Shown: positions 1 through 64,000 of the stretch, one piece after another
Layout: the number at the start of each line of letters is the position of its first letter
Numbering within the stretch: position 1 is the first letter of the stretch
Assembly (NCBI RefSeq): GCF_009649785.1
Contig: NZ_WJOK01000002.1
Span: forward strand, 1-64,000
Length of the DNA stretch: 64,000 bases
Direction of reading: 5' to 3'
Source: Agrobacterium tumefaciens
GTDB taxonomy: Bacteria; Pseudomonadota; Alphaproteobacteria; Rhizobiales; Rhizobiaceae
Position numbers and translations under genes: made by a program
The notes under the pieces: model-generated
Seen by the model: only the letters and a program-made list of their open reading frames with translations
Databases searched by the model: none
Told to the model about the DNA's origin: nothing

Positions 1-251
1 ACGATTAATAATTCATTTACCGTAAAAAGTCATCCGAAATGTAATCGTTTTTGCGCAAATAGCAATCTACGGTTAACGTGGATGCACGCATATGTTGCAA
101 ACACAAGCGCGATCTCCGCTTTTGGCTGCGTTGGTTGCCCATTCGGTGTAATCAAGTCTTTGGAAAATTGAGTATTTGCGGGAAAGGCGACAGGATCGTT
201 GCCTGCCCATCGCTTGCCGGGTAACCGGCGAGCCGATTACCCAAAAGGCAA
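1..251. other. Left-edge intergenic stretch, no gene seen
   Basis: This is the region downstream of the penicillin-binding protein gene. I see no convincing coding region, tRNA or T-tailed terminator in it. A short GC-rich inverted repeat (GCTTGCCGGG...CGGCGAGC) lies near 212-234. The neighbouring gene to the left is outside the window. Confidence 0.5.
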
Positions 252-2555
252 TTAATTTCCCATCAGAATATCAAGAAGGGTCGTCTGCTTCGGCCCGGAA
301 GTTGCCGGCGCCCGGCCGCCGATATCGGCTGGCGGCACAGGTCCATTGTCGGCTGAATAGCCGGGTTCGATATCGCGGGAAGGGATGTTTCCAGGCGGCA
401 TGGGAACGCCCGGCTGACCAGCGTTTGGCGAAACGGGCGCTTCGGGATAGGCTCGAGTGTTTGTCGTTCCGCCGCCGCCGAGAGCATTGGAAATGATGTC
501 GCCGATGGAGGAAGGCGCGCTCTCGGGCGCCGGTTGCTGTATTTCCCCAAGCGGCGGCACGCCGCCTGCGCCGAGACCGAAGAGCGGCGAGGGCGAGAGC
601 CCGGAATGGGCGGCGGTCATGAAATCTTTCCAGGCCTTCGCAGGCAAGCCACCGCCGGTGACCTTTTTCATCGATGTGCCGTCGTCATTGCCGAACCAGA
701 CGCCCGTTGTCAGATTGCTTGTGTAGCCGACAAAAAGCGCGTCGCGGAAAGACTGTGTCGTACCGGATTTTCCCGCTGCCTGCCAACCCTGAAGGCGAGC
801 GGCTTTCCCTGTTCCTTCGGTGATGACGCGCGACAACATGCCGTTCATCGTCGCGGCGATCTCCTCGCTCAGCACGCGCGGCGGGTTGTCGTATCTGTTT
901 TCATAAAGCACCTTGCCGTCAGCATCGGAGATGCGTTTGACGATATGCGGCGTCGCCTTGTAGCCGCCATTCATGAAGGGAGCGTAGGAGGCGGTCAGCT
1001 CCATCAGTGACACTTCCGAGGTGCCGAGTGCGATGGAGGCGTTGTTCTGAAGCTCCGATTCGATACCCATGCGATGCGCCACCTGCGTCACCCGCTCAGG
1101 ACCGACTTCCATCACCAGCTGCGCGGCGATCGTGTTCAGAGAATTGGCAAGCGCAGTGGCAAGCGTCACTTCGCCACGATATTTCTTCTCGTAATTTTCC
1201 GGTGTCCAGTTTCCGATGCGGACCGGCCCGTCATTGCGAATGGTACTGGGGGTCAGACCCGATTCGAGCGCGGCGACGTATACGAAGGGTTTGAACGCCG
1301 ATCCGGGTTGCCGTTTCGCCTTGGCGGCCCGGTTGAACTGGCTTTCGGCATAATCCGCCCCGCCGACCACGGCCCGGATTGCGCCTGTGCCATCGATGGA
1401 AACGAGAGCCGCTTGCGAAGCGCCCTGCTTTTTACCATCACCCTGCAGAACATGGGTCAGTGCTTTTTCGGCGTCGCGTTCAAGATTGGGGTCGATGGTC
1501 GTATCGACGACGATGTCCTGCTTGACGTCGCCAATCAGGCCACGAACTTCCTCCATCACCATATCGGCAGCGTAATGTTCGGCACCGGACCAGAAACGTT
1601 TGGCCTTGGTCGGCGGCTGCGACATCGCGGTCTTGATCTCGTCATCGGTGATGAACCCGACATCGCGCATGGATCTCAGAACGACCTGCGCCCGCTCCTC
1701 CGCTGCCTGCGGGTCGCGCGCCGGTGAAAGGCGCGAGGGGGCCTTGAGAAGTCCGGCAAGCGTTGCCGCCTCGCCAAGATTGACGTCGCGCGCGGATTTG
1801 TTGAAGTAGCGTCTGGAAGCGGCTTCGACGCCAAAGGCGTTGGAACCGAAATAAACGCGGTTGAGATACATCGCGAGGATCTGGTCCTTGGTGTATTTAT
1901 GCTCCAGCCAGAAGGCCAGCAGCACTTCCTGTACCTTGCGCTCCAGCGTCCGGTCCTGTGAGAGGAACAGGTTTTTTGCCAGCTGCTGCGTCAGCGTCGA
2001 GCCGCCCTGCACTGTTCGTCCCGTCATCACATTGGTCACGATGGCGCGGGCCAGGCCGAGCGGATCCACACCGAAATGGGAATAGAACCGCCGGTCTTCG
2101 ATCGCCATGACCGCTTGTGGAAGGTAGGGCGACATGTCTTCAAGCGCGAGAGCCTCGCCACCCGTGGTGCCGCGATTGGCAAGCACGCCGCCGTTCACCG
2201 AAACGATCTTCACATTCGGAGGGCGTTCGGGAATGGTCCAGCTGCTGGCACTCGGCATGCGCGCGCCGTAATAAAGGACAAGACCGGCAACGCCGATACC
2301 GCCCCAGATGCCGAGCACGATGCACCAGTAAACGAGGGACCGGATAAAGCCTGTTGCGCCACCGCCGGAACTGCGTGTGCGCTTTTCCTTTTTTTGCGGT
2401 TTGGCGCGGCCGGATGTGGACTTCGGTTTTCTGGCGGGCTGCTTTGCGGTTCCGCCAATGCGCTCGCTGGCATCAAGACGCAGATCGTCACCGGATTCGT
2501 GGAAATCCCCGAAGGAAGGCTCTACCCGATCGCGTGATTTACCCTTGCCTGCCAT
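252..2555 (-). CDS. mrcA: Bifunctional class A penicillin-binding protein 1A (glycosyltransferase/transpeptidase)
   Basis: This inner-membrane enzyme polymerises lipid II and cross-links peptidoglycan. The 767-residue protein starts with a basic cytoplasmic segment of about 70 residues, followed by one membrane helix (about 72-95). The GT51 glycosyltransferase domain carries EDRRFYSHFG and GGSTLTQQLAKN. The transpeptidase domain has the three active-site motifs: SAFK with nucleophile Ser419, SLN, and KSGTT at Lys596. The tail of about 100 residues is rich in Pro and Gly and looks disordered. Length and order fit PBP1A-type proteins. In Agrobacterium a PBP1a of this kind is reported as the main synthase for polar growth; equating this gene with it is inference. 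It is transcribed alone on the minus strand. Confidence 0.93.
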   Translation of the reverse strand: MAGKGKSRDRVEPSFGDFHESGDDLRLDASERIGGTAKQPARKPKSTSGRAKPQKKEKRTRSSGGGATGFIRSLVYWCIVLGIWGGIGVAGLVLYYGARMPSASSWTIPERPPNVKIVSVNGGVLANRGTTGGEALALEDMSPYLPQAVMAIEDRRFYSHFGVDPLGLARAIVTNVMTGRTVQGGSTLTQQLAKNLFLSQDRTLERKVQEVLLAFWLEHKYTKDQILAMYLNRVYFGSNAFGVEAASRRYFNKSARDVNLGEAATLAGLLKAPSRLSPARDPQAAEERAQVVLRSMRDVGFITDDEIKTAMSQPPTKAKRFWSGAEHYAADMVMEEVRGLIGDVKQDIVVDTTIDPNLERDAEKALTHVLQGDGKKQGASQAALVSIDGTGAIRAVVGGADYAESQFNRAAKAKRQPGSAFKPFVYVAALESGLTPSTIRNDGPVRIGNWTPENYEKKYRGEVTLATALANSLNTIAAQLVMEVGPERVTQVAHRMGIESELQNNASIALGTSEVSLMELTASYAPFMNGGYKATPHIVKRISDADGKVLYENRYDNPPRVLSEEIAATMNGMLSRVITEGTGKAARLQGWQAAGKSGTTQSFRDALFVGYTSNLTTGVWFGNDDGTSMKKVTGGGLPAKAWKDFMTAAHSGLSPSPLFGLGAGGVPPLGEIQQPAPESAPSSIGDIISNALGGGGTTNTRAYPEAPVSPNAGQPGVPMPPGNIPSRDIEPGYSADNGPVPPADIGGRAPATSGPKQTTLLDILMGN

Positions 2556-2693
2556 CCAGCCGAAGTCGCTCCTTATATTCGCGAAACCGTTCGCACTTCA
2601 AGCCTCTATGCCTGCGCGATCCTTAATCCAGGATGAAGAGTTTAAATGCGGCAATTTAAGGCGGGGTTAAGTCCTTGCCGGATCAAATCGGCG

Positions 2694-3152
2694 TCATTGG
2701 CAGACGTCGACCCATTCCGCTCCCGTCAGTCGCGCCATCATGTCAGGCGAAATCCTTACCGCCGCATTGGTGGCACCCGCTGCCGGAACCACCTCGGGAT
2801 AGTTTTTCAGGGATATGTCGCAAAACACCGGAAGGGGAGAAGGCAATCCGAAAGGACACACGCCACCGATGGGATGGCTGGTCACCGCAACGACTTCTTC
2901 CGCCCCCAGCATGCGCGGCTTGGCGCCGAAATGATCGCGGAATTTACGATTGTCTAGCCGCTTCGTGCCGGCGGCAACGACGAGGAGAATTGTGTCGCCC
3001 GCCTTCAGGCAGATCGTTTTGGCAATCTGGTCAGGATCGACGCCGTGCGCTTCGGCAGCCAAAGCGACTGTCGCCGAACTCGTTTCCGTTTCGATAACGG
3101 TCACTTCGGGGGAATTCTCGGTGAAAAACGCTCTGACGGATTCGATGGTCAT
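2694..3152 (-). CDS. YbaK/EbsC family aminoacyl-tRNA deacylase
   Basis: This 152-residue cytoplasmic protein is a single YbaK/ProX-like domain. Members remove amino acids from mischarged tRNA in trans, for example Cys-tRNA(Pro) or Ala-tRNA(Pro). The family core is visible: an IAKTICLKAG segment with the conserved lysine early, the TKRLDNRKFRDHFG helix in the middle, and the glycine-rich HPIGGVCPFGLPSPLP segment. The latter is typical of the YbaK and PrdX-like branches. It is complete and free-standing, about 140 bp upstream (in chromosome order) of the PBP gene on the same strand. The exact tRNA substrate cannot be read from sequence. Confidence 0.85.
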   Translation of the reverse strand: MTIESVRAFFTENSPEVTVIETETSSATVALAAEAHGVDPDQIAKTICLKAGDTILLVVAAGTKRLDNRKFRDHFGAKPRMLGAEEVVAVTSHPIGGVCPFGLPSPLPVFCDISLKNYPEVVPAAGATNAAVRISPDMMARLTGAEWVDVCQ

Positions 3153-3269
3153 GCGTATTTATTAGGCGGTATGCCAAGAGGCTTCAAGGTGTGCGAAATA
3201 GCTATGCATTTTATGCAATGCTGCGCTGCGATGAAACGTCTGTTTTTTGAGCGGAAATCCTGTATCTTC

Positions 3270-3390
3270 AAATCATCGAAGCGACGCACTCCTCCTCCCA
3301 GCGTCGCCCGATTGGACTGACAATACTCCTCCTCCCAATTGTCAGTCAGTTTCAAGAACCCGGCGCACCTCCTCCCGCGCCGGGTTTTTG
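3270..3390 (+). ncRNA. Anti-Shine-Dalgarno trans-acting sRNA with three CCUCC-loop hairpins (alpha-r14 / cuckoo type)
   Basis: Three consecutive perfect hairpins present the same pyrimidine-rich loop. Hairpin 1 has arms 3281-3287 and 3301-3307. Hairpin 2 has arms 3316-3324 and 3338-3346. Both carry the identical 13-base loop ACTCCTCCTCCCA. Hairpin 3 has arms 3359-3366 and 3377-3384, a loop with CCTCCTCCC, and a T-run (3385-3389), so it is an intrinsic terminator. The loops are complementary to ribosome-binding sites. This architecture and length (about 120 nt) match the rhizobial alpha-r14 family (S. meliloti NfeR1), the cuckoo RNAs and the Rhodobacter CcsR RNAs as I recall them. The 5' end is estimated; a TATCTT box at 3263-3268 could be the -10. 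The likely role is repression of translation of many mRNAs, perhaps under stress. Confidence 0.85.
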
Positions 3391-3464
3391 CTGTTTAAGG
3401 CCTTGTTTCCCGCGACTTTCATTTGCCGACGCTTCACAAAAATCGCCGGGCTTTTTCAAAGAAA

Positions 3465-3493
3465 CTTGACTTTCAGGCCCTTCCAACCTAGGT
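3465..3493 (+). promoter_or_regulatory. Candidate housekeeping promoter of the cold-shock gene
   Basis: CTTGAC (3465-3470), a 17-base spacer and CTAGGT (3488-3493) resemble the rhizobial sigma-70 promoter CTTGAC-N17-CTATAT. A start near 3500 would give a leader of about 130 nt, the length typical of cold-shock mRNAs. Confidence 0.55.
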
Positions 3494-3585
3494 GTTCGCG
3501 CATCGATATTTGTTTGACGACCAGAGCTTCGGCGCCTTTTCTAAGGTGCACACGACGATCTTTCCTTCAAATTCGACCCAAGACC

Positions 3586-3601
3586 GCACTGCGCGCAGTG
3601 C
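3586..3601. repeat. 16-bp perfect palindrome in the cold-shock gene leader
   Basis: GCACTGCGCGCAGTGC is fully self-complementary and lies 31 bases upstream of the cspA-like start. In RNA it could form a compact stem close to the ribosome-binding site (AAGGAA, 3620-3625). It may be part of a temperature-responsive leader, or a protein-binding site. Confidence 0.6.
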
Positions 3602-3632
3602 AAATACAATTTGCCAACGGAAGGAAATCGTT

Positions 3633-3842
3633 ATGGCGACTGGTACAGTAAAGTGGTTCAACGCAACCAAGGGCTACGGCTTCATTCAGCCTGACGACGG
3701 TTCGCAGGACGTATTCGTTCACATCTCCGCCGTTGAGCGCGCTGGTATGACCTCCCTCAACGACGGTCAGAAGCTCTCCTACGAGCTGACGCAGGACCGC
3801 CGCTCGGGCAAGATGTCTGCAGGCGAGCTCGTCGCTTCCTGA
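3633..3842 (+). CDS. cspA: Cold-shock protein (CspA family)
   Basis: This 69-residue single cold-shock domain is an RNA chaperone that melts secondary structure in mRNA. The start [20 protein letters not shown] contains RNP1 (KGYGFI), and [13 protein letters not shown] contains RNP2. The ATG at 3633 is preceded by AAGGAA. A longer open frame upstream has no support, since family members begin at this Met. It lies downstream of the anti-Shine-Dalgarno sRNA terminator and has its own promoter and terminator. Several paralogues are usual in rhizobia, so the number suffix is not determined. Confidence 0.93.
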
Positions 3843-3881
3843 TAAGCGGCTTGGCCTGAACGGGTCATTCGTATGAATATG

Positions 3882-3908
3882 AAAGGCCGGAGTTTTCCGG
3901 CCTTTTTT
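3882..3908 (+). terminator. Intrinsic terminator of the cold-shock gene
   Basis: AAAGGCCGGA and TCCGGCCTTT form a stem around a TTTT-like loop, directly followed by a run of T. It lies 40 bases after the cspA stop. Confidence 0.85.
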
Positions 3909-4258
3909 CTTTTGGAAGGTGTACCGGGTCCGGCCGCTCTTGAAAAAGCTGGAGTGCATAACAATATAGGGTTCAACAGTGCTCCGCACGGAATTGTCAG
4001 GCTGGTGCTTTTAAAGTGCCGCTGTTGTTGCGTTAACCAAAGATTAACCAAAGCAGCCGATCCTGATCGTGAAAAGCAGCGTCGACTTTGTTGGCGCGCT
4101 CTGGAGCATCGGACCGTTTGAACGCTTTGACCACGGATGTACTGGCACTGACGAAAAACGGATGGAAAGGTCGGGCTTGCCCGGCCTTTTTGTTTTGAAC
4201 CACCAAAATATAAGAGAACGGGGAGGCATCGGGTAACCGGCGCCTCCTTTCTTTTTGA
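3909..4258. other. 350-bp intergenic stretch with two further terminators and no recognised gene
   Basis: A plus-strand terminator lies at 4166-4193 (GGTCGGGC-TT-GCCCGGCC, then TTTTTGTTTT). It is more than 320 bp after the cspA stop, beyond cspA's own terminator, so it may end an unannotated short transcript starting around 4000-4130. A second hairpin at 4219-4256 (GGAGGC...GCCTCC) has A/T-rich flanks on both sides and probably ends the minus-strand dipeptidase transcript. I see no open frame with a ribosome-binding site. Confidence 0.5.
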
Positions 4259-5650
4259 CTACTTCGCGGCCAGGGCGTCTAGAATGCGGATCCAGGAGCG
4301 GATGCCCTTGTGGAACGACTGCAGGTCATATTTTTCATTCGGCGAATGAATGCGGTCATCGGTAAGGCCGAAACCGACGAGCAGCGAATCCATGCCCAGC
4401 ATCTTCTGGAAATCGCCGACGATGGGGATCGAGCCCCCCATGCCGATCACGACCGCAGGTTTGGGCCACTCTTCCGAAAGCGCGTTTTTCGCCTTCGTTA
4501 GCACTGGCGAATCATAGGAAAGCTGGATAGCCGGCGATGCACCATGCTCGTGAAATTCCACCGAGCAATCGGCTGGAATTTTGGAGCGGACATAGTTCCG
4601 GAAGCTCTCGCGAACCGCTTTCGGGTCTTGCTCTCCGACGAGACGGAAGGACACTTTAGCAGAGGCTTTTGCGGCGATAACCGTCTTGAAGCCGTCGCCG
4701 GTATAGCCGCCGATGATGCCGTTGACTTCCGCCGTTGGCCGCGCCCAGGTCTGCTCCAGCACGGAGCGTCCCTTTTCGCCCGATGGAATCGAAAGGCCGA
4801 CTTCGCCGAGGAAGGCTTCGGCGGTGCGGCCCAACGTTTCCCAGGAAGCCTTGATGTTGGCGGGGGTTTCTTCCACGCCGTCATAGAAGCCGGCAAGTGT
4901 CACCCGGCCGGTCTCATCATGCAGGCCGGCGAGAATATCGGTCAGGATGTGAATGGGATTTGCGGCCGCACCACCGAAAAGGCCCGAATGCAGGTCGCGG
5001 TCGGCCGCCGTGATTGTGATTTCCTCGCCGACCAGGCCGCGAAGGGCGGCGGCGATGGCGGGCGTATCGCGGTCCCACATGCTGGTATCGCATACCAGTG
5101 CATAATCGGCTTTCAGCTCATCGGCATTGGCATCAAGGAACGGCTTCAGCGAGGGCGAACCGGATTCTTCCTCGCCCTCGAAAAGAATGGTGACGCGCAC
5201 GGGCAGACTGCCATTGACTGCCTTATAGGCCCGGCAGGCTTCCACGAAGGTCATCAGCTGACCCTTGTCATCAGCCGTTCCACGCCCGGTGATCACCTGC
5301 CGGCCGCCGCCGATATCTTTCACGGCCGGTTCGAACGGATCGTTTTCCCAGAGATTGAGCGGATCGACCGGCTGCACATCGTAATGGCCGTAGAAAAGCA
5401 CATGCGGCGCGTCTTTTGTCGCGGCGTCGTGATGCGCCACCACCATTGGATGACCGGCCGTGTCGCGAACGGAAGCCGCAAAGCCCAGTGATTCAAGCGT
5501 TCTGACCAGCCATTCCGCCGCCTTGCGGCACTCCGCCTTGTAGGCGGGGTCCGTGGAAATGGACGGGATGCGCACCAGTTCGAACAATCGCTCGAGGCTG
5601 GAGGTGAGGTTGTCGTCGGCCGTGGAAAGAATGGGGGAAACGTCTGTCAT
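4259..5650 (-). CDS. M20 family dipeptidase (CNDP/DapE-ArgE-like zinc peptidase)
   Basis: This cytoplasmic metallopeptidase of 463 residues probably hydrolyses dipeptides or N-acylated amino acids. Di-zinc motifs are present: GHYDVQPVD (His and catalytic Asp), GRGTADDKGQ (bridging Asp) and LFEGEEESGSPSL (catalytic Glu and zinc Glu). A dimerisation insert (about 200-310) contains DRDLHSGLFGG, and the last zinc His is in RIHSPNEKYDL near the C terminus. I start at ATG 5650, preceded by AGGA with a 6-base gap. An in-frame ATG 15 bases upstream lacks a ribosome-binding site. It is transcribed alone, ending at the hairpin 4219-4256. The substrate is not predictable. Confidence 0.88.
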   Translation of the reverse strand: MTDVSPILSTADDNLTSSLERLFELVRIPSISTDPAYKAECRKAAEWLVRTLESLGFAASVRDTAGHPMVVAHHDAATKDAPHVLFYGHYDVQPVDPLNLWENDPFEPAVKDIGGGRQVITGRGTADDKGQLMTFVEACRAYKAVNGSLPVRVTILFEGEEESGSPSLKPFLDANADELKADYALVCDTSMWDRDTPAIAAALRGLVGEEITITAADRDLHSGLFGGAAANPIHILTDILAGLHDETGRVTLAGFYDGVEETPANIKASWETLGRTAEAFLGEVGLSIPSGEKGRSVLEQTWARPTAEVNGIIGGYTGDGFKTVIAAKASAKVSFRLVGEQDPKAVRESFRNYVRSKIPADCSVEFHEHGASPAIQLSYDSPVLTKAKNALSEEWPKPAVVIGMGGSIPIVGDFQKMLGMDSLLVGFGLTDDRIHSPNEKYDLQSFHKGIRSWIRILDALAAK

Positions 5651-5889
5651 CGCTGATCCTGTCATGTCTGTCGTAACCCGGCGATGGACGAAACATCCTG
5701 GTATCGCGCATCGCGTAGGAACAAGGGGCTGACGTGTCGTTGAATCGGCAAGCGCGCAGCCGCCGGAACGATAGAGCAGTTCAGGAAAAGTGCGAAGTGG
5801 TTTTCCGTCCTAAACTGCGCGGAAACAAAACCTTGGAGGCTGCAGGCGATAGAAGGCCAGGAGCAAAGAAAGCGTTCGAGTTGTAAATG

Positions 5890-6324
5890 CTATTTCGCTT
5901 TTTTGGCGCGGTCGATCGCCCGGCGCATATATTCCAGCAGAAGCTGCTTTTCGAAACGGCGGAAATCCGCCAGCAGCGTATCTTCCGTGGCTTCGGAAGC
6001 GGCAATGGCGTTCGCCTCGAGATCCCTGCCGCGCTGGGTCAGTTCGATGATCTGCGCGCGGCGGTCGCTTGGGTGGGATTTGCGCACGATCAGCCCGTCG
6101 CGCTCCATGCGGGACAGCGTATTGGCAAGCGTCGCCTGCTCCACGTCGATTCTATCCAGCAATTGCCGTTGCGTCAGTCCCTCCTCATGCCACAGTTCGA
6201 TGAGTATGGGGAATTGTCCAGGAGAAAACCCCAGCGCGGCAGCTCTCTTCTGGAGCGCCATGGTGAATTCCCTCGCCATTTTTGCGGCGAGATAGATCGC
6301 CGATTCGTCCCGGGAAAAACCCAT
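5890..6324 (-). CDS. MarR family transcriptional regulator
   Basis: This 144-residue winged-helix regulator binds DNA as a dimer. The recognition region is ERHGLTQRQL-like: LWHEEGLTQRQLLDRIDVEQATLANTLSRMERDGLIVRKSHPSDRRAQIIELTQRG, here quoted only to its key elements DRIDVEQATLANTLSRMERDG and the wing SDRRAQ. The C-terminal helix is basic and forms the dimer interface. It lies between the M20 peptidase and the putative minus-strand sRNA, reading away from polA. The ligand and targets are unknown. The T-rich region downstream of its stop has no strong hairpin. Confidence 0.87.
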   Translation of the reverse strand: MGFSRDESAIYLAAKMAREFTMALQKRAAALGFSPGQFPILIELWHEEGLTQRQLLDRIDVEQATLANTLSRMERDGLIVRKSHPSDRRAQIIELTQRGRDLEANAIAASEATEDTLLADFRRFEKQLLLEYMRRAIDRAKKAK

Positions 6325-6423
6325 TCATCAATCCGTCTGGCATATGGTCGGCGCAATCGCGCAATTTCGATAGTGGGATATATATCGCATGATATGTTTA
6401 TGCCAGTCAGAAACCCGGCACAA

Positions 6424-6570
6424 ATAAAAACCGCCATGGCCGGGAGGGGACGGCCATGGCGGTCATATAAGAGGACAAAGGCCCGGAGAGGGGGGGAAGG
6501 CCTTTGTCCGGTCTGATGCGGCGGGGGACGAGCCTACAATCAGACTACGGCGTGATCAGGCGCCGTCCCC
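6424..6570 (-). ncRNA. Putative trans-acting sRNA with C-rich hairpin loops (alpha-r7 / Smr7C-like)
   Basis: Read on the minus strand, about 147 bases fold into four hairpins. Arms are 6561-6566/6547-6552, 6539-6545/6511-6517, 6499-6509/6473-6483 (11 bp perfect) and 6451-6463/6430-6442 (13 bp perfect). The last is followed by TTTTTATTT, so it is an intrinsic terminator. Three loops are C-rich on this strand: CGTCCCCCGCC, TTCCCCCCCTCTCCG and TCCCCTCC. A promoter CTTGAA (6598-6603), 17 bases, ACATTT (6575-6580) places the start near 6569. Size and position beside polA agree with what I remember of the rhizobial alpha-r7 (Smr7C) family; family assignment is unverified. Confidence 0.75.
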
Positions 6571-6574
6571 TAAG

Positions 6575-6603
6575 AAATGTGTGTGCAAATGCGGCTTTTC
6601 AAG
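6575..6603 (-). promoter_or_regulatory. Candidate promoter of the minus-strand sRNA
   Basis: CTTGAA (6598-6603) and ACATTT (6575-6580) on the minus strand are separated by 17 bases, as in rhizobial sigma-70 promoters. The expected start (6568-6569) coincides with the first hairpin of the sRNA. Confidence 0.45.
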
Positions 6604-6738
6604 GGAAAATCTATTACAAATTCGTAAGGTTCACGCGAATTTTGCCGGTGCCTCCAGCGGCTTAGCCCCGTGCGCTTTGCGGTGCGTTGTTTGAACTTTC
6701 TGTGGACGTCAAAACGGCCCCGCGCTATCCATATCGCC

Positions 6739-9726
6739 ATGAAAAAAGGCGATCATCTCTTCCTCGTTGACGGCTCCGGTTTCATTTTCCGGGCGTTCCA
6801 TGCCATTCCCCCGCTGAACCGCAAGTCGGATGGGCTGCCGGTCAACGCCGTTTCCGGCTTCTGCAACATGTTGTGGAAGCTCCTGAAGGATGCGCGCAAT
6901 ACCGATGTCGGCGTCACGCCCACGCATTTCGCCGTGATTTTCGACTATTCGTCGAAAACCTTCCGCAACGAGCTGTACGATCTATACAAGGCCAACCGCA
7001 CCGCACCGCCGGAAGATCTGGTGCCGCAGTTTGGCCTGATCCGCGAGGCGACACGGGCCTTCAACCTTCCCTGCATTGAGACGGAAGGCTTCGAGGCGGA
7101 TGACATCATCGCCACTTACGCCCGTCAGGCGGAGGCGATTGGCGCCGATGTCACCATCATTTCTTCCGACAAAGATCTGATGCAGCTCGTCACGGCCAAT
7201 GTGCATATGTACGACGCCATGAAGGACAAGCAGATCGGCGTTCCCGATGTCGTCGAAAAATGGGGCGTAGCCCCGGAAAAGATGATCGACCTTCAGGCGA
7301 TGACCGGCGATTCCACCGATAATGTTCCGGGTATTCCTGGTATCGGGCCGAAAACGGCCGCGCAATTGCTGGAAGAATACGGCGATCTCGACACGCTGCT
7401 GGCGCGGGCAGGAGAAATCAAGCAGCAGAAACGCCGCGAAAACATCATCGCCAATGCGGAGCTTGCCCGCCTTTCCAGACAGCTTGTGGCGCTCAGAACC
7501 GATGTGCCGCTGGAGCAGTCTCTGGAAGAACTGGTGCTCGAACCGCAGAACGGGCCGAAACTCATCGCTTTCCTCAAGGCGATGGAGTTCACGACGCTGA
7601 CGCGCCGGGTAGCTGAAGCCACCGATAGCGATGCCTCGGCCATCGAAGCCGCCAATGTGCCGGTGCAATGGGGCACTGATGCCCATGGACCAGACCTCGA
7701 TGCCACGCCTGCAGTTACCGCAGCTGATGACAAGACCGCTGCGCCAGCGTCAACCACCGCTCCGGCACGGAAGGTGACAGGGGAGGGCAGTGCGCCCACC
7801 GATCTCGCCACGGCACGGCAGACGGTTTTCTCCACCGCCAAGATCGACACGACCGCCTATACGACGATCAGGGATCTGGCGGAGCTGGATCGTTGGGTTG
7901 CCGCTGCCCGCGAAACAGGTGTCGTCGCCTTCGACACGGAAACGACCTCGCTCGACCCCATGCAGGCGGAACTCGTCGGTTTTTCGCTGGCGATTGCCGA
8001 TAACGGCAAGGATGCCTCAGGCACCGATATCCGCGCTGCCTATGTGCCATTGACGCACAAGACCGGCTCCGGTGGCGATCTTTTCAGCGATGGCATCAAG
8101 CTTGCTGAAGGACAGGTGCCGTTTGCCGAGGCGCTGGCACGTTTAAAGGATCTTCTTGAGGACGAAGCCGTTCTGAAAATCGCGCAGAACGTCAAATATG
8201 ACTACCTGCTGATGAAGCGCCACGGCGTCGTCATGCAGAGTTTCGACGATACCATGCTGATTTCCTACGTTCTTGAGGCGGGAAAAACCACGCATGGCAT
8301 GGATACGCTTTCCGAACGCTGGCTCGGCCACACGCCGATCGCCTACAAGGACGTGGCGGGATCGGGCAAGTCGAGCATCACCTTCGATTTCGTCGATATT
8401 GACAAGGCGACCGCTTACGCCGCCGAAGACGCGGATGTCACCCTGCGGCTGTGGATGGTGCTGAAGCCCCGGCTTGCCGCAGAGCGGCTGACCAGTGTGT
8501 ATGAGCGGCTGGAGCGCCCTCTGGTGCCTGTACTGGCGCATATGGAGGAGCGTGGCATCACCGTGGACCGACAGATCCTGTCGCGTCTCTCCGGTGAACT
8601 CGCCCAGAAGGCGGCTGCTTTCGAAGAGGAAGTTTACCAACTGGCAGGCGAGCGTTTCAACATCGGATCGCCAAAGCAGCTCGGCGATATCCTGTTCGGC
8701 CGGATGGGTCTGCCTGGCGGCTCCAAGACCAAGACGGGCCAATGGTCCACATCGGCGCAGGTTCTCGAAGATCTGGCGGCGGAAGGTGCCGAATTACCGC
8801 GAAAGATCGTCGACTGGCGGCAGCTGACCAAGCTGAAATCGACCTATACGGATGCGCTTCCCGGATATGTCCATCCGCAGACGAAACGGGTACACACGTC
8901 CTACGCGCTGGCCTCCACCACCACGGGGCGCCTGTCGTCCTCGGAGCCGAACCTTCAGAACATTCCGGTGCGCACGGCGGAAGGCCGCAAGATCCGCACG
9001 GCCTTCATCTCCACCCCTGGACACAAGCTTCTTTCCGCCGATTACAGCCAGATCGAGCTACGTGTGCTTGCCCATGTCGCCGACATTCCGCAGCTTCGCA
9101 GCGCATTCGAAAACGGCATCGACATTCATGCGATGACCGCATCGGAAATGTTCGGGGTGCCGGTGGAAGGCATGCCGTCTGAAGTGCGCCGACGTGCCAA
9201 GGCCATCAACTTCGGCATCATCTACGGTATTTCCGCTTTCGGCCTTGCCAACCAGCTCAGCATCGCGCGCTCCGAAGCGGGCGAATATATCAAGAAATAT
9301 TTCGAGCGTTTTCCTGGCATTCGCGATTACATGGAAGCGACCAAGGCTTTCGCCCGCGAGAACGGCTATGTCGAGACGATTTTCGGCCGCCGTGCGCATT
9401 ATCCGGAAATCCGCTCCTCCAACCCTTCCATGAAGGCCTTCAACGAGCGTGCAGCCATCAACGCACCAATCCAGGGGTCTGCAGCCGATATCATTCGCCG
9501 TACGATGGTCCGTATCGAGCCGGTGCTGGAGGCGGAAAAGCTTTCCGCCCGCATGCTGCTGCAGGTACATGACGAACTCATCTTCGAAGTCGAGGAAGGG
9601 GAAATCGAAAAGACACTGCCCATCGTCGTCTCGGTGATGGAAAATGCAGCCATGCCGGCTATTTCCATGAGGGTTCCGCTCAAGGTGGATGCCCGCGCGG
9701 CCGACAACTGGGACGAGGCGCATTGA
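6739..9726 (+). CDS. polA: DNA polymerase I
   Basis: This repair and Okazaki-fragment polymerase has 995 residues. The 5' nuclease domain (1-300) starts LFLVDGSGFIFRAFHAIPPL and has the ADDIIATYA and SSDKDLMQLV acidic clusters. After a linker of about 80 residues rich in Ala and Thr comes an intact 3'-5' exonuclease: FDTETTSLD, QNVKYDYLL and YAAEDADVTL provide the DEDD acids, so proofreading is expected. The polymerase domain has motif A (DYSQIELR), motif B (RRRAKAINFGIIYG) and motif C (QVHDELIFE). The start is ATG 6739, where homology to MKKGDHLFLVDG begins; an open frame extending 69 bases upstream is not family-like. It is somewhat longer than the E. coli enzyme (928), mainly through the linker. 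Confidence 0.96.
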   Translation: MKKGDHLFLVDGSGFIFRAFHAIPPLNRKSDGLPVNAVSGFCNMLWKLLKDARNTDVGVTPTHFAVIFDYSSKTFRNELYDLYKANRTAPPEDLVPQFGLIREATRAFNLPCIETEGFEADDIIATYARQAEAIGADVTIISSDKDLMQLVTANVHMYDAMKDKQIGVPDVVEKWGVAPEKMIDLQAMTGDSTDNVPGIPGIGPKTAAQLLEEYGDLDTLLARAGEIKQQKRRENIIANAELARLSRQLVALRTDVPLEQSLEELVLEPQNGPKLIAFLKAMEFTTLTRRVAEATDSDASAIEAANVPVQWGTDAHGPDLDATPAVTAADDKTAAPASTTAPARKVTGEGSAPTDLATARQTVFSTAKIDTTAYTTIRDLAELDRWVAAARETGVVAFDTETTSLDPMQAELVGFSLAIADNGKDASGTDIRAAYVPLTHKTGSGGDLFSDGIKLAEGQVPFAEALARLKDLLEDEAVLKIAQNVKYDYLLMKRHGVVMQSFDDTMLISYVLEAGKTTHGMDTLSERWLGHTPIAYKDVAGSGKSSITFDFVDIDKATAYAAEDADVTLRLWMVLKPRLAAERLTSVYERLERPLVPVLAHMEERGITVDRQILSRLSGELAQKAAAFEEEVYQLAGERFNIGSPKQLGDILFGRMGLPGGSKTKTGQWSTSAQVLEDLAAEGAELPRKIVDWRQLTKLKSTYTDALPGYVHPQTKRVHTSYALASTTTGRLSSSEPNLQNIPVRTAEGRKIRTAFISTPGHKLLSADYSQIELRVLAHVADIPQLRSAFENGIDIHAMTASEMFGVPVEGMPSEVRRRAKAINFGIIYGISAFGLANQLSIARSEAGEYIKKYFERFPGIRDYMEATKAFARENGYVETIFGRRAHYPEIRSSNPSMKAFNERAAINAPIQGSAADIIRRTMVRIEPVLEAEKLSARMLLQVHDELIFEVEEGEIEKTLPIVVSVMENAAMPAISMRVPLKVDARAADNWDEAH

Positions 9727-9811
9727 CGGGAATTGACCGGCCATTGACCGATTGGTGTCATTGGTTTGTTGCGTGCGCAGATTAGGGGAAACGTCTCAAA
9801 AGGAGTTCCCC

Positions 9812-10531
9812 ATGCACGCCCCGCTCGTTTCAAAAGATCTGGAATCTTTTTCCGCTGCCAGCCACGATCAGCCGCCGCGCCATTTGGGTCGCCGCTATAA
9901 TACGGATGGTGAATTCCTGCTCGAGCCGGGCAATACCGTGGTTTGCCATCTCGTTGAAGGGTCGAAAACCGAAAGCGCGATCATCGGGACACGCCAGCGT
10001 CTTCTGGATATGCCCGAGGCATTGCAGCTGGCCTTCACACCGGTTTCCAGCCTGCATATGACGGTATTTCAGGGCATTATCGAATATCGCCGTGCATTTC
10101 CCTACTGGCCGGAAGACATGCGACTCGATACTCCGATCGACACGATGACGGAGTATTATTGCGATCGTCTGGCGGATTTTCCGGGCCTGCCTGGTTTCAA
10201 TATGCAGGTGACTGGTCTCAAGCCGACGGGGCTGGTGCTGAAGGGGGCCACCGCCGAAGACGACCGGATCATTGCGCTGTGGCGGGATACATTTGCCGAA
10301 GCTTTCGGTTATCGGCATCCCGATCACGACACCTATCAATTCCATATTACGCTGGCTTATGTCACGCGCTGGTTCGATCCGGAGTGCCTGCCGCGATGGC
10401 AGGCGATGCTGGATGAAGAGCTGGAAAAACTGCGTGCGGCAGCGCCGATAATCGAGATGCGCGCTCCAGCTTTCTGTGAATTCAGGGACATGAACCACTT
10501 TAGGGAACTCGTGGTTTTTGATAGGAAGTGA
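9812..10531 (+). CDS. DUF1868 protein, 2H phosphoesterase (2'-5' RNA ligase-like) fold
   Basis: This 239-residue cytoplasmic protein has two HxT motifs: SLHMTVF in the first half and QFHITLAY in the second. They are about 130 residues apart, the hallmark of the 2H phosphoesterase superfamily. The GRRYNTDGEFLLEPGNTVVCHL N-terminal portion is characteristic of DUF1868 members, which are otherwise uncharacterised. The ATG at 9812 has a strong AAAGGAG six to seven bases upstream; a longer frame starting at 9752 lacks one. It follows polA by 85 bp on the same strand and may be co-transcribed. Activity on cyclic phosphodiester RNA ends or nucleotides is inference from the fold. Confidence 0.8.
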   Translation: MHAPLVSKDLESFSAASHDQPPRHLGRRYNTDGEFLLEPGNTVVCHLVEGSKTESAIIGTRQRLLDMPEALQLAFTPVSSLHMTVFQGIIEYRRAFPYWPEDMRLDTPIDTMTEYYCDRLADFPGLPGFNMQVTGLKPTGLVLKGATAEDDRIIALWRDTFAEAFGYRHPDHDTYQFHITLAYVTRWFDPECLPRWQAMLDEELEKLRAAAPIIEMRAPAFCEFRDMNHFRELVVFDRK

Positions 10532-10724
10532 AGCATGATTTGCAAAGGCCTGCCGCCCGTCCGTCGCAGCAAACCGGCTTAATCGGAAAAAATGCGCGTC
10601 AGGGCTGGTCAAAGCCCGTTTGGGCATGTATAAGCGCGCCAAATTTCCGATATCGAGACACCCGACATTCGGCCTTTGGTTATGGCCGGTTACGTTGTTT
10701 CGCCGCTAAAGTGGAGTAACAAAA

Positions 10725-10910
10725 ATGGCTGTACCAAAAAGAAAAACAAGCCCGTCCAAGCGCGGCATGCGCCGCTCGGCTGACGGTCTCAAGGCTTCGA
10801 CCTACGTTGAAGACAAGAACTCCGGCGAACTGCGCCGTCCGCACCATATCGATCTGAAGACCGGTATGTATCGCGGTCGTCAGGTTCTGACGCCGAAGGA
10901 AAGCGCATAA
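10725..10910 (+). CDS. rpmF: 50S ribosomal protein L32
   Basis: This 61-residue basic ribosomal protein of the large subunit begins [17 protein letters not shown], the universal bacterial L32 start. It continues with the alphaproteobacterial ending [16 protein letters not shown]. The zinc-binding cysteines seen in some L32 proteins are absent, as is normal in this class. GGAG lies eight bases before the ATG. It is monocistronic, with a clear terminator following. The mtgA transglycosylase gene that often precedes rpmF in rhizobia is not here; the preceding gene is the DUF1868 gene. Confidence 0.96.
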
Positions 10911-10933
10911 GCTTTCTGAAATAATCTTTACGG

Positions 10934-10966
10934 AAAACCGGCCCTCGTGGCCGGTTTTTTGTTTTC
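10934..10966 (+). terminator. Intrinsic terminator of rpmF
   Basis: AAAACCGGCC and GGCCGGTTTT pair around a CTCGT loop and are followed by TTTTTTGTTTT, 24 bases after the rpmF stop. The run of A upstream could make it bidirectional. Confidence 0.9.
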
Positions 10967-11071
10967 AGGTCGTTTAGCTGCTTTTTTCGGTTACTTGGAA
11001 AATCCGATCACTCCTCCTACACTCTGTTCGGGAGAGCAGGTCTGATGCCTGCAACGGGGAGGGGCGCTTCG

Positions 11072-12898
11072 GTGAAATATCGCTGGATTTTATTGACGCT
11101 GCTCAGCCTCGGCCTCGGTTACGGCGCCGTGACCAAGGGCAGCGGCATCATTGCGGAAAGCTATTTCGGCGAAGTCTCCGATCAGGGCCGCACCACCCTC
11201 AGGCTGGCCGTCTCGGCTCTTGGCGGGCTTTTGAGCCGTTTCGAGCCGCTGCCCGCCCTGATCGCCGATCACGACGACATTGAGGAGCTTGTCGCGCATC
11301 CGCAGGATGAGGCGATGCGCCAGCGCGCCAATATCTATCTCAAATCCATCAATACATTGCTGGAATCCTCCGACATCTACATCATCACGCTGGACGGAGT
11401 GACCATCGCCGCCAGTAACTATGATGGACCCACGAGCTTCGTCGGTGAGAATTTCAGCTACCGTCCCTATTTTCAGGATGCCGCCAAGGGCTTCCCGTCG
11501 CGTTTCTTTGCGCTAGGCACCACCTCCCACAAGCGCGGTTATTATTTTTCCGCGCCTATTCTCTTCAACGAGGAGATCAAGGGCGTCATCGTCTTCAAGG
11601 TCGATATTGAAGGCATAGAGGCGTCGTTCGGCGATGGTGAAAACCGCATTCTCGTATCGGACCCGGAAGGCATCATCTTCATGACCGGAACGCCGCAGTG
11701 GCTTTATTCCGGCCTGATGCCGCTGACACCGGAAAGGCTTGCGCGCACGGCGGCATCCCGGCGTTACGCCAATGCCGACCTGAAGGAACTGCCGCTGAAA
11801 AACGGCAATTTCGGCTCTCATCAGTTGATGACGATCAGCCAGAACGACGGTGACCGGGAATATCTCGTCCTGTCGCAGCCGATGCCCGACGCGGGCTGGA
11901 CGGTCAGCGTGCTGATGGATACCGGCTCACTCAGGACGCAGGTCAAGACGGCGATGATCGCGATCATCCTCTGCCTGTGTCTTGCCGCTGCCGTGGTCGC
12001 CGCCATGCTGCAAAGACGGCGGCGCCTGCGTGAACGCCTGACCCACCAGGCCGAAGCTCAGGCGGAGCTGGAGCGGCGGGTGGAGGAGCGCACAGCCGAT
12101 CTCGCGCGGGTGAACCGTGAGATCGAACACGAAATCGCCGAGCGCCGCCAGACGGAGAAACAATTGCGCAAGATGCAGAATGACCTGGTTCAGGCGGGCA
12201 AGCTTGCAGCGCTCGGACAAATGTCGGCAGCACTTTCGCACGAGTTCAACCAGCCGCTCGCAGCCGCCAAGAATTATGCGGAAAACGCCTCTCTTCTCGT
12301 GGAACGTGGACGTCTGGAAGAGGTGACGGAAAACCTCAGGCGTATTTCGGGCCTTATCGATCGCATGGCTTCTATCAGCAGGCATCTGAGAAATTTTGCC
12401 CGCAAACCCAATGAGAAAATGGCTGCGGTCGCGCTCGATGCTGTCCTTCGCGATACGCTGGAAATTGTTGGAGCACGGCTGAAGGCCGCCGATGCGGTGC
12501 TGGATGTTGATCTTGGTCCGGTGCCGCTTGCGGTGAAGGCCGGGCCGGTGCGGCTGCAGCAGGTGCTGGTCAACATCATCTCCAATGCCGCCGATGCGGT
12601 GGAAGGGCGCGAGGATCGTCGCATCGCTCTGAAGGCCGTGCTGCACGGTCAGACGGTTTCGATTTTCATTCGTGACCGAGGTCCGGGCGTTCCTCCGGCG
12701 ATTTCGGAGCGCATCTTCGATCCCTTCTTCACCACCAAGGGCGTGGGCCGTGGCCTCGGTCTCGGCCTTTCCATCACCTACAACATCATCAAGGATTTTG
12801 GCGGCCAACTGCGTGTCAGAAACCATGAAGACGGCGGCGCGGAATTCGAGATCGAATTACCGGCAGCAGCCTATCGTGTGGAGGTGGCGGCGGAATGA
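11072..12898 (+). CDS. dctB: DctB-type C4-dicarboxylate-sensing histidine kinase
   Basis: This membrane sensor kinase autophosphorylates and passes phosphate to the overlapping DctD. It has an N-terminal membrane helix (about 5-25), a periplasmic double-Cache sensor of about 260 residues with SSDIYIITLDGVTIAASNYDGP, and a second helix (MIAIILCLCLAAAVVAAML). A coiled coil (QAELERRVEERTADL) follows, then HisKA with phospho-His in ALSHEFNQPLAAAKNY and HATPase with NIISNAADAV, RDRGPGVPP and GRGLGLGLSI. I favour the GTG at 11072 because GGGGAGGGG ends seven bases upstream. The in-frame ATG at 11045 (617 aa) is possible. The sensed ligand is probably a di- or tricarboxylate, given the adjacent tct transporter. 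Confidence 0.87.
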   Translation: MKYRWILLTLLSLGLGYGAVTKGSGIIAESYFGEVSDQGRTTLRLAVSALGGLLSRFEPLPALIADHDDIEELVAHPQDEAMRQRANIYLKSINTLLESSDIYIITLDGVTIAASNYDGPTSFVGENFSYRPYFQDAAKGFPSRFFALGTTSHKRGYYFSAPILFNEEIKGVIVFKVDIEGIEASFGDGENRILVSDPEGIIFMTGTPQWLYSGLMPLTPERLARTAASRRYANADLKELPLKNGNFGSHQLMTISQNDGDREYLVLSQPMPDAGWTVSVLMDTGSLRTQVKTAMIAIILCLCLAAAVVAAMLQRRRRLRERLTHQAEAQAELERRVEERTADLARVNREIEHEIAERRQTEKQLRKMQNDLVQAGKLAALGQMSAALSHEFNQPLAAAKNYAENASLLVERGRLEEVTENLRRISGLIDRMASISRHLRNFARKPNEKMAAVALDAVLRDTLEIVGARLKAADAVLDVDLGPVPLAVKAGPVRLQQVLVNIISNAADAVEGREDRRIALKAVLHGQTVSIFIRDRGPGVPPAISERIFDPFFTTKGVGRGLGLGLSITYNIIKDFGGQLRVRNHEDGGAEFEIELPAAAYRVEVAAE

Positions 12899-14241
12899 CC
12901 ATGTCGCGGGTTCTGTTGATTGATGACGAGGAGGAACTGCGTTTTTCCACCGCGCAGGCGCTGGAACTTTCCGGTTTTGCGGTCACCATGCTGGCAAGCG
13001 CCGAACATGCGCTTGAACTCATCGGCTACAGCTTCGATGGCGTCGTGGTCAGCGATATCAGGATGCCCGGCATGGATGGCATGACACTGCTGCAGAAGGT
13101 GCGGGAACTTGACCCGGAAATACCTGTCATCCTGATGACGGGCCATGGCGATGTGCAGCTTGCCGTCAATGCCATGCGCAACGGTGCTTATGATTTCATC
13201 GAAAAGCCCTTCACCCCGCAATATCTCGCCGGCATCATAAAAAGAGCCAACGACCGGCGGGCGCTGGTGCTGGAAAATCGCCGCCTGAAGGCGGTGGCGG
13301 GCAAGCATGACGATCTCGAAACGCGTCTGCCCGGCAGAACCCAGGTCATGGTCGATCTGCGATACCGCATTCGCGCCATCGGTGCGACCGATGCCGATAC
13401 GCTCATTGTCGGCGATACCGGTGCGGGCAAGGAAGTGGTGGCGCGCGCACTTCACGATATCAGCGCCAGAGCCAACCGGCCCTTTGTCGCCATCAATTGT
13501 GCCGCCCTTCCGCAAACGCTGATCGAAAGCGAGCTGTTCGGCCACGAGGCTGGCGCTTTTCCCGGCGCGCTGCGCCCGCGCTACGGCAAGTTCGAGCATG
13601 CCCGCGGCGGCACCATATTGCTGGACGAGATCGGCTCCATGCCCTTTGAATTGCAGGGCCGGTTCCTGCGCGTGTTGCAGGAACGGGTGATCACCCGTCT
13701 TGGCTCCAATGAAACAGTCGAGCTCGACGTCCGCTTCATCGCCACCAGCAAGGTCGATCTGGAGCAGGAAGTCGCGGCAGGGCGGTTCCGTGCCGATCTT
13801 CTTTACCGCCTGAACGTGGCGACGATTCTCGTGCCGTCCCTCTCGCAGCGCAGTGCCGACATACCGCTGCTTTTCCTCCATCTGGTGCGGGAGGCTGCTG
13901 CCCGTTACGGTCGGGAAGATATGGACGTTCCGCAGCATCTGCTCTCAGTCATTTCCCTGCGTGAATGGCCGGGCAATGTCCGGGAATTGCGCAATGCGGC
14001 GGACCGTTTCGTTCTCGGTCTGGAAAGCGATGTCTCCGAAACCTCGCTGCCATTTGAGGGCGATGGCAAGGCGGCGCTTGCCGCAAGGGTCGCCGCTTAT
14101 GAAAAAAGCCTTATTGCGCGCGCGATCGCCGCCCACGGCGGAAATCTGAAATCCGTCTATGAGAGCCTCGGCATTTCACGCAAAACGCTTTACGAAAAAA
14201 TGCAGAAATACGAGCTCCACCGGCACATGACAGAGGTGTGA
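12895..14241 (+). CDS. dctD: DctD-type sigma-54-dependent response regulator
   Basis: The 448-residue protein overlaps dctB by four bases (ATGA), so the pair is translationally coupled. The receiver domain has acidic DD at 10-11, the phospho-acceptor Asp54 in SDIRMPGMDG and the conserved EKPF lysine. The AAA+ domain has Walker A GDTGAGKEVVARAL, Walker B TILLDEIGSM and arginine-finger segment FRADLLYRLNV. A Fis-type helix-turn-helix ends the protein (GGNLKSVYESLGISRKTLYEKM). The loop that normally reads GAFTGA, which touches sigma-54, reads GAFPGA at 220-225. It probably activates the downstream tct operon through two palindromes starting at its own stop codon. Confidence 0.87.
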   Translation: MTMSRVLLIDDEEELRFSTAQALELSGFAVTMLASAEHALELIGYSFDGVVVSDIRMPGMDGMTLLQKVRELDPEIPVILMTGHGDVQLAVNAMRNGAYDFIEKPFTPQYLAGIIKRANDRRALVLENRRLKAVAGKHDDLETRLPGRTQVMVDLRYRIRAIGATDADTLIVGDTGAGKEVVARALHDISARANRPFVAINCAALPQTLIESELFGHEAGAFPGALRPRYGKFEHARGGTILLDEIGSMPFELQGRFLRVLQERVITRLGSNETVELDVRFIATSKVDLEQEVAAGRFRADLLYRLNVATILVPSLSQRSADIPLLFLHLVREAAARYGREDMDVPQHLLSVISLREWPGNVRELRNAADRFVLGLESDVSETSLPFEGDGKAALAARVAAYEKSLIARAIAAHGGNLKSVYESLGISRKTLYEKMQKYELHRHMTEV

Positions 14242-14260
14242 TGGGTGGATTTCCACCCAT
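14241..14260. promoter_or_regulatory. Upstream activator-like palindrome 1 (before tctC)
   Basis: ATGGGTGGA-TT-TCCACCCAT is a perfect 9+2+9 palindrome. Its first base is the last base of the dctD stop codon. A near-identical palindrome begins 32 bp later, three helical turns away. The probable ligand is the DctD-type regulator encoded immediately upstream. Confidence 0.75.
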
Positions 14261-14272
14261 GGATGAGCCCGT

Positions 14273-14292
14273 ATGGGTAGAAATCCACCCAT
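14273..14292. promoter_or_regulatory. Upstream activator-like palindrome 2 (before tctC)
   Basis: ATGGGTAGA-AA-TCCACCCAT differs from palindrome 1 by one arm base and the two-base centre. Centre-to-centre spacing is 32 bp, on the same helical face. Paired sites 100-200 bp upstream of the regulated start codon are typical for enhancer binding by sigma-54 activators. Confidence 0.75.
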
Positions 14293-14356
14293 TGCTGCCC
14301 ATGATGGCGATAAAAGCGCGCCTTGCCGCAAGACCGCCGTTGCTGAACGGCAATCC

Positions 14357-14372
14357 CGGATCGCAAATGGCT
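14357..14372 (+). promoter_or_regulatory. Weak candidate sigma-54 promoter for tctCBA
   Basis: CGGATCGCAAATGGCT keeps the GG (-24) and GC (-12) dinucleotides with correct spacing but matches the rest of TGGCAC-N5-TTGCW only partly. It would start transcription near 14383, placing the two palindromes about 90-140 bp upstream. A poorer GG-N10-GC lies at 14305-14320. Confidence 0.3.
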
Positions 14373-14439
14373 TCACCCCGGTCGCCATGGAGGAGCATGC
14401 GCGGCTGAAGTGGCGAACATTTTCATCCGGGAGGAATCG

Positions 14440-15423
14440 ATGAAAATACTGAAGACAGTTACCGGCCTTGCTGCCGCCGCTGCCGTTTCCCTTTTTGCGC
14501 TTTCTGCATCCGCTCAGAACTACCCCGAGCGCAACATCACCATGGTCGTGCCCTTTGCCGCCGGTGGCCCGACAGATACGGTCGCGCGTCTTGTCGCTGA
14601 ATCCATGTCGAAGGATCTCGGCCAGCAGATCATCGTCGAAAATGTCGGCGGCGCTGGTGGCACGCTGGGCGCTGGCCGCGTGGCGGCGTCGGATCCGGAC
14701 GGTTACACCGTTCTGCTGCATCACATCGGCATGGCGACGAGCGCTACGCTTTATCGCAAGCTCGCCTATGATACCCTGAACGCTTTCGAATATGTCGGTC
14801 TGGTCACGGAAGTGCCGATGACCATTCTGTCGCGCAAGACGCTCGAAACCAAGGATCTCAAGGGTTTGATCGACTACGCCAAGGCGAACAAGGACAAGGT
14901 CACCGTTGCCAATGCCGGCATCGGTGCTGCTTCGCATCTGTGCGGCATGTTGTTCATGAGCGCGATCGAGACACCGCTGGTCACTGTTCCCTACAAGGGC
15001 ACAGGCCCGGCCATGACCGACCTGCTCGGCGGACAGGTCGATATCATGTGCGACCAGACCACAAACACCACCAAGCAAATCCAGGGCGGGACCGTTAAAG
15101 CCTATGCCGTAACCTCGGCCAAACGGCTCGACGTGCTGCCGGACGTACCGACAGTTGCCGAATCGGGCCTGCCGAAGCTTGAGGTGGGTATCTGGCACGG
15201 TATCTACACGCCGAAGGGTACACCGGCCGAGATCAACGAAAAGCTCTCCAAGTCGCTGCAGGTCGCGCTGAAGGACAAGAACGTAGCGGCCCGTTTTGCC
15301 GAACTCGGCACCACGCCTTCCCCGGAAGCCGATGCGACGCCCGCAGCGCTCAAGACCAAGCTTGAAAGCGAAATCGCCCGCTGGAAGCCTGTGATCGAGG
15401 GCGCCGGCCAATATGCCGACTGA
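14440..15423 (+). CDS. tctC: Tripartite tricarboxylate transporter substrate-binding protein (TctC/Bug family)
   Basis: This periplasmic binding protein of 327 residues captures a carboxylate for the TctAB membrane complex. A signal peptide (MKILKTVTGLAAAAAVSLFALSASA) precedes QNYPERNITMVVPFAAGG, the standard start of mature TctC. The two Bug-family ligand loops are seen: PFAAGGPTDTVAR and the second-domain VPYKGTGPAMTDLLGGQVD. The start is ATG 14440, with GGGAGGAA seven bases before it; a frame starting 30 bases earlier has no ribosome-binding site. It is first in the tctC-tctB-tctA operon, downstream of dctBD. Citrate, other tricarboxylates, dicarboxylates or aromatic acids are possible ligands. 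Confidence 0.92.
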   Translation: MKILKTVTGLAAAAAVSLFALSASAQNYPERNITMVVPFAAGGPTDTVARLVAESMSKDLGQQIIVENVGGAGGTLGAGRVAASDPDGYTVLLHHIGMATSATLYRKLAYDTLNAFEYVGLVTEVPMTILSRKTLETKDLKGLIDYAKANKDKVTVANAGIGAASHLCGMLFMSAIETPLVTVPYKGTGPAMTDLLGGQVDIMCDQTTNTTKQIQGGTVKAYAVTSAKRLDVLPDVPTVAESGLPKLEVGIWHGIYTPKGTPAEINEKLSKSLQVALKDKNVAARFAELGTTPSPEADATPAALKTKLESEIARWKPVIEGAGQYAD

Positions 15424-15437
15424 TGGTTGAAGCAATT

Positions 15438-15460
15438 GCCGGCGGCACCCTGCCGCCGGC
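15438..15460 (+). terminator. Intercistronic hairpin between tctC and tctB
   Basis: A 10-bp perfect stem (GCCGGCGGCA / TGCCGCCGGC) with a CCC loop lies 15 bases after the tctC stop, followed by TTCTT. The weak T-run suggests partial termination or protection of the tctC end, giving more binding protein than membrane subunits. Confidence 0.7.
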
Positions 15461-15523
15461 TTCTTGCCGTCAATTTAACGCGCGGAACGGTGTGTGGCCG
15501 GCCGCAGTGGAGGGGCATCTTTC

Positions 15524-15985
15524 ATGAAGTCGTTTTTCATTGACCCTGCCGAGGCAGCCTGTGGGGCAATTTTCATCGGTTTTGGCGCTTTTTTCGCGTT
15601 GCAGTCTTTCGGGCTGGATATCGGAACCGCCTTCCGCATGGGGCCGGGTTATTTTCCGCTTGTTCTGGCAATCGTGCTGATTTTGCTTGGCGGAGTAATA
15701 TTCATTCGCGCCACCCGCGTGCAGGGCGATGCCCTCGGTGCAATTGCCTGGCGGGGGATTTTTTTCATCCTGCCCGCGCCGATCTTTTTCGGTTTCACGG
15801 TCCGGGGTCTTGGTTTCGTACCGGCGCTTTTTTTCAGCGCCCTTATCGCAGCCTTCGCCTCGCACAAGATGAGCCCGCTCATGGCCGTCATTATTTCCGC
15901 CGCCATCACGGTCTTTTCCGTTGCTGTGTTCAATTATGGTCTCGGCCTGCCATTCCAGCGCTTCGGCCCCTGGCTTAAATTTTGA
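15524..15985 (+). CDS. tctB: Tripartite tricarboxylate transporter small membrane subunit TctB
   Basis: The 153-residue inner-membrane protein has four predicted helices (about 10-30, 43-62, 80-100 and 118-145) and the family opening FFIDPAEAACGAIFIGFGAFFALQSF. It forms the small membrane part of the TTT transporter with TctA, using an ion gradient rather than ATP. The ATG at 15524 is preceded by GGAGGGG; the frame starting 30 bases earlier is not supported. tctA follows after nine bases. Confidence 0.87.
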   Translation: MKSFFIDPAEAACGAIFIGFGAFFALQSFGLDIGTAFRMGPGYFPLVLAIVLILLGGVIFIRATRVQGDALGAIAWRGIFFILPAPIFFGFTVRGLGFVPALFFSALIAAFASHKMSPLMAVIISAAITVFSVAVFNYGLGLPFQRFGPWLKF

Positions 15986-15994
15986 GGTGCCGCA

Positions 15995-17500
15995 ATGGAA
16001 TTGCTTGATAATCTTGCTCTCGGTTTCGTCACGGCCACGTCGCTGGCAAACCTGTTTTTCTGCCTGATTGGCGTGCTGCTCGGCACGCTGATTGGCGTGC
16101 TGCCGGGCATCGGCGCAACCGCAACCATCGCCATGCTGTTGCCTATCACCTTTCAGCTTGAGCCCGTCTCATCGCTCATCATGCTCGCAGGCATCTATTA
16201 CGGCGCGCAATATGGCGGCTCCACCACGGCGATCCTCATCAACATGCCGGGGGAATCCTCATCCGCCGTTACCGCCATTGACGGCTACCAGATGGCGCGC
16301 AAGGGCAAGGCGGGTGCCGCACTTGCGATTGCCGCCATCGGCTCGTTTTTCGCCGGCACGGTTTCCACCTTTCTCGTGGCAGTCTTTGCACCGCCTTTGA
16401 CGGCGATTGCGCTGGAATTCGGCGCGGCGGAATATTTCTCGCTGATGGTCGTCGGCCTTGTCTCATCCATCGCGCTTGCCCATGGTTCCATCGTCAAGGC
16501 GCTGGCCATGGTCGTGCTTGGCCTGCTGCTTGGTCTGGTCGGTACGGATATCTACAGCGGCGCGCCACGCTTCACTCTCGGCATCCGTGAATATGCCGAT
16601 GGGCTGAATTTCGTTGCGGTGGCGGTGGGTGTATTCGGTATCGCCGAAATCCTGCGCAATCTCGAAAACGAGCGCACGCGCTCGGTGCTGATCGCCAAGG
16701 TCAGCAGCCTGATGCCGTCAAAGGAAGACTTCAAGGCCATGGTTGGCCCGGTGCTGCGCGGTACGGTCATCGGTTCGGCACTGGGCATCCTGCCCGGCGG
16801 CGGTGCAATTCTCGCTGCCTTCGCATCCTACACCGTCGAAAAACGCGTCTCCAAGCATCCTGAGGAGTTTGGACACGGTGCCGTCGCCGGTGTTGCCGGT
16901 CCGGAATCCGCCAATAATGCCGGTGCCCAGACCTCGTTCATCCCGCTTCTGACGCTCGGTATTCCCGCAAACCCGGTGATGGCGCTGATGATCGGTGCGA
17001 TGATCATTCAGGGCATCGTGCCCGGTCCGAACGTTGCGACCGAGCAGCCGGCACTGTTCTGGGGCATCATCGCCTCGATGTGGATTGGCAATCTGATGCT
17101 CGTCATCCTCAACCTGCCCCTGATCGGGCTTTGGGTGAAGCTGCTGACGGTGCCTTATTACGTGCTTTTCCCCATCATCATGGCCTTCTGCGCCATCGGG
17201 GTTTACAGCGTCAATTCCAACGTCTTCGATCTCTACGCCGTCGCCTTCTTCGGCTTCATTGGCTATGTGCTCGTGAAGCTGCGGTGCGAGCCGGCGCCGC
17301 TGCTGCTGGGCTTCGTGCTTGGGCCGCTGCTGGAGGAAAACCTGCGACGCGCCATGATCCTGTCACGTGGCGATCCGACGACCTTCGTCACCCGACCGAT
17401 CAGCGCTACCCTGCTGTTTATTGCTCTGGCGGTGCTGATCATCGTCTTCCTGCCCAGCGTGAAGAAAAAGCGCGAAGAGGTTTTCGTAGAAGAAGACTGA
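15995..17500 (+). CDS. tctA: Tripartite tricarboxylate transporter large permease TctA
   Basis: This 501-residue inner-membrane permease has about 11-12 helices. The signature for TctA is present: [21 protein letters not shown] near the N terminus and a second inverted-repeat copy [20 protein letters not shown] in the middle, each carrying a Pro-Gly-(I/G)-Gly loop. [21 protein letters not shown] is the most conserved segment in the family. It is the last gene of the operon, followed by an inverted repeat acting as terminator. Confidence 0.93.
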
Positions 17501-17520
17501 GCAGGTCTCGAAATATTCGT

Positions 17521-17552
17521 AACGCCGGTGATGGAAATGTCGCCGGCGTTTC
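17521..17552 (+). terminator. Probable terminator of tctCBA
   Basis: AACGCCGG and CCGGCGTT form an 8-bp stem, followed by TCTG rather than a clean T-run. It lies 20 bases after the tctA stop. Confidence 0.55.
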
Positions 17553-17653
17553 TGCGTTGATGGGATCGCTGTGAGGAATCCGGTTCACCGAAGCGGCATA
17601 TGGTTGACTTGAAGCTTTTTAGGGCCAAGGAAGGGCGAGAAAGAGAGGTCGAT

Positions 17654-17866
17654 ATGACGTCGGAAACCGAAAAACGGATCATTGCGCTTGAGGAAACGAT
17701 CGCGCATCAGGCCAAGACTATAGAGGAACTGTCCGACCAGCTGACGGAACAGTGGAAGGTGGTGGAACAGACCCGCGCCAAGCTCGACCGGTTGACGGAA
17801 AGGTTCCTGAGCCTTGAGGAGCAGTCGCTGGACGCACCCGCAGTCACCCGGCCGCCGCATTATTGA
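17654..17866 (+). CDS. slyX: SlyX family protein
   Basis: This 70-residue cytoplasmic coiled-coil protein shows the SlyX pattern: EKRIIALEETIAHQAKTIEELSDQL, a second helix rich in Leu heptads, and the invariant C-terminal PPHY. The biochemical role of SlyX is unknown. The ATG at 17654 has GAGAGG at a good distance; an upstream in-frame ATG at 17600 would add 18 residues not seen in the family. The DUF924 gene begins 14 bases after its stop, so the two are probably co-transcribed. Confidence 0.85.
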   Translation: MTSETEKRIIALEETIAHQAKTIEELSDQLTEQWKVVEQTRAKLDRLTERFLSLEEQSLDAPAVTRPPHY

Positions 17867-17880
17867 TTGAGGGAGACCCG

Positions 17881-18432
17881 ATGAGGAGCGATACAGCCGC
17901 ACTTGCCGCCGAAATTGTGGATTTCTGGACGAAGGCAGGACCGGACAAATGGTTCGACAAGGACGCCGCCTTCGACGATCACTTTCATGACCGTTTCCGC
18001 GATGCCCATTTTGCTGCTGCAAGGCGCGAATTGGATGGCTGGCTGGACGGTGCGGAAAGCAGCCTCGCGCTGATGCTTCTGCTGGATCAGTTCCCGCGTA
18101 ACTGCTTTCGCGAGACAGCGCATATGTATGCGACCGATCCGCTGGCACGCATGTTCGCCAGCGAGGCCATCCATCGCGGCCACGATCAGGCGGTGACCGA
18201 GGATTTGCGGGTCTTTTTCTATCTGCCCTTTTCCCATTCGGAAAGCATCGAGGATCAGGAGCGTGCCTGCACGCTCAACCGGCCGCTTGGCGGGCTTTAT
18301 CTCCACCATGCCGAAGAGCATCGCGATATCGTCGCGCGTTTTGGCCGCTTTCCGCATCGCAACGACATATTGCTGCGGGAAACGACGCCGGAGGAACGGC
18401 AATATCTTGATGCGGGTGGTTTTACTGGCTGA
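17881..18432 (+). CDS. DUF924 family protein
   Basis: This 183-residue cytoplasmic all-helical protein of the DUF924 (TPR-like) family shows VDFWTKAGPDKWFDKDAAFDDHF at the N terminus, LLLDQFPRNCFRETAHMYATDPLAR in the middle and FFYLPFSHSE later, all family hallmarks. No reaction is established for the family. GAGGGAG lies before the ATG at 17881; a TTG at 17863 is an alternative but has no ribosome-binding site. It is co-directional with slyX and convergent with dnaJ. Confidence 0.83.
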   Translation: MRSDTAALAAEIVDFWTKAGPDKWFDKDAAFDDHFHDRFRDAHFAAARRELDGWLDGAESSLALMLLLDQFPRNCFRETAHMYATDPLARMFASEAIHRGHDQAVTEDLRVFFYLPFSHSESIEDQERACTLNRPLGGLYLHHAEEHRDIVARFGRFPHRNDILLRETTPEERQYLDAGGFTG

Positions 18433-18444
18433 TTTCAACGAAAA

Positions 18445-18480
18445 ACGCCGCCAGTCCCGAAAGACGGCGGCGCTTTTTTT
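18445..18480. terminator. Bidirectional terminator between DUF924 gene and dnaJ
   Basis: CGCCGCC and CGGCGGCG flank a 12-base loop. T7 follows on the plus strand and AAAAA precedes it, giving a U-tail on the minus strand too. It ends both convergent transcripts. Confidence 0.8.
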
Positions 18481-18499
18481 GGTGGGTAACGGCCGCAGA

Positions 18500-19633
18500 T
18501 CAGCCGTCGAAGAATTCCTTCATCCGGGCAAAGAAGCCGGTCGATTCCGGATTATTCTCCTGGGACGAGAGTTGCTCGAACTCCTGCAACAGCTCGCGCT
18601 GGCGCTTGCTGAGCTTCTGCGGTGTCTCGATCTGGATCTGGATGTAGAGATCGCCAGTCTGCGCCGAACGCAGCACCGGCATGCCCTTACCCTTCAGGCG
18701 GAACTGCTTGCCTGGCTGGGTGCCTTCCGGAACCGTGACGCGAGACTTCGTGCCGTCGAGCGTCGTGACATCGAAGGTGCCGCCAAGAGCGGCCGTCGTC
18801 ATGGAGATCGGCACGGTGCAATAGAGATCGGCACCGTCGCGCTGGAAGAACTCATGCGGACGCACGGACAGGAAGATGTAGAGATCGCCCGCCGGGCCGC
18901 CACGCATGCCGGCTTCGCCTTCGCCCTGTAGGCGAATGCGGGTGCCATCCTCGATACCCGAGGGAATGTTGACCGAAAGCGAACGCTCTTCCGTCACGCG
19001 GCCCTGGCCGTGGCACTTGCTGCACGGATCGGAAATCGTCTGTCCGCGCCCGTGGCAGGTGGGGCAGGTGCGTTCTACCGAGAAGAAGCCCTGGGCTGCG
19101 CGCACGCGGCCGGAACCCTGACAGGTGCCGCAGGTTTTGGGTTGCGTGCCGGGTTTTGCGCCGGAACCGGAACAGACATCGCAGGTTATCGAGGTTGGAA
19201 CCCTGATCTGCGCCGTCTTGCCGGCAAAGGCTTCTTCCAGCGTGATTTCCATGTTGTAGCGAAGGTCGGCGCCGCGCTCGCGACCGCCGGAAGAGCGGCG
19301 TGCGCGTCCGCCGCCCATCATCTCGCCGAAGATGTCTTCGAAGATATCCGAGAAGCCGCCATTGGCGAAACCGCCGCCGCCCATACCACCGCCGCCCATG
19401 CCGCCATTTTCAAAGGCGGCGTGGCCAAAACGGTCATAGGCCGCGCGTTTTTGCGGGTCCTTCAGCGTTTCATAGGCTTCGTTGATTTCCTTGAACTTCC
19501 GTTCGGAATCAGCATCATCCGGGTTCTTGTCCGGATGGTATTTCATCGCGAGTTTGCGGAAGGCGCTTTTCAGCTCTTTTTCGTCCGCGGTCTTGCTGAC
19601 GCCGAGTGTTTCGTAAAAGTCTGCTTTCGCCAT
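18500..19633 (-). CDS. dnaJ: Chaperone DnaJ (Hsp40)
   Basis: The 377-residue class A J-protein stimulates DnaK ATPase and delivers clients. In order it has the J domain with the HPD motif ([11 protein letters not shown]), a Gly/Phe-rich linker with repeated GGMGGGG, a zinc-finger domain with four CxxCxGxG repeats ([32 protein letters not shown]) and the C-terminal substrate-binding domains. It lies 90 bp downstream of dnaK on the same strand. It is probably read through from the dnaK heat-shock promoter past an intercistronic hairpin. Confidence 0.97.
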
Positions 19634-19660
19634 TAAGATAACAAGCCTCGCAAATGGATT

Positions 19661-19684
19661 TCCGGCTGCACTTCGGCAGCCGGA
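19661..19684 (-). repeat. Intercistronic hairpin between dnaK and dnaJ
   Basis: TCCGGCTGC and GCAGCCGGA form a 9-bp perfect stem around a TTCG-containing loop. With no T-run it is more likely an mRNA-processing or stability element that keeps DnaK above DnaJ than a full terminator. Confidence 0.6.
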
Positions 19685-19723
19685 TGTCTTGCATGTATCG
19701 ACAGGAGACGGGAAGTCACGCGA

Positions 19724-21625
19724 TTATGCGGACTTCTTGTCGTCCTTGATTTCCTCATAGTCGGCGTCGACGACGTCGTCCTTGCCGCCCTCTCCGTTAG
19801 CGCCGGCTTCAGCCTGCTGCGCTTCGTAGATGGCCTGACCGAGCTTCATGGAAACTTCCATGAGGGTCTGGGTCTTTGCCTGAATGTCGTCGGCATCCGG
19901 TTCGGAAGCCTCAACGGCCGTCTTCAGGCTGGCAATGGCGTCTTCGATGGCCTTGCGGTCGGTTTCGGAAACCTTGTCGCCATATTCCTTCACCGATTTC
20001 TCGGTGGAGTGAACGAGGCTTTCGGCCTGGTTCTTGGCTTCGACACCCGCACGACGCTTCTTGTCGGCTTCGGCATTGGCTTCAGCGTCCTTGACCATCT
20101 TCTCGATGTCGGCGTCGGAAAGACCACCGGAAGCCTGGATACGGATCTGCTGTTCCTTGCCGGTGCCCTTGTCTTTCGCCGAAACCTGCACGATGCCGTT
20201 GGCGTCGATATCGAAGGTCACTTCGATCTGCGGAACGCCGCGGGGTGCCGGCGGCAGGCCGACGAGGTCGAACTGGCCGAGCAGCTTGTTATCCTGTGCC
20301 ATTTCGCGCTCGCCCTGCGAGACACGGATCGTCACGGCCGACTGGCTGTCTTCGGCGGTCGAGAAGGTCTGGCTCTTCTTCGTCGGGATCGTCGTGTTGC
20401 GATCGATCAGACGGGTGAAGACGCCACCCAGCGTTTCGATGCCGAGCGACAGCGGCGTCACGTCGAGAAGCAGAACGTCCTTGACGTCGCCCTGCAGAAC
20501 GCCGGCCTGAATGGCGGCGCCCATGGCAACCACTTCATCAGGATTCACGCCCTTGTGCGGCTCCTTACCGAACAGCTGCTTGACGACTTCCTGTACCTTC
20601 GGCATGCGGCTCATGCCACCAACGAGAACGACTTCATCGATCTCGGCAGCGGTAACGCCGGCATCCTTGAGGGCAGCCTTGCAAGGGGCGACGGTGCGCT
20701 GCACCAGATCGTCCACCAGGCTTTCGAACTTGGCGCGGGTCAGCTTCAGCGTCAGGTGCTTCGGACCGGAAGCATCAGCCGTAATGAACGGCAGGTTGAT
20801 TTCGGTCTGCTGCGAGGACGAAAGTTCGATCTTGGCCTTTTCGGCAGCTTCCTTGAGGCGCTGCAGAGCGAGCTTGTCGTTCTTCAGGTCGATGCCCTGA
20901 TCCTTCTTGAACTCGCCGGCCAGATATTCGACCAGACGCATGTCGAAGTCTTCACCGCCGAGGAAGGTATCGCCGTTGGTGGACTTCACTTCGAAAACGC
21001 CGTCGCCGATTTCCAGAACGGAAATATCGAAGGTGCCGCCGCCAAGGTCGTAAACGGCGATGGTCTTGCCGTCCTTCTTGTCGAGGCCGTAAGCGAGGGC
21101 TGCTGCCGTCGGCTCGTTTATGATGCGCAGGACGTCCAGACCGGCGATGCGGCCGGCATCCTTGGTGGCCTGGCGCTGGGCGTCGTTAAAGTATGCCGGA
21201 ACGGTGATGACGGCCTTCTCGACCTTTTCGCCGAGATAGGATTCAGCCGTTTCCTTCATCTTCTGAAGGATCATCGCGGAAATCTGCGAAGGGGAATAGT
21301 TCTTGTCCTGAGCCTTCACCCATGCGTCGCCATTGTCGCCCTTGACGATTTCAAAGGGAACGAGAGCCTTGTCCTTTTCGACGGTCGGGTCTTCATAACG
21401 GCGACCGATGAGGCGCTTGACCGCAAACAGGGTGTTGGTCGGGTTGGTGACCGCCTGGCGCTTGGCCGGCTGGCCGACAAGGCGTTCGCCATCGTCGGAA
21501 AATGCCACCATGGATGGCGTAGTGCGCGCGCCTTCCGCGTTTTCAATAACTTTCGTGTCCTTGCCGTCCATCACTGCAACGCAGGAATTGGTTGTGCCAA
21601 GGTCGATACCGATTACTTTTGCCAT
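19724..21625 (-). CDS. dnaK: Chaperone DnaK (Hsp70)
   Basis: This 633-residue ATP-dependent chaperone has an N-terminal actin-fold ATPase (about 1-380) with [49 protein letters not shown] and [13 protein letters not shown]. The linker [18 protein letters not shown] precedes the substrate-binding domain, and the lid ends acidic with EEIKDDK. The start is ATG 21625, where Hsp70 homology begins ([14 protein letters not shown]), preceded by AAGGAGAG. An open frame continuing some 315 bases upstream runs through the promoter and is not translated. An RpoH-type promoter lies about 100 bases upstream. Confidence 0.98.
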
Positions 21626-21721
21626 GCTCTTCTCTCCTTGAAGCGAGCTGTCGGAACCCCGTGAGGCATTCCATGGACAACTCCTTGACTTGGATTTGCA
21701 GTATTCGCTGCTGTTATGCGG

Positions 21722-21753
21722 CGTATATAAGGAGCGATTTTTCCTGCTGCAAG
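21722..21753 (-). promoter_or_regulatory. RpoH (sigma-32)-type heat-shock promoter of dnaKJ
   Basis: On the minus strand CTTG (21750-21753), 18 bases, then CTTATATACG (21722-21731) match the alphaproteobacterial heat-shock consensus CTTG-N17/18-CYTATNTNNG at every fixed position. The predicted start is about 90 bases before the dnaK ATG. Confidence 0.8.
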
Positions 21754-21912
21754 GCGCAAGAGAGGGTGAAGCGCTGCAAAAAAGCGGATGAAACCCCTGT
21801 CTGTGCAGAAGCATAGCCATCAAGGCTTGCAGAAGGGCAAAAACGTGACTTTGACTGCCACGGTCATGGCGATGCGGAGGCGCGTTTATAAAGTCATTGA
21901 GGTGAGGTGAAA

Positions 21913-22002
21913 TGGCGGACAGGGTGGGATTCGAACCCACGGTACGCTTTCACGCACACACGCGTTCCAGGCGTGCGCCTTAAACCACTCGGCCACCTGT
22001 CC
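21913..22002 (-). tRNA. tRNA-Ser (anticodon GGA)
   Basis: The minus strand folds as a class II tRNA. The acceptor pairs GGACAGG with CCTGTCC, and discriminator G is followed by an encoded CCA (21913-21915). The anticodon loop CTGGAAC gives GGA, and a long variable arm (GTGTGCGTGAAAGCGTAC region) is typical of serine tRNA. The T arm has GGTTCGAATCC. It is a single-copy gene between dnaK and a small membrane protein gene, pointing the same way as dnaK. Confidence 0.95.
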
Positions 22003-22222
22003 TTTTTTCAAATCTGCATGTTTTGAGGAATGCAAATCACTGGAACGGCGCGATATATACCGATGAATTCGCTGGGATCAACACGAATCTGACAGTTTTT
22101 TGAATTGTCGGCAATTTCCTGCCTTCCGATGCGATTGCAAACCGGTTTTCCCGCCTTTATCGATGCAATATATCTTTCAAAACATGGCTGTCGAAACGAC
22201 GGGCCGCAACCGAGGTATCCTG

Positions 22223-22540
22223 ATGAAAGCTTTTTTGCGGTTTTTGAGCTTTCTTCTTCTCATTGCAGCTGTTTTTCTTGGCGTACTCGATTCGATCCGC
22301 TCGGTTTCCACATCCTCGGTCAATATCACCGGCATCCTGTCCGTCTGGAACTATCTTCTTCCTGCCTCGCGCACCATGGTGGAAACGGCCTTGGCTCACT
22401 ATATTCACCCTGAAGCGTGGCGCTTCATTGAAAATGCCCTGTCGGGACTGCCGGCATTTGCTTTTTTCCTCGCGCTATCCCTGCTTTGCTGGATGGCCGG
22501 TTACAGGAAGCGCAAAGTGATGAGGCGTTCGTCAGTATGA
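22223..22540 (+). CDS. Small hypothetical membrane protein
   Basis: This 105-residue protein has two predicted membrane helices, FLRFLSFLLLIAAVFLGVLDSI at the N terminus and LPAFAFFLALSLLCWMAG near the C terminus. Between them is a segment of about 55 residues containing NITGILSVWNYLLPASR, and the tail is basic (YRKRKVMRR). The ATG at 22223 is preceded by GAGG with a seven-base gap; upstream in-frame codons lack a ribosome-binding site. The pattern resembles small conserved rhizobial inner-membrane proteins. No function is known to me. msrA follows 77 bp downstream on the same strand. Confidence 0.75.
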   Translation: MKAFLRFLSFLLLIAAVFLGVLDSIRSVSTSSVNITGILSVWNYLLPASRTMVETALAHYIHPEAWRFIENALSGLPAFAFFLALSLLCWMAGYRKRKVMRRSSV

Positions 22541-22617
22541 ATTTATCAACTGACAGCGCGCGCGCCCCGCAGATGTGAACCCTGAGAAGCGGCATAATCG
22601 GCCGCACGGAGGACCGA

Positions 22618-23268
22618 ATGTTCCTGTTCGATACGCTTTCAAAAAAGACGACGATGCCGACCGAAGAGACGGCTTTGCCCGGCCGTGAAGAGGCGCTTGC
22701 CGTGCCCGAGACCCATTTCGTCAATGGTCGGCCCTTGAAGGGGCCTTATCCCGATGGTTTGGAAATCATCTATCTGGGTATGGGTTGCTTCTGGGGTGCG
22801 GAGCGCCTGTTCTGGCAGACGCCGGGTGTGTGGGTGACGGCGGTGGGTTATGCCGGCGGTTTTACCCGCAATCCCACCTATCAGGAGACGACGACGGGCC
22901 AGACGGGCCACGCCGAAGTGGTCAAGGTCGTCTACGATCCGGCCGTCATCTCGCTGTCAGGGCTGCTCAAGATATTCTTCGAGGAGCATGATCCGACGCA
23001 AGGCATGCGGCAGGGAAACGATGTCGGCACGACCTATCGTTCCGCCATCTATGCCAATACCGAAGGCCAGTTGCAGCAGGCGCAGAAGGCGCACGACGCT
23101 TTTCAGCAGGCTTTGGACGAGGCGGGGCATGGCCGCGCCATCACCACCGAAATTGGACCGCTTGAAACATTTTATTACGCGGAAGACTATCACCAGCAAT
23201 ATCTTGCCAAGAATCCGGGCGGCTACTGCGGGCTCAGGGGAACCGGCGTAAGCTGCAATATCGACTAG
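22618..23268 (+). CDS. msrA: Peptide methionine-S-sulfoxide reductase MsrA
   Basis: This enzyme repairs oxidised proteins by reducing Met-(S)-sulfoxide with thioredoxin. The 216-residue protein has the catalytic [11 protein letters not shown] (nucleophilic Cys near residue 58), the GYAGG and GQTGHAEVV segments that shape the site, and the C-terminal [12 protein letters not shown] with resolving cysteines. The N-terminal extension of about 45 residues is normal for the long MsrA subtype. It appears monocistronic. Confidence 0.94.
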
Positions 23269-23482
23269 ATTTTTTGCACGTTGCCCAGGTGGAAAGACCA
23301 AAAAAACGCCAGAATAAAGTTTTTCCACCGGGTCAAAAAAACCGGATGAATTTTTCATTGAGCCATGCAAGGATATGAGCCAAGCACAGCCGGGATAACG
23401 GCTGGCGGTTCCGCAGACATTCCCGGTCAACGGGTTTGCGGGAGGACCCTTAAAATATCAATTGCAACAACAGGGCTGCACA
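23269..23482 (+). other. Leader region before the nucleoside-transport operon
   Basis: This 214-bp stretch has an inverted repeat GGTGGAAA (23288-23295) / TTTCCACC (23322-23329), then short repeats CCGG-N10-CCGG and CCCGGTCAACGGG (23422-23434). There is no T-run, so I do not call a terminator. It must hold the promoter of the BMP-nup operon. I do not recognise a riboswitch class. Confidence 0.4.
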
Positions 23483-24475
23483 ATGAAAAAATCCCTTCTG
23501 ACGCTTTTTGCGCTCGCCGCCATGTCGGCTTCCGCGCTTGCTGCCGATATCAAGCCGGCATTGGTTTATGGTACGGGCGGCAAGTTCGACAAGTCGTTCA
23601 ACGAAGCCGCCGCGGCTGGCGCTGAAAAGTTCAAGGCAGAAACGGGCATCGAGTTCCGCGATTTTGAACCGACCAGCGATACGCAGGGTGAGCAGGCTAT
23701 CCGCAACTTCGCCAGCAAGGGCTTTAACCCGGTTGTTGCCGTGTCCTTCGCCTGGACGTCGGCCATGGAAAAGGTTGCAGCCGAATTCCCTGACACCAAG
23801 TTCGTCATCGTCGATTCCGTCGTCGAGCTGCCGAATGTCCGCTCGGTCGTCTACAAGGAGCACGAAGGCTCTTATCTCGTCGGTCTTCTGGCAGGCATGG
23901 CCTCCAAGACCGGTAAGGTCGGCTTCATCGGCGGCATGGATATTCCGCTGATCCGTAAATTCGCCTGTGGTTATGCGCAGGGCGCCAAGGCTGCCAACGA
24001 CAAGATCGAAGTCTTCCAGAACATGACCGGCACCACGGGTGCGGCCTGGAACGATCCGGTGCGCGGTGGCGAACTGACCAAGAACCAGATCGACCAGGGC
24101 GCTGACGTGATCTACGCGGCAGCCGGTGCGACCGGTATCGGCGTGTTGCAGACCGCTGCCGACAACAAGAAATTCTCGATCGGCGTCGATTCCAACCAGA
24201 ACCACCTGCACCCCGGCTCGGTTCTGACCTCGATGGTCAAGCGCGTCGATCTGGCCGTCTACAACGCCTACAAGGATGCCAAGGACGACAAGTTCACCCC
24301 CGGCATCGTTGCTCTCGGCGTCAAGGAAGACGGCGTTGCCTATGCTCTCGATGACAACAACAAGGCCCTGATCACGCCGGAAATGACCGCCGCCGTGGAC
24401 AAGGCGAAGGCCGACATCATTGCCGGCACCATCAAGGTTCATGACTATATGGCGGACAATTCCTGCCCGAAATGA
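23483..24475 (+). CDS. BMP family ABC transporter substrate-binding protein (nucleoside)
   Basis: This periplasmic binding protein of 330 residues belongs to the Bmp/PnrA/Med family, whose studied members bind purine nucleosides. A signal peptide (MKKSLLTLFALAAMSASALA, cleaved before ADIKPALVYG) has no lipobox cysteine, so the protein is probably soluble. Family motifs include GGKFDKSFNEAA and FIGGMDIPLIRKFACGYAQGAK. The start is ATG 23483, preceded by AGGG. It is the first gene of an operon that continues with the ATPase, two permeases and the cdd-punA-deoC-deoA catabolic genes, which supports a nucleoside ligand. Confidence 0.9.
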   Translation: MKKSLLTLFALAAMSASALAADIKPALVYGTGGKFDKSFNEAAAAGAEKFKAETGIEFRDFEPTSDTQGEQAIRNFASKGFNPVVAVSFAWTSAMEKVAAEFPDTKFVIVDSVVELPNVRSVVYKEHEGSYLVGLLAGMASKTGKVGFIGGMDIPLIRKFACGYAQGAKAANDKIEVFQNMTGTTGAAWNDPVRGGELTKNQIDQGADVIYAAAGATGIGVLQTAADNKKFSIGVDSNQNHLHPGSVLTSMVKRVDLAVYNAYKDAKDDKFTPGIVALGVKEDGVAYALDDNNKALITPEMTAAVDKAKADIIAGTIKVHDYMADNSCPK

Positions 24476-24490
24476 TATGATATGTGTCTG

Positions 24491-24524
24491 GGGCGCATGG
24501 TGATTTTTCACCTTGCGCCCTTTT
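24491..24524 (+). terminator. Attenuating hairpin after the binding-protein gene
   Basis: GGGCGCA (24491-24497) and TGCGCCC (24514-24520) enclose a second stem GGTGA/TCACC, followed by TTTT. It lies 15 bases after the binding-protein stop and probably terminates part of the transcripts, favouring the binding protein over the membrane genes. Confidence 0.7.
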
Positions 24525-24552
24525 CATATCCAGCCTTCGGAGAGGTTTCGGT

Positions 24553-26064
24553 TTGAGTATGGACCCAGCAATCGAACTCGTGGGCATCGATAAAAAATTC
24601 GGTGCCGTTCACGCCAATAAGAATATCAACCTGACCGTTGCCAAGGGTACGATCCACGGCATCATCGGGGAAAACGGTGCCGGAAAATCGACCCTGATGT
24701 CGATCCTCTACGGTTTTTACCAGGCAGATGCCGGTGAAATCCGGGTAAACGGCGCGCCGGTATCGATCCGCGATAGCCAGGCTGCGATCAGTGCGGGCAT
24801 CGGCATGGTGCATCAGCATTTCATGCTGGTGGAAAATTTCACCGTGCTGGAAAACGTCATGCTGGGCGCGGAAGGCGGCGCATCGCTTGCCAAGGGCAGG
24901 GCGGCTGCGCGCAAGGAGTTGAAGCGCCTTGAAGACGACTACGGGCTGGAAGTCGATCCGGATGCTGTGATCGAAGAACTGCCGGTCGGCCTGCAACAGC
25001 GCGTCGAAATCCTGAAAGCCATGTATCGTGGCGCCGAAATCCTGATCCTCGACGAGCCGACCGGCGTTCTCACGCCTGCGGAAGCCGATCATCTTTTCAA
25101 GATCCTCGGTGTCCTGCGTGAGCAGGGCAAAACCGTCATCCTCATCACCCACAAGCTGCGCGAGATCATGGCGATCACGGATTCCGTCTCCGTCATGCGC
25201 CGCGGCGAAATGGTGGCGACCCGCAAAACCTCCGAAACCAGCGTTGAGGAACTGGCCGAACTGATGGTCGGCCGTCGCGTGCTGCTACGGGTGGAAAAAG
25301 GCGAGACGACGCCGGGCGAGGTTCTCCTTTCCATCCGTAATCTGACCGTCAAGGACAGCCGCGGCGTCACCATGGTCGACGATGTCTCGCTGGATGTCCG
25401 CGCCGGTGAAATCGTCGGCATCGCCGGTGTGGCCGGCAATGGCCAGTCTGAGCTCCTCGAAGCGATCGCAGGCATCCGCAAGCCTTACTCGGGCGAGATA
25501 TGGGTGGCCGGGCAGAAGGTTGATCGGCCCGATCCGTCCATTCTGCGCGAACTCGGTCTCGCACATATTCCGGAAGACCGGCACCATATGGGGCTGGTGC
25601 TGAAATTCGAGGAATATGAAAATTCCATCCTCGGCTATCACCATGACGAGCGTTACGGCAAAGGCCCTTTCCTCAACCCCGAGGCCATCCGCAAGGATGC
25701 GGTCGAAAAGATCGAGAAATACGATATCCGCCCGCCGAACCCGCAGCTGAAGACCGCCAATTTTTCCGGCGGCAACCAGCAGAAGATCGTCGTTGCCCGC
25801 GAAATCGAGCGTGACCCCAAGATGCTGATCATCGGCCAGCCGACCCGCGGTGTGGATATCGGCGCCATCGAATTCATCCATCGCCGCATCATCGAAATGC
25901 GCGATGCCGGCAAGGCGATCTTGCTGGTTTCGGTCGAACTCGATGAAATCCGTTCCCTTTCGGACCGGATCATGGTCATGTTCGCCGGGCGTGTCGTTGG
26001 AGAAAAAACGGCGGAAGCCGAAGAACAGACGCTGGGCCTGATGATGGCCGGCATCGCCGCATGA
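24553..26064 (+). CDS. Nucleoside ABC transporter ATP-binding protein (two ABC domains)
   Basis: This 503-residue tandem ATPase of the simple sugar/nucleoside importer class (RbsA/MglA-like) powers the two permeases that follow. Domain 1 has Walker A GENGAGKST and Walker B ILILDEPTGVLTP. Its signature helix reads LPVGLQQRVEI instead of LSGGQ, as is usual for the first domain in this class. Domain 2 has degenerate Walker A GVAGNGQSE, signature FSGGNQQKIVVARE and ILIIGQPTRGVD-like Walker B (MLIIGQPTRGVDIG). I favour TTG 24553 because GGAGAGG ends seven bases upstream; ATG 24559 is 13 bases away. A longer frame from 24484 runs through the hairpin. Confidence 0.92.
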   Translation: MSMDPAIELVGIDKKFGAVHANKNINLTVAKGTIHGIIGENGAGKSTLMSILYGFYQADAGEIRVNGAPVSIRDSQAAISAGIGMVHQHFMLVENFTVLENVMLGAEGGASLAKGRAAARKELKRLEDDYGLEVDPDAVIEELPVGLQQRVEILKAMYRGAEILILDEPTGVLTPAEADHLFKILGVLREQGKTVILITHKLREIMAITDSVSVMRRGEMVATRKTSETSVEELAELMVGRRVLLRVEKGETTPGEVLLSIRNLTVKDSRGVTMVDDVSLDVRAGEIVGIAGVAGNGQSELLEAIAGIRKPYSGEIWVAGQKVDRPDPSILRELGLAHIPEDRHHMGLVLKFEEYENSILGYHHDERYGKGPFLNPEAIRKDAVEKIEKYDIRPPNPQLKTANFSGGNQQKIVVAREIERDPKMLIIGQPTRGVDIGAIEFIHRRIIEMRDAGKAILLVSVELDEIRSLSDRIMVMFAGRVVGEKTAEAEEQTLGLMMAGIAA

Positions 26065-26071
26065 GGCATGA

Positions 26072-27175
26072 ATGAGCACCGCTTCCGTACCCCTGCCAAA
26101 CTGGATCACCTACGGCCTCCTGCCGTTTTTAAATGTAGTTACCGCATTTCTGATTTCCGGCCTCGTCGTCTGGTCGATCGGTGAAAATCCGCTCGCGGCG
26201 CTTCGCCTGCTCATCGAAGGGGCGCTAGGCCGTGGCGATGCCATCGGCTTCACGCTGTTTTATACGACGAGTTTCATCTTCACCGGCCTATCTGTGGCGG
26301 TCGCCTTCCATGCCGGTCTGTTCAACATCGGTTCTGAAGGCCAGGCCTATATTGGTGGATTGGGCGCGGCGTTGGTGGCGCTGGCGCTCGACCGTTATGT
26401 GCCGTGGTATGTGACGATGCCCTTCGCCATCATCGGCGCTGCGGTTTTCGGCGCGGCCTGGGCGTTTATTCCGGCATGGCTGCAGGCAAAACGCGGTAGC
26501 CACGTCGTCATAACCACCATCATGTTCAACTTCATCGCTGCGGCGTTGATGGTCTATCTGCTGGTGAACGTGCTGATCGTGCCGGGCAAGATGGCGCCGG
26601 AAACGCGCACCTTTCTGCCAGGTGGGCAATTGCCGAAGCTCGACTGGCTGATGGCGCTGTTCGGCCTGAAGCTCGGGCCGGCGCCGTTCAACGTCTCCTT
26701 CATCATCGCACTGGTCATGTGTTTTCTCGTCTGGGTGCTGATCTGGCGCACCAAGCTCGGTTATGAGATGCGCACGCTCGGCGTCAGCCCCTCGGCCGCC
26801 GTCTATGCCGGCATTCCCTATGCGCGCACCGTTATCATCGCCATGCTCATTTCCGGCGGTCTGGCAGGTATGATGGCGCTGAACCCGGTCATGGGAGCTT
26901 CCGCCCGCTTGCAGGTGGAATTTGTCGGCGGTGCGGGTTTCGTCGGCATCGCCGTGTCGCTGATGGGGCGAAGCCACCCGCTCGGCATCCTGTTTTCGGC
27001 GCTGCTGTTCGGCATTCTCTATCAGGGTGGTGCAGACCTCTCTTTCGAGATGCCGAATATTACTCGTGAGATGATCGTCGTCATCCAGGGTCTGGTTATC
27101 CTGTTTGCCGGCGCGCTCGAATACATGTACCGGCCGGCTATCGTCCGCATCTACCAGCGCTTGGCAAAGGGGTGA
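26072..27175 (+). CDS. Nucleoside ABC transporter permease 1
   Basis: This inner-membrane permease of 367 residues belongs to the BPD_transp_2 (branched-chain/sugar type) family, with about nine to ten helices. Family marks are FHAGLFNIGSEGQAYIGGLGAA near the N terminus, the TIMFNFIAAALM segment and LGVSPSAAVYAGIPYAR in the coupling loop. It starts seven bases after the ATPase stop and ends six bases before the second permease. With that permease it forms the heterodimeric pore for nucleosides, as in NupBC/YufPQ-type systems. Confidence 0.9.
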   Translation: MSTASVPLPNWITYGLLPFLNVVTAFLISGLVVWSIGENPLAALRLLIEGALGRGDAIGFTLFYTTSFIFTGLSVAVAFHAGLFNIGSEGQAYIGGLGAALVALALDRYVPWYVTMPFAIIGAAVFGAAWAFIPAWLQAKRGSHVVITTIMFNFIAAALMVYLLVNVLIVPGKMAPETRTFLPGGQLPKLDWLMALFGLKLGPAPFNVSFIIALVMCFLVWVLIWRTKLGYEMRTLGVSPSAAVYAGIPYARTVIIAMLISGGLAGMMALNPVMGASARLQVEFVGGAGFVGIAVSLMGRSHPLGILFSALLFGILYQGGADLSFEMPNITREMIVVIQGLVILFAGALEYMYRPAIVRIYQRLAKG

Positions 27176-27181
27176 GCTGAT

Positions 27182-28153
27182 ATGGATTTCTTCGATATGC
27201 TGGTCAGCATTCTCGGCTCGACCGTCCGTCTCACCATCCCGCTTCTGTTCACGGCGCTTGCCGGGCTGTTTTCCGAACGCGCGGGCGTGTTCGATATCGG
27301 CCTTGAAGGCAAGATGCTGGCGGCAGCCTTTGCTTCGGCTTGTGTCGCCTATCTCACCGCAAATCCCTGGGCCGGCCTGCTTGCGGGCATTGCCGTCTCC
27401 ATCCTGTTTTCGCTGATCCACGGCTTTGCCGTCATCACAAATCGCGGCAACCAGATCGTGTCGGGCGTGGCGCTCAACTTCATTGCCGCCGGTCTGACGG
27501 TGGTTCTGGGGCAGGCGTGGTTCGGGCAGGGCGGGCGCACGCCGCAATTGCCGGGCGAAGGCCGTTTCGCACCGATCATCCTGCCCGGTGCGGATGCGAT
27601 GCGCGAAGTGCCTTTCATCGGCCCGCTCTACGCCAATGTCATTTCCGGCAACAATATCCTGACCTATCTCGCCTTTCTGGCGGTGCCGCTGTCCTGGTGG
27701 GTGCTTTACCGTACCCGTTTCGGCCTTCGCCTGCGCGCGGTGGGTGAAAATCCGGGCGCGGTCGATACGGCGGGCATTTCGGTGACATGGATGCGTTACC
27801 GCGCCGTCATCGTTGCCGGCTTCCTCTGCGGTTTCTCGGGCGCCTATCTCGCCGTTGCGCAATCGGCGGCCTTCATCGCCAACATGTCGGCCGGTAAGGG
27901 CTATATCGCACTCGCCGCGCTGATCTTCGCGAAATGGAAGCCGGTGCCGGTCATGTTCGCATGCCTGCTCTTCGGTTTCCTGGACGCTTTCGCCAACTTC
28001 ATGCAGGGCAAATCCGTGCCGGGTATCGGTGAAGTGCCGGTGCAGATTTTCCAGGCCATGCCCTATATTCTGACCTGCATCCTGCTTGCCGGTTTCATCG
28101 GCGTCGCCAAGCCCCCCAAGGCCGGTGGCGTTGCCTATGCGAAGGAGCGTTAA
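27182..28153 (+). CDS. Nucleoside ABC transporter permease 2
   Basis: This second BPD_transp_2 permease has 323 residues and about eight to ten helices. It shows the paralogous motifs FSERAGVFDIGLEGKMLAAAFAS, VALNFIAAGLT and the coupling segment LRAVGENPGAVDTAGISV. It pairs with the permease encoded just upstream. cdd starts five bases after its stop, linking uptake directly to cytidine deamination. Confidence 0.9.
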   Translation: MDFFDMLVSILGSTVRLTIPLLFTALAGLFSERAGVFDIGLEGKMLAAAFASACVAYLTANPWAGLLAGIAVSILFSLIHGFAVITNRGNQIVSGVALNFIAAGLTVVLGQAWFGQGGRTPQLPGEGRFAPIILPGADAMREVPFIGPLYANVISGNNILTYLAFLAVPLSWWVLYRTRFGLRLRAVGENPGAVDTAGISVTWMRYRAVIVAGFLCGFSGAYLAVAQSAAFIANMSAGKGYIALAALIFAKWKPVPVMFACLLFGFLDAFANFMQGKSVPGIGEVPVQIFQAMPYILTCILLAGFIGVAKPPKAGGVAYAKER

Positions 28154-28157
28154 ATCC

Positions 28158-28562
28158 ATGTCCCGTGAACCAATGTCCCATCAGTTGTTCGAGGCAGCGG
28201 TGGAGGCCATGGCCTTTGCCCATGCGCCCTATTCGAAATTCCCTGTCGGTGCGGCAATCCGCGCTGAAGACGGTAAGATCTACAAGGGCGCCAATATCGA
28301 GAACCTCTCCTTCCCTCAAGGCTGGTGCGCCGAGCCTTCGGCCATCAGCGCCATGATCATGGGTGGAGCAAAGAAGATAAGCGAGATCGCCGTCATCGCG
28401 GAAAAGCTTGCTCTTTGCCCGCCCTGCGGCGGCTGCCGGCAGAAGATCGCCGAATTCGCCTCGCCAGACACCAAGGTCTATCTCTGTGACGAAACCGGTG
28501 TTCAGAAGGTCATGACCATGGATGAACTTTTGCCCTTCAGCTTCAAGACCGAGCTGCCCTGA
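28158..28562 (+). CDS. cdd: Cytidine deaminase
   Basis: This enzyme hydrolytically deaminates cytidine and deoxycytidine to uridine and deoxyuridine. At 134 residues it is the short homotetrameric type. The substrate segment HAPYSKFPVGAA, the NIEN motif, the zinc Cys and catalytic Glu in CAEPSAI, and the two other zinc cysteines in PCGGCRQ are all present. ATG 28158 has AAGGAG upstream, inside the end of the permease gene. It overlaps punA by one base (TGATG). Confidence 0.94.
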   Translation: MSREPMSHQLFEAAVEAMAFAHAPYSKFPVGAAIRAEDGKIYKGANIENLSFPQGWCAEPSAISAMIMGGAKKISEIAVIAEKLALCPPCGGCRQKIAEFASPDTKVYLCDETGVQKVMTMDELLPFSFKTELP

Positions 28563-29362
28563 TGCCGGATACGCTGATCGATATTCTGGTGGAGCGTCTG
28601 AATGGCCTGATGCCGCGCATCGCCATCGTGCTGGGCTCAGGCCTGGGGTCGCTGGTGGACGAGGTCAGCGATGCGATCCGCGTGCCTTATGCCGAACTTC
28701 CCGGTTTCCCTGCAAGCGGCGTTTCTGGCCATGCGGGCGAGTTGGTGGCCGGATATCTCGGTGGCGAGCCGGTAATGATGCTGTCCGGCCGGGTGCACTA
28801 TTACGAAAAAGGCGATCCGGCCGCCATGCGCGCGGTCATTGAGGCGCTCGCCGGTCTTGGCGTGCAGTCGCTCATCCTCACCAATTCCGCAGGCTCGGTC
28901 AGGCAGGACATACCGCCCGGCTCGGTCATGCAGATCACCGATCATATTAATTATTCCGGCATGAACCCGCTGATTGGCGAAGAGAGCGACAACCGCTTCG
29001 TCGGCATGACAACGGCTTATGATCCGGACCTGATGCTCGCCATGCGTAATGCCGCGATCCGCGCGACGGTGCCCTTGTTCGGCGGCGTCTACATGTGGTT
29101 TTCCGGCCCGAGCTTCGAAACGCCGGCGGAAATCCGCATGGCGCGGCTGCTGGGTGCGGATGCCGTCGGCATGTCCACCGTGCCGGAAGTCATCCTCGCC
29201 CGCTTTTTCGGGATGCGCGTTGCCGCCGCATCGGTTATTACCAATTACGGTGCCGGCATGACTGGCGCTGAACTGAGCCATGAGGAAACCAAGGACATGG
29301 CCCCGGTGGGCGGCAAGAGGCTTGCCGCCATCTTGAAAGAAATGATCGCAGGAGGAGCGTGA
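28562..29362 (+). CDS. punA: Purine-nucleoside phosphorylase (trimeric class I type)
   Basis: This enzyme splits inosine and guanosine (and deoxy forms) with phosphate into base and (deoxy)ribose-1-phosphate. The 266-residue protein has GSGLGSLVD, GRVHYYEKGD, ILTNSAGSV, the substrate loop YMWFSGPSFETPAEIRM and GMSTVPEVILARFFGMRV, followed by ITNYGAGM with the purine-contact Asn. These are the marks of the low-molecular-mass trimeric PNP/MTAP fold rather than hexameric DeoD. Its start overlaps the cdd stop and its stop sits just before deoC. Confidence 0.93.
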   Translation: MPDTLIDILVERLNGLMPRIAIVLGSGLGSLVDEVSDAIRVPYAELPGFPASGVSGHAGELVAGYLGGEPVMMLSGRVHYYEKGDPAAMRAVIEALAGLGVQSLILTNSAGSVRQDIPPGSVMQITDHINYSGMNPLIGEESDNRFVGMTTAYDPDLMLAMRNAAIRATVPLFGGVYMWFSGPSFETPAEIRMARLLGADAVGMSTVPEVILARFFGMRVAAASVITNYGAGMTGAELSHEETKDMAPVGGKRLAAILKEMIAGGA

Positions 29363-29364
29363 CC

Positions 29365-30134
29365 ATGGAACTCCAGCGTCCGCGCGAAGCGGCTGCCCTG
29401 ACACTATCCTTGCTGGACCTGACCAACCTCAAGGAAGACTGCACGCCCGAGCAGATTGCTGCTTTGTGCCAGAGGGCTCATACCGAATACGGCAATACCG
29501 CCGCGATCTGCATCTGGCCGCGTTTCGTCGCCCAGGCACGTGCCGCTTTCGGAAAAGACCATGCGATCCGTATCGCCACGGTCGTCAATTTTCCTTCGGG
29601 CGATCTGGATGTTGCGACCGTGGTGGCGGAGACCGAGGCGGCTATCCGCGACGGTGCCGACGAAATCGATCTGGTCATCCCCTATCGTAAGTTCATAGCA
29701 GGCGATGAAACGGCTGTTTCCGAGATGGTGGCTGCCGTACGCAAGGTCTGTGTCGCACCCGTTCTTCTCAAGGTCATTCTTGAAACCGGCGAGCTGAAGG
29801 ACAAGGCTCTCATTCGTCGTGCTTCCGAACTCGCCATTGCCGAAGGTGCCGATTTCATCAAGACCTCAACAGGTAAGGTCGCCATCAACGCCACGCTGGA
29901 AGCCGCCGATATCATGTTGCAGGCGATCCGCGACAGCAGGCAGAAGGTGGGCTTCAAGCCTGCCGGCGGTGTCGGCACGGTGGAAGACGCCACGCTTTAT
30001 CTGCGGCTGGCGGAAACAATCATGGCGCCGGACTGGGCCATGCCGTCCACGTTCCGCTTCGGCGCTTCCGGCGTTCTCGATGATGTCCTGAACGTGCTGG
30101 CCGGCGGCGAACCGGCCAAGGCCGCCAGCGGGTA

Positions 30135-30138
<4 letters not shown>
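29365..30138 (+). CDS. deoC: Deoxyribose-phosphate aldolase
   Basis: This enzyme cleaves 2-deoxyribose-5-phosphate into glyceraldehyde-3-phosphate and acetaldehyde. The 257-residue TIM barrel has the Schiff-base lysine in ADFIKTSTGK, the second lysine in VGFKPAGGVGT and the catalytic DEIDLVIPY. ATG 29365 has AGGAGGA eight bases upstream and follows the punA stop by two bases; the in-frame GTG 29359 would sit too close to that site. It lies between punA and deoA, with deoB on the opposite strand supplying its substrate. Confidence 0.94.
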
Positions 30139-31443
<1,305 letters not shown>

Positions 31444-31451
<8 letters not shown>

Positions 31452-31965
31452 CCAGCCTCATTTCGCCACCCGATACCTTGAATGACGATAGTTGTTTCAG
31501 GAAGCTCATGCCAACAAGCATGTTGCTCAACGCATTATCTTTCAGCACCATGGCGTCGACATTCTGAACGCGGATCGTGCCGATTTCCACCCGGTCGAGC
31601 TTCAGATAGGCCGCCATGGTCTGGCCGTTGGCGGTTGAGATCGGATATTTGAAATCGAGGCTGTTGACGCCGAAACCGAGCCGCCGGGCGATCGTCTCAT
31701 TGATGGCAACCATGGAGGCGCCGGTATCGACAAGCCCGTCGAAAGATTTGCCGTTGATACGGAAAGCGGCGTTGAAGTGGCCGCGTGCGTCCGCTTTCAG
31801 ATTGACGCCACCAAGCGAAACGGGCTCCGGTTTGACGGCTTCCGATTTGACTTCGGCTTTTTCCACCTTGGCTTCCGGGCGCGGCTGAAATTTTTCCACC
31901 AGCGCCGGAATCTGCGTGGCGCTGACCGAAAGACCGATAAGCAGAAAAATCGTACGCGCCAGCAA
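31444..31965 (-). CDS. TIGR02281-type retropepsin-like aspartic protease
   Basis: This 173-residue protein has one N-terminal membrane or signal segment (LARTIFLLIGLSVSATQIPAL), a Lys/Glu/Pro-rich linker of about 30 residues and a single clan AA domain. The domain carries the catalytic FDGLVDTGASMVAIN and closing hydrophobic-hydrophobic-Gly element MLVGMSFL. One copy of the active-site Asp means it works as a dimer. Members are common in alphaproteobacteria, probably facing the periplasm; substrates are unknown. Its 3' end overlaps deoA tail to tail by eight bases. Confidence 0.83.
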
Positions 31966-32030
31966 GTCGTCGCTCCTGAGAAGGCAGGGTTATCCCTATG
32001 CAGAATAGACGCAAAACGTGCTGAAATCTT

Positions 32031-32071
32031 AAAAGAAAAAGCCATTCGCCGCTTGTTGGTCGGCGAATGGC
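32031..32071 (-). terminator. Intrinsic terminator of upp
   Basis: On the minus strand GCCATTCGCCG and CGGCGAATGGC form an 11-bp perfect stem, followed by TTTTTCTTTT. It lies about 30 bases after the upp stop. Confidence 0.88.
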
Positions 32072-32099
32072 TCAAACGGTTAAGCGATGATGAACGGTG

Positions 32100-32729
32100 T
32101 TATTTCGTGCCGTACATGCGGTCGCCGGCATCGCCGAGGCCGGGAACGATATAACCCTTTTCATTCAGCTGCTTGTCGATTGCGGCAGTATAGATCGGCA
32201 CATCGGGATGCGCTTCACGGAAATTCTTGATGCCTTCGGGTGCAGCCAGCAGACACAGGAAGCGGATGTTCTTCGCGCCCCGCTCTTTCAGCTTTTCAAC
32301 CGCAGCGATGGAGGAATTGCCGGTCGCCAGCATTGGATCGACGACGATGATAAGGCGGGCATCGAGGCTTTCAGGAGCCTTGAAGTAATATTCGACCGCC
32401 TCCAGCGTATCGTGATCGCGATACACGCCGATATGCGCAACACGCGCCGAAGGCACGAGCTCGAGCATGCCTTCCAGAAGGCCGTTGCCGGCACGCAGGA
32501 TGGAGGCGAAAACCAGCTTCTTGCCCTCCAGCACCGGAGCCTCGATGGTTTCGAGCGGCGTATCGATGGTTTCCATCGTCATTTCAAGGTCGCGCGTCAC
32601 TTCATAGCAGAGCAGCGTCGAGATTTCCCTGAGCAGGCGGCGGAAGCCGGCTGTCGAGGTTTCCTTCTTGCGCATGATGGTAAGTTTGTGCCGCACCAGC
32701 GGATGTTCGATGACTGTGACGCCGTCCAT
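32100..32729 (-). CDS. upp: Uracil phosphoribosyltransferase
   Basis: This enzyme converts uracil and PRPP to UMP, completing salvage of the base released by phosphorolysis. The 209-residue protein has the PRPP loop [11 protein letters not shown], the flexible region near [15 protein letters not shown] and the C-terminal [13 protein letters not shown] typical of Upp. It is the last gene of the minus-strand group deoB-add-upp, with about 100 bp between add and upp and a strong terminator following. Confidence 0.95.
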
Positions 32730-32825
32730 GAAACTGGCCTTCCTTTTTTATCCTGTGCCCCTGTAATTCACCGAAAGCAGGCTTTTCGCAAGCCTTCTTC
32801 GCGGTTTTACCCCGCCAACCGATGC

Positions 32826-33803
32826 CTAGTGGCTATCGAGTTTCGCAAGCAGCCGGGCGCGTGTGACTTCATCCACAAAGGCGCTTTCCAGTGCGGTTCG
32901 GGTCATGCGGTTAATCTCGGCATCGCTGAAACCGAAAGCATCCGCAGCCAGCGCATATTCCCGGGCAAGCGAGGTAAAGAAGAATGGCGGATCGTCGGAA
33001 CTGATGCAGACGCGCACCCCGGCATCGCGCAACGCCCTCAGCGGATGGCTGCCGAAATCGGGATAAACGTTGAGCGCGATATTTGATCCGGGGCAGACCT
33101 CAAGCACTGTTCCCGCCTCAACCAGCCGGGCGACGAGAGCGGCGTCTTCGATGGCGCGCACGCCATGCCCGATGCGCGACGGCTTTACGAGGTCGAGCGC
33201 ATCGACGACGCTTTCCGGTCCGCAGACCTCACCCGCATGGATGGTCAGCCCAAGGCCGGCATCGCGGGCAATGTCGAAGGCGCGTGCGTAATCGGCGACG
33301 CGGCCCATGCGCTCCTCGCCCGCCATGTTGAAACCGGTCACCAGCGGGTGTTTCGTCCGTGCTGCATATTCAGCCGCCGCGATGACCCGTTCAGGACCGA
33401 AATGCCGCTCGCCGGTCACGATGATGCGGGTTTCGATACCGGTCTTTTCTTTCGCGATCCGGATGCCCTCGGCGATACCGGAGAGATAGGCGTCAGCGCC
33501 GAGCCCGATGCGGTCGCCATGATCGGGCGAGATGATGAGCTCGCTATAGATCGTATTGGCCTCGGCAAGTTCGGTCAGATAGGTTTGCGTCAGAACCGCA
33601 TAGTCCTCATCGGTCTTGAACACCTGCGCCACCGCATCGTAGCACTGGATGAATTGCGCAAAATCCGACCAGACGTACTGGCCGTCGCGCAGAAAGCTAC
33701 TGGTGTCTATGCCGTATTTCTCGGCCTGTTTTGCGACGAGGGCAGGGGGTGCCGCACCTTCCAGGTGGCAGTGAATTTCCGCTTTAAGCAAATGCGATGT
33801 CAA
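32826..33803 (-). CDS. add: Adenosine deaminase
   Basis: This zinc enzyme converts adenosine and deoxyadenosine to inosine and deoxyinosine, feeding PunA. The 325-residue protein has zinc histidines in [10 protein letters not shown], the HAGE motif with catalytic Glu ([10 protein letters not shown]), GHGVRAIED and the SSDDPPFF metal aspartates. There is no usable ATG near the N terminus. TTG 33803 overlaps the deoB stop by four bases and has AGGAG six bases upstream, giving [17 protein letters not shown] frame continuing about 170 bases into deoB is an artefact. Confidence 0.93.
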
Positions 33804-35020
33804 ATGAAGCTCCTGCCGTGCGAACCGGCCTCGATACCTAGATGGTGGGCGATGCTTTCGCCGATGTCGGCGTAGCTTGAACGAATGCCGACATCGCGGG
33901 AGCGGATGCCCGGCCCGAATGCCATGATCGGGACTCTTTCCCGTGTATGGTCCGTGCCCCGCCATGTGGGATCGCAACCATGGTCAGCGGTAAGAATGGC
34001 GATGTCGCCCGGCGCCATTTTGCGATGGATTTCCGGAATGCGCGCATCGAAGGCTTCAAGCGCCGCCGCATAACCGGCAACATCGCGTCGATGGCCGTAG
34101 AGCATGTCGAAATCGACGAAATTGGTGAAGACAAGATCGCCGTTTTCGGCTTCGTCAATAGCGTGCAGCGTTGCATCCATCAGGGCGCTGTTGCCATTTG
34201 CCTTGATGACGCGCGAGACACCCTTGTGGGCATAGATATCGCCGATCTTGCCGATCGCGTGCACTTTCCTGCCAGCCTCCACAAGGCGGTCGAGCAATGT
34301 CTGTTCGGGCGGCGGAACTGAGAAGTCGCGGCGGTTGCCGGTGCGTTCGAAGGTTGCGACCGTCTCGCCGATGAAGGGACGGGCAATGACACGGCCGATA
34401 TTCAGCGGATCGAGCAGCTTGCGCACCGTCTCGCAGAGCGTGACGAGCCGCTGCAATCCGAAATGGGCCTCGTGCGCGGCGATCTGGAACACGGAATCGG
34501 ATGAGGTGTAGCAGATCGGCTTGCCGCTCCTGATATGCTCTTCGCCAAACTCCGCGATGATCTCGGTGCCGGAAGCGTGGCAATTGCCGAGAATGCCTGG
34601 AATATCCGCTTGCGTGCAGATGGCTTCCACCAGTTCGGGAGAAAAGGCGTCGCCTTCTGTCGGGAAGTAGCCCCAGTCGAAGGTGACGGGCGTGCCCGCG
34701 ATCTCCCAATGGCCTGAGGGCGTATCCTTGCCCTTCGATATTTCGCTAGCGGAGCCATGCAGGCCGAAAATACGCTCCGGCGGCTCCATGCCGGCGGGAA
34801 TGTCGCCGCTTGCTTGTCGTGCAATCTCCAGAAGACCAAGCGAAGACATGTTGGGCAGCTTCAGCGGACCCGCCCGAAGGCCCGGCCTGTCGGCAGCACC
34901 TGCCGCGCAGAATTCGGCGATATGACCGAGCGTATTGGCGCCGAGGTCGCCATAATGCTCCGCGTCAGGCGCACCGCCGACACCGAAGGAATCCAGAACG
35001 AGAAGAAATGCTCTTGCCAT
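33800..35020 (-). CDS. deoB: Phosphopentomutase
   Basis: This enzyme interconverts (deoxy)ribose-1-phosphate and -5-phosphate, linking the phosphorylases to DeoC. The 406-residue alkaline-phosphatase-superfamily protein has the metal Asp in [15 protein letters not shown], the cap domain with [11 protein letters not shown]-like segment ([11 protein letters not shown]), and the C-terminal metal cluster [21 protein letters not shown]. It is the first gene of the minus-strand salvage group and is translationally coupled to add. Confidence 0.96.
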
Positions 35021-35134
35021 AACTCACCGAAACGAAAATGCGCCGACGGGCAATGTCAGGCCGAACTGTCGTTATAGATCAGCAAAACGTGAAGAAGGAA
35101 GTGATTTTATGAACCATCCGGTAAAACCGGCTGT

Positions 35135-35905
35135 TCAATCCTCTTCCCGTTTCGATTTCGGCGCGTTGAGATTGCGCAGCACGTACCATCCAGCGGCAAT
35201 TACCATGGCCGCCAGAATGTACCATGTGATGGCGTAGGACAGGTGGTTGTTGGGGAAGGTGAGCATGGTCTTGCCGCCGACCGGTAGGCCACCCGGATTG
35301 GGCGTCGCATCGGCATCGACATAAAAGGGCGCCACGCCGGAAAGGCCGGATGCCTGCGATATCTGCGGGATATTGCGGGAGTACCAGCGCCGATTTGCCG
35401 GATCGTTGGTTCGAAGGAAAAGCCCGCCGGTTTCTGGCGCGCGCATCAGCCCGACGATCTCGACCTGCCCGGTTGGTTCCCCTTCGCGGCGCGAGGATGG
35501 ATCGCGTTTGTCGGAAGGCACGAAGCCACGATTGACGATGATATTCGATCCGTCATCGCGTCTCAGCGGCGTCATCACCCAGTAGCCGGGCCCGAGATCA
35601 CTGACCGTATAGACCTGGACCTCCTTGTCGTTGAGGAAGGTGCCTGACAGTTTTACGCGGCGATATTCATACTCTGCGGGATCGGCAAGGGCCGGCCATT
35701 CGCTGGCTGCCGGTGCATCCACAGGTGCGGCATGGGCGCGAGCTTCGACGCGTTCGATGAGATCGAGCTTCCAGAAGAGGCGTTGAACCTGCCATGTTCC
35801 AAGCGCCAGCAGGAAGCCTGTCAGTACAATAGTCAGAAGCAGGACGACGATTGCTGCGGGGCGGATGCGTCGCGTGTGCGGGGCGGTTGTCGACGGATCG
35901 GTCAT
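35135..35905 (-). CDS. SURF1 family oxidase assembly protein
   Basis: This inner-membrane protein of 256 residues helps insert haem into terminal oxidases. It has a membrane helix near each end (IVVLLLTIVLTGFLLALGTWQVQR and ITWYILAAMVIAAGWYVL) enclosing a periplasmic domain with GYWVMTPLRRDDGSNIIVNRGFVP, the classic SURF1 core. The start is ATG 35905. A longer frame upstream would translate a heptanucleotide repeat and is unlikely. It lies downstream of cyoD on the same strand, so it is probably the quinol-oxidase type (compare Surf1q of Paracoccus). Confidence 0.9.
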   Translation of the reverse strand: MTDPSTTAPHTRRIRPAAIVVLLLTIVLTGFLLALGTWQVQRLFWKLDLIERVEARAHAAPVDAPAASEWPALADPAEYEYRRVKLSGTFLNDKEVQVYTVSDLGPGYWVMTPLRRDDGSNIIVNRGFVPSDKRDPSSRREGEPTGQVEIVGLMRAPETGGLFLRTNDPANRRWYSRNIPQISQASGLSGVAPFYVDADATPNPGGLPVGGKTMLTFPNNHLSYAITWYILAAMVIAAGWYVLRNLNAPKSKREED

Positions 35906-35950
35906 GGTTTCACAGTCCTTGCAAGGCCATGCGGTTTGCTGCGGCAACAC

Positions 35951-35985
35951 TGTCGGCTGTCGGCTGTCGGCTGTCGGCTGTCGGC
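35951..35985. repeat. Five tandem copies of TGTCGGC upstream of SURF1
   Basis: Exactly five perfect head-to-tail copies of a 7-base unit lie 46-80 bases upstream of the SURF1 start, in the gap after cyoD. A 7-base unit changes length outside any reading frame, so copy number may vary by slippage without breaking a gene. It could alter SURF1 expression. Confidence 0.9.
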
Positions 35986-36003
35986 ATCCGGGTCTTCCAG
36001 CAA

Positions 36004-36041
36004 ATAACCCCATAAATCGCGCCGACGATTCATGGGGTTAT
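36004..36041. repeat. Inverted repeat between cyoD and SURF1
   Basis: ATAACCCCAT (36004-36013) and ATGGGGTTAT (36032-36041) are perfect complements separated by 18 bases. No T-run follows. It could be an mRNA stem or an operator for SURF1. Confidence 0.55.
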
Positions 36042-36073
36042 GCGCTGCGGGGGTCGTGTGCTGGCGCAGAAAG

Positions 36074-36099
36074 CGGCCCGCCGGAAATCCGGCAGGCCG
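36074..36099 (-). terminator. Weak terminator-like hairpin after cyoD
   Basis: Arms 36074-36084 and 36089-36099 pair with one mismatch (CGGCC-GCCGG type) just after the cyoD stop, followed on the minus strand by CTTTCT. Read-through into SURF1 is plausible. Confidence 0.45.
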
Positions 36100-36114
36100 T
36101 TGATCTATGGCTGC

Positions 36115-36510
36115 TCAGGGCAGGTTTTTCACATCCTCGATGTGCAGCGGCATCATGTTCTTGTTCATGTTGTACATGACCCAGAGTGAGCCGGAGAGCG
36201 TGATCAGCAGCACCACGACGGTGAAGATCAGCGCCATGAAGGTCCAGCCGCCTTCGGACTTGGTGTCCATGTGCAGGAAGTAGATCATGTGCACGAAGAT
36301 CTGGATGACGCCGAGACCCATGATCGCGATGACCAGCAGCGTCTTGTTTTCAAGAACGTCGCCCATGACCAGCCAGAACGGGATCGCCGTCAGGATGACC
36401 GACAGGACGAAGCCGATCATATAGCTTTTGAACGTGCCGTGGCTGGCGCCATCATGGTGATGATGGTCGTCGCCATGCGCGTCGTGGTGTGCGTGTGCTT
36501 CGGAACTCAT
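36115..36510 (-). CDS. cyoD: Cytochrome o ubiquinol oxidase subunit IV
   Basis: This small membrane subunit of the bo-type quinol oxidase has 131 residues. A histidine-rich cytoplasmic start (HAHHDAHGDDHHHHD) precedes three helices. GTFKSYMIGFVLSVILTAIPFWLV and QIFVHMIYFLHMD match CyoD. The start is ATG 36510, overlapping the cyoC stop by ATGA. The run of histidines is longer than in E. coli CyoD and might bind metal. It assists Cu(B) incorporation or complex stability in the family. Confidence 0.93.
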   Translation of the reverse strand: MSSEAHAHHDAHGDDHHHHDGASHGTFKSYMIGFVLSVILTAIPFWLVMGDVLENKTLLVIAIMGLGVIQIFVHMIYFLHMDTKSEGGWTFMALIFTVVVLLITLSGSLWVMYNMNKNMMPLHIEDVKNLP

Positions 36511-37136
36511 CAAAGAACTCCCATGAGATAAACGAAGGAGAAGACGCCGATCCAGATGACGTCAAGGAAGTGCCAGAACATCGACAGGCACATCAGGCGA
36601 CGCTTGTTTGCGGCGATCAGACCATGTTTTGCGACCTGGAACATCAGTGTGACGAGCCAGATCACGCCGAAGGTGACGTGCAGACCGTGCGTTCCAACCA
36701 GCGCGAAGAAGGCGGAAAGGAACGCTGAACGCTGTGGACCTGCACCTTCTTCGATCAGATGATGGAACTCGTAAAGTTCCACCGCGAGGAAGGCGAGACC
36801 GAAGAGACCGGTGATGCCGAGCCAGATCAGCGTCGTCTTCACCTTCTGCTTTTCCATTTCCAGCATGGCGAAGCCATAGGTGATGGAAGAGAAAAGCAGG
36901 AAGGCCGTGTTGATCGCCACAAGCTTCAGATCGAACAGATCTGCGCCCGAAGGGCCGGCCGCGTAGTTGCGGCCGACAACGGCATAGGTGGCAAACAGCG
37001 TTGCGAAGATGAGGCAGTCGCTCATCAGATAGAGCCAGAAGCCCAGCGAGGTGCCGTTCTCCGGATGGTGGTCTTCCTTGAGGTAGAAGACCGGTGTTTC
37101 CGCGCCCGCGGCGCTTTGTGCAGGTGTATGAGCCAT
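36510..37136 (-). CDS. cyoC: Cytochrome o ubiquinol oxidase subunit III
   Basis: This 208-residue membrane subunit has five predicted helices, as expected for quinol-oxidase subunit III. Characteristic segments are TSLGFWLYLMSDCLIFATLFATYAV, HLIEEGAGPQRSAFLSAFFALVGTHGLHVTFG and CLSMFWHFLDVIWIGVFSFVYLMG. The start is ATG 37136, five bases after the cyoB stop. The open frame extending into cyoB is not a real N terminus. It is translationally linked to cyoD. Confidence 0.95.
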   Translation of the reverse strand: MAHTPAQSAAGAETPVFYLKEDHHPENGTSLGFWLYLMSDCLIFATLFATYAVVGRNYAAGPSGADLFDLKLVAINTAFLLFSSITYGFAMLEMEKQKVKTTLIWLGITGLFGLAFLAVELYEFHHLIEEGAGPQRSAFLSAFFALVGTHGLHVTFGVIWLVTLMFQVAKHGLIAANKRRLMCLSMFWHFLDVIWIGVFSFVYLMGVL

Positions 37137-37141
37137 ATTCG

Positions 37142-39145
37142 TTACGCCTGTTCCGCAAGCAGCTTCGTACGTTCCGCCTCGACTGTCGAAACATCGGAGG
37201 CAGGAATGTAGTATTCGCGGTTGTAGTTGAAGGTATGGGCGATCGAGACCGCGATGATTGCGAGCATGGACAGAGCCGCCAGCCACCAGATGTGCCACAC
37301 CAAGGCAAAGCCAAGCACGACGCTGATGGCGCTGATGATTACGCCCGCACCGGTGTTCTTCGGCATATGGATCGGTATGAAGCCTTCCTTGGGACGGTCG
37401 TAACCGCGCTTCTTCATATCCGCCCAGGCGTCGACGTCATGCACAACCGGCGTGAAAGCGAAGTTGTAGGCAGGCGGAGGCGACGAGGTCGACCACTCCA
37501 GCGTACGCCCATGATAGGGATCGCCGGTCACGTCACGGAGCTGATCGCGCTTCAAGAAGCTGACGATGAGCTGGATGACGAAGGAAGCGATGCCGAGCGC
37601 GATCAGGAAGGCGCCGAAGGCTGCGATCAGGAACCAGATCTGGAGCGAATTGTCTTCGAACTGGCTGATACGGCGGGTCACACCCATCAGGCCGAGAATG
37701 TAGAGCGGCATGAAGGCGAAGTAGAAGCCGATGAACCAGAACCAGAAGGACAGCTTGCCCCAGAACGGATCCAGGCGGTAGCCGAAGGCCTTCGGGAACC
37801 AGTAAACGATACCCGCAAGCACACCGAACACCACGCCACCGATGATGGTGTTGTGGAAGTGGGCGATGAGGAACAGCGAGTTGTGGAGCACGAAGTCCGC
37901 CGGCGGAACAGCGAGAAGAACGCCGGTCATGCCGCCGATGACGAAGGTGATCATGAAACCGATCGTCCACAGCATCGGAACGTCGAACTTGATGCGGCCC
38001 TTGTACATGGTGAAGAGCCAGTTGAAGATCTTCGCACCGGTCGGGATCGATATGATCATCGTGGTGATGCCGAAGAAAGCGTTGACGCTTGCGCCGGAAC
38101 CCATGGTGAAGAAGTGGTGCAGCCAAACGATGTAGGCGAGGATGGTGATGACACCCGTCGCATAGACCATCGAGGCATAACCGAAAAGACGCTTGTTGGA
38201 GAAGGTCGAGACGATTTCCGAGAAGACGCCGAAGGCCGGCAGCACCAGGATGTAAACTTCGGGATGGCCCCAGATCCAGATGAGGTTGACATACATCATC
38301 GGGTTGCCGCCGAGATCGTTGGTGAAGAAATTCGTGCCAACGTAACGGTCAAGGGTCAGAAGGGCGAGCGTGCCGGTGAGGATCGGGAAGGATGCCACGA
38401 TCAGGATGTTCGAACACAGCGACGTCCAGACGAAGATCGGCAGGCGCATCATGGTCATGCCAGGTGCGCGCATCTTGATGATCGTGACGATCAGGTTGAT
38501 ACCAGAGAGCGTCGTGCCCACACCGGCGATCTGCAGACCCCAGATGTAATAATCCACACCCACGCCCGGACTTCCGTCGATGCCGGAAAGCGGCGGATAG
38601 GCAAGCCAGCCAGTCTGCGCATATTCACCGATGAATAGCGAGATCATGGTGATGACGGCGCCGGCCGTGGTCATCCAGAACGAGAAGTTGTTGAGGAAGG
38701 GGAACGAAACGTCGCGGGCGCCGATTTGCAGCGGCACGACGAAGTTCATGAGACCGGTGATCATCGGCATGGCCATGAAGAAGATCATGATGACGCCATG
38801 GGCCGTGAAAATCTGGTCGTAATGGTGCGGCGGAAGATAGCCTTCCGATCCACCAGAGGCGATCGCCTGCTGGACGCGCATCATGATGGCATCTGCGAAA
38901 CCGCGCAGCAGCATGACGAGTGCCAGAATGATGTACATGATACCGATCTTCTTGTGATCGATGCTCGTGAACCATTCATTCCAGAGATAACCCCACAGCC
39001 GGAAATAGGTGAGGGCGCCGACGACGGCGATGCCGCCCAGAGCCACTGCCGCGAAGGTCGCGACGAGAATGGGCTCGTGAAGCGGGATGGACTCCCATGT
39101 CAGCTTCCCGAACAGGAATGACGTTTGATCGGAATTGACGATCAT
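37142..39145 (-). CDS. cyoB: Cytochrome o ubiquinol oxidase subunit I
   Basis: This catalytic subunit of 667 residues and about 15 helices reduces oxygen to water and pumps protons. It contains the haem-copper site [15 protein letters not shown] (Cu-B His, the cross-linked His-Tyr and the D-channel Glu), [10 protein letters not shown] with the two other copper histidines, and the haem histidines including LIAHFHNTI. The N-terminal [26 protein letters not shown] matches CyoB. It follows cyoA by 76 bp. A haem O synthase gene (cyoE) is not in this operon, so it must be elsewhere. Confidence 0.97.
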
Positions 39146-39221
39146 TTTTAGCCTCTTGCGATTCTAAGACATAAGATCGGCGCAGCCATTGGCCGCGCCG
39201 CATAATGCCGGGACTTATCCG

Positions 39222-40295
39222 TCAGCCAGCGACTTGTTTCGTTTCCGGCAGCGCCGCGGGTTCGAAAGTCAGTCCTTCGATCGCAGCCGGAGTGGATTGG
39301 GGTCCGCTGGCGACACCGTAAGGTGAAAGCGGTGTACAGACGACGGAGTTCAGCGCCTTGGCGATATCGATGCCTTCCTTGCCGCCGCCGCCCTTGGCGT
39401 CGATATGCATCATGTCACGCATGCAGAGCTTGTTGGGCTCGACGCAGCGGTTGAGGATGGCATCGTAAAGCTGCGGATCGACGGAGGCGAAATATTGCAC
39501 CGGCTCACGTTCCGAGGGCTTGGCAAAGTCGAGATATTCCTGGCGACCGAAGCCTTTGCCGCCATCCTTGATCTTCGCAACCCACTGATCGAAGCCCTGT
39601 TGGCTGAGACCATGGAACTTGAAGCGCATATGCGAGAAGCCAGGGCCGGAGAAGTTGGCCGAGAAGCCGTCATAAACGCCTTCCTTGTTGATGACCGCGT
39701 GCAGCTTGGTCTGCATGCCACCCATGGCATAGATCTGGCCGGCGAGTGCCGGAACGAAGAACGAATTCATCGCGGTCGTGCCGGTGATCTTGAAGTTGAT
39801 CGGAACATCGACCGGAGCTGCAAATTCATTGACGCTGCCAATGCCGAGCTCGGGGTAGAAGAACAGCCACTTCCAGTCCATGGCCACCACTTCCACCGTA
39901 AGCGGCTTGGTTTCGGCGGTAACCTGACGGTTTTCGTCGATACGCTCCAGCGGGCGGTAGGGGTCGAGACGGTGGGTGGAAATCCAGGTCACCGTGCCTA
40001 GCATCAGGATGATGGCGACCGGGGCGGACCAGATCACCATTTCAAGGCGCGTCGAGTGATGCCATTCGGGATCGTAATCCTCGGCCTTCGCCGATTCGCG
40101 ATACTTCCATGCGAAGAACAGCGTCAGGGCGATAACCGGGACGATGATGAGCAGCATCAGAACCGTGGACGTGATGATGAGGTCGCGCTGCTGGATGGCG
40201 ACGTCGCCCGAAGGGTTCATCACCACGAGGTTACAGCCGCTAAGCAGCAGCAGTGCCGGGATTGCCAGAAGGGCAGATGTGATTTTCTTGATCAT
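39222..40295 (-). CDS. cyoA: Cytochrome o ubiquinol oxidase subunit II
   Basis: This 357-residue lipoprotein subunit has a lipobox (ALLLLSGC) for lipid attachment, two membrane helices and a periplasmic cupredoxin-like domain. The copper-A ligands of cytochrome c oxidases are absent: where CSELCG would be, the protein has SANFSGPGFSHM. This identifies a quinol rather than cytochrome c oxidase. ATG 40295 is chosen; GTG 40301 is in frame but has no better ribosome-binding site. It is the first gene of the cyoABCD-SURF1 group, divergent from an MFS gene. Confidence 0.95.
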   Translation of the reverse strand: MIKKITSALLAIPALLLLSGCNLVVMNPSGDVAIQQRDLIITSTVLMLLIIVPVIALTLFFAWKYRESAKAEDYDPEWHHSTRLEMVIWSAPVAIILMLGTVTWISTHRLDPYRPLERIDENRQVTAETKPLTVEVVAMDWKWLFFYPELGIGSVNEFAAPVDVPINFKITGTTAMNSFFVPALAGQIYAMGGMQTKLHAVINKEGVYDGFSANFSGPGFSHMRFKFHGLSQQGFDQWVAKIKDGGKGFGRQEYLDFAKPSEREPVQYFASVDPQLYDAILNRCVEPNKLCMRDMMHIDAKGGGGKEGIDIAKALNSVVCTPLSPYGVASGPQSTPAAIEGLTFEPAALPETKQVAG

Positions 40296-40601
40296 GCGCA
40301 CGTTCTTTGAACTCGTACAGTTTGGATTATGCCGCGATTAATTGCCGAACATCATTTTTGAAATGAGGTATATTGTCGCGGTGCAGCGAAACCTTCGCGA
40401 TGCACCATAGGCTTAGCGGAGCCGCGTTTGAAGGCGGAGCGGCTGCATTATCGCATAGGGAGCTTGCGGGGCAAGCCTTTCTTATCAAACTTCAATTGAC
40501 GTTACGTAGGGTGCGTGTGACAATCCGTCGCATCGTAACGCTAAGGAAGAGGAGCCGGCGCGTTACAGGAAATGGTTCGTCCATGACGCAGGAGGGATAT
40601 T
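40296..40601. promoter_or_regulatory. Divergent control region between cyoA and the MFS gene
   Basis: This 306-bp region holds both promoters. An interrupted inverted repeat (GGTGCA at 40380-40385, CGAA/TTCG core, TGCACC at 40401-40406) lies about 90 bases before cyoA. A plus-strand candidate promoter, TTGACG near 40497 with a 17-base spacer and GACAAT, precedes the MFS gene. GGAGGGA sits before its ATG. The regulator is not identifiable from the sequence. Confidence 0.45.
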
Positions 40602-41930
40602 ATGAGTTATACTGATGCTGCTCCATCTTTTGGGCAGGCGCCGGAAGCGAAGGGACATGGGACCGATCCGGTCAAGGTCGATCCGGATCGCATTACAATT
40701 GCTGTCATTCTTGCGAGAATGACGGAGTTTTTCGACTTTTTCATCTACGCCATCGCCTCCGCGCTCGTTTTTCCGCATGTCTTCTTTTCCTTCGTCGATC
40801 CGCTGACGGCGACGCTTTATTCCTTTGCGGTCTTCTCGCTGGCCTTCATCGCAAGGCCGATCGGTTCATTGATCTTCCTCCAGATCGACCGAAAGTTCGG
40901 CCGTGCCGTCAAGCTGATGGCGGCCCTGTTCACGCTTTGCGGTTCCACCATGGCGATCAGCTTTCTTCCGTCTTATGCGGAGGCCGGCATGCTTGCCCCC
41001 TGTCTTCTGGCGGTATTCCGTATCGGTCAGGGACTTGGTCTTGGCGGTGCCTGGGATGGTCTTGTCTCGCTCCTCGCCATGAACGCACCGCCTAAGCAGC
41101 GCGGCTGGTACGCCATGATGCCGCAAATTGGTGCGGCGATGGGCTTTGGTCTTGCCAGCGCATTCTTCATCGTGTTCGTGACGCAGCTCTCCAGCGCGGA
41201 ATTCCTGGCCTGGGGCTGGCGTTTCCCGTTCTTCGTTGCACTGGCGCTCAATGTTGTCGCGCTCTTTGCCCGCCTGCGCATGATTGTCACGCCGGAATTC
41301 CAGTCCATGCTTGCACAGCATGAGCTGGAGCCGCGCCCCGTGTTCAAGATGCTGCGCTCGCAGTTTCCGGTCGTGCTGACGGGCGCTTTCGTGCCGCTGG
41401 CAAGCTTCGCGCTGTTCCATCTCGTCACGGTCTTCCCGCTGAGCTGGGTTTCCCTCAATACCACCCAGCGGGTTTCGGACTTTCTGTTCGTGCAATTCGT
41501 CAGCGCCATCATCGCCGGCGGCATGATCGTCGTTTCTGGTATTCTCGCCGACAAAATCGGCCGGCGGAAGCTGCTGGCTTTCGCCGCAGTGCTGATCGGT
41601 CTTTTCAGCCTCGTGGCGCCGCTCCTGCTGAGTTCGGGCGATATAGGGCGTTATCTTTTCGTCTTGGTCGGCTTTGCATTGCTTGGCCTGTCCTTCGGCC
41701 AGGCGGGCGGTGCGCTCGCCTCCCGCTTCAGCCGCGAATACCGTTATACCGGCGCTTCGCTCACCTCGGATATTTCCTGGCTGATCGGCGCTGGTTTTGC
41801 ACCGCTCGTGGCGCTCGGATTTTCGTCCAAATTCGGACTGTTTGCGGTCGGCATTTACCTGATGTCAGGTGCAGTCTGTACACTGGTCGCACTGTGGTTC
41901 AGCCGAACGCTGGACATGCCCTCGGAGTGA
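40602..41930 (+). CDS. MFS transporter, metabolite:H+ symporter type
   Basis: This 442-residue inner-membrane carrier has 12 predicted helices. The first cytoplasmic loop has FIARPIGSLIFLQIDRKFGRAVKL, matching the metabolite:H+ symporter (ShiA/ProP-like) signature. LLAVFRIGQGLGLGGAWDGLVSLLAMNAPPKQRGWYAMMPQIGA also fits, with Asp replacing the usual Glu after GGAW. The second half repeats the loop as LADKIGRRKLL. Related proteins are dicarboxylate, shikimate or osmolyte symporters; the substrate here is unknown. It is divergent from cyoA and ends at a strong hairpin. Confidence 0.85.
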   Translation: MSYTDAAPSFGQAPEAKGHGTDPVKVDPDRITIAVILARMTEFFDFFIYAIASALVFPHVFFSFVDPLTATLYSFAVFSLAFIARPIGSLIFLQIDRKFGRAVKLMAALFTLCGSTMAISFLPSYAEAGMLAPCLLAVFRIGQGLGLGGAWDGLVSLLAMNAPPKQRGWYAMMPQIGAAMGFGLASAFFIVFVTQLSSAEFLAWGWRFPFFVALALNVVALFARLRMIVTPEFQSMLAQHELEPRPVFKMLRSQFPVVLTGAFVPLASFALFHLVTVFPLSWVSLNTTQRVSDFLFVQFVSAIIAGGMIVVSGILADKIGRRKLLAFAAVLIGLFSLVAPLLLSSGDIGRYLFVLVGFALLGLSFGQAGGALASRFSREYRYTGASLTSDISWLIGAGFAPLVALGFSSKFGLFAVGIYLMSGAVCTLVALWFSRTLDMPSE

Positions 41931-42337
41931 ACAGGGCAATATAAACATCTCTGCAGCCATCGCGCCGCGGAATCCTGTCGGATTTCGCGGCGTTTTTGTT
42001 TTTTTATTGCGTGGGACCGATTTTAATCTTGACTCGGCCCATCATGAAATATTATGTAAGCAATACTGACATAATTCAATGTGTCTCACTGCCGGAAATG
42101 CCGGCCATCAGGGAACGCAATGCGAACGATGACGATCATTATTTGCGAGAAAGCGGCCAATGCCGCCACGCCGTTTGGCGGCCGCAAAACGACCGTTCGC
42201 GCCATTAAACGCCGATAAGCAGAAAAGAAGAGGAGCAGCCAGGTCGCCTGCGGCTCCGCCCGCAGAGTGCCGGCTGACGCGCCGGGTTTGGGGAAAAGGG
42301 CGATGCCGCGCGGAATGCGCAACGAGAGGAGAGAACC
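41931..42337 (+). promoter_or_regulatory. Intergenic region upstream of the gltB-like gene
   Basis: The MFS terminator is at 41964-41998: CGCCGCGGAATCC and GGATTTCGCGGCG, then TTTTTGTTTTTTT. A candidate promoter follows: CTTGAC (42028-42033), 17 bases, ATTATG (42051-42056). This leaves a leader of about 280 nt that is rich in short GC hairpins (around 42240-42290). No coding region is apparent. The long leader may carry regulation, but no known riboswitch is recognised. Confidence 0.5.
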
Positions 42338-45300
42338 TTGAGCGTGACGGAGCAAAAATTCGGCCTTTACGATGCGGCTTTTGAGAAAAGCAGCTGTGGC
42401 GTCGGTTTCATCACCCGCAAGGACGGTGTGCAGACGCATGATGTGCTGAAGCGCGGTCACGAGGCGCTCTGTGCCGTGCCGCATCGCGGCGGCATGTCGG
42501 CGGAGGGCGTGGGTGATGGTGCTGGCGTGTCGCTCGATCTTTCACTCTCATTTTTCCGGAAGCTGACGGGCAACGATTCCTTGCAAGCCGGCCGGTTCGG
42601 CGTCGGCAATTTTTTCCTGCCGCAGAACCCTGCTTTTCATGACCAGGCGATCGGCATCATCGGCAGTGCTCTGGAGGAACAGGGCTTCTCGATCCTGCTC
42701 GTCCGCAATGTACCGGTGAATGACGCAGCCATCCGCGCGGCCGCCATTTCCTATCAATTGCCGATCCGGCAATGGGTCTTTTCTGCCCCAGCAGAATGCG
42801 CAACCCTTGCCGAGTTCGACTGGCGTATTCACAAGGCATTGCTCGCTATCGAGGCGCTTGCCTATACTGCGCCGGAACTTGCCGGTTTTTATCCGCTGTC
42901 GCTCAGCGCGCGCACGCAGGTTCTGAAAGGGCGTTTGAACTCGCATGAGGTCATGCCCTATTTCTGCGACCTGACCGATCCGCGCCATGAAGTGCATACG
43001 ATGTATTTCCACACGCGGTTTTCCACCAATACGGATCCGCACCCCTCCATGGCGCAGCCCTTTCGGCTGATGGCGCATAATGGCGAACTCAACACAGACA
43101 AGAAGAACCGGCTGTCGGAAGCGGCCGTGGCGCTGGCGAAAAATGCCAGCATCATCCGGCCGAAGGGCCAGTCTGACAGCTGCCGTCTGGACCAGACATT
43201 GCAGGCGCGGGTGATGGAAGACGGTCTCGACCTCGTCACCGCCGTCGTCTCGATGATGCCGCCCGCCTGGGAAAACGACGACACGCTCTCGCCCGGCGTC
43301 AAGGCGATGCTGGAATATTTCTCGCTCTACGAGGAGAAGAATGACGGCCCGGCTGCGCTGATTTTCGGCGACGGCACCGTCATCGGCGCACGGCTTGATC
43401 GCCTCGGCCTGCGCCCGCTGCGGACCGTCGAGACAGACGATTATCTCTGCGTCATGTCGGAGGCGGGGCAGATCGCCTTTCCGGCCGAAAGCGTCATTCG
43501 TCGCGGTCGCATCGAGGCCGGCGGCATGCTTTACTACGACCACGCCGAACGGCGCGCCTTTTCCACCGTCGAGGCGCTGGAGCTTCTGGCGGCGCGGCGG
43601 GACTACCCGTCGCTATTGTCTGAAGCGCGCGTCATGCTTGCGGATTTGCCGGAGGTGCCAGCCGAAAAGCAGGGATCGCCGCTTCGATACAATGGCGATC
43701 TGGAACGGCATCAGCGTTATGTCGCCTATTCGCACAATCAGGAAAGCTTCAAGTTCCTGATGGATCCGATGCTGGCGTCGGGTGCTGAAAAAATCTCGGC
43801 CATGGGTTATGGCAATGCCATCAACGCGCTCTCCGATCAGGAAGGCGGGGTCGCCAAATATTTCTCGCAACGCTTTGCGCAGGTCACCAACCCCCCGCTC
43901 GACAGCATTCGTGAGGCCGATGGCATGACGCTGCGCGTGGCGCTCGGCGCAAAGCCGAATAGCGGTGCGAAAGCGGCCCGGCAGATTGTCGTGCGCTCCC
44001 CGATCCTGACCCATCTCGACATGCTGCGCATTCGCGAGCAGTCGGAGACGCCAGTTCGTCGTTTCGAGATGCTTTATACGCCGATCTTTGATGCTGCGAG
44101 TGCCAACGAAGCGGCCTTGCGTCAGGCGATAGATGGCCTCTGCGGTGAGGTTGTGGCTTTCGCGGCCGGGGAGGGCGGTATTGCCGTCGTCACTGACCGG
44201 CACGTTTCGGCAGGTCGTGCGGCGTTGCCTATGATCATGGTCGTCTCCGCCATCAACCAGCGGCTGATCGAGGAGGGGCTTCGGCTACGCGTGTCTCTGA
44301 TCGTTGAAAGTGGGCAATTTTCCTCCTCGCATCACATCGCAGCGGGCCTTGGTTTCGGGGCTTCGGCTGTCTACCCACTCGGCGTGCAGTTCCGTGCCGA
44401 GGAGAAATTCGGTGCCGATGCTGACAAGGCCTTCAAGCGTTTTGCCAAGGCGGCTGAAAAGTCGCTGATGAAGACCATGGGCAAGGTCGGGCTGTGCACG
44501 GCGGAAAGCTATATTGGAGGCGAGTTCTTCGAACCGAACTTCCTCGACACCAACGATCCTGTGCTGAAGCGTTATTTCCCCAATGTTAAGACGCCGGTCG
44601 GTGGCGTTACCTTCGCTGTCATCGCGCAGGCGGTGTCGGACTGGCATCGAAAGGCGCTGTCGGTAAAGGGTGAAAACGACATTCCGCTGCTCGGTCTCTT
44701 CAAGGAGCGCGCCGAAGGTGCGGGCCATTCCTATGGCACGACGGCGGTTCGCGGTTTCGTCGATATGACGGAAGAAAAGATCGGTTTCGACAAGGGAACC
44801 GACAACGAAGAGGCGCTACGTCTCCTGCCGCTCAACCGGCTGGAGGATGCTTTCGGCCTCAACGATGCGGCCTATTATCACAACAGCTTCGACCGGCTGA
44901 CGCCCGAAGCAATCGACGCTTTCGAGGTAACGCCGGGTTACCGCGCCTTTGCACGCATGATGGCCGAAGAAAGGGCCCGCCGCCCGGCAGCCCTGCGTGA
45001 TGTTCTGGAATTGCCGGCTGATGTGACCTTTGCCGGTTCGGCCGAAGAATTCCGCCGCGAGATGGGGCGCTTTTCCAGACGTGGCAACAACAGCTTCATG
45101 GTGCGCGGATTGCTCTGCGAAAGTGCGGGCGAAGGCGCGTTCCGGCTGGAATTGACCGGGCCGCACGGTCATGAGCTTGCCAGGCTTGCCGCACTCGGAC
45201 AGTCGCTGCTTGATCGTTTCGGTGAGGATATTGCGGGCCATTGGCTAGAGGGCGGCGCGCTTCTGGTTCAGGCGAAGGGTGAAGCATTCACCTACCTGTC

Positions 45301-47842
45301 GCTGATCCGCACCGCACCTGACAGCATTGCGCTCGACGCTGTGCAAAAGGCGAGTGAGATCACCAAGACCCTCGCTTCGGGTGCGATGAGCCATGGCGCG
45401 CTGGTCGCAGCCGCCCATGAGGCGGTGGCGCATGGCACCAATATGGTTGGCGGCATGTCGAATTCGGGGGAGGGCGGCGAGCATATTTCCCGTTACGGCA
45501 CCATCCGCGCCTCGCGCATCAAGCAGTTCGCCTCTGGCCGTTTTGGTGTATGGGCGGGTTATCTTGCCGACCCGATGCTGGAGGAAATAGAGATCAAGAT
45601 CGGCCAAGGTGCAAAGCCCGGCGAGGGCGGGCAATTGCCGTCTCCCAAGGTAACGGTGGAAATAGCCGCGGCCCGTGGCGGCACCCCAGGCGTCGAGCTG
45701 GTTTCGCCGCCGCCGCACCATGATACCTATTCGATCGAGGATCTGGCCCAGCTAATCCACGACGCCAAGGCGGCGCGCGTGCGCGTCATCGTCAAGCTCG
45801 TCTCGTCGGAAGGCATCGGCACGATTGCAGTCGGTGTTGCGAAAGCGGGTGCGGATGTCATCAATGTTGCCGGCAATACCGGTGGCACGGGTGCGGCCGC
45901 TGTCACCAGCCTCAAATATACCGGCCGCGCGGCGGAAATCGGCATCGCCGAGGTGCATCACGCGCTTTGTGCCACAGGCCTTCGTGCCAAGGTGCTGCTA
46001 CGCTGCTCCGGCGCGCACCAGACGGCGAGCGACGTGGTGAAATCGGCCCTTCTCGGCGGCGACAGTTTCGAGTTCGGCACCACGGCGCTGATGATGCTGA
46101 AATGCGTCATGGCGAAGAACTGCAACATCAAGTGCCCCGCCGGCCTCACCACCAATCAGGAAGCCTTCAACGGCGATCCACGCGCGCTGGCGCAATATCT
46201 CATGAACATCGCCCATGAAACCCGCGAGATCTTGGCCGCACTCGGGCTGCGCTCGCTGCACGAAGCTCGGGGCCGTTCCGATCTTCTTCACCTCCTCGAT
46301 CATCCGGCGAGTGTCGGCCAGCTTGACCTGCGGGCGATGCTTTCGGTGGTGGAGGAAGTGAAGATCGACAGCCCGGTCTATATGGAAAAGGACTTCGCGC
46401 TGGACGATGCCTTCATTGAACTCGTGCGCTCGGCTCTGATCGACAGCAAACGGGAAAATATCGAGCTTGGCGGCAACCGCTTCCTCAACAATTGCAACAA
46501 GAGTGTTGGCGGCCAGCTCGCCGTCGATATCGAGCGCATGCTGAACCACGAACTTTCCGACGAAGAGGCGGATGCGCTTCCGGCTGTGAAGCGGGATAGC
46601 CGTGGTCGCCGTTTTCTGGAGGCGGGTTCGGTGCGCATCGACACATCAGGTTCAGCAGGGCAGTCCTTCGGCGCTTTCTGCAATGACGGCATGGTCATGG
46701 TCCATACCGGTACCTGCAATGATGGCGTCGGCAAAAGCGCCTGCGGCGGCACCATTGTAGTGCGCTCCCCCGGTGGCGGTTCGCAAGATGCTGATGGCAA
46801 TGTGCTGGTCGGCAATTTTGCATTGTTCGGCGCCACCGGCGGTCGCACTTTCGTGGAAGGGCAGGCGGGCGACCGTTTCGCGGTGCGCAATTCGGGTGCG
46901 ACAGCCGTTGTCGAAGGTGTGGGCGACTTCGCCTGCGAATATATGACCAATGGCGCTGTGCTTAACCTCGGCAGTTTCGGCAAGGGTTTCGGCAACGGCA
47001 TGAGCGGCGGCTTCGTCTATCAATATGACCCTTACGGCGATCTGCCGAAGAAGGTGAGCCATGATTCCATCCTGCTCGGCTCCATCACCGGCGAGGACGA
47101 ACAGGCATCTATCCACAATCAGGCCGTTCACCAGCTTTTGACCTGGCATGTCGACGAAACAGGGTCGGCCAAGGCCGCATGGATTCTGGAAAACTGGGAA
47201 AGCGAACAGCACAATTTCGTCTACGGCATGCCGCGCGCCCTGCTGCTTTATCAGGACAGCGACGAAATTCTGAAAGCCAAGCCCCGCAAGGAGCTGCTGG
47301 AGGAACTGGCGTCCGCGCTTGCCGCCCATCAGGTGCGGAAGTTCAAGCTGGCCTATCGCGACCGCAAGGCCGTGTTGAACGGAACCGTGCCTGGTTATGG
47401 TGAGACGGATACGGAAGACATGTATGCGCTCATCAACAACTACACGGTTTTGAGCATGGCGCAGGCCATTGCTCTCCAACGGTTGCCGATGGCATCCGGT
47501 CCTTCCGATCCCGCCATCGAAAAAGCCGTGCGCAATCTCGTCCTCACGGAGGACTATGCGCTGATGCAGCGGCTGCTGAAATATGCGCGCGAGGCGCTTT
47601 CCGATCATGATGACGAGCAGCTTGCGGTGATGATCGCCGCCAAGCGGCTCGACGATTACAAGCAGGCGCTCGCGCGCCGCAACATCTGGTCGGTGGATAG
47701 TCCCGGCACCTATGGCTGGATCATTCAGCAGGACCGCAAAAACATCGAGAAGATCGGTCGTCTGCCGGGCTTTGAGGAGCTTTTCGCGGCGCGTGCCATT
47801 CCCGACCTTGCCACCGCATCCAGCCAGAACAGGGCAGCATGA
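42338..47842 (+). CDS. Enlarged glutamate synthase large-subunit-like protein
   Basis: The 1834-residue protein contains all glutamate synthase modules. A class II glutaminase domain has Cys20 (SSCGVGFI) and oxyanion segment MAHNGELNTD. A central domain (about 440-760) and an FMN/2-oxoglutarate barrel (about 1010-1330, SGAMSHGAL, SNSGEGGE, KIGQGAKPGEGGQLP, GGTGAAAVTSLK) follow, then a GXGXG helix (about 1390-1580). The barrel is preceded by an insertion of about 80-100 residues (around 905-990), and a tail of about 190 residues is added after 1640. Iron-sulfur cysteines are at 1256, 1262 and 1266, with one residue less than the usual C-x5-C-x4-C spacing. The start is TTG 42338 with GGAG six bases upstream. 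No gltD is present; the partner overlaps by four bases. It likely transfers glutamine amide nitrogen to a 2-oxo acid. Confidence 0.85.
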   Translation: MSVTEQKFGLYDAAFEKSSCGVGFITRKDGVQTHDVLKRGHEALCAVPHRGGMSAEGVGDGAGVSLDLSLSFFRKLTGNDSLQAGRFGVGNFFLPQNPAFHDQAIGIIGSALEEQGFSILLVRNVPVNDAAIRAAAISYQLPIRQWVFSAPAECATLAEFDWRIHKALLAIEALAYTAPELAGFYPLSLSARTQVLKGRLNSHEVMPYFCDLTDPRHEVHTMYFHTRFSTNTDPHPSMAQPFRLMAHNGELNTDKKNRLSEAAVALAKNASIIRPKGQSDSCRLDQTLQARVMEDGLDLVTAVVSMMPPAWENDDTLSPGVKAMLEYFSLYEEKNDGPAALIFGDGTVIGARLDRLGLRPLRTVETDDYLCVMSEAGQIAFPAESVIRRGRIEAGGMLYYDHAERRAFSTVEALELLAARRDYPSLLSEARVMLADLPEVPAEKQGSPLRYNGDLERHQRYVAYSHNQESFKFLMDPMLASGAEKISAMGYGNAINALSDQEGGVAKYFSQRFAQVTNPPLDSIREADGMTLRVALGAKPNSGAKAARQIVVRSPILTHLDMLRIREQSETPVRRFEMLYTPIFDAASANEAALRQAIDGLCGEVVAFAAGEGGIAVVTDRHVSAGRAALPMIMVVSAINQRLIEEGLRLRVSLIVESGQFSSSHHIAAGLGFGASAVYPLGVQFRAEEKFGADADKAFKRFAKAAEKSLMKTMGKVGLCTAESYIGGEFFEPNFLDTNDPVLKRYFPNVKTPVGGVTFAVIAQAVSDWHRKALSVKGENDIPLLGLFKERAEGAGHSYGTTAVRGFVDMTEEKIGFDKGTDNEEALRLLPLNRLEDAFGLNDAAYYHNSFDRLTPEAIDAFEVTPGYRAFARMMAEERARRPAALRDVLELPADVTFAGSAEEFRREMGRFSRRGNNSFMVRGLLCESAGEGAFRLELTGPHGHELARLAALGQSLLDRFGEDIAGHWLEGGALLVQAKGEAFTYLSLIRTAPDSIALDAVQKASEITKTLASGAMSHGALVAAAHEAVAHGTNMVGGMSNSGEGGEHISRYGTIRASRIKQFASGRFGVWAGYLADPMLEEIEIKIGQGAKPGEGGQLPSPKVTVEIAAARGGTPGVELVSPPPHHDTYSIEDLAQLIHDAKAARVRVIVKLVSSEGIGTIAVGVAKAGADVINVAGNTGGTGAAAVTSLKYTGRAAEIGIAEVHHALCATGLRAKVLLRCSGAHQTASDVVKSALLGGDSFEFGTTALMMLKCVMAKNCNIKCPAGLTTNQEAFNGDPRALAQYLMNIAHETREILAALGLRSLHEARGRSDLLHLLDHPASVGQLDLRAMLSVVEEVKIDSPVYMEKDFALDDAFIELVRSALIDSKRENIELGGNRFLNNCNKSVGGQLAVDIERMLNHELSDEEADALPAVKRDSRGRRFLEAGSVRIDTSGSAGQSFGAFCNDGMVMVHTGTCNDGVGKSACGGTIVVRSPGGGSQDADGNVLVGNFALFGATGGRTFVEGQAGDRFAVRNSGATAVVEGVGDFACEYMTNGAVLNLGSFGKGFGNGMSGGFVYQYDPYGDLPKKVSHDSILLGSITGEDEQASIHNQAVHQLLTWHVDETGSAKAAWILENWESEQHNFVYGMPRALLLYQDSDEILKAKPRKELLEELASALAAHQVRKFKLAYRDRKAVLNGTVPGYGETDTEDMYALINNYTVLSMAQAIALQRLPMASGPSDPAIEKAVRNLVLTEDYALMQRLLKYAREALSDHDDEQLAVMIAAKRLDDYKQALARRNIWSVDSPGTYGWIIQQDRKNIEKIGRLPGFEELFAARAIPDLATASSQNRAA

Positions 47843-49605
47843 TGAAGATACCTTACATTCCTCAAGATGCCCCTTTCAATGGCGACCAGCGCGCCTGGCT
47901 ATCCGGCTTCCTGGCCGGGCTTCATTCCCGCGCAGCAATGGGTATGGACACATCGGTTGCCGCTGCCGCTCCCAAGGCGGCGGCCAGCGTGCTGAACATT
48001 CTCTTCGGCACCCAGACCGGCAATGCCGAGGCGCTGGCGATGGATATAGCCGACGCCGCCCGTGCCCAGGGCATGCAGCCTGTGGTGACGGCCTTGGATG
48101 ATGTTTCCATGGATAGTCTGGGCGCCATGAAGCGCGTCATTGTCGTCACCTCCACCTACGGCGAAGGTGAAATGCCTGACAATGCCCAGCTTTTCTGGGA
48201 GGCCCTTTCCAAGGAGGCCGCACCCCGGCTGGATGAGATGAACTTTGCCGTGCTTGCGCTTGGCGACACCGGTTACGATGGCTTCTGCCAGGCGGGCAAG
48301 CTCATCGATACCCGCTTCGAGCAGCTTGGCGGCAAACGCATGAAGACGCGTATCGATTGCGATATCGATTTCGAAGATGTCGCCGCCAACTGGATTGGCG
48401 AGACCCTGCCACTCGCGCTCGCCATCGATGGTGGCAATAAGGCGGCGGTTGTGCCGGCGATCGCCGAGGCGCCCGCGCGGGCAAAACAGGGCTGGAGCCG
48501 CAAGAACCCCTATGCTGCGCAGGTGAGCGTCAATCGCCTTCTTTCCGGGCCTGCTTCGTCCAAGGAAATTCGCCACTACGAATTTGATCTCGGCGAAAGT
48601 GGTCTCGACTATGAGGCGGGGGATGCTCTGGGCGTCGTTCCCCTAAACGACCCGAAACTGGTGGGCGCGCTGCTCGAACGCTTCGGAGTGAGCGCGGATG
48701 GTGAAGTCGCCGGACTCGACCGTCCGGTCGGCGATGCGCTTCTCAATATGTTCGAGATATCGACACCGTCGCGTGAGTTGGTCGCGGAGATCGGCAAGCG
48801 CGCAGGTCACGATGAACTCAGCCACATCCTTGCGAATGGAGACAGGGAACAGCTTGCCGCCTTTCTCTGGAGCAAGGATATTCTCGACCTGCTTAGTCTC
48901 GGTGAAAAACCCGTATTCGACCTTGCTGAATTCGTGACGTTCCTGAAGCCGTTACAGCACCGCGCCTATTCGATCTCTTCCAGCCCTCTGGCCGCGCACA
49001 ACAGCGTGCATCTGACAGTCGCCAGCGTGCGTTATCGCGCCGAAGGTCGCGAGCGTGGCGGCGTGTGCTCCACCTATCTCGCGGACCGGGTAGAAGCGGG
49101 GCAGAGTGCCGGGATTTTCGTCTCTCCGAACAAGGCGTTTCGCGTGCCTCAGGACAATGACGCACCTGTTATCATGGTGGGACCCGGCACGGGTATTGCG
49201 CCATTCCGGGCTTTTTTGCAGGAACGGCAGGCGCGGGGCGCAAAGGGCCGGAACTGGCTGTTTTTCGGCGATCAGCACCGGCAGTCGGATTTCGTCTACG
49301 AAGACGAACTTGGAAAGATGAGTCGCGATGGCGTGCTGACCCGTCTCGATCTCGCTTTCTCGAGGGATCAGGCCGAAAAGATCTATGTTCAGACCCGTAT
49401 GCGCCAAAACGGCAAGGCACTCTATCAATGGCTCGAAGAGGGCGGCCATTTCTATGTTTGCGGCGACGCGACCCGCATGGCGAAGGATGTTGACGATGCC
49501 CTGCACCAGATCGTTATTGACGAGGCGGGCATCTCTGCGGAAGCGGCAAGCGACTATGTAAACCGGCTGAAGCGTGAAAAACGTTATCTGCGCGATGTTT
49601 ATTAG
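47839..49605 (+). CDS. CysJ-like diflavin reductase (sulfite reductase flavoprotein type)
   Basis: This 588-residue NADPH reductase has an N-terminal helix like CysJ (DQRAWLSGFLAGL) and a flavodoxin domain for FMN (about 50-190; FGTQTGNAEALA, TSTYGEGEMPDNA, ALGDTGYDGFC). The FAD domain has HRAYSISSSPLA and GGVCSTYLADR, and the NADPH domain has VGPGTGIAPFRAFLQER, GDQHRQSDFVYEDEL and CGDATRMAKDV. The end, YVNRLKREKRYLRDVY, is CysJ-like. Electrons would run NADPH to FAD to FMN to an acceptor. Its ATG overlaps the gltB-like stop (ATGA), and no CysI haemoprotein gene is adjacent, so the GltB-like protein is the natural acceptor. A sulfite reductase role with a distant cysI is the alternative. Confidence 0.87.
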   Translation: MMKIPYIPQDAPFNGDQRAWLSGFLAGLHSRAAMGMDTSVAAAAPKAAASVLNILFGTQTGNAEALAMDIADAARAQGMQPVVTALDDVSMDSLGAMKRVIVVTSTYGEGEMPDNAQLFWEALSKEAAPRLDEMNFAVLALGDTGYDGFCQAGKLIDTRFEQLGGKRMKTRIDCDIDFEDVAANWIGETLPLALAIDGGNKAAVVPAIAEAPARAKQGWSRKNPYAAQVSVNRLLSGPASSKEIRHYEFDLGESGLDYEAGDALGVVPLNDPKLVGALLERFGVSADGEVAGLDRPVGDALLNMFEISTPSRELVAEIGKRAGHDELSHILANGDREQLAAFLWSKDILDLLSLGEKPVFDLAEFVTFLKPLQHRAYSISSSPLAAHNSVHLTVASVRYRAEGRERGGVCSTYLADRVEAGQSAGIFVSPNKAFRVPQDNDAPVIMVGPGTGIAPFRAFLQERQARGAKGRNWLFFGDQHRQSDFVYEDELGKMSRDGVLTRLDLAFSRDQAEKIYVQTRMRQNGKALYQWLEEGGHFYVCGDATRMAKDVDDALHQIVIDEAGISAEAASDYVNRLKREKRYLRDVY

Positions 49606-49624
49606 AGCAAAGCGCTGAGGCGAA

Positions 49625-50218
49625 TCAGCAATTGGAGCAGGTTATCTCAGCGTCGCGCTGTTTGAAGAAATAATCGCGTGCGATCGTGATCGATCTTACG
49701 CCGGACGAAGAAATATCTGGCATGAACATCAACAACTCATGCGGCACGGAAAGCTCGACGTGGATGAGGAAACTGTCCGCTACAAGCAAACGTGTGGGAA
49801 CGGAGACTGGCGATCCCACCACATAGGGCCTCGCGTTTTTCTCGTTCCAGGACCAGGCGATAGTCGCCTGTTTCTGCTTGTCGATCTTGATGCCGCTGAT
49901 CTTCAGCTGCAGACCCTTGGTGCTGTAAGGCGCAAAGACGGCAGCCGTTACGTCCTGCATGCTTGTCAGATAAGCCTTGTCGACGGAATTTGTTTTGGAG
50001 ATCAGGTCGTTGATCGTTGCGGAGGCGCTGCTTGCCCGCTTGTAGGTGTTATAGCCGATGGTGAGTTCGAAGGACGTCAGATAAAGCGCAAGCAATATCG
50101 GGAAGACGATTGCAAATTCTACCGCACCCACGCCACGGCGATCCCTTGCGAAGCGTGCAACGAGCGCGATGAAACGAAGTCGGCCGTTCGTGATGGTGGA
50201 AACAAGACCTGCCATCAT
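49625..50218 (-). CDS. TadE/TadG-like pilus assembly or secreted pseudopilin-like protein (1)
   Basis: The 197-residue protein begins with a basic segment and the TadE signature DRRGVGAVEFAIVFPILLALYLTSFELTIGY, a processed hydrophobic N-terminal helix with the conserved Glu. The remaining 140 residues form a probable periplasmic or extracellular domain ending in two cysteines (TCSNC). ATG 50218 overlaps the stop of the upstream TadE gene (ATGA). Only these two Tad-type genes occur here; no CpaF ATPase, TadBC or prepilin peptidase is nearby. Confidence 0.8.
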   Translation of the reverse strand: MMAGLVSTITNGRLRFIALVARFARDRRGVGAVEFAIVFPILLALYLTSFELTIGYNTYKRASSASATINDLISKTNSVDKAYLTSMQDVTAAVFAPYSTKGLQLKISGIKIDKQKQATIAWSWNEKNARPYVVGSPVSVPTRLLVADSFLIHVELSVPHELLMFMPDISSSGVRSITIARDYFFKQRDAEITCSNC

Positions 50219-50811
50219 GAGCCCCCACTCGTGGTGTATTTCTCATTCATGAAAGCGTCGGTCGCGACAATGAGGAAATGCGACGGCATCGACCCGTCGG
50301 CTGGGCGTATTTTGGTAAGATATGGTCGGATGATATCTGCGACTACACGCCAGCGATAATAGACGCGCAGCATATTGATCGTGTCCGGCCCACCCGGCTT
50401 GAAGCCGAATTGCGCCGTGTCGAGATCGTAATATTCGCCGTTAGCTTTCAAGGGTATCGTAGTTGGAATATCCTTGAAGGCGGGGAAGGAGCGAAGGTCT
50501 ATATAAAGCTTCTGTTCTTTTTTGAACTCATCAGCCGAGCAGGTGATAATCACCGAAACTTCGCTGCAGAAACTCTTGCGAAAATCCTCTTTGGAAATCG
50601 AACTGCTGATCTGCCCGGTGCGCAGACGCCTCGCCATTGTGTCGGTAGCATTGACGACCACTTGCTCCGCCATCAAGGCGATGAAAGTTTCGATGATCGC
50701 AAAGACGACCAGGAAATAGGGAAGCGCCAGGATCGCGAATTCGATGGCTGCTGTCCCGTCACGCGAGAGCCCGAATTTTTCCAGCAATGGCTTCAATTTG
50801 GCCAGTCGCAT
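50215..50811 (-). CDS. TadE/TadG-like protein (2)
   Basis: This 198-residue paralogue of the neighbouring gene has LSRDGTAAIEFAILALPYFLVVFAIIETFIAL, again the TadE N-terminal helix with glutamate after Ala-Ala/Val. The remaining domain has two cysteines (FCSEVSVIITC) and probably lies outside the inner membrane. It is the first gene of a two-gene unit on the minus strand. The pair probably feeds a Tad/Flp pilus assembled from genes elsewhere; that is inference. Confidence 0.8.
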   Translation of the reverse strand: MRLAKLKPLLEKFGLSRDGTAAIEFAILALPYFLVVFAIIETFIALMAEQVVVNATDTMARRLRTGQISSSISKEDFRKSFCSEVSVIITCSADEFKKEQKLYIDLRSFPAFKDIPTTIPLKANGEYYDLDTAQFGFKPGGPDTINMLRVYYRWRVVADIIRPYLTKIRPADGSMPSHFLIVATDAFMNEKYTTSGGS

Positions 50812-50951
50812 ATGTCGGTGTCGATCTTTAGAATATGCGGCAAGCGCAACCGTTGAATTTGTTGCGGACCATAACCAGCCGGTGTTTAAATTCAGTTACC
50901 CCAACGAGTTATACTTTATCAGTTCGCAAAAATGGCACAGGCTATAAACGC

Positions 50952-50980
50952 AAAAAGCCCGGCATATCGCCGGGCTTTTA
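50952..50980 (-). terminator. Terminator of the fabABI operon
   Basis: AAAAGCCCGGC and GCCGGGCTTTT form a strong stem 20 bases after the fabI stop, with a U-rich tail (TTTTTGCG) on the minus strand. Confidence 0.85.
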
Positions 50981-51000
50981 CTTACTGGAAAAACGATAGC

Positions 51001-51807
51001 TTATTCCGCATCCGCTTTTGAGAGAACCTCAAGGGTGGGTGTGGAGGTGATATTGTAGCCGCAATCCACATAGTGGCACTCGCCGGTAACGCCGCGCGAC
51101 ATGTTGGACAGCAGATAAAGTGCCGATCCGCCGATATCGTCGATATCCGCTGTCCGCCGCAGCGGTGCGTTTTTCTGGTTCCACGCATAAATTGCGCGCG
51201 CATCGGAAATGCCGGCGCCCGCCAGTGTGCGGACCGGTCCGGCCGAGATGGCGTTGACGCGAATATCGCGCGGGCCATAGTCGGCAGCGAGATAACGCAC
51301 GGACGCTTCGAGAGCTGCCTTGGCAACGCCCATGACGTTGTAGTTGGGGATGACCCGCTGCGAACCGTTATAGGTCAGCGTCAGCATGGATCCGCCATTC
51401 GTCATCAGTTCGGCGGCACGCTTGGCGATTTCCGTGAACGAGAAACAGGAGATGACCATAGTGCGGCTGAAATTCTCGCGGGTCGTATCCGCGTAAAGAC
51501 CCTTCAGCTCGTTCTTGTCGGAAAAGCCGATCGCGTGCACGACGAAATCCAGCGTACCCCATTTTTCTCGGATTGCCGCAAAAAGCGCGTCAACCGAGGC
51601 GATATCCTCGACATCGCAAGGCACGATAAAGTCGGATCCGAGCTCGGCGGCGAGCGGCTTTACCCGCTTGCCGAGCGCCTCACCCTGATAGGTGAAGGCG
51701 AGCTCTGCGCCCTGCGCCGCAAGAGCCTTGGAGATACCCCAGGCGATAGAGTGATTGTTTGCGACGCCCATGATGAGGCCGCGTTTACCCTGCATGATGC
51801 CGTTCAT
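51001..51807 (-). CDS. fabI: Enoyl-[acyl-carrier-protein] reductase (NADH)
   Basis: This enzyme carries out the last reduction of each fatty acid elongation cycle and is the target of triclosan-type inhibitors. The 268-residue SDR protein has the FabI-type nucleotide loop GVANNHSIAWGI, FVVHAIGFSDKNEL and the active-site Tyr-x6-Lys (NYNVMGVAKAALEASVRYLA), then NAISAGPVRTLAG. It is third in the fabA-fabB-fabI operon, five bases after fabB. Rhizobia often carry another FabI copy elsewhere. Confidence 0.95.
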   Translation of the reverse strand: MNGIMQGKRGLIMGVANNHSIAWGISKALAAQGAELAFTYQGEALGKRVKPLAAELGSDFIVPCDVEDIASVDALFAAIREKWGTLDFVVHAIGFSDKNELKGLYADTTRENFSRTMVISCFSFTEIAKRAAELMTNGGSMLTLTYNGSQRVIPNYNVMGVAKAALEASVRYLAADYGPRDIRVNAISAGPVRTLAGAGISDARAIYAWNQKNAPLRRTADIDDIGGSALYLLSNMSRGVTGECHYVDCGYNITSTPTLEVLSKADAE

Positions 51808-51812
51808 GGCAA

Positions 51813-53036
51813 TTATCCGTTATGACGCTGGAAGACCAGCGTGGCGTTGGTGCCGCCGAAGCCGAAGGAATTGGAAAGGATCGTGTCGATCTTGGCATTG
51901 TCGATGCGGCTGCGAACAATCGGGACGCCCGCAAATTCCGGATCGAGTTCGGAAATATGCGCGCTCTCGCCGATGAAGCGTTCCTGCATCATCAACAGGC
52001 CGTAGATCGATTCCTGAACGCCTGCAGCGCCCAGCGAGTGGCCGGTGAGGGACTTGGTCGACTGGATATGCGGGATCTTGTCGCCGAAGACTTCCCGGAT
52101 CGCGCCGATTTCCTTGCTGTCGCCAACCGGCGTCGAGGTGCCGTGGGTGTTGATGTAGTCGATATCGCCCTTGACGGTGGAAAGGGCCTGACGCATGCAG
52201 CGGATCGCGCCCTCGCCGGAAGGAGCCACCATGTCGTAACCATCCGAGGTTGCGCCATAACCGACGATCTCGGCGTAAATCTTGGCGCCGCGCGCCTTTG
52301 CATGTTCCAGCTCTTCAAGAACCAGTACGCCAGCACCGCCGGCGATCACGAAACCGTCGCGGTTGACGTCATAGGCGCGGGAAGCGAGGTTTGGCGTCTC
52401 ATTATATTTGGACGACATCGCGCCCATGGCGTCGAAGAGGTTGGACATGGACCAATCGAGGTCTTCATGGCCGCCAGCAAACATCACGTCCTGCTTGCCC
52501 CACTGGATCATCTCGGCGGCGTTGCCGATGCAATGCGCCGATGTGGAGCAGGCCGAAGAGATCGAATAGTTGACGCCGTGGATCTTGAACCAGGTCGCAA
52601 GTGTGGCCGATGCGGTCGAGGACATGGCCTTCGGCACGGCAAACGGGCCAATACGCTTCGGGCTGTTGTTCTTCAGCGTGATATCGGCGGCTTCGACGAT
52701 GGTGCGGGTGGAAGGACCGCCCGAACCCATGATGATGCCGGTGCGCTCGTTGCCGCTGATGTCGCTTTCCTCGAGGCCGGAATCGGCAATCGCCTGCTTC
52801 ATGGCAACGTGGTTCCATGCGCCGCCCTGCGAAAGGAATCGCATGGCGCGACGGTCGACCAGCTCGGTCGGATCGAGAGACGGCTTGCCCCATACCTGGC
52901 ACTTGAAACCGTGTTCAGCAAAATCCGGTGAAAATGAAATGCCGGATTTGGCGTCGCGCAGTGATGCGGTGACTTCGGCGGCATCACCACCGATGGAAGA
53001 AACAATGCCGAGGCCGGTGACAACAACTCGTCTCAT
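51813..53036 (-). CDS. fabB: 3-oxoacyl-[acyl-carrier-protein] synthase I
   Basis: This condensing enzyme elongates unsaturated acyl chains after FabA. The 407-residue thiolase-fold protein has the nucleophile Cys in [15 protein letters not shown], the His residues in [11 protein letters not shown] and [11 protein letters not shown], and the closing [12 protein letters not shown]. Its pairing with fabA supports FabB rather than FabF. It lies 75 bp downstream of fabA. Confidence 0.95.
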
Positions 53037-53111
53037 GAAATGGACCTTTTCTTAAGATTTCGGCTGGACGACCGAAGCCGCCCGGCGTTTGCCAGGACTA
53101 TTCCGTCCGCT

Positions 53112-53627
53112 TCAGGCGGTCTTTTCCTTCGACAGCCCCACACGAAGGTCCGTCGCTTGATAAATGGTTTCGCCGTCTGCCTTCAGCCATCCGTCTGCGG
53201 TACCCAGGACGAGACGTCCGCGCATCACACGCTTGAAGTCTATGCCGTACTGGAGGAGCTTCGTCTCCGGGCGAACCATGCCCTTAAACTTGACTTCGCC
53301 GGTGGAGAGCGCCATGCCGCGGCCTTCTTCGCCCAGCCAGCCGAGGAAGAAGCCGGTCAGCTGCCACATGCCGTCAAGGCCGAGGCAACCCGGCATGATA
53401 GGGTTGCCCTGGAAATGGCAGGGGAAATACCAGTCGTCTGGGCTGACATCGTATTCAGCGCGGATGAAACCCTTGTCGAACGCGCCGCCGGTTTCGGAAA
53501 TTTCGGTGATGCGGTGAACCATGAGCATGGGAGGCAACGGAAGCTGGGCATTTCCCGGACCGAACAATTCGCCGCGTCCGCAGGAAAGGATCTCCTCGTA
53601 ATTGTAACTTGATTGCCTCGTTGCCAT
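53112..53627 (-). CDS. fabA: 3-hydroxydecanoyl-[acyl-carrier-protein] dehydratase/isomerase
   Basis: This enzyme introduces the cis double bond of unsaturated fatty acids by dehydrating and isomerising the C10 intermediate. The 171-residue hot-dog protein has the catalytic His and Asp in [22 protein letters not shown] and the start [22 protein letters not shown]. It is the first gene of the operon with fabB and fabI. It is divergent from irr across about 316 bp. Confidence 0.96.
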
Positions 53628-53943
53628 ACCGCTTTCACTTCCTCAATCACTGGTGTTTATCGACTTCACTAGAGCAAGTTAGGTTCAAAATGAAGCGCTG
53701 CAAGGGCAGAGGCCATTATGCCCCCATTCTTTGTCTTCGAACCTTCTTTAGAGAAGTCATTACCTCAATATGCCGTCCGCATACAGGAACCATCCGGCAG
53801 GAACCAGAGGAAATTTGCAAGAATGGCCGGTTTGCAGCCATTTGCGACACTCGGCGACGCTGAAACTATTGAAAGCATTCACCGCAAAAGATATATGCTA
53901 TTGCAATTGATGGGTTTCACCCCTGTGTTTGGAATGGGATTGC
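53628..53943. promoter_or_regulatory. Divergent region between fabA and irr
   Basis: This 316-bp region must contain the fabA and irr promoters. A short palindrome CTTCTTTAGAGAAG lies near 53743-53756. I could not find the Irr box (TTTAGAA-N3-TTCTAAA type) or a clear RirA box. A short plus-strand open frame here has no ribosome-binding site and looks non-coding. Confidence 0.35.
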
Positions 53944-54363
53944 ATGGCATTTGACGCCACATTGGATATCGGGACGAGGCTGCGGCGCTCGGGGCTGCGC
54001 CCCACGCGCCAACGCGTTGCTTTGGGCGATCTTCTTTTTGCAAAGGGTGATCGCCACCTGACGGTCGAGGAGCTGCATGACGAGGCGGTGACCGCCGGCG
54101 TGCCCGTTTCTCTCGCGACGGTATACAACACGCTGCATCAGTTTACCGAAGCCGGCCTGATCCGCGTTCTGGCCGTCGAAGGTGCGCGCACCTATTTCGA
54201 CACCAACGTGTCCGATCACCATCACTTCTTCGTGGAAGGAGAGAACGAGGTTCTCGACATCCCCGTCAACAATCTCCAGATCGACAATCTGCCAGAGGCG
54301 CCCGAAGGCATGGAAATCGCCCATGTGGACGTGGTCATTCGCCTGCGTCGCAAGCGCGGTTGA
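53944..54363 (+). CDS. irr: Iron response regulator Irr (Fur family)
   Basis: This 139-residue Fur-family regulator in Rhizobiales acts under iron limitation and senses haem status. Winged helix: LRPTRQRVALGDLLFAKGDRHLTVEELHDEA, then VSLATVYNTLHQFTEAGLI for DNA contact. The Irr-type HHHFF (SDHHHFFVEGE) replaces the canonical Fur metal cluster. The N-terminal haem-regulatory Cys-Pro motif of Bradyrhizobium Irr is missing, as in Rhizobium and Agrobacterium. The start is ATG 53944; an in-frame TTG 15 bases upstream is unlikely. It sits beside fabA, a common rhizobial arrangement. Confidence 0.92.
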   Translation: MAFDATLDIGTRLRRSGLRPTRQRVALGDLLFAKGDRHLTVEELHDEAVTAGVPVSLATVYNTLHQFTEAGLIRVLAVEGARTYFDTNVSDHHHFFVEGENEVLDIPVNNLQIDNLPEAPEGMEIAHVDVVIRLRRKRG

Positions 54364-54382
54364 AGCTTCGGCTTGATAAACA

Positions 54383-54416
54383 AAAAAACATGGCGCCTGT
54401 GGGCGCCATTTTTGTT
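54383..54416. terminator. Bidirectional terminator between irr and the TRIC-type gene
   Basis: ATGGCGCC and GGCGCCAT form an 8-bp perfect stem with a TGTG loop. It is flanked by AAAAAAAC on the left and TTTTTGTTT on the right, so it serves both convergent genes. Confidence 0.88.
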
Positions 54417-54435
54417 TCAGGCAGCCTTCGCCGCC

Positions 54436-55074
54436 TCACTTCAATATATCTTCAGGCCGTCTGCCGGGCTTGCCCTTATAGGGCGGAAAGGTCCATCCGA
54501 AGATCAACGCTCCGGACCGGACACCGAAAGCCGTCAATACGCCGATGCCCGACGCGACATAAAGCGGCGCGCCGAGGAAATAAGCGCCGGTGAAGATGGA
54601 GGCCCCCAAAAGCGCGCAAGTGATGTAGATTTCCGGGCGCAGCAGCACGGAGGGTTCTCCCGCGAGAACATCGCGCAATACGCCGCCGAACGTCGCTGTC
54701 AAAACGCCTGTCACGATCGCCACGGTTGCGGAGCCGCTTGCAGCCAGACCCTTGGCGGCTCCCATGACGCAATAGGCTGAGAGGCCGACGGCATCGAGCC
54801 AGATGAGCACCCGATACCGGGATTCGAACAGGTAGGCGGTGAAGAAAAGCAGGACCGCAACCGATACGCAGACCAGAATATAGGTCGGGTTCAACACCCA
54901 GAAGACGGGCGCCCTGCCCAGCACGAGATCGCGTACCGTGCCGCCGCCGATCCCGGTCGCGGCGGCGAAAAACAGGAAGCCGATCAGGTCGAGCTGCTTG
55001 CGTGAGGCGGCCAATGCGCCGGTTGCGGCAAACACGGCAACGCCGGCATAATCGAGAAAACCCAGCAGTGTCAT
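54436..55074 (-). CDS. Trimeric intracellular cation (TRIC)-type channel family protein (UPF0126)
   Basis: This 212-residue inner-membrane protein has seven predicted helices made of two related UPF0126 halves. The repeat is seen as FAATGALAASRK...GIGGGTVRDLVLGR in the first half and AKGLAAS...ATFGGVLRDVLAGE in the second, each with the Gly-Gly-x-x-Arg-Asp element. Prokaryotic members form trimeric cation channels; physiological ions (K+ or others) are uncertain. It is convergent with irr. Confidence 0.85.
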   Translation of the reverse strand: MTLLGFLDYAGVAVFAATGALAASRKQLDLIGFLFFAAATGIGGGTVRDLVLGRAPVFWVLNPTYILVCVSVAVLLFFTAYLFESRYRVLIWLDAVGLSAYCVMGAAKGLAASGSATVAIVTGVLTATFGGVLRDVLAGEPSVLLRPEIYITCALLGASIFTGAYFLGAPLYVASGIGVLTAFGVRSGALIFGWTFPPYKGKPGRRPEDILK

Positions 55075-55196
55075 GGAAAAGGTCCCCCCGGAAATTTGGA
55101 TGCGTTTGCGTCAGTGTCGCGCAAGCACGGAACTCTAGGCTGGCCGCCCGGATGATCGCAACATCCATAAACGAAACGGATGCAAAGGAAAATGCC

Positions 55197-55670
55197 GTGC
55201 GAATCGCTATCGTTGCCGCTCTTCAGGCGCTGGTCCTCTTGATGTTTCCGGTCGCGCTGGCGGCACAGCAGCAGCTGGTGAACGATCCTGAGATCTATGA
55301 GAAGGATCATTTTCGCAAGGAGTGCAAGACGGCTGGCTTCGGCGATGATTTCATCACCAGACTGGATATCAACAATGATGGCCTGATGGATGCCGTCGTC
55401 AATCACGGCGTGCTGGATTGCGATGGCGAAAAAGGCCGCAGCTGCGATGACGAAGGTTGCCCTTACAATTTTTACGTCCAGGTCAAAGAGGGCGGATATC
55501 TGATGATCGCGACGGCCCGGATTTACGGCTACGATTTCATCAAACGTTTCGGCAACATGGTCTTCGTACTGAAGATGCACCCGCGTTATTGCGATCGAAC
55601 CGACAAGGAAGCCTGCCTGATGACGGTGCGGGTGCGCGGCACGAAATTCGTCACCATCTCACGCAAGTGA
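55197..55670 (+). CDS. Secreted hypothetical protein with an EF-hand-like calcium loop
   Basis: This 157-residue protein has a signal peptide (MRIAIVAALQALVLLMFPVALA) and a mature part beginning AQQQLVNDPEIYEKDHF. The sequence LDINNDGLMDAVV is an Asp-x-Asn-x-Asp-Gly-x-x-Asp calcium-binding loop. Six cysteines follow or surround it (KECKTAG, LDCDGEKGRSCDDEGC, YCDRTDKEAC), fitting a disulfide-bonded periplasmic fold. GTG 55197 has AAGGA eight bases upstream; ATG 55152 is in frame but has no ribosome-binding site and would bury the signal peptide. I do not recognise a family name or function. Confidence 0.65.
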   Translation: MRIAIVAALQALVLLMFPVALAAQQQLVNDPEIYEKDHFRKECKTAGFGDDFITRLDINNDGLMDAVVNHGVLDCDGEKGRSCDDEGCPYNFYVQVKEGGYLMIATARIYGYDFIKRFGNMVFVLKMHPRYCDRTDKEACLMTVRVRGTKFVTISRK

Positions 55671-55682
55671 CGACGCAGTCCG

Positions 55683-56393
55683 TCAGGGCGCGATGCGCCT
55701 GATCCGGACCCTTTGATTATAGCGGTGGCGAAGCGAACGCGGAATGACGAGTGTGGCGATGGCGACCGCAAAAACGGTTGCCGCAACCACCCACAGGGCA
55801 TCGTACTGCAGCGTGGCGCCCAACACCGCCCCGCAGATTGCGCCGCTTATCATACCGAGCCAGGGCACGATCTGGATGCCCCAATCGAGGCTCCGCTCCC
55901 CCAGAAGATAGCGACCGATGCCACGGCCAAAACGGGAAAGGGCGCCGGTCACGTAGGTGAGGCCAATAGGCAGCCCCTCAATATGTTCGACGGCAGCGTT
56001 GACCATCCCCATGGCGAAAACGACAAGATAAAACTGCGACAGGGCGGAACCATCGCCACGCAGCAATGCGGCAATCGCCACCAGCGACCCGACGGCCACG
56101 AGAACGGCAAAGATGCTCCGGTCGAATTTATGCGCGACCACGATACCGCCAGCATTGCCCGCCACGAAAGCGATGATCGCGAAGAGTAGTTTCGCCGCAT
56201 GGGAATAAACGCCAGCTTCCACCGAAATGGCCGCGCGGGTGGTGTTGCCGGTCATGAAGGAAACGAAATCGCCGGAAAGATGAAGACCCACCGCATCTGT
56301 CATTCCGGCGATGAATGAAATGGCGGCGACGAGCGCAATGCCGGTGCCGGTGCGCCTTGCCCTGATGATGTTACGGCGTCTCTGTCTGGTCAT
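55683..56393 (-). CDS. DUF1275 (YoaK) family membrane protein
   Basis: This 236-residue inner-membrane protein has six or seven predicted helices and the DUF1275 marks FIAGMTDAVGLHLSGDFVSFMTGNTTR at the first helix and GLTYVTGALSRFGRGIGRYLLGE in the middle. It starts with a basic segment (TRQRRRNIIRARR). No transported substrate is established for the family. It is convergent with the EF-hand-like gene and divergent from the ABC transporter operon. Confidence 0.85.
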   Translation of the reverse strand: MTRQRRRNIIRARRTGTGIALVAAISFIAGMTDAVGLHLSGDFVSFMTGNTTRAAISVEAGVYSHAAKLLFAIIAFVAGNAGGIVVAHKFDRSIFAVLVAVGSLVAIAALLRGDGSALSQFYLVVFAMGMVNAAVEHIEGLPIGLTYVTGALSRFGRGIGRYLLGERSLDWGIQIVPWLGMISGAICGAVLGATLQYDALWVVAATVFAVAIATLVIPRSLRHRYNQRVRIRRIAP

Positions 56394-56506
56394 GGAAAAG
56401 CTCGATATGGAAAACAGCGGGCCGATGCGCCGGGCTGTGCTATCCTATGTCTAGAATGCCGGGCGGCTTGTTTGCAATCTTTCTGGAAGCGTTTGAGCGC
56501 CTCTAT

Positions 56507-56520
56507 TTTGTCTAGACAAA
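56507..56520. promoter_or_regulatory. Palindromic operator candidate for the HutC-type GntR regulator
   Basis: TTTGTCTAGACAAA is a perfect 14-bp palindrome 79 bp before the binding-protein ATG. A partial copy ATGTCTAGAAT lies at 56447-56457, 61 bp away, about six helical turns. The GntR/HutC regulator encoded at the operon end is the natural ligand. The DUF1275 gene on the other side could share the control. Confidence 0.6.
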
Positions 56521-56598
56521 TGTAAAATCCCTGCCTAGCATGCCTCAAATAAAGCGAAAAAAATATCGCACAAAAATAAATCAAAAGGGGTTCCGATC

Positions 56599-57540
56599 AT
56601 GAAAAAGACATGGGTTATCGCCGCAATCGCGACGCTTGTTTCATCTGCTTCCGCCTATGCCGAAACATCGGTTACAATAGGCATGTCCGGCTGGACCGGC
56701 TTTGCGCCACTGACGCTTGCCAAGCAGGCCGGCATTTTCGAAAAGAATGGCCTCAAGGTCGATATCAAGAAGATTCCGCAGGCAAGCCGGCATCTGGCGC
56801 TTGCTTCCGGTGACATCCAGTGCGCCGCCACCACGGTCGAAACATGGATCGCGTGGAATGCCAACGGCGTGAAGTCCACCCAGATTTTCCAGATGGACAA
56901 GTCGCACGGAGCCGACGGCATTGCGGTGCGCAGTGATGTTGCAAAGGTGTCGGACCTCAAAGGCAAGACGGTTGCCGCTTCTGCACCGGGCACATCCCCC
57001 TATTTCTTCCTTGCCTGGATACTGAAGGAAAACGGCCTGACCCTGAAGGACGTGAAGGTCGTCAACCTTGAGCCGGGACCGGCCGCGCAGGCATTCGTCG
57101 CCGGCCAGAATGAAGCCGCCATGACCTATGAGCCTTATCTGTCCACAGTGCGCGCCGCACCGGACAAGGGGAAAATCCTTGCGACGACGCTGGATTATCC
57201 CGCCGTCATGGACACGTTCGGCTGCACGCCGGATTTCTTGAAGGCCAATCCGCAGGCGGCAAAAGCCCTTGCGGACAGCTATTTCCAGGCGCTCGAGCTC
57301 ATCAAGACGGACCCTGCAAAATCCTATGAGACCATGGGAGCGGACGTAAAACAGGCGGGCGAGGCATTCGCAGCTTCGGCGAAATTCCTGGAATGGCAGG
57401 ACAAGGCCGCCAACCAGAAGTTCTTCGACGGTGAATTCAAGACATTCTCCGAAAAATCGGCTGATCTGCTTCTGGAAATCGGCGTGATAAAATCGAAACC
57501 CGATCTTTCGACACTCGCGGAGACGTCCTTCATCAAGTAA
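56599..57540 (+). CDS. ABC transporter substrate-binding protein (SsuA/TauA/NMT1 type)
   Basis: This periplasmic binding protein of 313 residues has a signal peptide (MKKTWVIAAIATLVSSASAYA) and the SsuA/NMT1 fold: SGWTGFAPLTLAKQAGIFEKNGLKVD, LASGDIQCAA, LKGKTVAASAPGTSPYFFLAWIL and AAMTYEPYLS. Known relatives take up taurine, alkanesulfonates, nitrate or pyrimidine thiamine precursors. GAFG-type ligand residues do not let me decide. AGGGG lies before the ATG. It is the first gene of an operon with a permease, an ATPase and a GntR regulator. Confidence 0.87.
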   Translation: MKKTWVIAAIATLVSSASAYAETSVTIGMSGWTGFAPLTLAKQAGIFEKNGLKVDIKKIPQASRHLALASGDIQCAATTVETWIAWNANGVKSTQIFQMDKSHGADGIAVRSDVAKVSDLKGKTVAASAPGTSPYFFLAWILKENGLTLKDVKVVNLEPGPAAQAFVAGQNEAAMTYEPYLSTVRAAPDKGKILATTLDYPAVMDTFGCTPDFLKANPQAAKALADSYFQALELIKTDPAKSYETMGADVKQAGEAFAASAKFLEWQDKAANQKFFDGEFKTFSEKSADLLLEIGVIKSKPDLSTLAETSFIK

Positions 57541-57681
57541 CAGAAGCAAACTGCTGCTTTTCCTTCGGGGATTATTGCAGCCAGTGAGAAGCCTTACAGC
57601 GCCTGTGCGTCACGGACGACGTACGGCGCCTAGATGGTGCGGCGATAGAGTGCCGCGCCCGTTTTCCGGACAGGCGACAGA

Positions 57682-58455
57682 ATGCAACCTCTTCAACCCA
57701 TAAAGAACAGCACGCGGATTTTTCTCGGCATTCTGTTCTTCGTGCTTTTTTTCTCCGCCTGGGGCTTTGCCACGCTCGGCGGCTTCGTATCGCCGACCTT
57801 TCTGGCTGACCCGATCACCATGCTGAAGGACGGCATCTATCTGCTGACCGATCAGGGATTTGCCAGCGATATCGGCATGACGATCTGGCGTGTTGTCGGC
57901 GGCTTCGTGCTGGCCTCGCTCGTTGCCGTACCGGTCGGCATCGCCATGGGCGCTTACAAGCCGGTCGAGGCGCTGCTTGAACCCTTCGTCTCCTTCGCGC
58001 GCTATCTTCCGGCTTCCGCCTTCGTGCCGCTGCTTATTCTCTGGGCCGGCATCGGCGAGATGCAGAAACTGCTGGTGATCTTCATCGGCGCAGTTTTCCA
58101 GATCATTCTCATGGTTGCCGTGGCGGTTGCCGGCACAAGACGCGATCTGGTGGAGGCTGCCTATACACTTGGCGCAAAAGACCGGGGCGTGGTCCGCCGC
58201 GTTCTCATTCCCGCCAATGCGCCCGATATTGCGGAAATTCTCCGTCTCGTCCTCGGCTGGGCCTGGACCTATGTCATTGTTGCCGAGTTGATCGGCGCGT
58301 CGTCGGGCATCGGCTATATGATAATCAACAGCCAGGCGCTGATGGCGACCGGGCAGATCATCTTCGGCATCATCGTCATCGGTGTCATCGGACTTATTTC
58401 TGACTTCGCGTTCAAATCGCTGAACCGGAAGCTTTTCGCCTGGAGGCTTGCCTGA
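57682..58455 (+). CDS. ABC transporter permease (SsuC/TauC type)
   Basis: This 257-residue inner-membrane permease has six predicted helices. The cytoplasmic coupling loop EAAYTLGAKDRGVVRRVLIPANAPDIAEILRL is the EAA motif of binding-protein-dependent permeases, in the sulfonate/nitrate version. MTIWRVVGGFVLASLVAVPVGIAMG is the matching first-half segment. It is separated from the binding-protein gene by 141 bp and overlaps the ATPase by one base (TGATG). Confidence 0.9.
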   Translation: MQPLQPIKNSTRIFLGILFFVLFFSAWGFATLGGFVSPTFLADPITMLKDGIYLLTDQGFASDIGMTIWRVVGGFVLASLVAVPVGIAMGAYKPVEALLEPFVSFARYLPASAFVPLLILWAGIGEMQKLLVIFIGAVFQIILMVAVAVAGTRRDLVEAAYTLGAKDRGVVRRVLIPANAPDIAEILRLVLGWAWTYVIVAELIGASSGIGYMIINSQALMATGQIIFGIIVIGVIGLISDFAFKSLNRKLFAWRLA

Positions 58456-59240
58456 TGAGCGAACTCGTTATCAAGGGCGTCAGCCGCACTTTCCCCGGCG
58501 TTCAGGGCGGCCAGCCAACGCTGGCCTTGCAGCCCACGGATCTGGAAATCTCCCGCAACGATTTCGTCACCATTCTCGGCCCGTCCGGATGCGGAAAGTC
58601 GACCTTGCTGCGCATCATCGCCGGTCTTGACCGTCCAACGACGGGTGAAGTCCTTTTGTCCGGCCGGGCAGTGACAGGGCCGGGGGCGGATCGCGGCATG
58701 GTGTTCCAGTCCTACACGCTGTTTCCGTGGCTAACGATCCGGGAAAACGTCGCCTTCGGTCTGCGCGAGCGTGGTGTGGCCGAGAAGGAAAAATGGGAGA
58801 TCGTCGACAGCTATATCGACAAGGTTGGCCTGCGCGGTTTCGAGAACCATTGGCCGAAACAGCTGTCCGGCGGCATGCAGCAGAGAACAGCCATCGCTCG
58901 CGCTCTGGCAAACGGCCCGAAAATCCTGCTGCTGGACGAGCCTTTCGGCGCACTCGACAACCAGACGCGCGGACTGATGCAGGAATTGCTGCTCGGCATA
59001 TGGGAGCGCGAGCAGAAGACCGTCATTTTTGTGACGCATGACATCGAGGAGGCGGTATTCATGGCGTCGCGGGTTGTGACGATGTCAGCGCGGCCGGGGC
59101 GCATCAAGTCGATCATGCCGGTCGACCTGCCGCATCCGCGTCACTACACCGTCAAGGCCAGCCCGGAGTTTTCGCAGCTACGCGCCAAGTTGACGGAGGA
59201 AATTCGCAGCGAGGCGATTGCCGCCGCTGCCCATGGATAG
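58455..59240 (+). CDS. ABC transporter ATP-binding protein (SsuB/TauB type)
   Basis: This 261-residue ATPase has Walker A GPSGCGKSTLL, Q-loop VFQSYTLFPWLTI, signature LSGGMQQRTAIARAL, Walker B ILLLDEPFGALD and switch His in FVTHDIEEAVFMASRV. The D-loop and the SsuB-like C-terminal helix are complete. It works as a dimer with the permease encoded just upstream. The regulator gene follows after 35 bp. Confidence 0.92.
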   Translation: MSELVIKGVSRTFPGVQGGQPTLALQPTDLEISRNDFVTILGPSGCGKSTLLRIIAGLDRPTTGEVLLSGRAVTGPGADRGMVFQSYTLFPWLTIRENVAFGLRERGVAEKEKWEIVDSYIDKVGLRGFENHWPKQLSGGMQQRTAIARALANGPKILLLDEPFGALDNQTRGLMQELLLGIWEREQKTVIFVTHDIEEAVFMASRVVTMSARPGRIKSIMPVDLPHPRHYTVKASPEFSQLRAKLTEEIRSEAIAAAAHG

Positions 59241-59275
59241 TTGATCCATAGAACCGGGAGGAAGGAAGCATCGGT

Positions 59276-60013
59276 ATGAGGAGTATAGGCGCCGATCTTC
59301 AGGAAAAATCACTGCACGAGCGCATCCGCAACGATGTCGAGCGCCACATCATGTCGGGCGAGTGGCCGCCGGGGTACCGTATTCCCTACGAACACGAGAT
59401 GACCCGGCAATATGCCTGCTCGCGCATGACGGTGAACAAGGCGCTCGGCGAACTGGTGCAGCGTGGCCTGATTGAAAGACGCCGTCGTCTTGGCACTTTC
59501 GTTCGCCAGCCCCATGCGCAATCGGCCGTGCTGGAAATCCACGATATCGAGCGGGAGGTGCAGGCCCTCGGCCTCGTTTACGGTTACCGTCTCGACAGAC
59601 GGCGACTGCGCCCTGCGGGGGAAGAAGACGGCGCGGCCATGGCGCTTGCCGTGGATGCCCCGGTTCTGGAACTCACCTGCACGCATTTTGCCGGCGGCGT
59701 TCCCTTTTGCCTCGAGGAACGCATCATCAATGTCACCGCCGTTCCGGAGGCTGAGGCAGCGGATTTTTCACAGATCGGGCCGGGCACTTGGCTGCTGAAA
59801 ATGGTTCCCTGGAGTGCCGCGGAACATCGCATCAGCGCAGTTTCCGCTGATCGCAAAAATGCGACCGCGCTCGGCATTGCTTCCGGTGCGGCGTGTCTGG
59901 TCATCCACCGCCGCACCTGGCACGGAGCGGATTATGTCACCAGTGTTCGGGTCACCTATCCCGGCGACCGACACGCGCTGGTGGCGCAGTTTTCGCCTTC
60001 GCAAAACACCTGA
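59276..60013 (+). CDS. GntR family regulator, HutC subfamily
   Basis: The 245-residue regulator has an N-terminal winged helix (LHERIRNDVERHIMSGEWPPGYRIPYEHEMTRQYACSRMTVNKALGELVQRGLIERRRRLGTFV region) and a C-terminal UTRA ligand domain (about 95-235). The UTRA domain has LEERIINVTAVPEAEAADF and AEHRISAV, typical of HutC. HutC itself senses urocanate, but no hut genes are here, so the ligand may be the compound taken up by the adjacent ABC transporter. It probably represses the operon through the TTTGTCTAGACAAA palindrome. Confidence 0.87.
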   Translation: MRSIGADLQEKSLHERIRNDVERHIMSGEWPPGYRIPYEHEMTRQYACSRMTVNKALGELVQRGLIERRRRLGTFVRQPHAQSAVLEIHDIEREVQALGLVYGYRLDRRRLRPAGEEDGAAMALAVDAPVLELTCTHFAGGVPFCLEERIINVTAVPEAEAADFSQIGPGTWLLKMVPWSAAEHRISAVSADRKNATALGIASGAACLVIHRRTWHGADYVTSVRVTYPGDRHALVAQFSPSQNT

Positions 60014-60048
60014 AGACCGCAGGTCGGTCAATTTTTTGTAAAGAAGAG

Positions 60049-60088
60049 TTTACGGGTCGTCTTTTGGCAATATAATAGTTGTCAAAAG
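60049..60088 (+). promoter_or_regulatory. Candidate promoter and overlapping operator of exbB
   Basis: TTTACG (60049-60054), 16 bases and TATAAT (60071-60076) resemble a sigma-70 promoter. The TATAAT lies in the centre of an inverted repeat CTTTTGGCAA (60061-60070) / TTGTCAAAAG (60079-60088), with nine of ten positions matching. A repressor bound here would block RNA polymerase. Iron regulation by RirA or Irr is expected for ton genes, but the repeat does not match the boxes I know. Confidence 0.5.
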
Positions 60089-60206
60089 AACTCAGGTTTA
60101 TTATCGGAACGTAAAGCTTTCACGACGGCATCCGTTCATGGCCCCGGTTTTAATGAACCGGTCAATCTGCGGATGAGTTCATCGACGGAAATCCGGGATA
60201 AAAATT

Positions 60207-61367
60207 ATGTCAGCTGAGACCTCAACTTCTTCCGCGTGCTTCACCAGAGCAAACAAAACACGGCATATCTCACTTGCCATGACGGTCACTTTGCTGGCCG
60301 GCTTGAGTGCCGGAGCGGTTTTTGCTCAGTCGGCATCCGAAACCCAGATCCAACCAGCACCTGCACCGGCAACGGAAACGATGCAGCCCGCGCAGTCGCC
60401 GGCTGAGACGCCGAGCGCTCCGGCAGTCCAGCCTGTGCCGCCTTCCGCTGCCGCGCCCACACAGCCCGCGCCGGCCCAGCCTGCGCCCGCCGCAAGTAAT
60501 CCCACGCCGGCAGCCGAAGGTGTTTCACCGCAGCCGACACAGACGGAGCAACCCGCTCCGACGAACGGTACGGCAGCGCCGAACGAGGTCTCCACCCCGG
60601 TTGAACCGGTAGTCGCCGAACCCGCAAGTGCCGGACATCGTGCGGACATTCCGCACAACCTGTCTCCCTGGGGCATGTTCATGGCGGCGGACTGGGTCGT
60701 GAAGGGCGTGATGATCGGTCTCGCTTTCGCATCGCTCGTCACCTGGACGGTCTGGGTGGCGAAGTCTATCGAGCTGGCCGGTGCACGGGTGCGCGCCGGT
60801 GCGACGCTCAAGGTTATTCGCAGGGCGAAAACCCTGAACGAGGCGACTGAGGCCGTCGAAAAGAAGGGCGGGCCGGCAGCGCTGATGTTGCGCATGGCAA
60901 CTCACGAAATGCAGCTTTCCGACGCGGTGGTCGAACACACCGACGGCGGCGGCATCAAGGAGCGTGTATCCTCGGCCCTGTCACGCATTGAAACCCACGC
61001 CGGTCGCCGCATGTCGCGCGGAACGGGCGCCTTGGCGACCATCGGCTCCACCGCTCCCTTTGTCGGTCTGTTCGGTACCGTCTGGGGCATCATGAATTCC
61101 TTCATCAGCATCTCGGAATCGCAGACCACCAATCTTGCCGTCGTGGCACCCGGCATTGCCGAGGCGCTGCTTGCCACGGCAATCGGCCTTGTTGCTGCTA
61201 TTCCAGCGGTGGTGATCTACAACGTCTTCGCCCGCTCGATCACGGGATACCGGCATTTGCTGGCGGATGCCGCAGCCGGCGTGGAACGCCTCGTCAGCCG
61301 CGACCTCGATTTCCGCCGCATTCCGCCGGGCAGCAGCAAGCCCGCTGTGTCGTTGGTTGGGCGGTGA
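60207..61367 (+). CDS. exbB: TonB-system biopolymer transport protein ExbB (long form)
   Basis: This inner-membrane pentameric proton-channel subunit energises TonB. The 386-residue protein has a signal-like start (ISLAMTVTLLAGLSAGAVFA), a periplasmic linker of about 100 residues made almost entirely of Pro, Ala, Gln and Thr, and then the MotA/ExbB domain with three helices. The signatures are ATIGSTAPFVGLFGTVWGIMNSF and GIAEALLATAIGLVAAIPAVVIYNVF. The long N-terminal part is normal for rhizobial ExbB. It is the first gene of exbB-exbD-tonB. Confidence 0.94.
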   Translation: MSAETSTSSACFTRANKTRHISLAMTVTLLAGLSAGAVFAQSASETQIQPAPAPATETMQPAQSPAETPSAPAVQPVPPSAAAPTQPAPAQPAPAASNPTPAAEGVSPQPTQTEQPAPTNGTAAPNEVSTPVEPVVAEPASAGHRADIPHNLSPWGMFMAADWVVKGVMIGLAFASLVTWTVWVAKSIELAGARVRAGATLKVIRRAKTLNEATEAVEKKGGPAALMLRMATHEMQLSDAVVEHTDGGGIKERVSSALSRIETHAGRRMSRGTGALATIGSTAPFVGLFGTVWGIMNSFISISESQTTNLAVVAPGIAEALLATAIGLVAAIPAVVIYNVFARSITGYRHLLADAAAGVERLVSRDLDFRRIPPGSSKPAVSLVGR

Positions 61368-61373
61368 TCGGTC

Positions 61374-61859
61374 ATGGCTGGCGGTATTCGCGAAAATAGC
61401 GGAGACGATCTCTCCGAAAACCACGAAATCAATGTCACGCCTTTCATCGACGTGATGCTGGTTCTGCTCATCATCTTCATGGTTGCCGCACCGCTGGCGA
61501 CCGTGGATGTGAATGTCGATCTGCCCGCATCCACCGCCAAGCCGGCGGAGCGCCCGGAAGAGCCGCATTATCTGACCGTCAAGGATGATCTGTCGCTCAA
61601 TCTCGGCAATGATGCGGTTGCCCGCGAAGCCCTGGCAGCGGCGATCGACCGGCAGACGGGCGGCAAGAAAGATACGCGAATTTTCCTGCGCGCCGACAAA
61701 GCCGTCGACTATGGCCACTTCATGGAAATCATGAACCTGCTTCGCGATGCCGGATATCTGAAAATCGCTCTGGTAGGGCTGGAAAATGCCGCTGCGGCAA
61801 CGCAGCCAGCCGGTGCCGTTCCGCCCGCCGCGCCCGCAGTGCCAGGAACCGCGCCATGA
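61374..61859 (+). CDS. exbD: TonB-system biopolymer transport protein ExbD
   Basis: This 161-residue single-pass protein couples proton flow with ExbB. The helix INVTPFIDVMLVLLIIFMVAAPLATV contains the proton-carrying Asp. The periplasmic domain has DLPASTAKPAERPEEPHYLTV and VDYGHFMEIMNLLRDAGYLKIALVG. A Pro/Ala tail ends the protein. It starts six bases after exbB and overlaps tonB by four bases (ATGA). Confidence 0.94.
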   Translation: MAGGIRENSGDDLSENHEINVTPFIDVMLVLLIIFMVAAPLATVDVNVDLPASTAKPAERPEEPHYLTVKDDLSLNLGNDAVAREALAAAIDRQTGGKKDTRIFLRADKAVDYGHFMEIMNLLRDAGYLKIALVGLENAAAATQPAGAVPPAAPAVPGTAP

Positions 61860-62782
61860 CTGAAAACGGCTACCCGCAGTCCCGACATTCCCGCCTCGGG
61901 GAAGCGGCGTTGTGGTCCGCCGCAGCACTGCTCATGCTGGGCGTTCATGCGGGTTTTGCCTATTACCTGATGCAGGAACCAGAGGAACTGGATGCCGGCG
62001 GGCCGCCGCCTGCCGCGATCATGATCGAAATGGCAGCCATACCGGAAGCCGTCAACACCGAGGAAACGACGCCTGCGCAGGACGTTGAAGATGCCGAAGA
62101 GGTACAGAGCGACAACAGCCAGCCGGTAGAGGAAGTCACCCCGGAGGAGCCGCCGCCGCCTGAGCCGGTTGTGGAAACGCCGCCGCCGGAACCCGTGCAG
62201 CCGCCGGAACCGCCGGTCGAGGAGATCGTCGAGCCGCAGGAAATTCCCGAACCGGTGGAGCCGATCGATCCCGTGCAGGAACAGATGATGGCGGAACTCG
62301 AAAATGTCGAGGTTCCCTTGCCCGTCATCCGGCCGCCGCCGCCGCCGGTCGAAAAGAAGGTGGAGAAGAAAGAACCGGACGACAAGAAGAAGGTCGAGCG
62401 CCAGCGCCCCAAACCGCAACAGGCATCGGAACTGCGCGAAACGGCCAAGGCCGAGACACAGCAATCCGACCGGACGGCGGCATCGCGCAACAATGCCGGT
62501 TTCTTCTCTTCATCCTCCGCCTCGCCGGCAAAATGGGGATCGAAGGTTCGCTCGCATATCCAGAGGCGTAAGCCCCGCTCGCTTCGCAGCGATGCGATGA
62601 CAGCGACCGTGCGGTTCCGGGTTAACGATACAGGCGCCATCAGCGGTGTCAGTGTGGTGCAGTCCACCGGTGATTCCTCCATCGACCAGCAGATTGCGGC
62701 CTGGATCCAGAGCGCATCACCCGTGCCCGCGCCGCCACCGGACGCAAACAAGACAATCACCTTGCCGATCAGCATCCGCTAG
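61856..62782 (+). CDS. tonB: TonB energy-transducing protein
   Basis: This 308-residue periplasm-spanning protein energises outer-membrane siderophore and haem receptors. One N-terminal membrane helix (ALWSAAALLMLGVHAGFAYYLM) precedes a long linker with Pro-Glu repeats (about 60-150) and Lys-Glu repeats (about 155-190). The C-terminal TonB domain (about 225-308) has ATVRFRVNDTGAISGVSVVQSTGDSSID and ends PVPAPPPDANKTITLPISIR. It closes the exbB-exbD-tonB operon. Confidence 0.92.
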   Translation: MTENGYPQSRHSRLGEAALWSAAALLMLGVHAGFAYYLMQEPEELDAGGPPPAAIMIEMAAIPEAVNTEETTPAQDVEDAEEVQSDNSQPVEEVTPEEPPPPEPVVETPPPEPVQPPEPPVEEIVEPQEIPEPVEPIDPVQEQMMAELENVEVPLPVIRPPPPPVEKKVEKKEPDDKKKVERQRPKPQQASELRETAKAETQQSDRTAASRNNAGFFSSSSASPAKWGSKVRSHIQRRKPRSLRSDAMTATVRFRVNDTGAISGVSVVQSTGDSSIDQQIAAWIQSASPVPAPPPDANKTITLPISIR

Positions 62783-62968
62783 ATCGATTCCAAGGCCATG
62801 TCGCGGTTCTGCTGGAATAAGCTCTTGCCTGGTATGACGCCCTCCCGAAGGGCGAATGCGTGCCCGACCGGTATTCTCGATAAGATATCCATTTGGGCCT
62901 GAATTGCATTTCGCGAATGTTTTCGATGGTGTAGGTCTTGTCGACTTAACACGCAGAGGCATTCCGGA

Positions 62969-63958
62969 ATGAAATTCTCAATCGCAGAGGCGGAGGATCT
63001 CGTATCCTCTATCTTTGAGCGTAACGGCGTTCTGCCGCAAAACGCCCGCTCCGTGGCGAAGGCGCTCGTGGCATCCGAGGCTGCAGGCCAGGGCGGCCAC
63101 GGTTTTCGGCGTATCCCCGTTTATGTCCGTCAGGCGCGGGTTGGCAAGGTCGATGGCAATGCGCGGCCGGTGGCAAGTCGTGTCAAACCGGGTGTGCTTT
63201 CAATCGACGCTAACAACGGTTACGCCTATCCCGCGATCGACTGCGCCGTAGGCGAGTTGCCGGACATGGCCCGGCAGCAGGGCATCGCGCTCGCCGCGAT
63301 CCATCGCTCCCATCATGCAGGCGTCATGGCACTTACAGTCGAGCGTTTCGCGGAAATGGGCCTCGTGGCGCTGATGTTCGCCAATGCGCCTGCATCCATG
63401 GCGCCTTGGGGTGGCACCAAACCGCTCTATGGCACCAATCCGATTGCTTTCGCCAGCCCTGTTGGCGAGGCAGATCCGCTGGTGATCGATCTGGCGCTTT
63501 CCAAGGTTGCGCGCGGAAAGATCATGGCGGCCCGCCAGAAGGGCGAAACCATTCCGGGCGACTGGGCGCTTGATACGAATGGCCGGCCCACGACCGATCC
63601 CGAAGAAGCCCTAGCCGGAACGATGGTGCCTGCGGGCGAGGCCAAGGGGGCTGCCCTGGCGCTTATGGTGGAGATCATGGCCGCCGCGCTCACCGGTGGA
63701 AGCTTCGCCTTCGAGGCCTCTTCCCTTCTGGACGACAAGGGTGCGCCACCCTCTCTCGGCCACACGATCATCGCCATAGACCCCGTATCGTCGGGCGGTG
63801 CGGCCTTTACCGAGCGACTGGCGCTTATCGCCGGAGAGATAGAGAAGCAGGAAAACGTGCGTTTGCCCGGTCGGCGAAGCCAGGGCATTCGAAGGCAGGC
63901 GCTGGAAAGCGGTATCATCGTCGAAAGCGATATTCTTGCCGAGATTCAGTCGCTGTGA
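62969..63958 (+). CDS. Ldh family oxidoreductase (malate/lactate/ureidoglycolate dehydrogenase superfamily)
   Basis: This 329-residue NAD(P)-dependent dehydrogenase of the YlbC/AllD/MdhL-like family, unrelated to classic MDH/LDH, shows SEAAGQGGHGFRRIPVYVRQ, AAIHRSHHAGVMALTVERFAEMGLVALMFANAPASMAPWGGTKPLYGTNPIAFA and VIDLALSKVARGKI. The latter contain the catalytic His and the nucleotide-binding loop. Family members reduce or oxidise 2-hydroxy acids, including ureidoglycolate, sulfolactate and delta1-piperideine/pyrroline carboxylate. The specific substrate is unknown. It stands 186 bp after tonB and is followed by an inverted repeat at the window edge. Confidence 0.87.
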   Translation: MKFSIAEAEDLVSSIFERNGVLPQNARSVAKALVASEAAGQGGHGFRRIPVYVRQARVGKVDGNARPVASRVKPGVLSIDANNGYAYPAIDCAVGELPDMARQQGIALAAIHRSHHAGVMALTVERFAEMGLVALMFANAPASMAPWGGTKPLYGTNPIAFASPVGEADPLVIDLALSKVARGKIMAARQKGETIPGDWALDTNGRPTTDPEEALAGTMVPAGEAKGAALALMVEIMAAALTGGSFAFEASSLLDDKGAPPSLGHTIIAIDPVSSGGAAFTERLALIAGEIEKQENVRLPGRRSQGIRRQALESGIIVESDILAEIQSL

Positions 63959-63975
63959 GGAACTGAAAATGAAAA

Positions 63976-64000
63976 CCCGGCGGACCGGAAAGTCCGCCGG
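63976..64000 (+). terminator. Partial terminator-like hairpin at the right edge
   Basis: CCGGCGGAC and GTCCGCCGG form a 9-bp perfect stem after the Ldh-family gene stop. The expected T-run would lie outside the window, so termination cannot be confirmed. Confidence 0.6.

Follow-up and report, generated by a model that had tools for sequence, protein, structure and literature searches.

Does the RNA-like element that lies just upstream of a cold-shock gene in Agrobacterium act on that gene, or is it an independent regulator with targets elsewhere? The question is raised by a 64-kb stretch of an Agrobacterium genome (the window), in which an earlier note had described an sRNA gene at 3270–3390 with three hairpins presenting the same anti-Shine-Dalgarno (aSD) loop. 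On one side it is flanked by a divergent open reading frame (2694..3152, −), presumably ybaK, which has counterparts in 80 related loci and whose nearest named relative is from Agrobacterium arsenijevicii (97%). On the other side lies the open reading frame of a cspA-like cold-shock gene (3633..3842, +), with homologues of 74–99% identity in the same place in 36 loci.

Hairpin architecture and family of the RNA

The minimum free energy (MFE) structure of positions 3260–3400 contains three hairpins on the plus strand. Hairpin 1 (3275..3312, loop 3288–3300) has an inner stem of 7 perfect pairs (3281–3287/3301–3307), closed further by 3275–3278/3309–3312 with a small internal loop between. The stem of hairpin 2 (3315..3347, loop 3325–3337) comprises 10 perfect pairs (3315–3324/3338–3347), and that of hairpin 3 (3353..3390, loop 3367–3376) comprises 14 (3353–3366/3377–3390). 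The three perfect stems proposed earlier thus hold for hairpins 2 and 3, and for hairpin 1 in its inner pairs only. The 3′ arm of hairpin 3 runs into a T-run, and we read this hairpin as an intrinsic terminator, as the note had done; it is absent from the list of a terminator scan whose loop limit is 8, its own loop having 10 bases. Each loop carries CCTCCTCCC (3291–3299, 3328–3336 and 3368–3376). The 13-mer ACTCCTCCTCCCA forms both loop 1 and loop 2, bearing out the claim of two identical loops, and loop 3 is ACCTCCTCCC. The fold energy of the sRNA region, −52.2 kcal/mol, lies far below that of shuffled sequences (mean −28.8, sd 3.0; z = −7.7), and 0 of 200 shuffles were as low. The 64-kb window holds exactly three copies of CCTCCTCCC, all inside the sRNA (3291, 3328 and 3368), a count reached in 0/100 shuffles; fold and motif count together confirm the design of three hairpins with one motif per loop. 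Genome-wide the 9-mer is not enriched (50 sites versus 50 for the backward control), so it is unusual only through its clustering in hairpins.

An Rfam search of the whole window, repeated on 1.1 kb with the same RF02344 result, matched this family (ar14) at 3271..3392 (+), over the full length of the model (positions 1–123) and with 122.7 bits against a gathering cut-off of 58.8. The alpha-r14 family, for which the note had suggested a covariance-model search, was therefore named correctly, and the coordinates given in the note differ from the match only in small details. The RNA 5′ end is expected at ~3271–3275. All three hairpins leave CCUCCUCCC unpaired, the loops are conserved while the stems vary with covarying pairs, and a conserved promoter motif lies upstream, as the LysR-type box does in NfeR1, although an LsrB site here is putative. 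CcsR1 of Rhodobacter sphaeroides (RF02791), also named in the note, shares hairpins presenting CCUCCUCCC, but has two of them and is matured from the ccaF1 3′ UTR (PMC8625941). The similarity of design stands; the CcsR identity is rejected at 30.9 bits against a cut-off of 65.3. A CcsR1-type origin is further argued against by the divergent upstream gene and by the sRNA's own conserved upstream box.

Covariation in related genomes had been named beforehand as a test. The alignment of 52 sequences (43 distinct) combined the window copy with 36 orthologues and with 15 of 32 other ar14 loci, the four-motif copies of the same genome, tandem arrays and some other loci being left out. Changes on both sides were found in 31/35 pairs and 91.4% of cells were paired, falling to 33–41% when partners were slid by 1–3 columns. 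The observed values were reached by 0/500 shuffles on any of five measures, and the test was passed. No variation occurs in the columns of CTCCTCCC (loop 1) or of CCTCCTCCC (loop 3), and each column of loop 2 is either invariant or has an identity of at least 90%. At its loop 1 start, a single sequence (L020) is three bases short.

Sequence, structure, covariation, family match and promoter box are direct observations on this DNA, and their best explanation is that the window RNA is, very probably, an ar14-family trans-acting sRNA of ~118–122 nt with its own terminator, whose aSD loops block translation of mainly nutrient-uptake mRNAs. We further infer that it has targets in this genome, that its control is LsrB-like and that it is transcribed separately from cspA. 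The three unpaired C/U-rich loops would serve as interchangeable aSD seeds and pair with ribosome-binding sites resembling GGGAGGAG, chiefly those of genes for nutrient uptake (periplasmic solute-binding proteins); translation would be blocked where such a site is covered. Seed redundancy and silencing are expected by analogy with NfeR1 of Sinorhizobium meliloti (SmelC397), which is described as carrying three redundant aSD motifs, silencing two solute-binding-protein mRNAs and ntrBC, and being activated by LsrB at TGCA-N6-GCAT (PMC10746234, PMC8844928, PMC7143759). The two RNAs share three hairpins, CCUCCUCCC in each loop, variable stems and a LysR-type box upstream; in contrast to NfeR1, the window copy is linked to cspA. 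As CCTCC, the aSD core, is present in all three loops, they could instead mimic the 16S rRNA 3′ end and work chiefly on ribosomes at large, as a decoy or brake, and less on selected mRNAs. We consider this very unlikely, given that the conserved loop exceeds that core, as the invariant columns of loops 1 and 3 show, and that NfeR1 loop mutants are reported to no longer silence a chosen mRNA (PMC10746234).

Other RNAs resemble the proposed trans-acting sRNA in part. SmelA075/SmelA099 and the cuckoo RNAs, which form a broader grouping, are each built of three or four hairpin modules whose loops carry CCUCCUCCC (PMC3927594). AbcR1/AbcR2 likewise use aSD loops on ABC-transporter mRNAs, but belong to the alpha-r15 family, carry two different aSD motifs and bind Hfq (PMC7143759, PMC8844928), an interaction by which they are set apart from NfeR1 (PMC8844928). 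Publications already cover the family and its class of mechanism and, as judged by coordinates, even the orthologue of the window RNA. What we add, as judged from open-licence literature and without claiming priority, is the assignment of the cspA-linked C58 RNA to ar14, the cross-genus gene order, candidate targets and a doubt about RF02762.

Promoter region and counterpart in strain C58

Upstream of the sRNA on the plus strand, alignment of 37 promoters revealed a LysR-type box, TGCA-N6-GCAA (3205..3218), of the form TGC-N7-GCA and T-N11-A. The TGC-N7-GCA is kept in 37/37 promoters, at the place matching the LsrB box of NfeR1, and the window box is one base off the published LsrB motif TGCA-N6-GCAT (PMC10746234). 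This promoter sequence leads us to infer that the sRNA may be under an LsrB-like regulator. In Agrobacterium, the NtrC motif known from the promoter of NfeR1 is described as not evident (PMC10746234). A second element, GCTGCGCTGC, follows at 3220..3229 (+), with GCTGC-N1-2-TGC in 36/37. The alignment suggests CTGTAT (3260..3265, +) as a likely −10 element for the sRNA, and upstream of it we see no clear −35 element.

In A. tumefaciens C58, PMC3738593 lists C1_109477F at 109477–109594 of the circular chromosome (118 nt, with a Northern band of ~120 nt), together with its neighbours C1_109596F (the cspA leader), cspA (109823–110032), C1_110258F and C1_112676R. The window order ar14, RF02762, cspA, ar35, ar7 is the same, with similar spacing, and we therefore conclude that C1_109477F is the orthologue of the window sRNA, on the basis of gene order and coordinates. 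It resembles the window sRNA in neighbours, order and length, and ends just before the cspA leader. Two further family matches belong to this order: ar35 (RF02346, 4055–4195, +, 50.8 bits, cut-off 45), downstream of cspA, is positionally C1_110258F, and ar7 (RF02342, 6425–6557, −, 116.9 bits, cut-off 60) is positionally C1_112676R.

The RPKM values given for C1_109477F without TEX are 1503 (YEP log), 413 (YEP stationary), 15354 (AB) and 24677 (AB + acetosyringone), and with TEX 16287, 3009, 37950 and 34389, respectively (PMC3738593). The RNA is strongest in AB medium, and the effect of the medium is smaller with TEX than without. A transcript and a similar response to medium would be expected of the window copy by analogy.

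Unlike our assignment, which places it in ar14 by order and coordinates, C1_109477F is filed in print as an antisense RNA, to Atu0105 (PMC3738593), and the spellings 'ar14' and 'Smr14' have 0 occurrences in the main text of that paper. If the RNA were instead antisense in cis to a small protein-coding gene of the opposite strand, that gene would correspond here to a TTG-started frame of 68 codons (3355–3149, −), the candidate Atu0105, which is open for at least 60 codons in 20/37 orthologues. The TTG start, however, is retained in only 23/37, conservation tracks the RNA pairs, and the same study reports Atu0105 mRNA as not detected. We do not favour the antisense reading and hold it to be improbable in the extreme, though the frame test is mixed. 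A strongly expressed Agrobacterium RNA printed as antisense is now placed in the ar14 family.

Relation of the sRNA to cspA

The start of the annotated leader in C58 (109596), two bases after the sRNA end at 109594 (PMC3738593), would fit an sRNA that is part of the cspA unit, either through read-through or processing that yields the cspA leader or through regulation of cspA in cis. The linkage agrees with this reading: 36/80 ybaK loci have both the sRNA motifs and a downstream csp, and csp is absent from the 3-kb flank in the other 44. Among these 44, one (L057), truncated by the end of its contig, shows one motif, and in three others a solitary motif lies at a distance of 2.1 kb. Against it stands a likely cspA promoter, CTTGAC-N17-CTAGGT (3465..3493, +), with a predicted start at ~3500–3503. 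Its CTTGAC sits 164–174 nt before the cspA ATG in 37/37 loci, with YTANNT at a spacing of 16–18 in 34/37, while the third sRNA motif can be anywhere between 219 and 356 nt away from the ATG across the 37 loci. The sRNA motifs themselves lie at a nearly constant distance from ybaK among the ybaK loci. A scan for E. coli-type promoters, with 0 found here and 0.4 expected, did not detect the cspA element.

Expression in C58 also separates the two genes. Over four conditions the sRNA varies 60-fold without TEX and the cspA leader 2.3-fold, and with TEX the values are 13-fold and 1.3-fold (PMC3738593). Pairing of the loops with the cspA start region is predicted at −7.8 kcal/mol, near that of random 45-mers (mean −7.0), and cspA is unsupported as a pairing target. 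Moreover, csp/ybaK neighbours occur at 0 of 3 paralogue loci of the same genome and at 0/29 ar14 loci of other genomes. The cspA band of ~500 nt published for C58 (PMC3738593), on the other hand, is better matched by a start directly behind the sRNA and still counts in favour of shared transcription; from the predicted cspA start to the T-run after a terminator-like site (3881–3906) the distance is ~408 nt. On balance, membership in the cspA unit is unlikely and shared transcription is rejected as the likely case. Owing to the conserved promoter-like element of cspA and the differing expression ranges in C58, we read sRNA and cspA as independent neighbours, the sRNA being most likely switched on separately. 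The suggestion that the cold-shock neighbour may be meaningful therefore holds only in part: the linkage is conserved, but a joint promoter is unlikely and pairing with the cspA start is unsupported.

A separate cspA promoter would bear on the annotated cspA leader, RF02762 (C1_109596F thermometer), which matches at 3395..3632 (+) with 133.1 bits against a cut-off of 125. The match starts directly behind the ar14 terminator and takes in the conserved CTTGAC-N17-CTAGGT element. If cspA starts at ~3500, the first ~105 bases of this match would be spacer and promoter DNA rather than leader RNA, and the suggested leader would be ~130 nt long rather than 227. The RF02762 match, and with it the Rfam family, thus probably includes cspA promoter DNA.

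It is also conceivable, though we give it little credence, that the cspA-linked ar14 RNAs make up a separate ar14 subgroup whose location, in the order ybaK, LysR-type box, ar14, cspA, is fixed across Agrobacterium, Neorhizobium and close relatives, and that cooperation between the sRNA and the cold-shock RNA chaperone keeps it there. CspA might, for example, open or stabilise the sRNA or the leaders of its targets.

Candidate targets and further copies

Candidate targets in trans were sought through matching sites ahead of ATG. The genome contains 32 GGGAGGAG-N4-9-ATG sites versus 5 for the backward control; 30 of these came with a locus, and once 5 frames below 60 aa were dropped, 25 were scanned. 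Solute-binding proteins make up 8/25 (SBP_bac_1, 3, 5 and 8, DctP twice, NMT1 and Peripla_BP_6) and uptake components 10/25. The AAAAGGAG control (27 sites, 1 without a frame, 8 short, 18 scanned) yielded 1/18 solute-binding proteins and 3/18 transport components, giving one-sided Fisher p values, uncorrected, of 0.038 for solute-binding proteins and 0.094 for all transport components. As the TAAGGAGG control gave only 8 sites, AAGGAGG was used instead (97 sites, 30 with a locus, 11 distinct frames of at least 60 aa, 10 scanned with L211 left out); it yielded 0/10 solute-binding proteins and one ABC ATPase. The sequence data thus point to a weak enrichment for uptake genes, and strong Shine-Dalgarno sequences may favour solute-binding and transport genes anyway.

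Site conservation was assessed, with the genome's own copy counted, in 14, 6 and 12 of 30 loci each for two candidates (L141 and L140) and znuA, at identities of at least 71%, 65% and 59%, respectively. For L141, GGAGGAG is kept in 7/14 relatives, and GGGAGGA in 13/14 by reading of the leaders. For L140 the counts are 1/6 and 3/6, and for znuA GGAGGAG is kept in 0/12. With the enrichment p values uncorrected and site conservation uneven, the candidate targets are plausible, not proven. They name uptake genes as candidate targets of an ar14 RNA. The published NfeR1 target site in ntrB is not kept in this genome: the frame assigned to ntrB, solely on its position directly upstream of ntrC, lacks the 8-base site in its start region, and ntrB is rejected as a target here.

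The genome carries four ar14 copies, compared with six in S. meliloti, namely the window copy, one on contig C62 with three motifs, and two on C46 (L003 and L004), both of which have an extra, fourth motif upstream. One loop of L004 is changed to TTCTTCCTCCC. In an order-level sample, matches at E ≤ 0.001 were found in 103/297 genomes and matches over the cut-off in 55/297. Tandem arrays of six to nine CCTCCTCCC motifs occur at 10 of the 29 other-genome ar14 loci examined (L089–L092, L094, L098, L101 and L111–L113). Elsewhere in the window, a tRNA gene match (RF00005, 21916–22002, −, 61.2 bits) has a long variable arm.
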